A stretch of 36,604 nt of DNA from the IMG/VR virus record IMGVR_UViG_3300025889_000379, positions 1 to 36,604 of that record, one strand, 5' to 3'. Positions 1-36,604 of this stretch are shown here, piece by piece; position 1 is the first letter of the stretch, and each line of letters opens with the position of its first letter. Both the position numbers and the translations under genes were made by a program. Source of the stretch: a virus. A model generated the notes under the pieces. The model made no database searches. It saw only the letters and a program-made list of their open reading frames with translations, and was not told where the DNA came from.

Positions 1-10
1 ACCCCATGAT

Positions 11-181
11 TTACCCCCGCATGTCCCATTTGTCCCGGCTGCGATTGTCCATATGGCGCAACAGCCGCTTGTGCCTCCGCCCGTCGCGCCAGCTCATCCA
101 AGCGTCAACGGCTAATCCTGCTATGATGATGGCGGCCAGTAGAGTGGAGATAATCAGGCCCATGATCTCGGTCTCAGTCAT
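11..181 (-). CDS. Small single-pass membrane protein (56 aa)
   Basis: The protein has a short acidic N-terminus (MTETEIMG), one hydrophobic helix at about residues 7-24, then a basic, Arg/Lys-rich cytoplasmic-type tail ending DKWDMRG. The start codon overlaps the stop of the RMF-like gene by 8 bases, so the two are probably translationally coupled. The copy at 35844-36014 differs by about ten bases but by only one residue (Arg/Gln at position 35). Nearly all changes are therefore silent, which is strong evidence of a real gene under purifying selection. The function is unknown; a small inner-membrane accessory protein of the early operon is the safest description. Confidence 0.75.
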   Translation of the reverse strand: MTETEIMGLIISTLLAAIIIAGLAVDAWMSWRDGRRHKRLLRHMDNRSRDKWDMRG

Positions 182-389
182 GGCGGCGCTCCATGCGGGC
201 TAACATTCGCCGTTCGTCTGACAGTATATCCTGCGGCGTAATCAGTCGGCCATTGTCGCGCTTTTGAGCGCTTCGCCAGCCTCTTCGCCACGCCCCGCTT
301 TTTGTGGACAAATAGGGGTACCCGGACGCATACGCCTTCCGGCCACATTCTTCATCGTGCCTTTGCTGCTGTCGGTATGAGACTGTCAT
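174..389 (-). CDS. Ribosome-modulation-factor-like small protein (71 aa)
   Basis: The central segment (EECGRKAYASGYPY, then AWRRGWRSAQ) resembles the RMF/CrpP fold family. In that family a GR-x-AY-x-G helix is followed by a W-x-x-GW helix. E. coli RMF dimerises 70S ribosomes, while some family members act on other targets. The start at 389 is chosen because a GCGGGGA ribosome-binding site lies just upstream; a longer reading to 473 has no such site. The positional equivalent at 36007-36207 is a different member of the same family, so this slot appears to swap alleles. The family assignment rests on a short pattern and is moderate. A role in host translation is inference. Confidence 0.6.
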   Translation of the reverse strand: MTVSYRQQQRHDEECGRKAYASGYPYLSTKSGAWRRGWRSAQKRDNGRLITPQDILSDERRMLARMERRHD

Positions 390-421
390 TGTAATCCCCG
401 CAATACTGATCAATTGATACA

Positions 422-492
422 ACCTGGCGGGCGAGGCCACCCCCGCTACGTGCATCGCGGTTACGCCACGCACTGCCTCAAGCCCGCCAGGT
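422..492 (-). ncRNA. Conserved intergenic stem-loop in leftward operon (left copy)
   Basis: The 11-base arms at 422-432 and 482-492 are perfectly complementary. After a two-base AA bulge a second 5-bp stem follows (433-437 with 475-479). On the minus strand an inner GTGCGT/ATGCAC hairpin with a small GCG/CGC top can form. The second copy at 36238-36311 keeps the same architecture, and one outer pair changes from T-A to G-C on both sides. There is no T-run, so a simple intrinsic terminator is not obvious. It begins about 13 bases after the stop of the 85-residue gene, in the leader of the RMF-like gene. Possible roles are RNA processing, attenuation or a stable small RNA. Confidence 0.6.
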
Positions 493-505
493 ATTCGCTC
501 TGCCG

Positions 506-763
506 CTATGGAGAGTTCGCAGCAGAGGAATCCTGTTCGGTGACGAGTGACGTAATGAGATTTTCATCGCGCGTCACGTCCGGCTCGGGGCTTTCTGGGT
601 CAACAATTGACTTGAGTATCCACCCCAAATAGCGGGCCTGCTCCCACGTGCCTACGATGATTTCAATCTCGGAGACTCCGAAATCAATGATGACCGCGTG
701 CGCTCCGCCGTTGCTATGCGAGTAGACATCAGTCGCGGATTTCAGATGCAGTGTGACGTTCAT
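506..763 (-). CDS. Conserved hypothetical early protein (85 aa)
   Basis: I do not recognise a named family. The protein is a compact alpha/beta sequence with a central hydrophobic strand (HAVIIDFGVSEIEIIV), a following helix containing YLGWILKS, and an acidic tail ending SSAANSP. The start has a GGAGGCAA-type ribosome-binding site. The copy at 36325-36582 has the same length and 68 of 85 identical residues. Changes cluster in residues 38-41 and in the C-terminal third, while the N-terminus and the FGVSEIEIIV strand are fixed. It sits between the zinc-ribbon gene and the RMF-like gene of the leftward operon. Confidence 0.8.
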   Translation of the reverse strand: MNVTLHLKSATDVYSHSNGGAHAVIIDFGVSEIEIIVGTWEQARYLGWILKSIVDPESPEPDVTRDENLITSLVTEQDSSAANSP

Positions 764-777
764 GTCGTTGCCTCCAG

Positions 778-999
778 TTACAAAAAATCTTTCATCGACA
801 GTCCGTAGTCATCCCATGCCCGCTGCCGTGGGCCTGCGTAGTCGGCATCGATCTCATCGCTATCTCGCCACCCGTGAAGCTGTGCCTTGACCCGCTCGGC
901 AATCGCCAGTTCTTCAGCGTCCAGATCACAGCTAGGGCAGACGCGATATTCGTCGCTATCGTAGTGCTCGTCATGGGTGTGGCAATATTCAATCGACAT
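778..999 (-). CDS. Small zinc-ribbon-like acidic protein (73 aa)
   Basis: This is the first gene of the leftward early operon. Its N-terminal half has Cys/His pairs in a zinc-ribbon arrangement (YCHTH, then VCPSC about 13 residues later). The rest is acidic and helical, ending in SMKDFL. An AGGAGG ribosome-binding site lies 6-9 bases before the ATG. It directly follows the control region at 1000-1140 and precedes the 85-residue gene by 14 bases. The stop codon of a second copy is visible at 36597-36599 at the right end. The function is unknown; metal binding is inferred from the cysteine pattern only. Confidence 0.75.
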   Translation of the reverse strand: MSIEYCHTHDEHYDSDEYRVCPSCDLDAEELAIAERVKAQLHGWRDSDEIDADYAGPRQRAWDDYGLSMKDFL

Positions 1000-1018
1000 G
1001 GCGTGGCCTCCTGAGTGT

Positions 1019-1085
1019 CACCGGGCGGCTCGGGCGTGGTGTATCGATGCGGCGCCCGATTTGGGTTGGGCGTGACCGCCCGGTG
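1019..1085 (-). promoter_or_regulatory. Nested inverted repeat in leader of leftward operon
   Basis: The outer arms CACCGGGCGG (1019-1028) and CCGCCCGGTG (1076-1085) are perfect complements. Inside them TCGGGCG (1030-1036) pairs with CGCCCGA (1053-1059). The structure lies between the putative leftward promoter and the AGGAGG site of the first leftward gene, so it would form in the leader RNA. It could be an antitermination, processing or translational control element. Confidence 0.5.
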
Positions 1086-1093
1086 ATGAGGTG

Positions 1094-1122
1094 ACACTAG
1101 ACGACGGTTTACCCTTCGTCAA
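1094..1122 (-). promoter_or_regulatory. Candidate leftward early promoter
   Basis: Read on the minus strand, TTGACG (1117-1122) is followed after 17 bases by TAGTGT (1094-1099). The -35 is near consensus and the -10 is weak. Its position, immediately upstream of the leftward leader and overlapping the 1118-1135 dyad, fits a regulated early promoter. This is sequence inference only. Confidence 0.4.
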
Positions 1123-1135
1123 TAAGAAAATTGAC
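1118..1135. promoter_or_regulatory. Candidate operator dyad
   Basis: GTCAAT (1118-1123) and ATTGAC (1130-1135) form a perfect 6-bp dyad with an AT-rich 6-base spacer. It overlaps the candidate leftward -35 element and lies about 90 bases upstream of the YdaS/Cro-like gene. Size and symmetry fit a dimeric helix-turn-helix repressor site. Only one copy was noticed. Confidence 0.4.
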
Positions 1136-1223
1136 CGCGAGTTAAATTATTTTGGCGGTGGATAACAGACGCATGCTATCGAGCCCGTTGACGCGGGGTA
1201 AAATGCTATGCTAAGAGTGATTC

Positions 1224-1466
1224 ATGGCTGAACCACGCGACGAGACTATGCGGAAGATCATCGAGGCTAGCGTCTCTGTGACGTGGCTTGCGCAGCAGTT
1301 GGGGCTTACCGTCCCGGCTGTCAGTAAATGGCGGCGGGTTCCGGCCGAACACGTGTTACGCGTCGAGGAGTTGACGGGCGTTAGCCGTCACGACATGCGG
1401 CCGGACATCTTTGGCCCGCATCCGCGCCCTCGCCAGAGGGCAGCGGGAAACGTCGTCGCCGCGTAG
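1224..1466 (+). CDS. YdaS/Cro-like helix-turn-helix regulator (80 aa)
   Basis: The protein carries a Cro/YdaS-type helix-turn-helix at about residues 17-60. The helix VTWLAQQLGL is followed by the recognition helix TVPAVSKWRR and the segment VPAEHVLRVEELTGVSRHDMRPDIF, which is highly characteristic of YdaS-like proteins. It is the first gene of the rightward early operon and faces the leftward operon across a 225-base control region. This is the position of cro in lambdoid phages. It probably binds that control region, with the dyad at 1118-1135 as a candidate site. An extended -10-like TGCTATGCT lies at 1204-1212. No CI-type partner is seen nearby. Confidence 0.8.
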   Translation: MAEPRDETMRKIIEASVSVTWLAQQLGLTVPAVSKWRRVPAEHVLRVEELTGVSRHDMRPDIFGPHPRPRQRAAGNVVAA

Positions 1467-1469
1467 AGT

Positions 1470-1554
1470 AGACAGCGCGTGTGTGGAGCCCCGCCGGTGC
1501 TAGGGGCGCAAAAACTGTCTGCACACGAGTAGGGGACCGGCCCCGCTGTCTTTT
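1470..1554 (+). ncRNA. Candidate multi-branched structured RNA or terminator
   Basis: Four mutually compatible stems are visible. AGACAGC (1470-1476) pairs with GCTGTCT (1545-1551). CGTGTG (1478-1483) pairs with CACACG (1522-1527). GCCCC (1488-1492) pairs with GGGGC (1503-1507). GGGG (1532-1535) pairs with CCCC (1541-1544). The closing stem runs straight into a short T-run. An alternative CTGTCT at 1515-1520 competes for the 5' arm, so a switch between two folds is possible. It starts 4 bases after the stop of the regulator. No gene was found between 1467 and 1834; the remaining sequence there shows only the hairpin at 1742-1773. Confidence 0.45.
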
Positions 1555-1741
1555 AATCGAGTAGCGTTGCGTTGCGTCAAGCGCCTATATCGGCGCGGGG
1601 ATGGACTGCGCCCGCATCGCGCAGGGCTGTGGCCTCGGCCTTTGCCGTCCCCGCTCCGCTATCGGTGCCCTCGATAGCGCCTCCCTGTTGTAACTGGCGG
1701 GCTGTTTGCGTCCCGCCGATCCTTTTGAGGGCAGACACAAT

Positions 1742-1773
1742 AACGGCCCGGCTCGGGAGAGAGCCAGGCCGTT
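1742..1773 (+). terminator. Strong GC-rich hairpin, terminator-like without T-run
   Basis: AACGGCCCGGCTC pairs with GAGCCAGGCCGTT with a single mismatch and a 6-base loop. It lies in the gene-free stretch upstream of the 64-residue gene. The absence of a T-run makes factor-independent termination uncertain; attenuation or RNA protection are alternatives. Confidence 0.45.
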
Positions 1774-1834
1774 CGGTGGGTGCTGTATGGTGCAGCATGC
1801 TGCCACCAACGCGCGGCATAGGAGGCCGCTTACG

Positions 1835-2029
1835 ATGGATACCATAGCAAATCACTGTGACATTGACAACAACCGTCAAGCAGAAACCGTGTGGATAATC
1901 CGTGGTCCGCACCGAATCAGGGCAGACGTCGCCACGTTGCACGCGATGGCGCTGCAGGGCTGGTTTTTGATCCGCACAGCAGCCGGCTTCCAGGCTCACT
2001 ATGCTGACGTTTGGGAGGGGTCTGCATGA
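1835..2029 (+). CDS. Hypothetical small early protein (64 aa)
   Basis: I do not recognise this protein. The ATG at 1835 has an AGGAGG ribosome-binding site a few bases upstream; an in-frame upstream extension lacks one. The sequence is a small alpha/beta protein with a strand-like segment (TVWIIRGPHRIRAD) and an aromatic-rich second half (GWFLIRTAAGFQAHYADVWE). It overlaps the next gene through an ATGA junction, which indicates coupled translation in the rightward early operon. Unknown function. Confidence 0.65.
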   Translation: MDTIANHCDIDNNRQAETVWIIRGPHRIRADVATLHAMALQGWFLIRTAAGFQAHYADVWEGSA

Positions 2030-2271
2030 AACGCCAGAAAATCCCTAAAATCCCTAAAGGCCCATACCACGTGTGCTGCAAGATATGCAGCAAGCAGTTT
2101 TGGGCGCACGGGCCGTTACGGAAGTTTTGCAGCGCGTGCAGGGACAATCTCGATCCGACTCAGGTTAGCATGGGCGTAAACAAATCGCGCGACTACCCCA
2201 CTATTGATGAGGTGCGCGCCGAACTGACGTGGGGCGAGGTCGACCGCATGCGTGGGTTAATGCGCGAGTAG
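2026..2271 (+). CDS. Zinc-ribbon early protein (81 aa)
   Basis: The basic N-terminus (MKRQKIPKIPKGP) is followed by two cysteine pairs (CCKICSKQF and FCSACRD) spaced as in a zinc ribbon. The C-terminal helix ends WGEVDRMRGLMRE. The start at 2026 overlaps the preceding stop as ATGA and has GGGAGGGG upstream. It ends just before a strong terminator-like hairpin at 2280-2314 and may bind DNA or RNA in the early operon, but no specific family is assigned. Confidence 0.7.
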   Translation: MKRQKIPKIPKGPYHVCCKICSKQFWAHGPLRKFCSACRDNLDPTQVSMGVNKSRDYPTIDEVRAELTWGEVDRMRGLMRE

Positions 2272-2279
2272 GCAAAAAG

Positions 2280-2314
2280 AAGCCCCGCCGACCGGGAAGT
2301 CGATAGCGGGGCTT
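2280..2314 (+). terminator. Rho-independent-type terminator before replication gene
   Basis: AAGCCCCGC (2280-2288) pairs perfectly with GCGGGGCTT (2306-2314), followed by TATCC. An A-rich tract precedes it. It separates the regulator and zinc-ribbon genes from the replication gene. It probably acts as a partial terminator or attenuator, because no separate promoter is obvious downstream. Confidence 0.6.
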
Positions 2315-2335
2315 TATCCAAAGAACGAGGAAACC

Positions 2336-3205
2336 ATGACAGAATTTGCAACAAAACGCAAGGGCAAGGGGGCAAGATTTGTGCGGTTTTTCCCGTCCGA
2401 CTGGAGGTCCGGGTGCATTGGCCTGACGTTCGAGCAGGAGGGCCTTTATATCCGCATTTGCTCATACATCTATGAGACCGAACAGCGCTTGTCATTGGAT
2501 GACAGGCAAGCAGCAAAACAGATGGGGGCACACACGAATGCCTACAGGAAAGTCCGTGACCAACTCGCCGCGCTCGGGAAGCTCACACAAACACCAACAG
2601 GATGGACAGTCGGCAGAGCGGAACGCGAACTCGAAGCCGCAGTTGGGCGCGCGATTTCCGATACGGAAACCGTCTCCGACCGACCGGCTCATACGTCATC
2701 GGGACGGGACACCGGCCAGGATACCGTAGGAGATACCCCCCACAATACCCCCCTAGATACCCCCATAGTATCTAGGGGGGTGTTTTCCGAAAACGCCAAT
2801 AAAAGCAATGACCCTCTTATAGAGCCAATAGCCAATAGCCAAAAAGTAACCCCCAAACCCCCTGCGGGGGCTTTTGACGATCCATCAAATTCGGAAGGAG
2901 TCGAGGTTCTGTCAGATGGATCAATCCGGCTCGTCAACGGGGTGAGGACCTTTTGGCTGGCTGAATTCGACGGCGACGAACACCGGCTAGCGCTTGCCAT
3001 CAAGCAAATCACCGTCCAGCCGAACAGCCGCCGGCCGATCAGGGCGCAGGTCGAAAGCCAGCTGGCCCGGCAAACGTCCGAACGGCGGGACCGAGACGCG
3101 CGCTATTCGGCAGCGGTCAAGCGCAATGGTGCCGACAAGGGCGGTGGGGGCGTGAATGTTGCTGACTTCATGGCCCGCATGCGAGCTGGCGAGGTGTCGG
3201 CATGA
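2336..3205 (+). CDS. DUF1376-type phage replication initiation protein (289 aa)
   Basis: The N-terminal domain (about residues 12-105) fits DUF1376. It has RFFPSDW, then a GLTFEQEGLYIRICSYIYE helix, and a GKLTQ segment before the wing. This domain is found in lambda O/YdaU-like initiators that recognise the phage origin. Residues 123-142 form a tetrapeptide repeat (x-x-D/N-T), which is the translation of a 12-bp iteron array. The C-terminal part is basic and probably recruits the helicase or its loader. The start has a GAGG site. The next gene overlaps by ATGA. The arrangement of initiator gene with embedded origin is as in lambda gene O. Confidence 0.75.
   Translation: MTEFATKRKGKGARFVRFFPSDWRSGCIGLTFEQEGLYIRICSYIYETEQRLSLDDRQAAKQMGAHTNAYRKVRDQLAALGKLTQTPTGWTVGRAERELEAAVGRAISDTETVSDRPAHTSSGRDTGQDTVGDTPHNTPLDTPIVSRGVFSENANKSNDPLIEPIANSQKVTPKPPAGAFDDPSNSEGVEVLSDGSIRLVNGVRTFWLAEFDGDEHRLALAIKQITVQPNSRRPIRAQVESQLARQTSERRDRDARYSAAVKRNGADKGGGGVNVADFMARMRAGEVSA
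2709..2840 (+). other. Candidate replication origin inside the initiator gene
   Basis: ACACC/ATACC-led repeats begin at 2709, 2721, 2733, 2745 and 2757, an exact 12-bp period. The 14-base arms at 2747-2760 and 2768-2781 are perfect inverted repeats (CCCTAGATAC core) around a 7-base loop. They are followed by an A/T-richer stretch with CCAATAG direct repeats at 2825-2838. Iterons plus an adjacent low-GC segment within an initiator gene is the lambda-type origin layout. Inference from architecture. Confidence 0.6.
2858..2875 (+). terminator. Hairpin with T-run inside replication gene
   Basis: CCCCC (2858-2862) and GGGGG (2866-2870) form a short hairpin followed by CTTTT. It looks like an intrinsic terminator but lies within the coding sequence just after the candidate origin. 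It may attenuate transcription or simply border the origin. Confidence 0.35.
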
Positions 3206-3783
3206 GGGCGAGTGAATTTATTGGGCGGTTATCACGCCACTACGGCAAACGCCACGCGTCCGATCAAGACATGATGGAGTGGTATACGGACATCGAAGCG
3301 ACTATTGGCCGGACAGACGCTAACGTGCTGCATCGTGCATTCGAGTTGATCCGCGATGAATGGGAAGAAAGATCATTCCCATTGCCGGCCCAGCTTCGTA
3401 AATTCATCGATCGCGCGGCGCAGCAGCTGCACCCGGAATTGCCCGGTGAGCATCACGGCGCACATAGGTCACTCCGCGCACGCGACACACCGGAACAGAT
3501 ACGCCAGTGTGATGAAGCAAGAGCGTGGCAAACATCCGTGATCGCTCAATATGGGTCTTGGGCGCAATACTGGCGTGTCACAAAACATCAGTGGCCGGAA
3601 GGTCGAGCGAAGAACGAAGCCCCAGCCACAGAAGCGGAGCGTTGGCGGGATGTGGAACAGCGAGCATTCGCGGCAATTCAAAGCGGACCAAACAAACATC
3701 TGCACACGCGGCCAATGACAGACGCTGAGCGAAAACTTTATCATCGGCAGCAACAGCGCATGACAGGGGAGCGAGACGAATGA
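3202..3783 (+). CDS. Hypothetical protein following the initiator (193 aa)
   Basis: The start overlaps the initiator stop as ATGA. The N-terminal helical region (SEFIGRLSRHYGK, then RAFELIRDEWEERSFPLPAQLRKFIDRAAQ) resembles helical N-termini of phage replication accessory proteins that sit in this slot. I do not see Walker motifs, so it is not an obvious DnaC-type ATPase loader. The C-terminus is basic and Gln/Arg-rich (RKLYHRQQQRMTGERDE). By position a helicase-loader or primosome adaptor role is plausible, but that is inference. It overlaps the next gene by 4 bases. Confidence 0.65.
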   Translation: MRASEFIGRLSRHYGKRHASDQDMMEWYTDIEATIGRTDANVLHRAFELIRDEWEERSFPLPAQLRKFIDRAAQQLHPELPGEHHGAHRSLRARDTPEQIRQCDEARAWQTSVIAQYGSWAQYWRVTKHQWPEGRAKNEAPATEAERWRDVEQRAFAAIQSGPNKHLHTRPMTDAERKLYHRQQQRMTGERDE

Positions 3784-4472
3784 AAAAAAATGATGTGTCA
3801 GCGAAGGTAGCTAGAGCTTTGCGCAGTCTTGCCTTCATCGAAGATCTTCAATTTGATGAAAAAGTGGAAGCGTTGAATGCCATTCGTGAAAAATTGCATG
3901 ACATGAGCCCATTTAACGGGGAACCGGTCGATTTGGTGCGGTGGGTGAAGTCGGATACGGTGCGAGCCAACGACTACAATCCTAATAGTGTTGCGCCGCC
4001 GGAAATGCAGCTGTTGCGATTGTCCATCGCGGAGGATGGATACACGCAACCAATTGTCACAAATCTCGAAGAGGACGTGCGGATCGTTATCGACGGGTTC
4101 CACAGAAACCGGGTCGGCAAAGAATGCGAGGAAATCAGGCAACGGATTCGTGGCTATTTGCCGGTCGTACAGATCAGGCCATCGCAGAACGGCCGCGAAA
4201 ACAGAATGGCGGCGACGATCAGGCATAACAGAGCGAGAGGCAAGCACCAGGTTGAAGCTATGACGGCGATAGTTTTGGACCTGAAGCGCCGAAACTGGAG
4301 CAGTGAGAAGATTGGCAAGCAGCTTGGCATGGATCCTGACGAGGTGTTACGGCTGGCTCAGATTGGCGGGCTTGCTGATATGTTCCTTGATCGCGAGTTC
4401 TCCGAGGCATGGGAACCAGCTTCTACCGTCAATGAGGACGATAACCTCATAGTGGAGGATGAAAATGTCTAA
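3780..4472 (+). CDS. ibrB-like: ParB/IbrB-like nuclease-fold protein (230 aa)
   Basis: ParB-type motifs appear in order: NDYNPN (64-69), EDGYTQPIV (85-93), IDGFHRNR (104-111) and RHNRARGKH (148-156). A helix-turn-helix follows at about 173-195 (WSSEKIGKQLGMDPDEVLRLAQ). There is no partner ParA. Instead, two genes downstream lies a PAPS-reductase-family protein with the IbrA architecture. This matches the E. coli prophage pair IbrB/IbrA, known as regulators of immunoglobulin-binding protein expression. ParB folds can bind and hydrolyse CTP or cleave DNA; which applies here is not known. The start overlaps the preceding gene by 4 bases. Confidence 0.8.
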   Translation: MKKNDVSAKVARALRSLAFIEDLQFDEKVEALNAIREKLHDMSPFNGEPVDLVRWVKSDTVRANDYNPNSVAPPEMQLLRLSIAEDGYTQPIVTNLEEDVRIVIDGFHRNRVGKECEEIRQRIRGYLPVVQIRPSQNGRENRMAATIRHNRARGKHQVEAMTAIVLDLKRRNWSSEKIGKQLGMDPDEVLRLAQIGGLADMFLDREFSEAWEPASTVNEDDNLIVEDENV

Positions 4473-4875
4473 GCGCATTTATCACCACTACGAAGAGTTA
4501 GAAGAGTATAAATGCGGGATGTGGAAGATCGTTCGCGGGAAAGAGCGCAAAGAGCACGTTGCTAACGCTGCTGATCTGATGAAATCACCGTCCGATTTTA
4601 AGGAGGCAATGATGGAAGCCTTGGAGGCGTGGCCAAAATCCTGCGATGCAAATCTGACGGCTGAAAGTGTCAACCGTATAGCTTGGCTGGGCCATGCTGG
4701 ATGCTGCATCGCAACGAAATCGCCGGAAGAGGCAACGCGCGTCGCTTGGCATACACTAGATAAATTTCAGCAGGACGAAGCAAACCGGGCTGCGGAAGAT
4801 GTTTTAAACGTCTATCTTATGCGCCGTAGAAGACAAACTCAGAGCTTGATGCTGTTCGATGAGGTGGCGCAATGA
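4465..4875 (+). CDS. Middle gene of IbrB/IbrA-like cassette (136 aa)
   Basis: The start at 4465 is preferred over 4459 because GGAGG at 4454-4458 gives a 6-base spacing. The protein is largely helical, with EALEAWPKSCDANLTAESVNRIAWLGHAGCCIA in two adjacent segments and an Arg-rich end (YLMRRRRQTQSLMLFDEV). The Cys-Cys pair and the GHAG turn stand out. It overlaps both neighbours, so it should be made with them in fixed proportion. I do not recognise the family. Context suggests an adaptor or third subunit for the ParB-like and PAPS-reductase-like proteins. Confidence 0.75.
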   Translation: MSKRIYHHYEELEEYKCGMWKIVRGKERKEHVANAADLMKSPSDFKEAMMEALEAWPKSCDANLTAESVNRIAWLGHAGCCIATKSPEEATRVAWHTLDKFQQDEANRAAEDVLNVYLMRRRRQTQSLMLFDEVAQ

Positions 4876-6125
4876 CACCGACAAAGCGACCGATCGGGAT
4901 TAATGTCCTGCAAGCAGCTCAGCAACGCATCTCTTGGACGTTCGATAATTTTGAGCGGGTGTATCTGAGTTTTAGTGCCGGCAAGGACAGCACAGTCATG
5001 CTGCACCTAGTCATGGAAGAAGCGATTAAGCGTAATCGCAAGATCGGCATTCTTCTTGTAGACCTCGAGGGTCAGTATAAACTGACGATGGAGCACGCGC
5101 AACGATGCTTCGATCTCTACAAGGATCACATTGAGCCGTATTGGTGTGCGCTTCCAATCGCACTACGCAATGCGGTAAGTGTGTACGAACCGAAGTGGCT
5201 GGCGTGGGACCCGGAAAAGCGAGACGCATGGATACGCAACCCACCAGAGATGGCAATCACTCGTTCCGAGGTGTTCGACTGGTTCCACAACGGAATGGAG
5301 TTCGAGGAATTTGTGCCACTGTTCGGCGAATGGTACGCTCAAGGACAATCGTGTGCGTGCTTCGTCGGCATTCGTACTGATGAAAGCCTAAACCGTTTCC
5401 GCACGATCGTTCAATCGAAGAAGGTCACGAAAGACGGCAAGCGATATACGTCGTTGGTTAGTGAAAATGTTTACAACGTATATCCAATTTATGACTGGCG
5501 CACTGAAGATATTTGGACGTGGCACGCAAAAAACCCGGAAGCACCGAGCAACCGGCTTTACGACATGATGCACAAGGCCGGACTCAAGATATCGCAGATG
5601 CGTATCTGCCAGCCGTATGGCGATGATCAACGCCGTGGTCTTTGGCTGTTCCACATCATCGAGCCTGAGACGTGGTGCAAGATCGTGGCGCGCGTAAACG
5701 GCGCTAACGGTGGAGCGCTTTACGTTCAGGAGTGGGGCAATATCAACGGCTATCGCGGCGTGACGAAGCCGGCAAACCATACATGGAAATCGTTTGCGGA
5801 ACTGCTCGTCAACAGCATGCCGCCGAAGTCGCAGGAGCACTATCGCAACAAGGTGATGCTGTTTGAGAAGTGGTGGATGGAGCGCGGCTATCCCGACGGT
5901 ATACCCGACGAAGCGGCATACGAAATGGAAGCAGCGCGCAAAGCTCCAAGCTGGCGTCGTGTTTGCAAGAGCCTTCTACGGAATGATTATTGGGGAAAAG
6001 GCATGGGGTTCAGTCAGCACAAGTCCGACGCCTACGAAAAATACCTTGGTTTGATGCGACGCCGCAAAGAATCGTGGAATGTGCATGAAGAGCAGTTGGG
6101 ATTTGTTTTGAGGCAATCCCAATGA
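4872..6125 (+). CDS. ibrA-like: PAPS-reductase-family protein, IbrA-like with DUF3440 region (417 aa)
   Basis: The adenylate-binding P-loop of the ATP pyrophosphatase/PAPS reductase fold is clear at residues 33-41 (SFSAGKDST). It is followed by FVGIRTDES (164-172) and VYPIYDWRTEDIW (203-215), both typical of the family. The C-terminal 180 residues match the DUF3440 extension of IbrA-type proteins rather than CysH. Related enzymes include CysH, which reduces PAPS, and DndC, which works in DNA phosphorothioation. The substrate here is unknown. It ends the three-gene overlapping cassette and overlaps the next frame by ATGA. Confidence 0.85.
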   Translation: MTPTKRPIGINVLQAAQQRISWTFDNFERVYLSFSAGKDSTVMLHLVMEEAIKRNRKIGILLVDLEGQYKLTMEHAQRCFDLYKDHIEPYWCALPIALRNAVSVYEPKWLAWDPEKRDAWIRNPPEMAITRSEVFDWFHNGMEFEEFVPLFGEWYAQGQSCACFVGIRTDESLNRFRTIVQSKKVTKDGKRYTSLVSENVYNVYPIYDWRTEDIWTWHAKNPEAPSNRLYDMMHKAGLKISQMRICQPYGDDQRRGLWLFHIIEPETWCKIVARVNGANGGALYVQEWGNINGYRGVTKPANHTWKSFAELLVNSMPPKSQEHYRNKVMLFEKWWMERGYPDGIPDEAAYEMEAARKAPSWRRVCKSLLRNDYWGKGMGFSQHKSDAYEKYLGLMRRRKESWNVHEEQLGFVLRQSQ

Positions 6126-6181
6126 CCGCTACCGACCTCGCACTTGCAAAGGCCCTGGAATCGAAAATCAAAGGAGGCGTC

Positions 6182-6472
6182 ATGGACTTCCAGCACACAC
6201 ACTCAAGAGCAGACGGTCCCGACACGTCAGCAGACGCCGCGCTGGCAGCGAGGGATCTCGCCGAAGCACAGAAAGCCCGCATCCTGATTGCCATCAAGAA
6301 CCACGGCCCGATGACAAGCCATGAGATCGCCCGCCACGTCAATCTGCATGCGCACCAAGTCGGCAAACGCACGCCGGACCTCGTTGCGGACAGGCTTATC
6401 GAGGACAGCGGCGCGCGTCGGCTGACACCATCAGGACGGATGGCAACTGTGTGGCGGGCGGTCAAGCCGTGA
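6182..6472 (+). CDS. Winged-helix DNA-binding protein (96 aa)
   Basis: A winged-helix domain spans about residues 30-90. One helix starts KARILIAIKNHGPMTSHEIARHV, then come VGKRTPDLVADRLIE and a wing (GARRLTPSGRMATVW). The start at 6182 is chosen for its strong AAAGGAGG site. An earlier in-frame ATG at 6122 overlaps the previous stop as ATGA and would add 20 residues. The RADGPDTSADAA opening is typical of short phage winged-helix proteins. It is probably a transcription or replication regulator of the early-to-middle operon. Confidence 0.7.
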   Translation: MDFQHTHSRADGPDTSADAALAARDLAEAQKARILIAIKNHGPMTSHEIARHVNLHAHQVGKRTPDLVADRLIEDSGARRLTPSGRMATVWRAVKP

Positions 6473-6633
6473 GACGCCCTATCAAGGTCAAGGGCTTGCG
6501 GCAGAAGCCGGACGGCTCATGGACCGTGACAGACAGTACGCCAAAGCCGCTCAAACAAGGCAAGCATAAGAAGGCATCCAGGCTTGAAAAGGCGTGGAAG
6601 GCCAAGAGCAAGTTATCAGGAGGCGGAGAATGA
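6469..6633 (+). CDS. Small very basic protein (54 aa)
   Basis: The GTG start at 6469 overlaps the previous stop as GTGA; a GTG at 6451 is an alternative. The product is rich in Lys and Arg throughout (KPLKQGKHKKASRLEKAWKAK), with no hydrophobic core, so it is likely disordered or nucleic-acid bound. It overlaps the next start by ATGA. The family is unknown. The coupled overlaps on both sides support it as a gene. Confidence 0.55.
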   Translation: MRRPIKVKGLRQKPDGSWTVTDSTPKPLKQGKHKKASRLEKAWKAKSKLSGGGE

Positions 6634-6836
6634 CAGGGTGGGGCGTACATACTATTGCTGACGTAGTTGGCACAAAAAATGCCCAGCACGGGCTGCCGAA
6701 CGGACGCTGGGTGCGAGCGGTTCATGAGCCGTATGACGGTAACCGCATATGGGCCGCGTGGGAGGTGCTGCGCGGGCGCGCGGTAGCGTTTCGGTGGCCA
6801 ACATCGGAGGAGCTAGCTGACGCTATGGATAGGTAA
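6630..6836 (+). CDS. Hypothetical small protein (68 aa)
   Basis: An AGGAGG site precedes the ATG at 6630, which overlaps the preceding stop as ATGA. The protein is a compact, Trp-rich sequence (GRWVRAVHEPYDGNRIWAAWEVLRGRAVAFRWPTSEELADAM) that looks like a beta-sheet with a final helix. No family is recognised. It is the last of the tightly overlapping early genes; 54 bases then separate it from the DUF6456-like gene. Confidence 0.65.
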   Translation: MTGWGVHTIADVVGTKNAQHGLPNGRWVRAVHEPYDGNRIWAAWEVLRGRAVAFRWPTSEELADAMDR

Positions 6837-6890
6837 AAATCGTATGACGTAACCGCGTTTGTGCCTGCGTATCAAAGCAAGAGGCACGAA

Positions 6891-7400
6891 ATGAGCATTA
6901 CCGAAACCATCGCCCCAACGCCTGAGCGGGCACGACGCGGCAACATCATCAGACCGGAGCTTGACCGCAATCGCAACGTAACAGCCTACCGTGACCAGTC
7001 CATTCCCGAGCGCATGGGCCTCGATAGGGAACTGCTCAATGGGTGGGACGACTTCGAGGCAGATTGGCTGAGATCAAAACGCGAGCCCGCATGCATCGGT
7101 GGCTATGGCGAGCGGATGCCGGGCGATGACCCGCACAGCAAGGCAGCACGGGTGGCTGACACGCGCATTGAGGGCGACAAGGCGGTTTCTCGGGCACTGG
7201 CTGACGTCGACGACCCGGTTACCGCTGCCGTGCTCGTTGCTCTGTGTGCCGGTGAGACGGTGGAAATGATCGGCAAGCAGATTTTAGGCCGGTCCAACGC
7301 ACCGCAGGCCAGGGCAGCGGCGCAAGAGCGGATCGCGATGGGGTGCCGGCAACTGGCGATACACTACGGGTACATCAGTCGTCCTCGCGGCGTTCCATAA
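6891..7400 (+). CDS. DUF6456-like putative regulator (169 aa)
   Basis: The C-terminal 55 residues (VTAAVLVALCAGETVEMIG, then ARAAAQERIAMGCRQLAIHYGY) resemble the DUF6456 helical domain found in alphaproteobacterial regulators. They end in the characteristic L-A-x-HYGY. The N-terminal part (YRDQSIPERMGLDRELLNGWDDF) is acidic. The start at 6891 has a GAGG site. Its place at the end of the early operon, before the late genes, is where lambdoid phages keep the late activator Q. A late-gene control role is therefore plausible but unproven. Confidence 0.6.
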   Translation: MSITETIAPTPERARRGNIIRPELDRNRNVTAYRDQSIPERMGLDRELLNGWDDFEADWLRSKREPACIGGYGERMPGDDPHSKAARVADTRIEGDKAVSRALADVDDPVTAAVLVALCAGETVEMIGKQILGRSNAPQARAAAQERIAMGCRQLAIHYGYISRPRGVP

Positions 7401-7481
7401 CGGGTGTGGCAGATATGCACTAGCGCGCGTAACGCGAATAGGCTAGCTATTTGGCACCGTGCGAAATTGCGCAAGGATTAT

Positions 7482-7512
7482 CGGGCCAGGAGGGGGAACT
7501 CTCACTGGCCCG
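7482..7512 (+). terminator. GC-rich hairpin after early operon
   Basis: CGGGCCAG (7482-7489) pairs perfectly with CTGGCCCG (7505-7512), with a possible inner GAG/CTC. It lies in the 223-base gene-free stretch 7401-7623 between the regulator and the envelope gene. It is followed by GTCTCGTTAT, so the T-run is poor. It probably separates early and late transcription units. Confidence 0.5.
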
Positions 7513-7623
7513 GTCTCGTTATGAGACGCCGAATCACTCACGCGCTACGCTAAACCTGAGCATCATCACTGTAACCGCAATTTGTGTTCGCGTCGCGGCA
7601 ACCTCCAGCATGGAGCGACACGA

Positions 7624-8196
7624 ATGCGCAAATTGATGGTTGCCGCTGCGACCTGTGCAGCCTTTACGTTCCTCGGGGCTGTCGTGGCCGGCGCTCTTGC
7701 CGCCGACAAGGGCGGCCCCGCTCCCGATGCCACGCTTGACCAGCTGATTGCCGGACTGCCTCCGGCTCAGGGGCTCTACGGCTGCCACGTGGAGCTTTCC
7801 GGCGCTGGGCTGTTTCTCAGCGAGCGCGCCGACAGGCCTGCTACTGTGGCTGTCGGCGGCGGGTGTGACATCAAAATGGCGCAGCAGCTGTTCGCTGGCG
7901 CGACGATCAGGGCTGATTGGGGCGATCGCAAGTCGGGAGAAATCCAAGGCAAATTCGGCCTCGAGGTCAACCCGAGCTTGCACGTCTACCCCTTCCTCGC
8001 TTGGCGATGGGACGACTGGCAGGCTTTCGACGTCGGCACGCTCCACCTTGGTGCTGGCGCTGAAACCAAGCTCGGCACCGGCCCCGTGAGCGCATTTGTG
8101 GAAGGGTCCACGTCCGTTGCCAAAGCCGGCCCCGGCATGACGCGGGACGACGTAACCGTGCGGTTTGGCCTGCGGATCAGGATGGGTGGACAATGA
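7624..8196 (+). CDS. Secreted outer-membrane beta-barrel-like protein (190 aa)
   Basis: Residues 1-26 form a standard Sec signal peptide (basic MRKL, a hydrophobic stretch, cleavage near ALA-AD). The mature part alternates hydrophobic and polar residues in strand-sized segments (QLFAGATIRADW, IQGKFGLEV, HVYPFLAWRW, LHLGAGAETKL, VSAFVEGS, VTVRFGLRIRM). It ends in a strand, as expected of a small outer-membrane barrel. A phage gene of this kind could mask a receptor or change the host surface; a virion or lysis role is not excluded. GGAG lies 8 bases before the ATG. The next tiny gene overlaps it by ATGA. Confidence 0.65.
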   Translation: MRKLMVAAATCAAFTFLGAVVAGALAADKGGPAPDATLDQLIAGLPPAQGLYGCHVELSGAGLFLSERADRPATVAVGGGCDIKMAQQLFAGATIRADWGDRKSGEIQGKFGLEVNPSLHVYPFLAWRWDDWQAFDVGTLHLGAGAETKLGTGPVSAFVEGSTSVAKAGPGMTRDDVTVRFGLRIRMGGQ

Positions 8197-8276
8197 TCTC
8201 CGGCGCCGTAGTCCTCGGCATCGTCATCGGTGTGTTGCTTGGCCAGCTCGTGGCCGATATCAGGCTCGGAGGCTAA
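8193..8276 (+). CDS. 27-residue membrane peptide
   Basis: The ATG overlaps the preceding stop as ATGA. The peptide is almost wholly hydrophobic (ISGAVVLGIVIGVLLGQLV) and ends in DIRLGG, so it is a single transmembrane helix. The next gene begins 4 bases after its stop, with its ribosome-binding site inside the final codons. Coupling on both sides supports translation. Function unknown; holin-like or an accessory to the barrel protein are both possible. Confidence 0.5.
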   Translation: MISGAVVLGIVIGVLLGQLVADIRLGG

Positions 8277-8279
8277 CAC

Positions 8280-8492
8280 ATGACCGCAAACCAGATCGAG
8301 CAGGCCATCAAGCAGCTGATTAGCCTGATCATCACGTGGGCCAAGCTCATCGGCGGGCTGGCGCTGGCGCTGATCGTGCTCGGCTCGCTGGCCGCTGCCG
8401 CCGGCCACGCCATCCCCTATCTGCCGCGCCTGCCGCTGGACCAAGGACATGGCATCGCCATTGCCGCGCTTGCCTATTACCTTGGCAAGTAG
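8280..8492 (+). CDS. Small two-helix membrane protein (70 aa)
   Basis: GGAGG precedes the ATG. A short amphipathic N-terminus (MTANQIEQAIKQ) leads into a long hydrophobic helix at about residues 14-42 (LISLIITWAKLIGGLALALI). A second, weaker one lies near the C-terminus (GIAIAALAYYLG). Size and topology resemble small class II holins, but the recognised lysis genes lie 22 kb away. It is better read as part of an envelope cluster with the barrel protein and the 27-residue peptide. Confidence 0.6.
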   Translation: MTANQIEQAIKQLISLIITWAKLIGGLALALIVLGSLAAAAGHAIPYLPRLPLDQGHGIAIAALAYYLGK

Positions 8493-8617
8493 CCCACGGT
8501 TCATCGCGCTACGCTTGCGAGCCTCATTGCAGCGCTATCGATCGCAGCTTGCTCTGCTGGCGCTCACCCGCCGCGATGTTCGCTTGATGACGCGTCCCAG
8601 ACACCGCCCTGTCACAT

Positions 8618-8730
8618 CGGACACCGGACACCGGACAAGACCGGACAAAATCGGACAAAATCGGACATCCACCGGACATCGGACAAGACCGGACATTGGC
8701 AAGACCTGAAATCCTGTCCGATCCTGTCCG
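8618..8730. repeat. CGGACA repeat array
   Basis: Nine forward CGGACA hexamers start at 8618, 8625, 8632, 8642, 8652, 8662, 8673, 8680 and 8690. Two inverted copies (TGTCCG) start at 8715 and 8725. Spacing is mostly 10 or 7 bases, so many sites face the same side of the helix. The array fills most of the gene-free stretch 8493-8788. It could be a protein-binding array, a second origin, or, as RNA, pairing segments, since the inverted copies can fold onto the forward ones. Confidence 0.7.
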
Positions 8731-8763
8731 ATCCTGAAGATACCCCGTGAAATAGTGCTTCGC

Positions 8764-8787
8764 GTCACTCCTCCAGGAGGACATGAC
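8764..8787 (+). promoter_or_regulatory. Palindrome containing ribosome-binding site
   Basis: GTCA-c-TCCTCC-a-GGAGGA-ca-TGAC is a near-perfect palindrome. Its right half holds the ribosome-binding site of the membrane coiled-coil gene, and the outer TGAC covers bases next to its possible first ATG. It could hide the ribosome-binding site in mRNA or be a protein-binding site. Confidence 0.35.
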
Positions 8788-8788
8788 C

Positions 8789-9829
8789 ATGGATAGCCTC
8801 GCACCCTTCCGCAAAATTTTCAGATACGCAGCTGTAGCGTGTACGATATGCTCCGCTATCCTCACTGCGTGGTTCGGTATTCATCAGGATAACAACTTCG
8901 CGCTGGCGCTCGTGATCGCGCTTTTCCTGGTCGTGTTTTCGGTATGCTCCGATTACATCTGGCTTTTCGCGCAAGAGGCATGGCGCAAGCGCGATTGGAT
9001 GACATTCGGCAAGATCGCAGCCGGTGGCGTGTTCGTCGGCATCCTCAACATTACGTCCAACCTCGGCGCAGTAGGGTATCAGACGCAAAGTCTCTCAGCC
9101 GATATTGCGCAGCACAATATCAAGGTCTCAGACACGCGGGATAGCGTGACCCAAATGCAGGGGAGGATCAAAGCTTACCAGGCTCGCCAAGCCACGCTCG
9201 CCGCCGAAAAGCAAGCCCTGATCAGTCAGCATGGCTGGGCTTCGACAGCAACGGCACACTCGGCGCGAGCCGTGCTTACGGATCTTGAAGACAAAGCGGC
9301 GCGCGAAGCGGCGCGCGTTAAGTGTGGCCCGAAGTGTGAGGCGATCAAGGATCAGGTCAAAGCCCAACGCCAGAAAATCGGCACGCTGGAAAGCAAAGAG
9401 TTGATTGATAAAGAGCTGGCCGCCCTCGATGTTAAGATAGCCGCTGCGAATCGCGGTCTCGCCAAAGCCAAGGCGGAAGCTAAGACGCAGACAGTGCAGG
9501 TGGACCCGGCCAAAGCACAGGCGGGCTTCTTTGCTGGCTGGGCGACTGTCTCGCTAAAGCCAGACGAAACGGCAACGGAATGGACATCGCGCGGTATCAA
9601 AGGTCTACTAAGCGTTGGCCTCTTTATCGGCCCGATCCTGCTCGGGTCTATTGGGTTTATGGGCTGGCGCGAAACCGGCACTACTGGCACCAATCCTGCC
9701 ACCGTTGCACGTGAAACACCACCCGCCCCCGTCGTCACGCCATTGCATCCGGTGCAGCGTGAGGTCTCAATCACAACCATTGCCGACATGATCAGGCAAA
9801 ACACCAGATCAAACGCAATTGCCGCCTAA
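8789..9829 (+). CDS. Membrane protein with long coiled coil (346 aa)
   Basis: Three predicted membrane helices lie at about 12-31, 36-60 and 74-97. A long charged coiled coil follows at about 100-245, rich in Ala/Lys/Gln (IKAYQARQATLAAEKQAL) with a CGPKCE cysteine pair. A fourth membrane helix lies at about 270-294 (LLSVGLFIGPILLGSIGF), with a Pro/Thr-rich tail. The ATG at 8789 has good spacing from AGGAGG; an ATG at 8783 is too close. I do not recognise a family. The topology puts a coiled coil between membrane segments, as in envelope-spanning or exclusion-type proteins. It sits between the repeat array and the packaging genes. Confidence 0.7.
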   Translation: MDSLAPFRKIFRYAAVACTICSAILTAWFGIHQDNNFALALVIALFLVVFSVCSDYIWLFAQEAWRKRDWMTFGKIAAGGVFVGILNITSNLGAVGYQTQSLSADIAQHNIKVSDTRDSVTQMQGRIKAYQARQATLAAEKQALISQHGWASTATAHSARAVLTDLEDKAAREAARVKCGPKCEAIKDQVKAQRQKIGTLESKELIDKELAALDVKIAAANRGLAKAKAEAKTQTVQVDPAKAQAGFFAGWATVSLKPDETATEWTSRGIKGLLSVGLFIGPILLGSIGFMGWRETGTTGTNPATVARETPPAPVVTPLHPVQREVSITTIADMIRQNTRSNAIAA

Positions 9830-10014
9830 CGGCAGATCATCTGCCAAGAGCAGTTCCGTCCGCTCGCGTCACACACACAAGCTCCAACCTGACATCCTAT
9901 CGGCGGAATGGGTCTAATCCCGCACATGAAGTTAACCTTCGTCGGCTTTAAGCTGACTTGAGGAACAGGCGTAGAAGCAACAAGTAGGGCAGCGAGTACA
10001 GCTATGGACGACAT
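9826..10014 (-). CDS. Small secreted Cys-rich protein on the opposite strand (62 aa)
   Basis: The gene is embedded antisense between rightward genes. It has a perfect AGGAGG site 7 bases before its ATG. A signal-peptide-like start (SSIAVLAALLVASTP) precedes a compact Cys-rich body (CGIRPIPPIGC, CVCD, GRNCSWQMIC) with six cysteines. This pattern is familiar from short secreted proteins of rhizobial phages and genomes. It probably forms disulfides in the periplasm. It overlaps the start of the rightward 79-residue gene by 11 bases, head to head. Function unknown. Confidence 0.65.
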   Translation of the reverse strand: MSSIAVLAALLVASTPVPQVSLKPTKVNFMCGIRPIPPIGCQVGACVCDASGRNCSWQMICR

Positions 10015-10243
10015 CGATAAGCCTCCTAGAGAGCCACCCGACATACTAAACACCCTAGCCATAAATGGGGCAACCTGTGAGCCAAGCGTCAATGGTGGGT
10101 GGTACTACATCAATGTTGTCATGCACACCGGTGGGCAGAGATACACCTACAACTCGCATTGCGCTTTGAATCCAACAAACGCGCAACTATTTGCAATCGC
10201 GGCGGATTTTGACAGGTGGGCCAGAGAAATCAAAGAGAATTGA
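10004..10243 (+). CDS. Hypothetical protein upstream of terminase (79 aa)
   Basis: The protein has an acidic, Pro-rich N-terminus (MDDIDKPPREPPD). A beta-rich middle follows (GGWYYINVVMHTGGQRYTYNSH), then a helix (NAQLFAIAADFDRWAREI). The ribosome-binding site is weak. It overlaps the antisense Cys-rich gene by 11 bases and lies 43 bases before the small terminase gene. No family is recognised. The ordered amphipathic composition and its position favour a real gene. Confidence 0.55.
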   Translation: MDDIDKPPREPPDILNTLAINGATCEPSVNGGWYYINVVMHTGGQRYTYNSHCALNPTNAQLFAIAADFDRWAREIKEN

Positions 10244-10286
10244 TTTCTTTTTGATTTAGGCACAGGAAATCAAAAGTGGAGTTGCA

Positions 10287-10655
10287 ATGCCAAGCGGTGG
10301 ACCTAGGCCAGGTGCGGGACGGAAAAAGGGCCAGAAACTCAACCCTGAGCGGCAAAGAATGCTCAAAAGGGTGAGGGTCAAGGCAAATGCCGACATCACG
10401 CCACTTGAGGTGCTTTTGGAGACCATGCGCAAGCGATGGCACGATGGCAAAGAAGAAGAAGCATGCCGCCTAGCGGTGGACGCCGCGCCGTATGTCCATC
10501 CGAAGTTGGCAACGGTCAAAGCCGAGATCACGGACAATCGGACCGTGAGCGATCTAACGGACGCGGAACTTGAGCACATCATTAGATCCGCTAGCCGCAG
10601 CACAGGAGATGCTGGCGCGGCGGAGGGCGAAGTCGGGCCTGATAGCTTACACTGA
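10287..10655 (+). CDS. terS: Terminase small subunit (122 aa)
   Basis: The N-terminus GGPRPGAGRKKGQK is typical of a group of phage small terminases that bind packaging-site DNA. It is followed by the helical segment ITPLEVLLETMRKRW and CRLAVDAAPYVHPKLATVKAEI, which also matches that group. The C-terminus is acidic and overlaps the start of the large subunit by 86 bases in another frame. GGAG lies about 6 bases before the ATG. Position directly before TerL supports the call. The exact packaging site is not visible. Confidence 0.75.
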   Translation: MPSGGPRPGAGRKKGQKLNPERQRMLKRVRVKANADITPLEVLLETMRKRWHDGKEEEACRLAVDAAPYVHPKLATVKAEITDNRTVSDLTDAELEHIIRSASRSTGDAGAAEGEVGPDSLH

Positions 10656-12021
10656 GTACACGTTTGAGCAGTATATACCAGCAGACCATCACCGGCTGAT
10701 TGCTCACAAACTGGAGCAAGTCGCGCGCGGCGAGATTGACCGGCTAATGGTCAACATGCCGCCGAGGCATGGCAAGAGCGAGCTCGCATCCCGTCGTTTC
10801 CCTGCGTGGTTTCTTGGTCAGAATCCACGCTCTAGCATCATTGCAGCGAGCTATAACAGCGACCTTGCTACCGACTTTGGGCGGCAGGTGCGAAACATCA
10901 TCAGCAGCCCCGAACACATCCGGCTGTACGGCGAGCAGCTTGCAGACGATAACAGGGCAGCAAACCGGTGGAGCACAAACGAGGGCGGAGGCTACGTCGC
11001 GGCCGGTGTCGGTACAGCCATCACAGGCCGTGGTGCTGACATCCTGCTAATAGACGATCCGCTGAAAGACCGTGAAGAGGCCGATAGCGAGCTACAGCGC
11101 GGCAAGGTGTGGGATTGGTACACATCGACCGCGTACACACGGCTAGCGCCCGGTGGCCGTATCATCGTCATTCAAACGCGGTGGCATGAGGATGATTTGT
11201 CCGGCCGTCTGCTCGCCGAGCAGCAAACCGGCGGCGATACGTGGGATGTGTTGAGCCTGCCGGCGATTAACGAAACCGGCGAAGCGCTGTGGCCTGATTT
11301 TTATCCGTTGCCTGTCCTGGAGAGGTACAGATCAGTATTACCGTCACGGGATTGGTCTGCACTGTATCAGCAGCAGCCCACGCCCGACGAAGGTGACTAT
11401 TTCAAGCGAGAGTGGTTCCGCTATTACAACACGCCGCCCGCTCATCTTCGGTACTACGGCGCTTCGGACTACGCGGTCACGGCTAAAGGGGGTGACTACA
11501 CGGTGCACCTCGTGGCCGGCATCGATCCAGATGACAATTTGTACGTCATCGACATTTGGCGGGGACAGACGGAAAGCCACCACTGGATTGAGGCTTTCAT
11601 CGATCTTGTGGCCAAGTACAAGCCGCTCACGTGGGCGGAAGAACAAGGCCAAATCGTCAAATCTCTAGGCCCGTTTATCGACAAGAGGATGCGGGAACGT
11701 AAGACCTACGCTCACCGTGAACAGATGACATCGGTTGCGGACAAGCCAACCCGAAGCCGTGCTGTGCAAGCCCGCGCTGCGATGGGTAAGGTCTATCTGC
11801 CGCATAACGCGCCGTGGGTCGCGGACTTTGTATCGGAGTTGCTGACGTTCCCCGCCGGCAAACATGATGACCAAGTGGACGCGTTTGGCCTTGTTGGTCG
11901 GATGCTCGACACCATGACAGCCGGCCGCGTGGCTAAGGTTGATCGACAGCAGCCCGCTGATCGATGGCGGCAGGCGTTCGCGCGGCGAGAAACGGAAAAA
12001 AGCAGTTGGAAAACGCTTTAG
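10570..12021 (+). CDS. terL: Terminase large subunit (483 aa)
   Basis: This is the packaging motor ATPase and nuclease. Walker A is PPRHGKS (64-70), Walker B with catalytic acids is ILLIDDP (158-164), and a coupling motif QTRWHEDDL lies at 202-210. RNase H-like nuclease residues lie in ASDYAVTAKGGD (298-309), EE (356-357) and KHDDQVDA (431-438). Full length for the family. The start is uncertain: the TTG at 10570 keeps the LDPLAAAQEMLARRRA helix common in relatives, while an ATG at 10609 lacks a usable ribosome-binding site. It overlaps the portal gene by 58 bases. Confidence 0.93.
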   Translation: MSTSLDPLAAAQEMLARRRAKSGLIAYTEYTFEQYIPADHHRLIAHKLEQVARGEIDRLMVNMPPRHGKSELASRRFPAWFLGQNPRSSIIAASYNSDLATDFGRQVRNIISSPEHIRLYGEQLADDNRAANRWSTNEGGGYVAAGVGTAITGRGADILLIDDPLKDREEADSELQRGKVWDWYTSTAYTRLAPGGRIIVIQTRWHEDDLSGRLLAEQQTGGDTWDVLSLPAINETGEALWPDFYPLPVLERYRSVLPSRDWSALYQQQPTPDEGDYFKREWFRYYNTPPAHLRYYGASDYAVTAKGGDYTVHLVAGIDPDDNLYVIDIWRGQTESHHWIEAFIDLVAKYKPLTWAEEQGQIVKSLGPFIDKRMRERKTYAHREQMTSVADKPTRSRAVQARAAMGKVYLPHNAPWVADFVSELLTFPAGKHDDQVDAFGLVGRMLDTMTAGRVAKVDRQQPADRWRQAFARRETEKSSWKTL

Positions 12022-13988
12022 CACTTCGGCCAACAAACGACGACAGGCCAGAACACGGAACGCCACTCGAGCGGCTTGTCGATTGGTTTGAGGACGCGGA
12101 AGAGGTCAGCGAGGATGCGCGCAAGTATTCGGAGCGTGACCGCGATTATTACGATCACAAGCAGCTGACGGCCGAAGAAACGGCAGAGCTGCGTCGGCGC
12201 GGTCAGCCCGATGTGATCATTAACCGCATACAGCCTAAAATCAACTACCTGATCGGGTTCGAAGCGACGAACCGGACAGATCCGCGCTGTTTCCCGCGAA
12301 CGCCGCAAGATGAGGATGCCGCCGGGGCTGCAACAGACGCACTGCGCTATGTCGAGGATTCGACAGAGCTTGACGTGAGGATGTCCGCCGTCTGGGAAAA
12401 CATGCTCATAGAGGGGTATGGCGGCATTGAGCTTGTGATTGAGCAGCAAGCGGACGGAAACAACAAGCTTGAGGTTGTCGGCTGGGATTGGGATCGGCTG
12501 TTTTATGATCCGCACTCCCGCAAAATGGATTTTTCTGACGCTCGCTACATGGGTGGCGTGCTTTGGATGGACTACGAGGATGCCGTTGCTAAATGGCCCG
12601 ACGCGACGGAAGCGCTAGACGCCACCCTAGCCGAGCGAACCAGCACGCAGACATATGATGACCGCCCCGAGTGGAAGCGGTGGAGTTCTGGGGGGAGCCG
12701 CAAGCGGGTGCGCATTGTCCAGATGTATCATCTGGAGCGCGGCACCTGGTGGCAGTGCATCTACACGAAGGGCGGCAAGCTGGAAAGCATGGAGGTGCCG
12801 TTTCGCGATCAGGACGGCAAGAGCTTCTGCCCGATGTTCTTGCAGTCTGCGTTCGTAAACCGCAAAAATGAGCGCTACGGCCTCGTGCGTTCGATGGTCT
12901 GGGTGCAGGACGAAATTAACAAACGCCGCTCCAAGGCGCTGCACCGGCTCAGCATGCGGCAAGTCCGGTCAGAGCGCGGCGCGGTGGATGATATCGACAT
13001 CGCCCGCAAAGAGCTGTCTAAGCCGGATGGCTGGGTAGAGACAAACCCCGGCTTTCAGTTTGAGATCCTGGCCAATCCCGATCAGCTTACGGCTGAATTG
13101 ACCATGCTGCAGGAAGCCAAGAGCGAGATTGAGCTACTTGGGCCGAATGCGGCGTTGCAGGGCAAAGAAGACAATGCCCCAAGTGGTCGGGCAATCCTTG
13201 CTAACCAGCAAGGCGGTCAGACGGAAATCAGTGTGCTGTTTGATCGCTACGCCGGATTCAAAAAGCGCGTTTATCAAGGCATCTGGTCGCTGATCCGGCA
13301 GTACAAGGACGAAGAATGGTGGGTGCGCGTAACAGACGACGAAAAGAACGTCCGCTTTGTTGGTTTTAATCGGCGTGTGACGTTTGCGGAGGAAATGGCT
13401 AAGCAGCTGGAAGCCAGCGGCAACCCGCCGGAATTGATCCAGCAAGAGATGCAACGCGCAATGGCCGATCCGATGATGTCTGCACAAATGCAGCAAGTTA
13501 TGCGGATCGAAAACCAGCCGACGCAAATGTACGTCGATATCACAATCGAAAACGTGCCGGATGTTGCCAACGTGGCTGAAGAACAATTCCAGGCGCTTGT
13601 TCAGCTTGCTCCGGCCGTGACGTTCCCGCCAAAGGTCTACCTGCAGGCAAGCAGCCTACGGAACAAGGATCAATTAATCCAAGAGCTGGAAGGCGCGCAG
13701 GCGACACCGGAACAGCTGCAGCTGCAGCAGGAATTGGCCGCGCTTGAGATGGAAGAAAAGCGCGCTTCTGTCGAAAAGATCAGGGCAGAAATCAAAAAGT
13801 TGGGAGCGGACGCGCTGAAAGCCAGCGTTGAAGCTGACATGGCGGCCTTGCCCCAAGGGGTGATTACAGAGCCGCGAATCGAATCCAGTGCAAGCGTGCC
13901 GCCGCCGGAGCTTACGGGCGATTTTGAGCAGCAACAGCCGCCGCCGGGCATGTCGGGCGATATGGGGGCCATAAATGGCATCGGATGA
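11964..13988 (+). CDS. Portal protein, P22-like (674 aa)
   Basis: The protein forms the dodecameric ring at the packaging vertex. Length, position after TerL and content fit the P22 portal family. There is an N-terminal YYDHKQLTAEE-type segment, then PDVIINRIQPKINYLIGFEATNRTDPR. A stem/wing region with WDWDRLFYDPHSRKMDFSDARYMG follows, and the C-terminal third is long, helical and Gln-rich (QLQLQQELAALEMEEKRASVEKI), like the barrel of P22 gp1. No strong ribosome-binding site is seen at 11964, and translation may depend on TerL coupling. The C-terminus overlaps the scaffold start by 14 bases. Confidence 0.88.
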   Translation: MAAGVRAARNGKKQLENALALRPTNDDRPEHGTPLERLVDWFEDAEEVSEDARKYSERDRDYYDHKQLTAEETAELRRRGQPDVIINRIQPKINYLIGFEATNRTDPRCFPRTPQDEDAAGAATDALRYVEDSTELDVRMSAVWENMLIEGYGGIELVIEQQADGNNKLEVVGWDWDRLFYDPHSRKMDFSDARYMGGVLWMDYEDAVAKWPDATEALDATLAERTSTQTYDDRPEWKRWSSGGSRKRVRIVQMYHLERGTWWQCIYTKGGKLESMEVPFRDQDGKSFCPMFLQSAFVNRKNERYGLVRSMVWVQDEINKRRSKALHRLSMRQVRSERGAVDDIDIARKELSKPDGWVETNPGFQFEILANPDQLTAELTMLQEAKSEIELLGPNAALQGKEDNAPSGRAILANQQGGQTEISVLFDRYAGFKKRVYQGIWSLIRQYKDEEWWVRVTDDEKNVRFVGFNRRVTFAEEMAKQLEASGNPPELIQQEMQRAMADPMMSAQMQQVMRIENQPTQMYVDITIENVPDVANVAEEQFQALVQLAPAVTFPPKVYLQASSLRNKDQLIQELEGAQATPEQLQLQQELAALEMEEKRASVEKIRAEIKKLGADALKASVEADMAALPQGVITEPRIESSASVPPPELTGDFEQQQPPPGMSGDMGAINGIG

Positions 13989-14778
13989 CCGCACACTAGA
14001 GCAGATGATTGAGGATGAGGCACCGGGTGCTGCGCCTGCGATGGATGACTACATTGCAGCGGAGGCACCGGAAACGGGCGATAAATTTGACGTATCGGAG
14101 CCGCCGGCCGATACAAGCCAACCTCGGCATTCTGCCCCTGATGACGGTCCACTTGTGCCACGCAAGGCCTTAGAGGACGAGCGCAAAAAACGGCAGGCTT
14201 TTGAACAACGGGTTAAAGAGTTCGAGCAGCGGATGGAGCAACAGCAGCAGCCGCCGCCACAACACTACCCCGAGCCGGACGAAATCCCCGACCCGATCTT
14301 AGATCCGGTCGGCGCGATGCAATATCAGCAGCGTATGTTTGAGACCATGCACCAACGGTCGCTGGCGGAAATCCGTGAGCGGGAATATCGCCGAGGTGTA
14401 ATGATCTCTGACATGCAAATGCGTGAGAGGCATACGGATTACGATGAAGTGGTCAATTACGCTGTTGAAGTGGCAAAAAACGATCCAATGCTACTGCATC
14501 AGATCGTCAACGCAGAGCTTCCCGGTGTGGTTGCCTACGAAATCGGCCGAAAGCAAAAGCTGTTGCAGGAGATTGATGATCCGCAGTCATACCGCGACAA
14601 GCTCAAGGCCGAAATCATGGCCGAGCTTGGCATGGGTGATGGTCAGCAACCTGCACAGCAACCCAAGCCGTCACGTGCGCCCGTTCCTAAATCGCTGGCG
14701 CAGCAATCGAGTGCTCAGCCCCGTGATGATCGGGGTCGGTTCTCGGGGCCTGCGTCCTTGGAAGACATCCTAGGATAA
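13975..14778 (+). CDS. Capsid scaffolding protein (267 aa)
   Basis: This is a highly charged, Gln/Glu/Pro-rich, mainly helical protein with no membrane segments. An acidic N-terminus precedes a coiled coil (ALEDERKKRQAFEQRVKEFE) and a run of Gln/Pro. The C-terminus is basic (PRDDRGRFSGPASLEDILG), as needed to bind the coat protein. Position between portal and coat and the composition match P22-like scaffolds. It is expected to direct procapsid assembly and leave before or during packaging. The start overlaps the portal gene. Confidence 0.8.
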   Translation: MASDDRTLEQMIEDEAPGAAPAMDDYIAAEAPETGDKFDVSEPPADTSQPRHSAPDDGPLVPRKALEDERKKRQAFEQRVKEFEQRMEQQQQPPPQHYPEPDEIPDPILDPVGAMQYQQRMFETMHQRSLAEIREREYRRGVMISDMQMRERHTDYDEVVNYAVEVAKNDPMLLHQIVNAELPGVVAYEIGRKQKLLQEIDDPQSYRDKLKAEIMAELGMGDGQQPAQQPKPSRAPVPKSLAQQSSAQPRDDRGRFSGPASLEDILG

Positions 14779-14791
14779 GGACGGATAGCAG

Positions 14792-15877
14792 ATGGCTACC
14801 ACGACTGTTCCCACTGGTTTGACGGTCCAACAGTGGGACGAGCAATATTTCACGCAGTACCTGAACCAGAACTTTTTCAAGAAGTTCATGGGGACGGGCA
14901 CAAACTCAATGATTCAGGTCAAGGAGGACCTGACTAAAAAGCCCGGCGATTCTGTCACTTTCACCCTTGCCAACCGGCTGACCGGAACGGCCAAGGGCGC
15001 GGGCGACACGCTTGAGGGCGCGGAAGAAGACCTTACGCTGCGTTCGCAGAAGCTGACCGTTCGCGAGTACAGCCACGCGGTTCGCTGGTCGGCTTTCGAG
15101 GCACAGAAAACAGCCATCGATCTTCGGCAGGCCCATCGGGATGTTCTGATGGACTGGAACATGGAGCTGGACCGCGACAACATCATCACGGCCCTCGGCT
15201 CTATCAACGGCTCGGCTTATACCGATGCTGACGCTACCGCGCGCGATGCCTGGTGTGTCGACAATGTTGACCGCGTGCTGTTTGGTTCAGCGATCAGCAA
15301 CTACAACGCGGACCATAGCGCCGCGCTTGGCGGCGTTGCGTCTACGGAAAAAATGTCGGCGGCAAACCTGTCTCTGATGAAGCGGATTGCAAAGGCGGCA
15401 AACCCGCGCGTGCGTCCGGTTCGTCCGAAAAACAGCATCGGCGGCTCGGATGGCTATGTGCTGTTTGCCCCGACGCAAATGGTTCGTGATCTGTTGCTTG
15501 ATTCAAACTTCCTCACGGCGGTTCGTGATGCAGGCCCGCGTGGTGACAGCAACAAGCTGTTTACCGGCGCGGACTTCGTCTGGGAAAACGTCTACATTTA
15601 CGAGATCGAGGACATTCCAACCCTCGGCGCTGTCGGTGAATCTTCGGCCGTTATCCGGCCTTGCTATCTGTGCGGAGCGCAAGCGCTGGCGATGGCATGG
15701 TCAATGCGTCCAAAGACGGTCGAAGACGAGTTCGATTATAAGCGCAGCATGGGTCTGGCAATCAAGCAGTGGTACAAGGTCGAGAAGATGCGCTTTGGCT
15801 CAGGCACAAGCGACACCTCCGACCTCAAAGACCACGGCATTGTGACCGGCTATTTTGCTGCCGCTGCCGACGCTTGA
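14792..15877 (+). CDS. Major capsid protein, N4-gp56-type (361 aa)
   Basis: The N-terminus (TGLTVQQWDEQYFTQYLNQNF, one residue beyond which KKFMG follows) and the segment LTKKPGDSVTFTLANRLTG fit the N4-gp56/DUF4043 family of HK97-fold coat proteins. So do the strand EYSHAVRWS and the helix AHRDVLMDWNMELDRD. Length is usual. AAGGA precedes the start. The gene directly follows the scaffold, the standard order. It forms the icosahedral shell. Confidence 0.87.
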   Translation: MATTTVPTGLTVQQWDEQYFTQYLNQNFFKKFMGTGTNSMIQVKEDLTKKPGDSVTFTLANRLTGTAKGAGDTLEGAEEDLTLRSQKLTVREYSHAVRWSAFEAQKTAIDLRQAHRDVLMDWNMELDRDNIITALGSINGSAYTDADATARDAWCVDNVDRVLFGSAISNYNADHSAALGGVASTEKMSAANLSLMKRIAKAANPRVRPVRPKNSIGGSDGYVLFAPTQMVRDLLLDSNFLTAVRDAGPRGDSNKLFTGADFVWENVYIYEIEDIPTLGAVGESSAVIRPCYLCGAQALAMAWSMRPKTVEDEFDYKRSMGLAIKQWYKVEKMRFGSGTSDTSDLKDHGIVTGYFAAAADA

Positions 15878-15905
15878 TCGCTGACACTTTGAAAGGACTA
15901 GAACG

Positions 15906-16415
15906 ATGGTAGCTGAAACACTCAGCCAATCGCCGCTTGCGCTTGGCGCAACCAATGGCCTATCCAGAAACCTGAAAATCTGGAATGGCTATTACGAAAT
16001 CGCGGCGAACGTGGAAGACGGCGATATTTTTGAGCTAGGCCACATCCCGGCCAACTCTGTTGTCGTCGCTTGCGCGTTTGTCGCGGATGATCTCGACACC
16101 GGTACTGAGACGCTGGATATGGATGTGGGCTGGGCTGCGAATGGCACCAGTGCTGCAGCCACGTGGAAAGACCCGCTCACCGGAGAGACGTTGACGGATG
16201 CCGGCAACGCAGCTTCAGCAGCAGGTCTGATCAACTCCGGCGTGCTGACAGGCGACGGAATAGCGGAGCTTCACACGGGCAATCAACGTCTGCAAATCTA
16301 CGTCGATCCGAAGTATTTTGCCGCCGATACCAAGATACAAATAGAGGCCAACGCGGCAGCAAACGCTGGCGGGACAGGAACCGTTAGAGTGTATCTGTTC
16401 TACTTCATGACCTGA
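15906..16415 (+). CDS. Head structural/decoration-type protein (169 aa)
   Basis: An AAAGGA site precedes the ATG. The protein is beta-rich and acidic (IFELGHIPANSVVVACAFVAD, LDMDVGWAANG, LQIYVDPKYF, GTVRVYLFYFM) with few Lys or Arg. Such proteins directly after the coat gene usually decorate the capsid or line the neck. No named family is certain. It is followed by a GC-rich hairpin at 16423-16442, which suggests that head genes are made at higher level than the genes downstream. Confidence 0.7.
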   Translation: MVAETLSQSPLALGATNGLSRNLKIWNGYYEIAANVEDGDIFELGHIPANSVVVACAFVADDLDTGTETLDMDVGWAANGTSAAATWKDPLTGETLTDAGNAASAAGLINSGVLTGDGIAELHTGNQRLQIYVDPKYFAADTKIQIEANAAANAGGTGTVRVYLFYFMT

Positions 16416-16422
16416 CACGGCA

Positions 16423-16442
16423 GGGCGGGGGCAACCCCGCCC
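16423..16442 (+). terminator. GCAA-tetraloop hairpin after head genes
   Basis: GGGCGGGG (16423-16430) and CCCCGCCC (16435-16442) form a perfect 8-bp stem closed by a GCAA tetraloop, followed by GCTTTGCT. The T-run is imperfect. It probably acts as a partial terminator or mRNA 3'-end stabiliser after the coat and decoration genes. Confidence 0.55.
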
Positions 16443-16466
16443 GCTTTGCTCTCGCGGGGATGATCA

Positions 16467-16892
16467 ATGGCAACGTTCAATAAATTCGAAAGTTTTGTCG
16501 AGTATCTGGCGGAAGGGGTGTTTGATCTTGGAGCCGATACGCTCAAGGTGTGCCTCACAAATACGGCGCCCGTTTCGACCAACACCGTGTTCGCCAACCT
16601 CACTGAGATATCAACCGGCAATGGGTACACGGCCGGCGGCAACACCATCACCACATCATCGTCAGCGCAAACGTCCGGCACGTACAAGCTTGTGCTAGCT
16701 GATAGCGTGTTCACGGCGAGCGGTGGGACAATCGGTCCGTTTAGGTATGCCACGCTTTATTCCGATACACCGACGTCTCCGGCCGACCCCCTGATAGGCT
16801 ATTGGGATTACGGCTCCAGCATCACGTTGCAGGACACAGAGACGTTTACGGTTGATTTTGACGCATCGAGCGGCGTTCTAACACTGGCCTAG
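16467..16892 (+). CDS. Virion structural protein, beta-rich (141 aa)
   Basis: A GGGGAT site precedes the ATG. The sequence opens ATFNKFESFVEYLAEGVFDLGAD and continues as short strands with many Ser/Thr (NTITTSSSAQTSGTYKLVLAD, FRYATLYSDT), ending in TVDFDASSGVLTLA. It resembles small phage head or tail proteins found next to coat genes, but the exact role cannot be named. It is followed 8 bases later by the coiled-coil gene. Confidence 0.7.
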   Translation: MATFNKFESFVEYLAEGVFDLGADTLKVCLTNTAPVSTNTVFANLTEISTGNGYTAGGNTITTSSSAQTSGTYKLVLADSVFTASGGTIGPFRYATLYSDTPTSPADPLIGYWDYGSSITLQDTETFTVDFDASSGVLTLA

Positions 16893-16900
16893 AGGCACAC

Positions 16901-17146
16901 ATGACACAAGATGAGATGCGAGCCAGATTTCACGCCCTTGGTAAAGAGCGAGATGCAATCTTGGCCAAGTCGGCACCGCTGAAGGCAGAACGCGATAAGG
17001 TGCTTATTGAACGCGATGCGGCCCAAGCAAAGCTTCGTGACGTCAACGGCAGGATTAAGGAAGCCGAAACGGGCTTGTTTGAGATCGACATGGAACGCGG
17101 CGCAATGGCGCGGGCGCTAAACGGCAAGACGGGGTCGCCGGTCTAA
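16901..17146 (+). CDS. Short coiled-coil protein (81 aa)
   Basis: GAGG precedes the ATG. Nearly the whole length is a charged heptad-like helix (ALGKERDAILAKSAPLKAER, then DAAQAKLRDVNGRIKEAE), ending GKTGSPV. It shares one base with the start of the tail-fibre-like gene, so the two are coupled. It might be a linker, chaperone or trimerisation partner of the fibre; that is inferred from position. Confidence 0.7.
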   Translation: MTQDEMRARFHALGKERDAILAKSAPLKAERDKVLIERDAAQAKLRDVNGRIKEAETGLFEIDMERGAMARALNGKTGSPV

Positions 17147-18471
17147 TGGCAAAGCTTTTCAATCTGGCCCGGATGTCGACAGCGACGACGGGCACGGGAA
17201 CGATAACGCTTGGATCTGCGATCAGCGGTTTTTTATCGTTTGCGTCTGCTGGTGTTGCCGATGGTGACGTAGTTACCTATGCTATTTCGGATGGCGCCGC
17301 AAGCGAGATTGGTCGCGGCACGTATACGTCAAGCGGGACGACGCTAAGCCGAGATACGATCCTGACAAGCACTAACTCAGGGTCGGCGATCAGTCTAAGC
17401 GGGACGGCTCAAGTTATTGTGACAGCATCAGCGGAAGACTTAGAGGGTAGGACAAAAGGGTACAATTTTCTGTCAAACGGGGGTATGCGCATTTGGCAGC
17501 GCGGCACGTCTCTAGCCGGAGGAACGTCAAACGCAAATGACGTTTATACGGCAGACAGATGGATATTGCTCAGCGGGGATAGTGGCGGCAAATCGAACGA
17601 TGTTGTTGACGTATCGAGGGATACAAGTGATAGGCCGGATGGTGCCTACGCATCATATAAGATGGATGTGCAAACCGCCTCAAAAAAATTTGGTATTTGC
17701 CAAATCCTTGAAGCGCGCGATAGCGGCCCGCTGCTAGGAAAAATAGTCACCTTGTCATTTTATGCAAAAGTTAATAGTGCGGCCGCAGGTCGGCTAGATA
17801 ACATTAAAGCAGTTATTCTTTCTTGGAGTTCAACGGCTGACACCGTAACGTCTGATGTGGTTTCTGGGTGGGGTGCTGAGGACACAACGCCAACGTGGGC
17901 AACAAACTGGACCGCCGAAAATACTCCGGCAAATATTGGTGTAACAACATCTTGGGCTAGGTGTTCAGTTAGTGGTACCATCGACACGTCAAGTGCCACA
18001 AATGTCGCGGTGCTTATTTGGTCGGATGGTTTTACAGGAACCGTATCAGATACGCTACATTTAGCGAATGTTAAACTGGAAATTGGCGACGTAGCGTCAG
18101 ATTATAGCGAGGTGCCACTTGGAGAAGATTTGATCAGGTGCAGTCGTTATTTTCGAAAATCCTTTGCAATCGACACAACCCCTGCACAAAACGCAGGAAC
18201 AGTAAACGTATTAGCTACTCAAGGCTTCTCCGCGACAACGAATGCAATGTCTATGACCGTTGATCTTTATCCTGTGATGTTTGCAAGCCCGACAGTTACA
18301 ACATACAACCCTTCCGCTGCCAATAATCAATGGCGTAACGCGTCAAATTCATCTGACATCCCGTCTGCTACGATTGGAGTGGGGTCAAGTTCTTTTGGTT
18401 TATACATCGCTGGAGCTGCAACAGTTGGCCACACGTACTATATTCATTACACGGCAGAAGCAGAACTTTAG
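17146..18471 (+). CDS. Tail fibre/receptor-binding-like protein (441 aa)
   Basis: The N-terminal 100 residues (MSTATTGTGTITLGSAISGF, then RGTYTSSGTTLSRDTILTST) are a module common at the virion-attachment end of phage fibres. Residues 105-330 form a carbohydrate-binding-like beta-sandwich (FLSNGGMRIWQRGTS, TADRWILL, SFYAKVNS, LHLANVKLEIGD). The C-terminus is strand-rich, ending HTYYIHYTAEAEL. By eye the gene is more A/T-rich than its neighbours, which suggests recombination of a host-range module. The next gene is a DUF4376-like protein, a common companion of fibres. Confidence 0.72.
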   Translation: MAKLFNLARMSTATTGTGTITLGSAISGFLSFASAGVADGDVVTYAISDGAASEIGRGTYTSSGTTLSRDTILTSTNSGSAISLSGTAQVIVTASAEDLEGRTKGYNFLSNGGMRIWQRGTSLAGGTSNANDVYTADRWILLSGDSGGKSNDVVDVSRDTSDRPDGAYASYKMDVQTASKKFGICQILEARDSGPLLGKIVTLSFYAKVNSAAAGRLDNIKAVILSWSSTADTVTSDVVSGWGAEDTTPTWATNWTAENTPANIGVTTSWARCSVSGTIDTSSATNVAVLIWSDGFTGTVSDTLHLANVKLEIGDVASDYSEVPLGEDLIRCSRYFRKSFAIDTTPAQNAGTVNVLATQGFSATTNAMSMTVDLYPVMFASPTVTTYNPSAANNQWRNASNSSDIPSATIGVGSSSFGLYIAGAATVGHTYYIHYTAEAEL

Positions 18472-18479
18472 GAGATCCG

Positions 18480-18959
18480 ATGTATACAATATCAAACGGG
18501 TGTCTGATAAGAGACGCTGACGGCGCTTTTATCCCGCAAGATGCAAAAAATCGCGACTACGTAAAATACGTGTTGTGGGTGGATGCGGGTAATAGCCCGA
18601 CCGTTGCAAGCACGTCCGTTAATGATGTTGTAATAGAGAGAACCCGCCGTCTTACGCTAGGCTTTGATTACGATTTTGGAGATGCGCGCGGGGTGCATCA
18701 CATCGGAACATCGTCGGCGGATATGGAAGGCTGGAGAGACGTGATCGACTACGCTAACGCCCTTGTTGACCTTGGGGACACATTAACGCAAATCGCGATT
18801 GTCACCAATACGGGGCCGGCTCTTGTGACGGCCCCTGAATGGCAAGCCGTGATGTTGGAGGCGGCGGAGGTTAGGCAACTAATATGGGCCAGATCGTTTG
18901 CACTTCAGGCAATGAACCCGATTCCGTCTGACTACGCCGATGACAGCTACTGGACATAA
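18480..18959 (+). CDS. DUF4376-like fibre-associated protein (159 aa)
   Basis: The core pattern fits DUF4376: RTRRLTLGFDYDFGDARGVHHIG, broken here as two adjacent parts, then ADMEGWRDVIDYANALV, TNTGPALVTAPEWQAVM and a final helix of aromatic/Ala residues. These proteins usually lie beside tail fibre genes, as tail-fibre assembly or tip components. AGGAG precedes the ATG. The coding end overlaps the next gene by 20 bases. Confidence 0.7.
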   Translation: MYTISNGCLIRDADGAFIPQDAKNRDYVKYVLWVDAGNSPTVASTSVNDVVIERTRRLTLGFDYDFGDARGVHHIGTSSADMEGWRDVIDYANALVDLGDTLTQIAIVTNTGPALVTAPEWQAVMLEAAEVRQLIWARSFALQAMNPIPSDYADDSYWT

Positions 18960-19170
18960 GGCCGTTGCGGACGCGATTGAGGAACAGATTAAGCGCCGCA
19001 AGCAGGTCGAAAGAACGGTAGAGGTTCGCGAAGAAAAGTTGCCGGCTGATGTGGTGGACACGTTGGACGCCATGGCCAAAGCGGTACTTGATCTGCAAGC
19101 GCGCCTTAGATACGTCGAGACGCATGCAATAGCTGACATTAGGATCGTTGATAAGAAAGTGACAGGCTAA
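18940..19170 (+). CDS. Small helical protein (76 aa)
   Basis: The ATG lies 20 bases inside the preceding gene. The product is a single long charged helix (VADAIEEQIKRRKQVERTVE, then VVDTLDAMAKAVLDLQARLR), with coiled-coil character. It ends in the base where the next gene starts. It is likely a small virion or assembly factor; the family is unknown. Confidence 0.6.
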   Translation: MTATGHKAVADAIEEQIKRRKQVERTVEVREEKLPADVVDTLDAMAKAVLDLQARLRYVETHAIADIRIVDKKVTG

Positions 19171-19892
19171 TGCTTGGCCACGCAGCACTAGGCGAGTTCT
19201 CGCTAGGTCAAGTCGAGGCTGTTATTGTTAACGCGTACAGTGTGACCGCGTCGGCCGGAGCGTTTACACTAACCGGCGTGTCGTCAGGCTTGGCGATTGG
19301 ATACAATCTTGTATCGGGTGCGGGCGCGTTCTCTGTATCCGGGCAAGCCGTAGGGTTTAAGCGTGACCTGGCCGTTATAGCGTCCACTGGCTCATTTTTA
19401 TTTGGTGGTGTTGCGTCGGGCCTATTGGCCACGCGTGTGCTTTACCCGTCGCATCAGGTCAGCGTCACGCAACGCGCGCAATTTATGTTTGCCGCTCTTG
19501 GCGAAGTGGCGTTTGGCGAAGCGACGAATGTTGAGTCCGTACAAAATATCACATTTACGTTTGTTGGGCAGGATATCTTATTTGGTCTTGGCAAAAGCCT
19601 GCCATCGGACGTAGGAGCGTACACGCTTACAGGTAACGATGTTGGCATAACAGCCGACAGATTTTTGTCAGCTGATGTTGGCGCGTTCGCGTGGACAGGT
19701 CAAAACGCAGTTCTGAAGTGGGACCGCGTTGTCATTGCGGGCGTTGGTTCGTTCACAGTAACAGGGCCTGCCACCGATCTATCGAGACGTAGCAGGAAAA
19801 TACTCGCGTTCCCGCGCAACGGTAGGGCCGGCGCGCAAGCCAAGGTTCGCGTTGGTCGACCATCCACGCAGGTAAAGGTGCATTGGGGATAG
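19170..19892 (+). CDS. Repeat-containing virion protein (240 aa)
   Basis: The opening MLGHAALGEFSLGQV is followed by about five imperfect repeats of the form (A/G)-x-G-(A/S)-F-x-(L/V/W)-(T/S)-G with intervening A/V-rich strands (for example SAGAFTLTG, GAGAFSVSG, STGSFLFGG, DVGAYTLTG, GVGSFTVTG). A basic tail ends the protein. The pattern is common in small structural proteins of rhizobial and other alphaproteobacterial phages. It is probably an elongated beta-repeat element of the tail; the function is inferred. Confidence 0.7.
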   Translation: MLGHAALGEFSLGQVEAVIVNAYSVTASAGAFTLTGVSSGLAIGYNLVSGAGAFSVSGQAVGFKRDLAVIASTGSFLFGGVASGLLATRVLYPSHQVSVTQRAQFMFAALGEVAFGEATNVESVQNITFTFVGQDILFGLGKSLPSDVGAYTLTGNDVGITADRFLSADVGAFAWTGQNAVLKWDRVVIAGVGSFTVTGPATDLSRRSRKILAFPRNGRAGAQAKVRVGRPSTQVKVHWG

Positions 19893-19893
19893 C

Positions 19894-20226
19894 ATGCTTT
19901 CACCAGGACGCCATGCCGTCAACACAACGCTACGGCTAGCCGTGCAGTTCACGAACGACGACTACACAGACGTTGATCCGACAACGGTGACTCTTAAGAT
20001 TTACAGCCCGGATGGCGATACGACAACGTATGTATACGGCACCAATGCAGAACTGGAACGCGACGACACGGGTGATTACTTCTGCGATTACGTCCCGGAC
20101 GTTGCCGGGCGGTGGAACTACCGTTGGGAATCGACCGGGGACGGAACAGCGGTGGCGGTAGAGGGGCAATTCGTAGTGCAGGCGTCTGCGTTCTATGACG
20201 TTTCGTCTCGGAAGTACCAACTATGA
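19894..20226 (+). CDS. Ig-like virion protein (110 aa)
   Basis: The protein is a compact beta-sandwich-like sequence (TTLRLAVQFTNDDYTDVDP, TVTLKIYSPDGDTTTYVYG, GDYFCDYVPDVAGRWNYRWE, VEGQFVVQAS). This matches short Ig-like accessory proteins that sit between head and neck genes in many phages. It starts 2 bases after the preceding stop and overlaps the next gene by ATGA. Confidence 0.7.
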   Translation: MLSPGRHAVNTTLRLAVQFTNDDYTDVDPTTVTLKIYSPDGDTTTYVYGTNAELERDDTGDYFCDYVPDVAGRWNYRWESTGDGTAVAVEGQFVVQASAFYDVSSRKYQL

Positions 20227-20573
20227 AAACCGCGACAGAATTGGCAACGGCAGTGCTCCGTCACTTAGCTGTGGTGGACGCGTCCGAGACGCCAGACAGC
20301 GCAGACCTGACTTATGTTGAGGGCATCTATGATGACAAATGGGCGGAGTTGTCAGCTTACGGCAGCGAGTATACCTACTGGCCGTCGGCTGAAATACCGG
20401 ATGCGGTCTTTCTCATCTTGCGCGACTTGATCAGCTTGGAAGTGAGGGGCGCGTTTGGCCAGCCCGTGTCGGCGCAAGAGCGGGAAGTTGAGGAAGCCTA
20501 CATCCTGAAACGACTGAAGCGGCACGTGCAAATACCGACCGACAAGCTACCCAACAAGGCGGTTTATTACTGA
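20223..20573 (+). CDS. P22 gp4-like head-completion/adaptor protein (116 aa)
   Basis: The helical N-terminus (TATELATAVLRHLAVVDASE) and the segment WAELSAYGSEYTYWP fit the small head-to-tail adaptor family that includes P22 gp4, though it is shorter than P22 gp4. The following helices (AVFLILRDLISLEVRGAFG) fit as well. It sits immediately before a gp10-like gene, as in P22. It is expected to bind under the portal and seal the packaged head. It shares a TGATG junction with the next gene. Confidence 0.65.
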   Translation: MKTATELATAVLRHLAVVDASETPDSADLTYVEGIYDDKWAELSAYGSEYTYWPSAEIPDAVFLILRDLISLEVRGAFGQPVSAQEREVEEAYILKRLKRHVQIPTDKLPNKAVYY

Positions 20574-22018
20574 TGCCGCAAGTGCCCATTAGCCTCGGGG
20601 TGAGATCGAACAGCGGGCGATCAGACTTCGCGGCGCGGCTTGTGAACTGCTACGCGGAAGACGCTGGCGAAGAGGCGCAATCCAGGTGGCAAATCTACGC
20701 GTGTGACGGGTTCACGTCGTTTTCGACGCTCACCGGGTCGGGGGCTGGTGCTGTCCGTGGCATGCTCAACTTGGACGATACGACGTTGTACGTGGTGACA
20801 GGTGGCCGCGTTAATCGTGTCAATACCGGCGGTACGGCAACAGATATGGGCGCGGTCGCGACAAGCGGCATAGCGTATTGGGCGCGCAACAGACGGGATA
20901 CGGACGCTGATGTGGCGTTCGTCACCTCTGATGCCGTGTTTAAGGTTTATCGGGCCAATTCGGACGTGACGCCATCGCTTGACGCTGCGATATCGTCCAG
21001 CCTGTTCAATTCGCTGTGCACGCTGGATGGTTATGCAATTATCACGGCGTCCAACGGCGAGTTTTACATTTCGACAATTGACGACTGGACCGCGTTTGAT
21101 CCGGTCGATTACGTGCAAACGTATATGACGCTCGTGCGTGGCATCGTGCGCGGTCGAGACGTTGTTATGGCTGGCACGGGTCAAATGCAGTTCTGGCAAA
21201 ACACGGGCGCGGCGGATTTTCCATTCGAGCGGGTCACATCGTCGCCGTTTGGCTGCTACGCCGGCGGCAGCATGGTGAACCTCGTTGCGTCAATCGATGG
21301 CGTGCTGGTCGAAACGGTTATTTTTATCGGCACGAACACGGATGGAGCCCCGGTCGGGGTCATGATGCTCGACGGCTATAGCGCGCGCAAGATCAGCCCG
21401 CCGGCCCTGGATAGGGTGATACGCGCGGAAGCCTCGCCGGCCGCTATCCGGGGCTCCACCCATACCAGCAACGGTCACGTGTTTTACACGTTGTGCGGCA
21501 CGGATTGGTCATGGGAATATGACGCGACAACCGGATTTTGGCACGAGCGCACAAGCTCCGGCATTGCTCGCTGGCAGATCGCAGACGCCATTGAGTTCAA
21601 CGGCGGCACGATCTTAGGGCATTATTCCTCCGCCGCACTCTATCAGATGTCAACGAGCATCACGCCGGGAAGCGCGACGACGGTCAGTCTCCGGCATTCA
21701 GACGACAGGGGCAACACCTGGACAAGCGCGCGAACAAAGGCGATTGGCGCGAGCGGGGATACAACCACGCGGGTTAAATTCAACCGGCTTGGCCAGTCGA
21801 AAGAGGATGGCAAGGTTTTTGAAATCGCGTTGTCTAATGCGGTAATCGAGAACGCAACGGGTAATGCTATGACGGTGGTAACGCCGCCAGTGCATGCCTT
21901 CCCGAATCCGATGCGGTTCCACGCGTTTTATGTTGACACCACGCCCGGCGTTAGCCTGACATCGGCATCAAAGGGCGCTCTAGCTTTGTCGGTGAATGCG
22001 GAGGCTGTCCGTGGCTGA
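20573..22018 (+). CDS. P22 gp10-like packaged-DNA stabilisation protein (481 aa)
   Basis: The opening PQVPISLGVRSNSGRSDFAARLVNCYAE (in two adjacent parts) and the beta-propeller-like run of strands match the P22 gp10 family, as does a length near 470. Examples of the strands are GMLNLDDTTLYVVTGGRVNRV, WARNRRDTDADVAFVTSDAV, DGYAIITASNGEFYISTIDDW and RGRDVVMAGTGQMQFWQNTG. gp10 attaches to gp4 and forms the tail hub that retains DNA. The gene follows the gp4-like gene and overlaps the next by 8 bases. Confidence 0.8.
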   Translation: MPQVPISLGVRSNSGRSDFAARLVNCYAEDAGEEAQSRWQIYACDGFTSFSTLTGSGAGAVRGMLNLDDTTLYVVTGGRVNRVNTGGTATDMGAVATSGIAYWARNRRDTDADVAFVTSDAVFKVYRANSDVTPSLDAAISSSLFNSLCTLDGYAIITASNGEFYISTIDDWTAFDPVDYVQTYMTLVRGIVRGRDVVMAGTGQMQFWQNTGAADFPFERVTSSPFGCYAGGSMVNLVASIDGVLVETVIFIGTNTDGAPVGVMMLDGYSARKISPPALDRVIRAEASPAAIRGSTHTSNGHVFYTLCGTDWSWEYDATTGFWHERTSSGIARWQIADAIEFNGGTILGHYSSAALYQMSTSITPGSATTVSLRHSDDRGNTWTSARTKAIGASGDTTTRVKFNRLGQSKEDGKVFEIALSNAVIENATGNAMTVVTPPVHAFPNPMRFHAFYVDTTPGVSLTSASKGALALSVNAEAVRG

Positions 22019-22532
22019 CACAACGAACGCCCTTCCCTCGATCACTGAGCCCGTTGTTGACCGGGCGAGGCGGTGGAACCCGCTTTGGTATCGGTTTATC
22101 AAGCCGTTGCTCGAGACGGTGAGATCGTCGGAAAACGCCATATCAACGATTACAACGACGGTAGACGAGGTCGGCGCGAAGTGGGGCGTTGATGTCAACA
22201 TAAACAACCGTGTTACGGCAGCGATCAAGCTGGATGGGTCAGCAACGGAATCAAGCTTTGGCATTCTGGCTGACAAGTTTATCGTTGTTCACCCTGCGGA
22301 TGATCTGACTGAAGTTCAGGCGTTTGTTGTCGGTCTGGTCAATGGTGTTTCGACGGTCGGCATCAACGGAAACCTTGTCGTGGACGGGACTATTCTCGCA
22401 CGTCACATCGACGTTGACAGCCTCGACGCTGTATCAGCTGACGTTGGCACCATAACGGCCGGTGTTCTTCAGTCATCTGATGGAAACTTCGTCATTGACC
22501 TGAACAATAAAACCATCACGATAACAACATGA
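22011..22532 (+). CDS. DUF1983/phage J-like tail-tip domain protein (173 aa)
   Basis: The GTG start at 22011 is chosen for GGAGG at 22000-22004 (6-base spacing); an ATG at 21996 is upstream of that site. The N-terminal helix (WNPLWYRFIKPLLETVRSSE) is followed by a DUF1983-like segment (VNINNRVTAAIKLDGSA, FGILADKFIVVHP, VNGVSTVGINGNLVVDGTI). This segment is usually found in the central part of long-tailed phage tip protein J. Here it stands alone in a P22-like tail module. It probably belongs to the tail tip, linking gp10-like protein to fibres. Confidence 0.7.
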   Translation: MADTTNALPSITEPVVDRARRWNPLWYRFIKPLLETVRSSENAISTITTTVDEVGAKWGVDVNINNRVTAAIKLDGSATESSFGILADKFIVVHPADDLTEVQAFVVGLVNGVSTVGINGNLVVDGTILARHIDVDSLDAVSADVGTITAGVLQSSDGNFVIDLNNKTITITT

Positions 22533-23020
22533 CGATGCGGCTGAAATGTGATGGCGTGACAGGAAAGGTGGCCATATACGACTACACGGCAGGCAACGAT
22601 AATCCGTTCACTGATCCAACGAACAACATCTCACGGCTGAAGTTCCATTCTGATCTCGACAGCATCAGCGTAATAGCAAAGGTGACAGGAACGATTACCC
22701 TGCCGGCGATGTCGGCGGGCGCTTTCAGGTCGGCGGCAACAAACGTTTATGCACATGGCCGTGGGGCGATTCCATATGTGGAGGGTCGCATTACATCGAT
22801 TGGCGGCAGTGGTGTTGATTGGGCGTTTCTCGGCAGCGTGCCTGTGGTGGATGGAACCGCAGCACTAGGCGGCGACACGCTAAACACAGGATATCAGCGC
22901 ATTCTACACCTTGGCGCCAATTCAACCTACGTCATCATCAACGAGATGTCACAAGCGCGTGGGATCTGGCCGGCCGTAAATATCGGCTATGAAATCTGGG
23001 TAACGGACGTGACGCTATGA
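22529..23020 (+). CDS. Putative tail-tip structural protein (163 aa)
   Basis: The start overlaps the previous stop as ATGA; an ATG six bases later is an alternative. The protein is beta-rich, with AIYDYTAGNDNPF, ISVIAKVTGTITLPAM, YVEGRITSIGG and GYEIWVTDVTL. No family is recognised. It belongs to a run of four overlapping genes (22011-23773) that look like parts of one tail-tip assembly. Confidence 0.65.
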   Translation: MTMRLKCDGVTGKVAIYDYTAGNDNPFTDPTNNISRLKFHSDLDSISVIAKVTGTITLPAMSAGAFRSAATNVYAHGRGAIPYVEGRITSIGGSGVDWAFLGSVPVVDGTAALGGDTLNTGYQRILHLGANSTYVIINEMSQARGIWPAVNIGYEIWVTDVTL

Positions 23021-23268
23021 CGACAACGGTTTCAATCAGTCCAACGCGCGTTATCCTTGGGGGCGGCAAGTTCGACACGAACAATGATTATGTGCGGACG
23101 GATGCAAGCGGCGTTGCAATGGCTGAAGGTCCAACGTGGTATGTAACGCTTTCTGGAAACAACGGCATTAACTGGCGATGGTCAACGGGGCTCAATGCGA
23201 AATCGTTTGCATACCCCGGCGACTCAGCCCCGACAACGAACCCCAGTTACGTTCGGGTGACGGTCTAG
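23017..23268 (+). CDS. Small putative tail protein (83 aa)
   Basis: The start overlaps the preceding stop as ATGA. The sequence is beta-rich and Asn/Trp-containing (TRVILGGGKFDTNNDYVRTD, then NNGINWRWSTGL and NPSYVRVTV). It is too short for a domain assignment. It is coupled upstream and separated from the next gene by one base. Confidence 0.6.
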   Translation: MTTTVSISPTRVILGGGKFDTNNDYVRTDASGVAMAEGPTWYVTLSGNNGINWRWSTGLNAKSFAYPGDSAPTTNPSYVRVTV

Positions 23269-23269
23269 C

Positions 23270-23773
23270 ATGGGCTTTTTTGCGTCTGCCGGTCGCATGA
23301 TCCTGTCGGATGGGGCAGGCAATGCAAAGCTGGACACGGACGAAGGTTATTTTATTGCCGGCAGTACGTTGACCGGGACGAAGGCTTTATCTGGTCACAC
23401 GGCAACACAGCAGAACGGCAGTTATACCAACGTCAACGTAACGACGGCGCATTATCTTGGCGCGTCGTCATCTGACGCAACACAAGTGCGGGGTTCGTTT
23501 TTCGTCACCACAAGCGACGGCAGGGGGCTGCATAACATCGGGTGGTTCAATGCCGGCGGAACCTACGTGCATTTGTTCTTTGCGACACAACCGGCCGTAT
23601 CTGCTTATGCAGGGTATACGTTCTATGTGTCCGGTGGCGGCGTATATCTGCAAGAACGTGTAGCGATGATCGCCCCGCCGTTCATCTTTGGTGACAGTCC
23701 AGCACTTGTAAGAAGTATCACGATCACAGCGCCGACATTCCAGTATAATCTGTTTGTTGGCAAATTCGTTTGA
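23270..23773 (+). CDS. Putative tail-tip protein (167 aa)
   Basis: The protein is beta-rich and Gly/Ser/Thr-rich, with aromatic-rich strands near the C-terminus (GTYVHLFFATQPAVSAYAGY, then FYVSGGGVYLQERV, FQYNLFVGKFV). The opening FASAGRMILSDGAGNAKLDTD resembles small tip proteins that end in exposed loops. It is the last gene of the tail-tip run, followed by the ejection proteins. Receptor contact is possible but unproven. Confidence 0.62.
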   Translation: MGFFASAGRMILSDGAGNAKLDTDEGYFIAGSTLTGTKALSGHTATQQNGSYTNVNVTTAHYLGASSSDATQVRGSFFVTTSDGRGLHNIGWFNAGGTYVHLFFATQPAVSAYAGYTFYVSGGGVYLQERVAMIAPPFIFGDSPALVRSITITAPTFQYNLFVGKFV

Positions 23774-23782
23774 GGGCCTGAA

Positions 23783-24772
23783 ATGGGACTGTTTGACAGC
23801 TTCTTTGGCAAATCGCAACGTCGCGATATGGCTACGGCGAACGCTGATGCACAAAGCTATCTGAATAATGCCTATGGGCAGGCAAGCGAGGCTCTGAGGA
23901 ACGCCACGACGGGCGGCCGTGAGGACATCAACACGGGCTATGATTCGGCCGGAAATTTCATCAACGCCGGCATCACGGGTGCGACTGGAGCCATCAACAC
24001 CGGCTATGACGCGGCCGGCAACAATCTGCGGGATCTGTTCGGACAGGCCCAGGCGTCGGTTCAAGGGGGCTATGATCGCGCGGCAACGACCCTTGATCCG
24101 TTTATTCAGGCAGGCTACGGCGCGCAAGGTCTTTACAGCAACGCGCTGGGCATCAATGGCAGGCCATCGCAAGAGGAATTCTATTCAACGTATGCGGAGA
24201 ATGATCCGTTTCGGGCATTCCGCGACAGCCTTGCAAACAAGCAGTTGATGTCCCTTTACAACGCGCGTGGGCTAGGCGGGTCTGGTCGAGAATCGCTTGC
24301 CTTGTCGCGGGCATCACTGGAGCGTGGGTCGCAGGATCTCAACTCTTACCTTGATCGATTGTCCGGCCAGGCCAATCAGGGCGCTGGCCTTGCCAATCAG
24401 CTTGCAGGGTACGGCATGCAGACGGGACAAAGCCTAGCCGGTATCCAGACGGGGCTAGGCCAAGGGTTGAGCAATCTCGACGTGGGGCGCGGCTCCGCAA
24501 TCAGCAACATCCAGATGAGCGGCAATGCGGCGTTGGCGAACAACGCAACGTCACGCGGGACACAGCTTGCAAACTACGGTCAGCAGAACGCGAAAAACCT
24601 GTCCGATCTGATTTATGGCCAAGGTCAGCAACTCGCGTCCAACCGGATCAGTTACGGCAACGCGTTGGCAGGGACGCGGAACACTGGGTTGAATAATCTG
24701 ATGAGCCTGGCAGGCACAGCCATGAAGGGTTATTCAACGCTTTATCCGAACAAACCTCAAGCGAGGGTCTAA
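23783..24772 (+). CDS. Internal virion/DNA-ejection protein, gp7-like (329 aa)
   Basis: The protein has low-complexity Ala/Gly/Asn/Gln helices with repeated TGYD(S/A)AGN segments (about residues 50-80). A central helical region follows (DPFRAFRDSLANKQLMSLYN) with a glycine hinge (ARGLGGSGRES) and many NA/NQ repeats. This composition and the position after tail genes match the first of the P22/N4-like internal ejection proteins, which are packed in the head and released to form a conduit. GAGGG precedes the ATG. Confidence 0.72.
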   Translation: MGLFDSFFGKSQRRDMATANADAQSYLNNAYGQASEALRNATTGGREDINTGYDSAGNFINAGITGATGAINTGYDAAGNNLRDLFGQAQASVQGGYDRAATTLDPFIQAGYGAQGLYSNALGINGRPSQEEFYSTYAENDPFRAFRDSLANKQLMSLYNARGLGGSGRESLALSRASLERGSQDLNSYLDRLSGQANQGAGLANQLAGYGMQTGQSLAGIQTGLGQGLSNLDVGRGSAISNIQMSGNAALANNATSRGTQLANYGQQNAKNLSDLIYGQGQQLASNRISYGNALAGTRNTGLNNLMSLAGTAMKGYSTLYPNKPQARV

Positions 24773-24775
24773 CGC

Positions 24776-26344
24776 ATGGTCGCCCTGATGCGCCTTCCTG
24801 GGTACAACCCAGGCAACCAGCTGCTTGACCTGAGCCCGATCAACCAGGGCTTTGACGCGATCAACCAGCGGCGTCAACGAGACATCACAAACGCGCGTGC
24901 TGATGAGCAGATGGGCATGCAGCGCGAACAATTCGGCATGCGAAAGCAGCAATTCGAATCGCAGCAGAAGGCCATGCAGGTCAAGACGCTGGCCAACCGT
25001 GCCTCGGTCATCGAGGGGATGCCGGAAGGGCAAAGGCAAGCCGCGTGGCAGCGCATGGTGAAGGCTTCGCCGCAACTTGCGGGTGCACTGCAGGAAAACG
25101 GCGTCGATCCGAATGACCACGTTGCAGGGCCGCGCATGATCATAGCTGAGGCAGGGCAATATGATCCGCTTGGGACGAAGATAAAGCAGGCGCAGATTCA
25201 AAGCCTGCAATCTCAAACGGGCCTTCGTAATGCACAGGCCCGATACTATGGCGCTAAATCGAAACCTCAAACGGCAACGGCGGCTCCAGATATCGTGGCG
25301 CAAGGATATGGCCTAGATGCAAACGACAACATCGTGAGGCCGGGACAAGGCCAAGCAACGGGAGCAGTGCCATCTGTTGCGCCGGATGCGTTTGAAGGCC
25401 CGCGCGTTGATGCACGCGAACTGATGCCACAAGGCCCGAATGTTCCCGGTGTTGGGTATATGCAGCCTCCTATGAAGCTGGGCGGTCCAACCGACGACTT
25501 GACAGTGACGCGCGAAGATAGCGGGCCTATGGGCGTTCAAGTTGCGCAAGCCGGTGATTCTGCATCGATTCCGGGCGCACCGTCTTTGATGGAACAGTCG
25601 AAAAATTGGATGCTTGGGCAAGTGGGTGTCACATCGCCGGAAGTGCCCGGCATCGTAACGGATGCCGGAAGAAATAGGCGCATGGATGTGAACGCCACGC
25701 GGCAGATGCAAGGGCAGCGCGTCTTGCAAAGCGCCACGCCGGAACAGCAGGAGCGGTTGAAGCGGTATGTTGAAACGCAACGTCTTTGGACGTATGCGAA
25801 CGGAAGGCCGGCAAGGTCAGGCTACTTTTATGGTGTTGACGGAAGAGAGCAGGCCCTAGCAGAAAAGAACTACAAAGGCGACAAGGAAACGCAGGCCGTC
25901 GCCAACATGCACTTAAAAGCGATTGGAAATGCAACCAAAACGTTGCTTGGTGCACCTCTAGGGCTTCCTCAAAGGGCGTTCCAAGGTAGCATCAACCAAG
26001 GTGAGATAGGGCAAGCGTTTTCGGATCTTCGTCAGGCGTCAATGGGCATAGCTTATGCGTTGTCTGGAAAGACAGTGGCCGTGGCAGAAATGAAAAATTT
26101 TATGGATGCTTACGGGCCTCAGCCTTTTGACAGTGCGGACAGGATCAAATCAAAAACACAACGTCTGAAAGCGTTTTATGGAACGCTTTTGAGCGCCGTG
26201 AAGGGCGGCGAAAGTTACGAGCAGGCATTTTCCAAGGCATCCGCTGGAATGGGTGCGGGAACTCTACCCGGTGAGAAACCGGAAAAAGAAGATTTGCGCA
26301 ATCTGTCAACGGAAGAACTACTTAAGAGGCTTGGCGGTGGCTGA
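24776..26344 (+). CDS. Internal virion/DNA-ejection protein (522 aa)
   Basis: The N-terminus is a long Gln/Arg/Met-rich coiled coil (DAINQRRQRDITNARADEQM, then REQFGMRKQQFESQQKAM). The middle is a disordered Pro/Gly/Asp-rich region. The C-terminus is helical, containing GEIGQAFSDLRQASMGIAYA and MKNFMDAYGPQPFDSADRI, seen in many podovirus ejection proteins. GAGGG lies 8 bases before the start. The stop overlaps the GTG start of the giant ejection protein. Confidence 0.72.
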   Translation: MVALMRLPGYNPGNQLLDLSPINQGFDAINQRRQRDITNARADEQMGMQREQFGMRKQQFESQQKAMQVKTLANRASVIEGMPEGQRQAAWQRMVKASPQLAGALQENGVDPNDHVAGPRMIIAEAGQYDPLGTKIKQAQIQSLQSQTGLRNAQARYYGAKSKPQTATAAPDIVAQGYGLDANDNIVRPGQGQATGAVPSVAPDAFEGPRVDARELMPQGPNVPGVGYMQPPMKLGGPTDDLTVTREDSGPMGVQVAQAGDSASIPGAPSLMEQSKNWMLGQVGVTSPEVPGIVTDAGRNRRMDVNATRQMQGQRVLQSATPEQQERLKRYVETQRLWTYANGRPARSGYFYGVDGREQALAEKNYKGDKETQAVANMHLKAIGNATKTLLGAPLGLPQRAFQGSINQGEIGQAFSDLRQASMGIAYALSGKTVAVAEMKNFMDAYGPQPFDSADRIKSKTQRLKAFYGTLLSAVKGGESYEQAFSKASAGMGAGTLPGEKPEKEDLRNLSTEELLKRLGGG

Positions 26345-29300
26345 TACTCAAGTTTTGGACATATACCAAGAGCTGCTGAGTCGTAACGCTGTGCCGCCGC
26401 AGCACAAGGACACCGTTGATGAACTCGTGCGGCGTGGCGTGCTTACTGGCGCTTCGCAACAGACACCAAAGCCGCAGCAGCAGAACGTTGGAACCGGAGA
26501 ATCATTTCTCCGCAACATGAACAATGCTCTCACGTTCGGATGGTATGACCCGCTCGTAGCAGGTGCAAAGTCTGCGTTGACCGGCAGCGATTTCAAAGAA
26601 ACGCGCGCACGTGAGGACGCCAGAACGGCGGCAGCGCGCCAGAACATCCCAGCGCGCGTCCTTGGCGAAACAGCGGGTATGACCGCGCAAGGGTTGGCTT
26701 CTTTGCCGAGGCAAGCTGCTGTAGGGTCAGTGGCTGCGGCACAAGAGGCGCTGCGCCCCGTCGTCTCTGGCGCGCAAGCCTTTATGGAGGGGCTGCCGAC
26801 AGCATTGCGATACGGCGGGGCCTATGGTGCTGCGCAAGGGCTCGGATCAAGCCGCGCCGACACAACGGCCGGTCAGGTTGGCGATCTGGCAAGTGGTGCG
26901 GCTGGCGGCGCCGCCATGGGTGCAGCAGGATACGGCGCTTTGTATGGGCTCGGAACCGGCATGGCGCGGCTCCAAAGGGGGCAAGAGGCCCGGCGCGATG
27001 CCAACGCCGCACGATTGCAAGAAATGCGCGATGCAGGCGTTTCCGATCCGTTGCCGGCAACCGTATCCGACAATCGGCTGTTGACCGGTGCAACACGCGT
27101 GTCGGAAGTGACGCCGGGCGGCGCAACCATCAGCGCGCGCGCTGCGCAAGGCGTTGGGCAGGTCCAGAACCGTTTGAGAGATACGCTAGCGCAGCCGGTT
27201 GGCGGCCGCGAAACAGGCGATCTTGGCCGTATGGTTCAAGATGATCTCCGCTACAATCTCACACGTCGTTCGCGCTCGTCTGATGAAATCTCTGGCATGA
27301 CGCGGCAGGATATCGAGGCGTTTACAGGTCCGGTGACAGATGACGGTTTCATGCCGCCACGACCGCGCGTTGACCCGATCCCACCGCGCCCTGTTCAACC
27401 CATTCAACCGCGCGATATAGGGCCTGAGCCGGCGCCGCCACAAGCACAGCAATATGTGCGGCAGTTCAGTTCGCAGCTTGACGACATCAATGCCCGCATT
27501 GACGCATCCGTCGCTGAGCACAATGCAATTGTACAAGGCGTAAGCCAGCAGCGGTCCAACATCAACAAAGCCTTGGCCGATGCGGGGATTGTTGAAGTAA
27601 GGCCAACCGGGCAAGGGTTTACGGCTCGATTGTCGGATGGTCGGGTTGCTGAAATATCCGGCCGCGTCTCGCCTGATCAGCTTGGCTTGTCGTCGGATCA
27701 GTACCTTGCCGCGCAAAACGCAATCAGGGGTATTCGCGATCTTGATTCAGTTCAGGCTGAAGCATTGAAGCGCGTGGAAGAAATTCGGGAACTCCACGCG
27801 CAACGGGGCTCACTGGAAACACATTTCCGGCAAGCACAGGCACAAGAGGCCGGGCAACAAACGTCATTCCAACGGCAGAGGGCAGACTACCAAGCACGCC
27901 AGACACAGGCCGCACGCGAAGCCTCTGAAGAAACCGCGCGATTGCAGGAACAGGCGCGATTGCGGGCAGATGCCGAGACGCGCGCGGCGCAACAAGCGGC
28001 GGAGCGTGCATATCAAGAGCGGGTTGATTCCGGTGATGTAGGTTTCAGGGCTGGCCGCAGTCGTGAGACGTACCCGACAGAGTTTGATGCTGCATACGAG
28101 CTAGCAGGACGGGAAACGCCGCGCGTCCAGTTCAATCCTCTTGGTACGCGATACGCTGAATCTTCCACGTCACGGTTGATGCAGGATGTTGCGCGCGAAG
28201 CAAAGCAGTCAAGGGCTTTGCGTGGTTTCACTGGCAGCATATATGCAGATGACGGAACATTAAAGCCAGCGTTTGTTGGTTTTTTGCGAAACCGTATTGG
28301 CGATGATCTTGCATCACGTTTTACCGATATTGCCGCCGCTCGCTATCGCGGCGCAGCACAGATGGGGCCGGCAGGCGTCAAACGGTTGCTTTCCGATATC
28401 CGCCGCGCTGCACGTACAGCCGAGCGACCGCCCTTCCCCGGAACGCCTCGCACGGAAGATGCCGCCATTCTGAGGCGGATGGAAGGCGCTCTGCGTGAGG
28501 ATTACTACCGCGTTATTGGCCAATCCGGCGATGCCGGTCAAGGACCGCGCGCCGTATCGATGATGCGTAGTGTCGACCAGCAGTACGAACGCTACATCAA
28601 CGAATTGCGTCGTCCTCTTAGCCGTATTTTCGGCGAGAATGTGGAACCAGTCCAGGCCATGGACCGCCTGGCGCGGGCGGCACGTGATGGCGAGGTTGCG
28701 ATTATCGGTCCCTTTATGCGGGTGATGTCGGAAAAGTCAGACCCAAATCGTGGCGTTGCGGCTTTGCTGATGCATATGAGCGGCGGCGGACGCGACATGC
28801 AGCAGTTCATCACGGCCTATCGCAGCCTGCCAGACGCAACGCGGCGCGCGATGTTTGCCGCGCCAGAGGCCAGGGCGTTGCAAACGCAGCTCGATCGCTA
28901 CGCCACCGTTGGCGAGCGCTTGTTGCGCTATACGAACAGCGACAGGCCGCGCCCTGCGATTGATCCAACGCGATTGTCGCACATTGTAACGGTTGCCGGC
29001 GTGTGGGCACACTTGCCGACTGTTTTGGCTGGCGTTGCTGGGAACGCGGCGTTGTCGCGTGTGCTTTCCAGTCCGCGCCTGTTGCGCTGGATGACAACGT
29101 TTCCAGAGGCAGCACGGGGTGGGTTTGAAACGGCACGGTTCCGGCGGCATTTGGCGGCTCTAGGTGGGCTTGCCGGCAATGATCAGGACAGCAAGCAAGT
29201 AACGTCTGCTCTCAAGCGTGCTGTTGCCGCAGCAATAAGCAATCCGGCAAATGCTGCATTTGGTGGTGAGAATGCAGAAAATGCGCCGTCGGATGCTCTT

Positions 29301-29846
29301 GAGCGAGCGCAGAAGATGATTAAAGACGGCGCGAATACTGACAGCGTCTGGAAAGACACCGGATGGATGAAAGGAAAAGATGGCAATTGGCGCTTTGAGA
29401 TTGACGACAGAGAGGCAACGGTGGAATTGCCGGATTTAACGAAGTTGCCAATGACAAAGGCAAGGGCGGGATGGTCTCCGGGGCGTTCAGCCACTTTAGG
29501 GGACGTATTCGACCACGAAGGGCTATACGGAAACTATCCAGATATTCGCGGATCTCGCGTCGTGTTTGCAAAGCCGCGTGAGGATGGTCTTGAGGGTCAA
29601 TATTTCCGGGATAAAAATTCGTTTGTTCTTTATGTCGATAGCCGTTTGCGCGGCGATGCGTTGAAGTCAACAATACTTCATGAGATTCAGCACGCAATCC
29701 AAGATATCGAAGGCTTTGATTATGGTTCGTTCAAAGCGATCTATGACAAGCGGCCCGGAGAGATCGAATCAAGCGAGGTTGAAAAGCGTATAAACATGAA
29801 CCCAAAACAACGGCAAATGACCTTGCCTGGACTGGTCGTGAGGTGA
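26337..29846 (+). CDS. Giant ejection protein with C-terminal LPD23-type zincin (1169 aa)
   Basis: The GTG start at 26337 has GAGG 7 bases upstream. The N-terminal third has glycine/alanine-rich hydrophobic segments (GVRG-type GAAGGAAMGAAGYGALYG) able to insert in membranes. The middle is a long coiled coil (about 390-590) with many Gln/Arg. The C-terminal 120 residues fit a large-polyvalent-protein domain with a metallopeptidase motif: FDHEGLYGNYPDIRG, then LHEIQHAIQ (HExxH at 1115-1119) and GEIE (1141-1144) as a candidate third ligand. It probably enters the host envelope with the DNA. Peptidase activity is inferred from motif only. Confidence 0.75.
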   Translation: MADTQVLDIYQELLSRNAVPPQHKDTVDELVRRGVLTGASQQTPKPQQQNVGTGESFLRNMNNALTFGWYDPLVAGAKSALTGSDFKETRAREDARTAAARQNIPARVLGETAGMTAQGLASLPRQAAVGSVAAAQEALRPVVSGAQAFMEGLPTALRYGGAYGAAQGLGSSRADTTAGQVGDLASGAAGGAAMGAAGYGALYGLGTGMARLQRGQEARRDANAARLQEMRDAGVSDPLPATVSDNRLLTGATRVSEVTPGGATISARAAQGVGQVQNRLRDTLAQPVGGRETGDLGRMVQDDLRYNLTRRSRSSDEISGMTRQDIEAFTGPVTDDGFMPPRPRVDPIPPRPVQPIQPRDIGPEPAPPQAQQYVRQFSSQLDDINARIDASVAEHNAIVQGVSQQRSNINKALADAGIVEVRPTGQGFTARLSDGRVAEISGRVSPDQLGLSSDQYLAAQNAIRGIRDLDSVQAEALKRVEEIRELHAQRGSLETHFRQAQAQEAGQQTSFQRQRADYQARQTQAAREASEETARLQEQARLRADAETRAAQQAAERAYQERVDSGDVGFRAGRSRETYPTEFDAAYELAGRETPRVQFNPLGTRYAESSTSRLMQDVAREAKQSRALRGFTGSIYADDGTLKPAFVGFLRNRIGDDLASRFTDIAAARYRGAAQMGPAGVKRLLSDIRRAARTAERPPFPGTPRTEDAAILRRMEGALREDYYRVIGQSGDAGQGPRAVSMMRSVDQQYERYINELRRPLSRIFGENVEPVQAMDRLARAARDGEVAIIGPFMRVMSEKSDPNRGVAALLMHMSGGGRDMQQFITAYRSLPDATRRAMFAAPEARALQTQLDRYATVGERLLRYTNSDRPRPAIDPTRLSHIVTVAGVWAHLPTVLAGVAGNAALSRVLSSPRLLRWMTTFPEAARGGFETARFRRHLAALGGLAGNDQDSKQVTSALKRAVAAAISNPANAAFGGENAENAPSDALERAQKMIKDGANTDSVWKDTGWMKGKDGNWRFEIDDREATVELPDLTKLPMTKARAGWSPGRSATLGDVFDHEGLYGNYPDIRGSRVVFAKPREDGLEGQYFRDKNSFVLYVDSRLRGDALKSTILHEIQHAIQDIEGFDYGSFKAIYDKRPGEIESSEVEKRINMNPKQRQMTLPGLVVR

Positions 29847-29849
29847 GAA

Positions 29850-30545
29850 ATGGCACGTAATCCTCTACATGGTCGCGGTAGTGAGTATTTCTCCAGAACA
29901 AACCCGAATGATATGTACTACCCGCAAAGCGGCGATTACTACCTTGATCAGACAGGTGTAACCGGCAGCGGAATGTCTAACCCCATGTTGCCGGAAGGGT
30001 ACCAGAACAACCTCATAGAATTGCAGCCTGATGCGTACAGATACAATCCTAGGCTTCCTGATCCGCGCATGCCGTCGCCGTCTTATCAAGCGATGTATCC
30101 TCGGGGCAGCCGTCCCAATGAAGTTCCGTCTGGTGCAGGTGGCGACGGCTTGAACGATGGCAGAGAACGTAGGGATCTTCCACGCAACAGCGGCAACAAT
30201 CTGATGCAATTGGCGCAAGTCAATCCCAACACGTATGCTGATCAGTATGTTGATCAAAGCATGATGCCGCAAGAAAATGATCGTAGTGTATGGGCGCGGC
30301 AACCATGGCCCATGCAACGGGGAACGCCAGGCGGTAGAGCTTGGGATATGCTAACGCGGATTCAGCCGGATGGCCGCAGTGTTCGAGGGCATCACTGGGG
30401 AGAAGGATGGCCGGGGCCGCATATGCCGTTGCAGCAAGGGGAAACCTCGCCGGATCTGATGCGTTATCGAATGTTTGTCGAGCAATACGGACGTGAACCG
30501 ACAACCGACATGGAAATACAAATGATATATGGCGACGGACCGTAA
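29850..30545 (+). CDS. Disordered Pro/Gly/Gln-rich protein after ejection genes (231 aa)
   Basis: This is a low-complexity sequence rich in Pro, Asn, Tyr, Met and Arg (NPNDMYYPQSGDYY, RLPDPRMPSPSYQAMYPRGS). It has no membrane segments and a short helical end (LMRYRMFVEQYGREPTTDME). The final part resembles the C-terminal tail of some virion proteins. It starts 3 bases after the giant ejection gene and ends before the lysis cassette. A virion protein is likely from position; no family is recognised. Confidence 0.6.
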   Translation: MARNPLHGRGSEYFSRTNPNDMYYPQSGDYYLDQTGVTGSGMSNPMLPEGYQNNLIELQPDAYRYNPRLPDPRMPSPSYQAMYPRGSRPNEVPSGAGGDGLNDGRERRDLPRNSGNNLMQLAQVNPNTYADQYVDQSMMPQENDRSVWARQPWPMQRGTPGGRAWDMLTRIQPDGRSVRGHHWGEGWPGPHMPLQQGETSPDLMRYRMFVEQYGREPTTDMEIQMIYGDGP

Positions 30546-30556
30546 GTCGTTGCAAC

Positions 30557-31282
30557 ATGGGCCGAGCAATGCAGATATCTCAGCGCGGTCTTGACCTGAT
30601 CTACCATTTCGAAGGCAAGCTAAAGAAGCTGCCGGATGGTCGGTACAAGGCGTACCGTTGCCCGGCCGGCGTCTGGACGATTTATGCGGGGTGTACGGAA
30701 GGTGTAAAGCCTGGCATGATCGTGACCGAGGACGAAGGCGAAGCCATGTTCCGGGGGGAGCTGGCCAAGTTCGAGAAGGCCGTTGAGCGGCTCGTCACGT
30801 GCGACATGAACCAGTGCCAGTTCGACGCGCTCGTGAGCTTCGCCTACAATGTAGGCGTCGGCGGGCTCAGCAAGTCATCCGTGTTGCGTCATTTCAATGC
30901 TGGCCGATTAGATCAGGCAGCGAAGGCGTTCCTTTTGTGGAACAAGGGCGGCGGTCGCGTACTCAAGGGCCTGGTGCGGCGGCGCGCTGCCGAGGCCGCG
31001 CTGTTCCTCGACAAGCCAGACGAGCCGGAAATCGAAGCCGAGCCGGACATGCCTCAGGCAGTGGAGCCAAGCCCGGAGAAACCGAGCCGCACGACTGTCA
31101 GCGTCGGCACGGGCGTTGCCGTCACTGGCGTCGGCGGGGCGATTGCTCAGACAAAAGAAGCCACCGAAGTCGCCAAGCAGGTCAAGGACGTGGCCCCGCC
31201 CTGGGACAGCTACGCCTGGCCGGCGGCCATCCTCGGGGCAGCGCTGATTGCGGCAGTGGTGCTGCTACGGAGGCGATCATGA
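30557..31282 (+). CDS. GH24 endolysin with C-terminal membrane anchor (241 aa)
   Basis: The lysozyme domain occupies residues 5-155. It has the catalytic Glu in HFEGK (Glu19), AYRCPAGVWTI (Cys35 and Thr41 in the positions of the second and third active residues), and helices QCQFDALVSFAYNVGVGGL and WNKGGGRVLKGLVRRRAAE. The usual GYGHT is replaced by YAGCT (43-47), and the loop between Glu19 and Cys35 is longer than usual. A Pro/Glu-rich linker and a C-terminal hydrophobic helix (about 221-237, AAILGAALIAAVVLL) end in RRRS. The start (30557 or 30569) lacks a clear ribosome-binding site. It overlaps the spanin gene by ATGA. Confidence 0.8.
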   Translation: MGRAMQISQRGLDLIYHFEGKLKKLPDGRYKAYRCPAGVWTIYAGCTEGVKPGMIVTEDEGEAMFRGELAKFEKAVERLVTCDMNQCQFDALVSFAYNVGVGGLSKSSVLRHFNAGRLDQAAKAFLLWNKGGGRVLKGLVRRRAAEAALFLDKPDEPEIEAEPDMPQAVEPSPEKPSRTTVSVGTGVAVTGVGGAIAQTKEATEVAKQVKDVAPPWDSYAWPAAILGAALIAAVVLLRRRS

Positions 31283-31503
31283 TCAGCATTCTTGCCGGTC
31301 GCGGCCTGTCGATTGTCGGCGTCATCACAGCCGCGCTGCTAGCGCTGTGGGGCTGGGGATACAGCCAGCAAGTCAAGGGCGTGAAAAAGGAGCGTGCTCG
31401 CGTGGAAGCCGTAGGAAAAAAGCTCAATGCGAAGGCAAAGCGCGCTGCTGATCGTGCTCGGACTGATCCTCGCCGGGTGCTCTCAAAATACATCCGCGAT
31501 TGA
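31279..31503 (+). CDS. Rz-like: Rz-like inner-membrane spanin (74 aa)
   Basis: The protein has a short N-terminus, one transmembrane helix (LSIVGVITAALLALWGWGY) and then a Lys/Arg-rich coiled-coil-type periplasmic domain (VKKERARVEAVGKKLNAKAK). This is the i-spanin layout, though at the short end. GGAGG lies 5 bases upstream, and the ATG overlaps the endolysin stop. The o-spanin gene starts within it in another frame. Together they would fuse inner and outer membranes at lysis. Confidence 0.75.
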   Translation: MISILAGRGLSIVGVITAALLALWGWGYSQQVKGVKKERARVEAVGKKLNAKAKRAADRARTDPRRVLSKYIRD

Positions 31504-31666
31504 CCCGCGACTGCTCTGTGACACGTGGTGGCCGATTTACCCCAGCCGGCGCGATGTGCTGACCGACGGCACGGCCGAGCAGATCGCCGGCAACAACGCA
31601 TCGAATGAAAGCATCTGTGGCGCGCGTCCTGCCCCGCCTAAAAGGATCGCATCCAATGCTCGTTGA
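31427..31666 (+). CDS. Rz1-like: Rz1-like outer-membrane lipoprotein spanin (79 aa)
   Basis: A signal peptide with a lipobox (LLIVLGLILAGC, lipidated Cys18) precedes a mature part with Pro and Cys residues (CDTWWPIYPSRRDVLTDGTA, then PAPPKR). It starts 77 bases before the Rz-like stop in a different frame, the classic nested Rz/Rz1 arrangement. It overlaps the next membrane gene by 11 bases. Confidence 0.78.
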   Translation: MRRQSALLIVLGLILAGCSQNTSAIDPRLLCDTWWPIYPSRRDVLTDGTAEQIAGNNASNESICGARPAPPKRIASNAR

Positions 31667-32069
31667 CATCCACGCGACTGTGCAAACACCGCTGACGGTC
31701 ATGTTATGGATGATGGCCGGCATGTGGTTTGCGCGGGCGCGGGCCTTTGGCACTGAGACGCTGCCGCGCATTGGCCGTCTCAGTCAGTATATGCTAGCCG
31801 TTTTTTTTGTTTGTCTGGCGGTGAAACAGCAGTGGTGGTCAATCCGCTGGCACCTGCTGGCCATGGGCTCGGACGGCATTGCCGACGCCATCCAGGTTTA
31901 TGGTCTGCTGATACCGATCGTCGCAAATCTGGTCGGTATGTTTGCCGGCGCTGTTGTGCTGGCCATCGCGAGCAGGCCGTTCTTCGGGCGCTGGAGCGGC
32001 CATATAGTCGGAGGAACAGTTTGCTGTCTGCTACTGGTCGGCGCGTATGTCACTGGGCTCGGGCGGTGA
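31656..32069 (+). CDS. Multi-pass membrane protein, holin-like candidate (137 aa)
   Basis: An AAAAGGA site precedes the ATG at 31656. About four hydrophobic helices are visible: TPLTVMLWMMAGMWFA, YMLAVFFVCLAVKQQWW, YGLLIPIVANLVGMFAGAVV and IVGGTVCCLLLVGAYV. It follows the spanins and precedes a second small membrane protein, so a holin or antiholin role is likely. Longer than most class I holins. Function inferred from topology and place. Confidence 0.65.
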   Translation: MLVDIHATVQTPLTVMLWMMAGMWFARARAFGTETLPRIGRLSQYMLAVFFVCLAVKQQWWSIRWHLLAMGSDGIADAIQVYGLLIPIVANLVGMFAGAVVLAIASRPFFGRWSGHIVGGTVCCLLLVGAYVTGLGR

Positions 32070-32083
32070 GGCGATGACCATTG

Positions 32084-32347
32084 ATGATCGATCCATCACA
32101 GAGGCCGTCGTCAGGCTACGACTGGCGAACAATGGTCAGCATGGCGCTCTGGGGCGTCACGGGCCAAAACGGCCTGACCGGCACGAGCAAAGATCACGAA
32201 GTGAGAATCAAAAGACTGGAGGCCTTCCAGAGCGAAATCCAGACCGTGAGGGAAATTGCCCGCTGGTGCCTACTAGGTCTGTCAGCGGTCATCGGGTGGC
32301 TACTGACAGAGCCCGCCGCAAAAGTAATCGGGGCGATCTTGCGATGA
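32084..32347 (+). CDS. Single-pass coiled-coil membrane protein, holin-accessory-like (87 aa)
   Basis: After a polar N-terminus the sequence forms a coiled-coil helix (HEVRIKRLEAFQSEIQTVRE). It ends in a membrane helix (WCLLGLSAVIGWLLTEPAAKV). This resembles XhlA/haemolysin-type lysis proteins found next to holins. The start is uncertain: TTG at 32081 or ATG at 32084, with GAGG about 12 bases away. The stop overlaps the next tiny gene as ATGA. An overlapping longer reading in another frame looks like out-of-frame translation of this gene. Confidence 0.65.
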   Translation: MIDPSQRPSSGYDWRTMVSMALWGVTGQNGLTGTSKDHEVRIKRLEAFQSEIQTVREIARWCLLGLSAVIGWLLTEPAAKVIGAILR

Positions 32348-32436
32348 GGGACACGGTATTCTGGCTCGCTGCTCTGATGACGGTTTCAATTCTGACGGCC
32401 ACGCTCACGATCAAAATTGTCGAGGCACTGCATTAG
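32344..32436 (+). CDS. 30-residue membrane peptide
   Basis: The ATG overlaps the preceding stop. One hydrophobic helix (TVFWLAALMTVSILTATLTI) spans most of the peptide, ending KIVEALH. It is the last rightward gene. Its stop overlaps, tail to tail, the stop of the leftward zinc-binding gene. It is probably a lysis accessory peptide; too short for family assignment. Confidence 0.5.
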   Translation: MRDTVFWLAALMTVSILTATLTIKIVEALH

Positions 32437-32996
32437 GTCTCCCGGTTTGAAGTGACATTGCGAAGCGCCTCACGCACAAAGCGTGCGGCTTCCGATTTGG
32501 TCACTGTTTCGCGCCCGTAGTACGACCCCCAAGTGTCGATTAAGCGCACCGCCTCATCGACAACCTTAGCTGCGACATCGCCCTGGCGCTCTGCGATGCG
32601 GGTTTCCATCGTCGCAACAGCGGATGGTGACACCACACCGAGCTTAGACGTAATTTTGAACGTCCTCCTGAGCTCATCCACAGATGAACGTGCATACGTG
32701 ATGAACCCACCTTTCAGCAGTTCATCAGCGAGCCGATGGGCTGCATCTCTTTTGACATGCTCGTCATAGCCGGGTTCGTTCACGAATTCGGCGGCACACG
32801 TCGCACGCGCATAGACGAGGGCAATTCGCTCATGCTCAACCTTCGGCCCGCATTGAGGGCACGCAAACGTCCTGGACGTTTCTGCAGGTTTCGCCGTGAT
32901 TTCTCCCGAATCTGAATAGACCGCAGGAACGCGCCCATATACTGGCAACCGGATCTTGCCGGCGCCGCTGCAAATATCGCAATCGTGTTGCGCCAT
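32433..32996 (-). CDS. Zinc-binding leftward protein (187 aa)
   Basis: The N-terminus has two cysteine pairs in a DnaJ-like zinc centre (CDICSGAGKIRLP and FACPQCGP, about 45 residues apart). The remainder is helical (YDEHVKRDAAHRLADELLKG, then ELRRTFKITSKLG), ending in ARFVREALRNVTSNRET. It is the last gene of the leftward early operon and meets the rightward lysis genes with stop codons overlapping. Unknown function; a nucleic-acid or protein-binding role is inferred from the zinc motif. Confidence 0.72.
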   Translation of the reverse strand: MAQHDCDICSGAGKIRLPVYGRVPAVYSDSGEITAKPAETSRTFACPQCGPKVEHERIALVYARATCAAEFVNEPGYDEHVKRDAAHRLADELLKGGFITYARSSVDELRRTFKITSKLGVVSPSAVATMETRIAERQGDVAAKVVDEAVRLIDTWGSYYGRETVTKSEAARFVREALRNVTSNRET

Positions 32997-33001
32997 GGGC
33001 C

Positions 33002-33268
33002 TTACTCCGTCACTTCTTGATGCAGCGATTCCAGCGCGGCAATGATGAGTGCGGCAATGCGAGTGTATGCGGCGTTCCTGGCGGCGCTATCGGCGGCGCT
33101 CAAGGCGGCGCTCCAGGCGGCGCTATCGGCGCTCCTGGCGGCGCTATCGGCGGCGCTCAAGGCGGCGCTCCAGGCGGCGCTATCGGCGCTCCTGGCGGCG
33201 CTCCTATCGGCGCTCCAGGCGGCGCTCCAGGCGGCGCTATCGGCGGTCTGTAGGCGATCCGAGTGCAC
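33002..33268 (-). CDS. Ala/Ser-repeat protein (88 aa)
   Basis: The protein is built from AAxSA units (SAAWSAALSAADSAARSAD, repeated), ending in a non-repeat helix (AAYTRIAALIIAALESLHQEV). The repeat reads as a 19-residue unit encoded by a 57-bp DNA repeat. Similar SAAWSA-type proteins are widespread in phages of actinobacteria and rhizobia. The start is a GTG without a good ribosome-binding site, and the DNA is open in all frames here, so the strand is not certain. The minus strand is preferred because of operon direction and the ordered C-terminus. Confidence 0.5.
   Translation of the reverse strand: MHSDRLQTADSAAWSAAWSADRSAARSADSAAWSAALSAADSAARSADSAAWSAALSAADSAARNAAYTRIAALIIAALESLHQEVTE
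33080..33193. repeat. Tandem 57-bp repeat made of GGCGGCGCT units
   Basis: Two exact 57-base copies (33080-33136 and 33137-33193) are built from GGCGGCGCT blocks separated by ATC, CAA, CCA or CCT. Degenerate units continue to about 33250. Fifty-seven is a multiple of three, so the coded protein keeps its frame when copies are gained or lost. Confidence 0.85.
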
Positions 33269-33298
33269 CGAAACGAGAGTAGGCTAGGAGAGGATCGA

Positions 33299-33520
33299 AT
33301 GGACAAAAATCGATGGAGCGATTGGCCGAACCAACTGCATGCCGCTGTGGTGTCATCGACTTGCGCTTGTGATGTGAAAACGTGCTGGTCATGCGGTCCT
33401 ACGTCGTTCACGCACGGGCGGCATGATGTCGTCAATACGAAGGTCTATATCTGCCTCAATAATTTCTGCGATGTCGTCAAACAGCGTGCACGCCTGATGA
33501 TGCGGCATGGCGTCAAATGA
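33299..33520 (+). CDS. Possible small rightward Cys-containing protein (73 aa)
   Basis: A strong GAGAGG site lies just before the ATG at 33299. The first half (MDKNRWSDWPNQLHAAVVSS, then CACDVKTCWSCG) has four cysteines and occupies the only stretch here not claimed by leftward genes (33269-33388). The second half runs antisense over the end of the 158-residue gene. It is either a genuine small gene facing the operon or a chance reading; weakly supported. Confidence 0.3.
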   Translation: MDKNRWSDWPNQLHAAVVSSTCACDVKTCWSCGPTSFTHGRHDVVNTKVYICLNNFCDVVKQRARLMMRHGVK

Positions 33521-33865
33521 CATCGATTTAGGCGCAAACACATGAAGCCGCGTGCCGCTTGTTTTCGTAAAGTGCCATTTGCCAGCCTGGGCATAGGCGG
33601 CAGCAATCATCACGACGGCAGCAGCTGGCTCTGTATCGGCTAGATCGATGGTCTGAACCGTGTGATAGGACGCCTTGCAGATCAGCCATGCGCGTAGGTG
33701 TTCCTCGGATTCGGGCATAAACTCGTGCGCCTCCGGCCAGTGATCGTAGGCCGCCCGGATCATCGCAAACGCGCGTCGGTGCTGGGGCACCGAACGCAAT
33801 TTGCGTGGCGGCGGCTTGTCTAGCTCGCATCCGCAGTGGGGGCAAAGCGTTATCATTTCTTGCAT
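33389..33865 (-). CDS. DUF1367-like phage protein (158 aa)
   Basis: An N-terminal zinc-finger-like pair (CPHCGCELDKPPP) precedes a helical domain (VPQHRRAFAMIRAAYDHWPE, then EEHLRAWLICKASYHTV). That domain matches the DUF1367/NinB-neighbour type of lambdoid phages, in which a Q-H-R-x-F helix and an H-L-R-x-W-L-L-x-K-A-G-Y helix recur. These proteins are linked to recombination-replication functions. The start overlaps the stop of the upstream HTH gene by 13 bases. Confidence 0.7.
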   Translation of the reverse strand: MQEMITLCPHCGCELDKPPPRKLRSVPQHRRAFAMIRAAYDHWPEAHEFMPESEEHLRAWLICKASYHTVQTIDLADTEPAAAVVMIAAAYAQAGKWHFTKTSGTRLHVFAPKSMSFDAMPHHQACTLFDDIAEIIEADIDLRIDDIMPPVRERRRTA

Positions 33866-34080
33866 CCCAAAACGTATAGTTTTTCCCGCCGTCTCATGCG
33901 TGACTTCACGCTCCTAACAAACTCAATGTGTACATCCAATAACAAGCAAATCTGCTCGTTTGTCAGCCCGCGATTAACAAAAAACTCGATTAACTCAGCC
34001 GTCTGCATGATTGTGAGGCTAAGGCGGACCCGATGTGCACCTTGGCTGCTAGCCGGAGGATCGCGCGGTTTGTCTCCCAT
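33853..34080 (-). CDS. Small helix-turn-helix protein (75 aa)
   Basis: The C-terminal 50 residues form a helix-turn-helix (MQTAELIEFFVNRGLTNEQI, then LLDVHIEFVRSVKSRMRRRE) like sigma-factor region 4 or phage regulators. The N-terminus is short and basic. A GAGG lies about 12 bases before the ATG, so the start is not certain; an internal ATG (at MQTAEL) is an alternative. It lies in the leftward early operon and may regulate it. Confidence 0.65.
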   Translation of the reverse strand: MGDKPRDPPASSQGAHRVRLSLTIMQTAELIEFFVNRGLTNEQICLLLDVHIEFVRSVKSRMRRREKLYVLGCKK

Positions 34081-34114
34081 GTCATTCAGGGTCCTCAGCC
34101 GCTAGGTCAGATTG

Positions 34115-34618
34115 TCATCTGGACTTAATGCGTATAGTTTGAAACTGATTACTAAGCTCAGCCCCAGGGATGCGGTCGCCCTTAATCAAAGCCTTTTTAA
34201 TTTCGATTTTGTTCGGTTCAGGGTCTTTTGTGCGCATCCATTGCGCCGGTATTTTTGTTTCATCTGTAATGACTACGGATGGCGGGCTAGCTTGCAGGAA
34301 AATTGTTGATTCTGCTGTCTCAATCTTGCGCTGGCCCGTCGCTTCGAGGGCCAGCAGTAAAGCGCTATCTATAGCAATTAAAGCCATTTTGTAACGGTAT
34401 CTGCGTGCTTCGAGATCATTTGACCTGTCGTCAATAGCCTTGATCATAGAGTGCAGATCATTGCGCCGATTGATGGCTTGGTCAATGACTGATGCTAAAT
34501 TGGTTTCGCCCTCGATCACGATTGAAACCATGTCATCGTCTATATCGTGGGTTTGTCGGAGCTGCCGCAAAATGTTTTCTGCGGTAGCTACTTCGGCTTT
34601 AATTTTAGTGATGTTCAT
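34115..34618 (-). CDS. Siphovirus Gp157-family protein (167 aa)
   Basis: A coiled-coil N-terminus (KIKAEVATAENILRQLRQTH, then LASVIDQAINRRND) precedes the characteristic C-terminal block. That block holds ETAESTIFLQASPPSVVITDET, IPAQWMRTKDPEPNKIEIKKAL, GDRIPGAEL and TIRIKSR. This is the standard Gp157 pattern, found widely in phages and linked to phage resistance or replication in streptococcal phages. The start at 34618 is the ATG before NITKIKAE with AAGG upstream; longer in-frame starts overlap the upstream gene. It follows the SSB-tailed gene. Confidence 0.82.
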   Translation of the reverse strand: MNITKIKAEVATAENILRQLRQTHDIDDDMVSIVIEGETNLASVIDQAINRRNDLHSMIKAIDDRSNDLEARRYRYKMALIAIDSALLLALEATGQRKIETAESTIFLQASPPSVVITDETKIPAQWMRTKDPEPNKIEIKKALIKGDRIPGAELSNQFQTIRIKSR

Positions 34619-34628
34619 ATCCGGTGCC

Positions 34629-35051
34629 TTAAAACGGGATATCGTCCGAAATGTCGGCTGCCGGAATTGTTGTCCGCACAGGCGCAGAGCCATTACCAGC
34701 AAGCGGTTGCACGGGTGCGGGGTGCGCAGGCTTTTGTGTCGTCGAATTTGCAATAGTCAACTCAACGCGAATAGCGTCGACGATACGCCCTTGGAACTCT
34801 ACCCTAGCAGGATAAAGGATGATCGGCTTGCCTTGCCAGTCGTCCGTTTCCCATCCGTGCATTTCCGCAATTATCGATGCGTTGGTCTTGTTCAAAACAA
34901 GGCCACGATCTTTGCCCATAAAGTAGCATACAGGTTTGTGATCGCCGCCAATCTCCTCCATTGCAACATGACTAACCATGACGCTGATTTTGCGCCCCTG
35001 CAGGTCTGCTGCTTTGATGTACTGGCCTGGAAATGCTGATCCGATGTTCAT
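34629..35051 (-). CDS. Early protein with SSB-type C-terminal tip (140 aa)
   Basis: The N-terminal domain (about 1-100) is beta-rich (GQYIKAADLQGRKISVMVSH, FMGKDRGLVLNKTNASIIAE, DDWQGKPIILYPARVEFQGR). It is a conserved partner of Gp157 in many phages. A Pro/Ala-rich linker leads to a C-terminus ending SDDIPF, the tip by which single-stranded-DNA-binding proteins recruit replication and repair partners. Canonical SSB domain motifs are not obvious, so it may be a diverged single-strand DNA-binding protein or a decoy for SSB partners. An AAAGGAAAAA site precedes the ATG. Confidence 0.72.
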   Translation of the reverse strand: MNIGSAFPGQYIKAADLQGRKISVMVSHVAMEEIGGDHKPVCYFMGKDRGLVLNKTNASIIAEMHGWETDDWQGKPIILYPARVEFQGRIVDAIRVELTIANSTTQKPAHPAPVQPLAGNGSAPVRTTIPAADISDDIPF

Positions 35052-35078
35052 GAGTTTTTCCTTTGTTGATGAGTATGC

Positions 35079-35109
35079 GCGTCGACCCGGCCCCGCTCCG
35101 GGTCGACGC
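35079..35109 (-). promoter_or_regulatory. Perfect 12-bp hairpin between leftward genes
   Basis: GCGTCGACCCGG (35079-35090) and CCGGGTCGACGC (35098-35109) are exact complements with a 7-base loop. The hairpin lies between the stop of the 30-residue membrane peptide and the SSB-tailed gene. There is no T-run on either side, so it is more likely an RNA processing or stability element, or a protein site, than a terminator. Confidence 0.6.
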
Positions 35110-35116
35110 CCGCCCT

Positions 35117-35209
35117 CTAAACCGTAGCGTAGTCAGCTGCCGATGCGGCAATGGACAGCAGCAGAAGCACGACGCCGATTGCAATAAGTGCTACCCCGAT
35201 AATTGCCAT
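35117..35209 (-). CDS. 30-residue membrane peptide of early operon
   Basis: A GAGGA site precedes the ATG. The sequence is a hydrophobic helix (AIIGVALIAIGVVLLLLSIA) followed by ASAADYATV. It lies one base after the stop of the coiled-coil gene at 35211. Tiny single-helix membrane proteins recur in this operon (compare 11-181). The small size limits certainty, but the ribosome-binding site and perfect helix support it. Confidence 0.55.
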   Translation of the reverse strand: MAIIGVALIAIGVVLLLLSIAASAADYATV

Positions 35210-35210
35210 A

Positions 35211-35588
35211 TCATTCCTCATCCGCATGTCTGTACGCCTGTACTGTGCTGCTACCGTCGTCGTGCTGATCGTCGGGCCAGATCACGTCAATGCCAAGGTC
35301 CGTCGACATCCGCCGCCAGATGTCCTGATCGTCACGCATGCCCTTAAGCAGTTTGTCCTTTTCCCTACCGAGGCGGTCAACACGCTGTTCGGCTTCCTTT
35401 CGGTGTTCATCGAGCGCATGCAGAATATGCCCTATTTCACCGTCAATTGCTTGCGCTTCGTGCCGCTTTTCAACGATGCGCTTGTACACATCAGCCACCG
35501 CCCTGTTCGGTATGCTAACAACTTCGGCTCGCTCGCTCCTGCTTGTGTTTGGCACGCCGTCAACGAGCCCTCTGATCCATCCGGCCAT
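35211..35588 (-). CDS. Coiled-coil early protein (125 aa)
   Basis: GAGGAT precedes the ATG. The central part is a long charged helix (ADVYKRIVEKRHEAQAIDGE, then LDEHRKEAEQRVDRLGREKD). The C-terminus is acidic and His/Asp-rich (VIWPDDQHDDGSS). No family is recognised. It lies 3 bases after the 82-residue gene and 1 base before the membrane peptide gene, so the three are a tight unit. Confidence 0.68.
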   Translation of the reverse strand: MAGWIRGLVDGVPNTSRSERAEVVSIPNRAVADVYKRIVEKRHEAQAIDGEIGHILHALDEHRKEAEQRVDRLGREKDKLLKGMRDDQDIWRRMSTDLGIDVIWPDDQHDDGSSTVQAYRHADEE

Positions 35589-35591
35589 GTG

Positions 35592-35840
35592 CTATCCTCT
35601 CGCTGTCTCATACACGCCGCTGTCGTTACCCTTGCTGTGTCCAATGGCATCCCGTCGCGCTTCCCAGCGCGTGCGGCGAGCCAGTCCTATTGTTCGCGTG
35701 GCCTCGTGCACAAAATAGTAGCATCCGACACCGACATTGCCGTTGCCGATTTCGCCCCATTCTGCACCGACTTCGTAGCCATCAGGCAGGCGCTGATTGG
35801 GTGCCCAATAACAGACGCGCCAGATTGAATCCGACCCCAT
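35592..35840 (-). CDS. Hypothetical early protein (82 aa)
   Basis: A GGGGG site in the end of the preceding membrane gene serves its ATG. The N-terminal half is Trp/Tyr/Gly-rich (IWRVCYWAPNQRLPDGYEVG, then WGEIGNGNVGVGCYYFVHEA), and the C-terminus is basic (RTRWEARRDAIGHSKGND). No family is recognised. Only its first 7 bases recur at the left edge of the window (1-7), so the overlap between contig ends starts inside this gene. Confidence 0.65.
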   Translation of the reverse strand: MGSDSIWRVCYWAPNQRLPDGYEVGAEWGEIGNGNVGVGCYYFVHEATRTIGLARRTRWEARRDAIGHSKGNDSGVYETARG

Positions 35841-35843
35841 GAT

Positions 35844-36014
35844 TTACCCCCGCATGTCCCATTTGTCCCGGCTGCGATTGTCCATATGGCGCAACAGCCG
35901 CTTGTGCCTCTGCCCGTCGCGCCAGCTCATCCATGCGTCGACGGCTAATCCTGCTATAATGATGGCCGCGAGCAGAGTGGAGATGATCAGCCCCATGATC
36001 TCAGTCTCAGTCAT
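35844..36014 (-). CDS. Small single-pass membrane protein, right copy (56 aa)
   Basis: Same length as the protein at 11-181, with a single residue change (Gln for Arg at 35) despite about ten base changes. It has one membrane helix (IISTLLAAIIIAGLAV) followed by a basic tail. The start again overlaps the RMF-like gene by 8 bases. Its stop lies 4 bases before the start of the 82-residue gene. Confidence 0.75.
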   Translation of the reverse strand: MTETEIMGLIISTLLAAIIIAGLAVDAWMSWRDGQRHKRLLRHMDNRSRDKWDMRG

Positions 36015-36207
36015 GGTTCCGACCTCGCTTTTTCGCTCGCCGCGCTTCGGCGTCTGCCGCCAGCCATCCGGCGATGTACGATGACGACTTGGTCTTGGGC
36101 TCTTTACCGCCCCAGCGTTTTACAGCATACCCCCAATTGTATTCCTCGTGCCGTTTTCGGGCATGGCCGTATCGTGGAAGTGGATGTTTGTGGTTTGCCT
36201 TTGCCAT
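36007..36207 (-). CDS. RMF-like protein, variant allele (66 aa)
   Basis: A CGGGGA site lies 6 bases before the ATG at 36207. The central block (YNWGYAVKRWGG, then SSSYIAGWLAADAEARRAKK) keeps the G-Y-x-x-G and the W helix order of RMF-like proteins. Overall it shares little sequence with its counterpart at 174-389. The flanks and the 8-base overlap with the membrane gene are the same, so this is an allelic replacement at one site. Family assignment is weaker than for the left copy. Confidence 0.5.
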   Translation of the reverse strand: MAKANHKHPLPRYGHARKRHEEYNWGYAVKRWGGKEPKTKSSSYIAGWLAADAEARRAKKRGRNHD

Positions 36208-36237
36208 GGTTTTCCCCGCGATACTGATAATGATACA

Positions 36238-36311
36238 ACCGGGCGGGCGAGGCCACCCCCCGCTATCGTGCATCGCGAGTTACGCTACGCACTGCCTCAA
36301 GCCCGCCCGGT
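36238..36311 (-). ncRNA. Conserved intergenic stem-loop (right copy)
   Basis: The arms ACCGGGCGGGC (36238-36248) and GCCCGCCCGGT (36301-36311) pair perfectly. The AA bulge and the inner GAGGC/GCCTC stem (36249-36253 with 36294-36298) are as in the left copy. Relative to 422-492 one outer pair is G-C instead of T-A, with both partners changed. The inner GTGCGT/ATGCAC hairpin is also retained. Confidence 0.6.
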
Positions 36312-36324
36312 ATTCGCTCCGCCG

Positions 36325-36582
36325 CTATGGAGAGTTCGCAGCGGAGGAATCCTGTTCCCTGACGAGACCTGTGATGAGATCTTCAGCGCGCGTCACGTCC
36401 GGTTCGAAGCTGTCTGGGTCTGCAAACGACTTCAGGATCCACGCCAGATAGGCTGCCTGGGTCCCATTCTCCACGATGATTTCTATCTCGGAGACTCCAA
36501 AATCAATGATGACCGCGTGCGCTCCGCCCTTATTATGAGCGTATACATCAGTCGCTGATTTTAAGTGGAGTGTGACATTCAT
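36325..36582 (-). CDS. Conserved hypothetical early protein, right copy (85 aa)
   Basis: Homologue of the protein at 506-763, with 68 of 85 residues identical. The first 14 residues and the block GGAHAVIIDFGVSEIEIIV are unchanged. Differences gather at 38-41 (ENGT for GTWE) and in the last third. A GGAGGCAAC site precedes the ATG. The pattern of conserved core and variable loops argues for a folded, selected protein of unknown function. Confidence 0.78.
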   Translation of the reverse strand: MNVTLHLKSATDVYAHNKGGAHAVIIDFGVSEIEIIVENGTQAAYLAWILKSFADPDSFEPDVTRAEDLITGLVREQDSSAANSP

Positions 36583-36604
36583 GATGTTGCCTCCTCTTAC
36601 AAAA

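Follow-up and report, generated by a model that had tools for sequence, protein, structure and literature searches.

A phage-borne IbrB-IbrA gene pair with a small helical third protein as a candidate nucleic-acid-modifying complex

Introduction

The closest described relatives of the locus reported here are IbrA and IbrB of Escherichia coli prophages, a phage-borne pair of adjacent genes whose annotation names their products as co-activators for the expression of prophage genes. Work by Sandt and colleagues in 2002 is said to have found that IbrAB activates the prophage eib genes, and the co-activator annotation reportedly derives from that work; to our knowledge, eib activation is the only experimental phenotype of IbrAB.

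The same protein folds occur in several better-known systems. CysH (PAPS/APS reductase) depends on an invariant catalytic cysteine, while CysD (the small subunit of ATP sulfurylase, whose partner is the GTPase CysN) and FAD synthase need no catalytic cysteine. In DNA phosphorothioation, a PP-loop enzyme, DndC, and a ParB-superfamily protein, DndB, work in one nucleic-acid-directed system, and DndC has a cysteine dyad (PMC10853773). Proteins of ParB fold also act beyond segregation, as in Srx, SerK and DndB; CTP, ATP or GTP serve as their ligands, and ParB/Srx-fold proteins of phages are frequently fused to DNA methyltransferases (PMC12704722). The PAPS reductase label, in turn, is counted as a core sulfur-metabolism auxiliary metabolic gene (AMG) of viruses (PMC9301287, PMC8879888, PMC8226683).

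Here we describe a cassette in which an IbrB-like protein (B) and an IbrA-like protein (A) are accompanied by a small helical protein (M). Both B and A are homologous to the E. coli proteins over nearly their full length and are likewise adjacent and phage borne. The E. coli pair lacks M, which here lies between B and A, and the relatives of this cassette, unlike the E. coli pair, include B-M fusions and reordered loci. B-M-A is a new variant of IbrAB with M as an added third part. On sequence grounds, the three products very probably form one phage enzyme complex; that this complex modifies nucleic acids is our leading interpretation, to which we give a probability of about 0.45.

Results

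Organization of the cassette

The window, that is, the whole 36,604-base IMG/VR viral record analyzed, contains head, portal, terminase and tail genes of phage type. The list of open reading frames and the sequence itself place three overlapping genes, all on the + strand, within positions 3780 to 6125, in the order B, M, A:

2336..3205, + strand: DUF1376/primosomal-type replication gene (PF07120, 9e-9; phrog_9327, 4e-11), upstream context outside the conserved cassette
3780..4472, + strand: B, IbrB-like ParB/Srx-fold protein, 230 aa (phrog_2159, E=1e-71)
4465..4875, + strand: M, all-helical protein of 136 aa, unnamed family, found beside A and B across loci, proposed B-A adaptor
4872..6125, + strand: A, 417 aa, IbrA-like enzyme of the PP-loop (adenine nucleotide alpha hydrolase) type carrying DUF3440 (PF11922, PF01507, phrog_2302)
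5838..6082, + strand: Ac, helical module at the C-terminus of A (approximate extent; HMM positions about 322 to 400)
6122..6472, + strand: small winged-helix protein (phrog_1123, 6e-15; weak MarR), downstream context outside the conserved cassette

This agrees with the preliminary description of the locus, which had noted three overlapping genes, the middle one unassigned and the last with an SxGKDS P-loop (SFSAGKDS in A). B starts within the stop codon that closes the gene before it (ATGA, 3780 to 3783), 8 bases are shared by B and M and 4 by M and A (ATGA); an alternative in-frame ATG at 4459 would extend M to 138 aa. The earlier placement of the cassette directly after replication genes was only partly borne out: the gene at 2336 to 3205 has DUF1376/primosomal similarity, but the one directly before B (3202 to 3783) gave no confident family match. 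The winged-helix gene shares 4 bases with the end of A and is absent from the gene clusters conserved across cassette loci. Since hundreds of homologous loci exist, the arrangement is no product of chance.

B is an IbrB homologue without a ParA partner

The IbrB homology proposed for B is supported by its match to phrog_2159, by 51% identity to IbrB of Escherichia phage PhiR5_2 and by its position adjoining A in 199 of 199 loci. The preliminary description had also remarked on a ParB-motif gene without ParA, and searches of the whole 36.6-kb record found no ParA family (PF13614, PF01656; controls 14/14). Together with a Pfam ParB_N score of 15.7 bits against a cut-off of 26.3, this led us to reject B as the ParB of a ParABS system. 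Two motifs, DGFHR and TxRHNRARGxH, are invariant among 236 sequences. The former resembles what we take to be the GGCHR loop of Srx, with the difference that phenylalanine occupies the position of the Srx catalytic cysteine in 95% of B sequences. B shares with Srx, SerK and DndB an NTP-binding-type ParB-like fold used without ParA and differs from them in its strict pairing with A.

A has the PP-loop catalytic set and no invariant cysteine

The assignment of A to IbrA held up equally well. Its PP-loop domain (PAPS_reduct, PF01507, 50.1 versus 22.5 bits, 4e-13) is followed by DUF3440 (PF11922, 115.6 versus 25 bits, 3e-33), it matches phrog_2302 with E=6.7e-85, and it is 45% identical over 97% of its length to IbrA of phage PhiR5_2. 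The AlphaFold (AF2) model of A (pLDDT 87.9) contains the PP-loop fold of CysD/FAD-synthase-type adenylyltransferases, and its best fold matches were CysH (6vpu, 1sur), FAD synthase and CysD (8ron, 8rom, 1zun); the best PDB match by sequence was also CysD 1zun. CysH on one side and CysD/FAD synthase on the other matched A about equally well, so the fold by itself leaves the type of reaction unfixed.

The residues are more informative. In an alignment of 243 homologues at 90% identity, SxGKDS, D64/E66 and GIRxxES..R were invariant or nearly so, while no column was invariantly cysteine, and the single column with 90% cysteine is glycine in the A of the window. Identity with CysH was rejected (TIGR00434, 29 versus 165.1 bits; NF002537, 30 versus 154 bits), as was identity with DndC (TIGR03183, 23.8 versus 290.4 bits, no conserved cysteine dyad). 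The earlier analogy with the sulfur chemistry of CysH and DndC is thereby weakened: A has its fold and the PAPS_reduct domain in common with CysH, but with no invariant cysteine and scores far below both cut-offs, it probably acts neither as a sulfonucleotide reductase nor as a thiol-relay sulfurtransferase. A further departs from CysH in having B as an obligate partner, and the cassette has no equivalent of DndD, DndE or DndA. From fold and residues, A is probably a cysteine-independent adenylating enzyme. It falls short of membership in the CysD family (TIGR02039, 21.1 versus 396.6 bits), so that at most it works like CysD; instead of pairing with CysN, it pairs with the ParB/Srx-type B and adds DUF3440.

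M is a conserved helical protein of no named family

No Pfam, PHROG or NCBIfam family matched M above noise, and the same was true of a scan of 122 relatives. A weak Pfam match to Glutaminase (0.24) was seen for M, and 2 of the 122 relatives matched DUF3644. The AF2 model is all helical with a pLDDT of 97.3. Assignment to a known fold was rejected after a PDB search with this model returned nothing better than E=1.5 and the sole match among viral structures was a 116-aa protein without a name. The M of Pseudoalteromonas phage XCL1123 also has an annotated length of 116 aa. Comparison with the nearest relative indicates purifying selection (dN 0.25, synonymous sites saturated). We found no M on plasmids, and no description of the triplet in the literature on IbrAB, DUF3440/COG3969 or PAPS reductase with ParB.

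A and B form the core of the locus and M is a frequent third member

With an alignment of M sequences as query, IMG/VR yielded 439 relatives, and among the loci examined (the best 80 of the 439 plus six genome contigs) A and B lay close to M in 84 of 86, the other two ending inside M or A. Two scans started from divergent M sequences added 148 new loci, 142 of them with both partners; in the remaining six, M is within about 650 bases of the locus end. The joint conservation that had been predicted for the three proteins is thus seen in 226 of 234 loci found through M, and the eight exceptions all have M or A reaching the contig end.

The converse comparison was made with 243 A sequences at 90% identity, gathered from four scans with differently headed A alignments, the M scan and phage records; 199 dereplicated loci in which A is flanked by 1.5 kb or more on each side were kept. 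B was present in all 199 and M in 151, so that in this dereplicated environmental set M is neither missing nor replaced in most loci. In the four A-query scans, M was present in 46/58, 25/49, 35/37 and 31/43. Each scan took the best 80 loci, so that all fractions given here describe sampled diversity rather than abundance. The notion that M is a fixed component was not upheld: 48 of the 199 A-B loci (about 24%) lack it, and it was not found elsewhere in 42 whole records without M near A (positive control 7/7), which indicates that M is dispensable for the core reaction. At least 10 switches between presence and absence of M are needed to fit the A tree (trees were built with FastTree). M was rare in cultured phages: of 216 records with A, most of them from Flavobacterium and Mycobacterium isolates, 6 contained it, always near A-B. 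A-B is the core of the system, and M is a frequent, non-universal subunit.

Gene order varies while adjacency is kept

Nor does M keep to the middle position. The 151 M-bearing loci show the orders BMA (78), MAB (38), ABM (30) and AMB (5), with at least 22 changes of order on the A tree, and yet in all 151 the three genes lie on one strand with a median gap of 1 bp. In 41 loci, B and M are fused; seven of these fusions, at 55 to 74% identity, correspond to at least four changes on the tree, and a further 34 come from the two later scans with divergent M. Of the 199 loci, 48 carry the C-terminal module of A as a stand-alone small gene (about 85 aa) next to M and never without it, and we observed one M-Ac fusion (locus L328) and one Ac-B fusion (locus L314). 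The fusions were called from open frames on assembled contigs; assembly error is an unlikely cause, given how many there are and how widely they are spread.

Relatedness by A and by M agreed at short range, where the nearest neighbour of a locus by A was among its five nearest by M in 57% of cases (2.8% expected). The long-range correlation of distances was strong for A-B (r 0.83) and weak for A-M and B-M (r about 0.23), which would be consistent with M evolving faster. Co-conservation, adjacency kept despite reordering, and fusions together lend strong support to the earlier view of the three genes as one unit and are the pattern that a physical complex would leave; the fusions that join M to B and to Ac, and Ac to B, favor the role of linking subunit or adaptor suggested for M.

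Locus variants and accessory genes

Three layouts could be distinguished. The compact one comprises B-M-A, the type of the window, and M-A-B. In another, A-(cupin)-B-M-Ac, a cupin gene is present in 40 of the 48 Ac loci, 11 of these being fused to B; cupins were found in 42 loci in total. The remaining layout is A-B without M, in some cases with an SNF2-type helicase (13/48) and a small phrog_27058 protein. The helicase was seen in none of the 151 loci with M, but a test on phylogenetically independent pairs gave a median p of about 0.06 and one later M-query locus also has a helicase match, so that mutual exclusion of M and the helicase is only suggestive. In 15 of the 199 loci, a GNAT gene forms part of the cassette or directly adjoins it, and its commonest place is between M and A. 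It was rejected as a homologue of Mu Mom, a profile comparison giving no significant match (Mom belongs to phrog_1384, the GNAT to none). GNAT and cupin, each present in a minority of loci, suggest small-group chemistry. The neighbours of M in a sample of loci, taken without a baseline, included DnaB, ERF, RecT, NinB, NinG, HNH and DUF1376 genes, a replication and recombination setting.

Discussion

Nucleic-acid modification, anti-restriction and gene control are the possible roles raised in the preliminary description. A working model for the complex would run as follows. M would be a helical docking subunit that couples B to A. B, by its ParB/Srx fold, may bind NTP and probably DNA, and A would act as an ATP-pyrophosphatase or adenylyltransferase, cysteine independent like CysD or FAD synthase, activating a substrate with ATP. 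The activated group might then pass to nucleic acid, with phage DNA in the course of replication as the likeliest acceptor; this is the weakest step of the model. Such a mark could protect phage DNA or serve as self-labelling. In some phages, GNAT and cupin proteins may finish or alter the added group, and the SNF2 helicase may serve in some systems without M. Nucleic acid is favored as the target by the ParB/Srx partner, the replication and recombination setting and the accessory small-group enzymes, and we regard this as close to an even prospect.

The main rival to nucleic-acid modification is that the complex is a transcriptional co-activator, with B binding DNA to switch on phage or prophage genes and A being either an ATP-dependent switch or the enzyme that modifies a regulator. 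Beyond the annotation of IbrA and IbrB, this agrees with the HTH-like tail of B and with the location of A-B near Cro or antirepressor genes in several Streptococcus and Lactobacillus phages. However, the full PP-loop catalytic set kept across the 243 A homologues exceeds what a regulator needs, GNAT and cupin genes in the operon fit small-molecule chemistry better, and the eib phenotype could itself be secondary to a DNA mark; we hold regulation, which the eib phenotype keeps in contention, to be less likely than nucleic-acid modification. TilS and TtuA are PP-loop enzymes that modify RNA, and the fold of A also matches TtuA, NcsA and TilS/MesJ, so that host tRNA or another RNA might be modified during infection. 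These matches are weaker than those to CysH, FAD synthase and CysD, no RNA-binding domain was found, and the cassette accompanies DNA replication and recombination genes, all of which makes an RNA target less likely still.

Proteins of ParB/Srx fold and of PP-loop fold also work on free nucleotides, and the complex could instead modify or consume a small nucleotide (a host alarm signal or an NTP) in counter-defence or in the nucleotide pool, leaving nucleic acid untouched. NTP binding by the ParB/Srx fold (PMC12704722) and widespread phage carriage with lineage-specific accessory genes fit such a role, which nevertheless appears improbable, as PADLOC models gave only weak DndC/BrxP similarity for A and none for B or M. 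Least of all do we expect A to be an AMG encoding a PAPS reductase (cysH) that aids host sulfate assimilation. Many A homologues are publicly annotated as phosphoadenosine phosphosulfate reductase, and viral cysH has been called a conserved core AMG (PMC9301287), but the missing invariant cysteine, the low cysH score (29 bits, cut-off 165), the DUF3440 domain and the constant pairing with B leave this reading very little room.

Modification of nucleic acid by the B-M-A complex thus remains our preferred reading. In its fullest form, which we put forward only tentatively, it describes a three-subunit modification system in which a ParB/Srx NTPase would bring a cysteine-independent adenylating PP-loop enzyme to DNA, with a helical adaptor of new fold as the link between them; GNAT and cupin enzymes would be exchangeable finishing modules, one variant would use an SNF2 helicase, and many viral "cysH" AMGs would belong to this system. 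Phages widely carry IbrA-like genes, which are routinely labelled PAPS reductase, and we caution that A genes of this kind should not be named cysH. Hundreds of phages carry the IbrA/IbrB pair with a small, previously unclassified helical M that is often fused to IbrB. If an IbrB-M-IbrA complex without reductase cysteines is real, part of the viral cysH literature would need re-examination, and a frequent phage system would become directly testable, with M as its third subunit and the natural B-M fusions as a structural handle.

Genes found in and around the cassette

The C-terminal helical module of the IbrA-like protein A (Ac) also occurs as a separate copy of about 85 residues, encoded alongside the 136-residue helical protein M in 48 loci, and it is fused once to M (L328) and once to IbrB (L314). 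Some loci have a cupin gene between A and the IbrB-like gene B; in others the cupin is joined to the N terminus of the ParB-like B, a fusion annotated as “ectoine synthase/ParB.” GNAT acetyltransferase genes lie within or adjoining the cassette in 15 of the 199 dereplicated A loci with at least 1.5 kb on both sides, most commonly between M and A, and show no detectable homology to Mu Mom. In Streptococcus, Fusobacterium, and Flavobacterium phages without M, an SNF2-type helicase adjoins A-B, with a small phrog_27058 protein next to it in L095 and L097.

Examples, with coordinates within each homologous locus (L numbers) or the window:
L328:7249-7953; L314:6941-7834; L005:7829-8143, Ac
L004:6308-6697 (XCL1123); L005:6308-7204 (Gaia), cupin
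L068:6311-6748; L051:6266-6730; L090:2881-3318, GNAT acetyltransferase (others exist)
L095:2776-4011; L097:7171-8367; L098:2202-3401; L099:2240-3451, SNF2-type helicase
window:1224-1466, YdaS/Cro-like regulator, upstream of replication-type genes

Downstream of one M-A-B cassette is a second PAPS-reductase-like gene (L047:8959-9726), which is shorter, differs in type, and encodes SGGKDS along with several cysteines. In Microbacterium phage Leaf (L101:91-5146), an A-like DUF3440 protein adjoins two glycosyltransferases, an acetyltransferase, and a methyltransferase. Near the A-B pair of Fusobacterium phage phiFN37, a second ParB-like gene is followed by a queuine tRNA-ribosyltransferase gene; these two (L097:9763-11048) possibly form a deazaguanine DNA-modification module.
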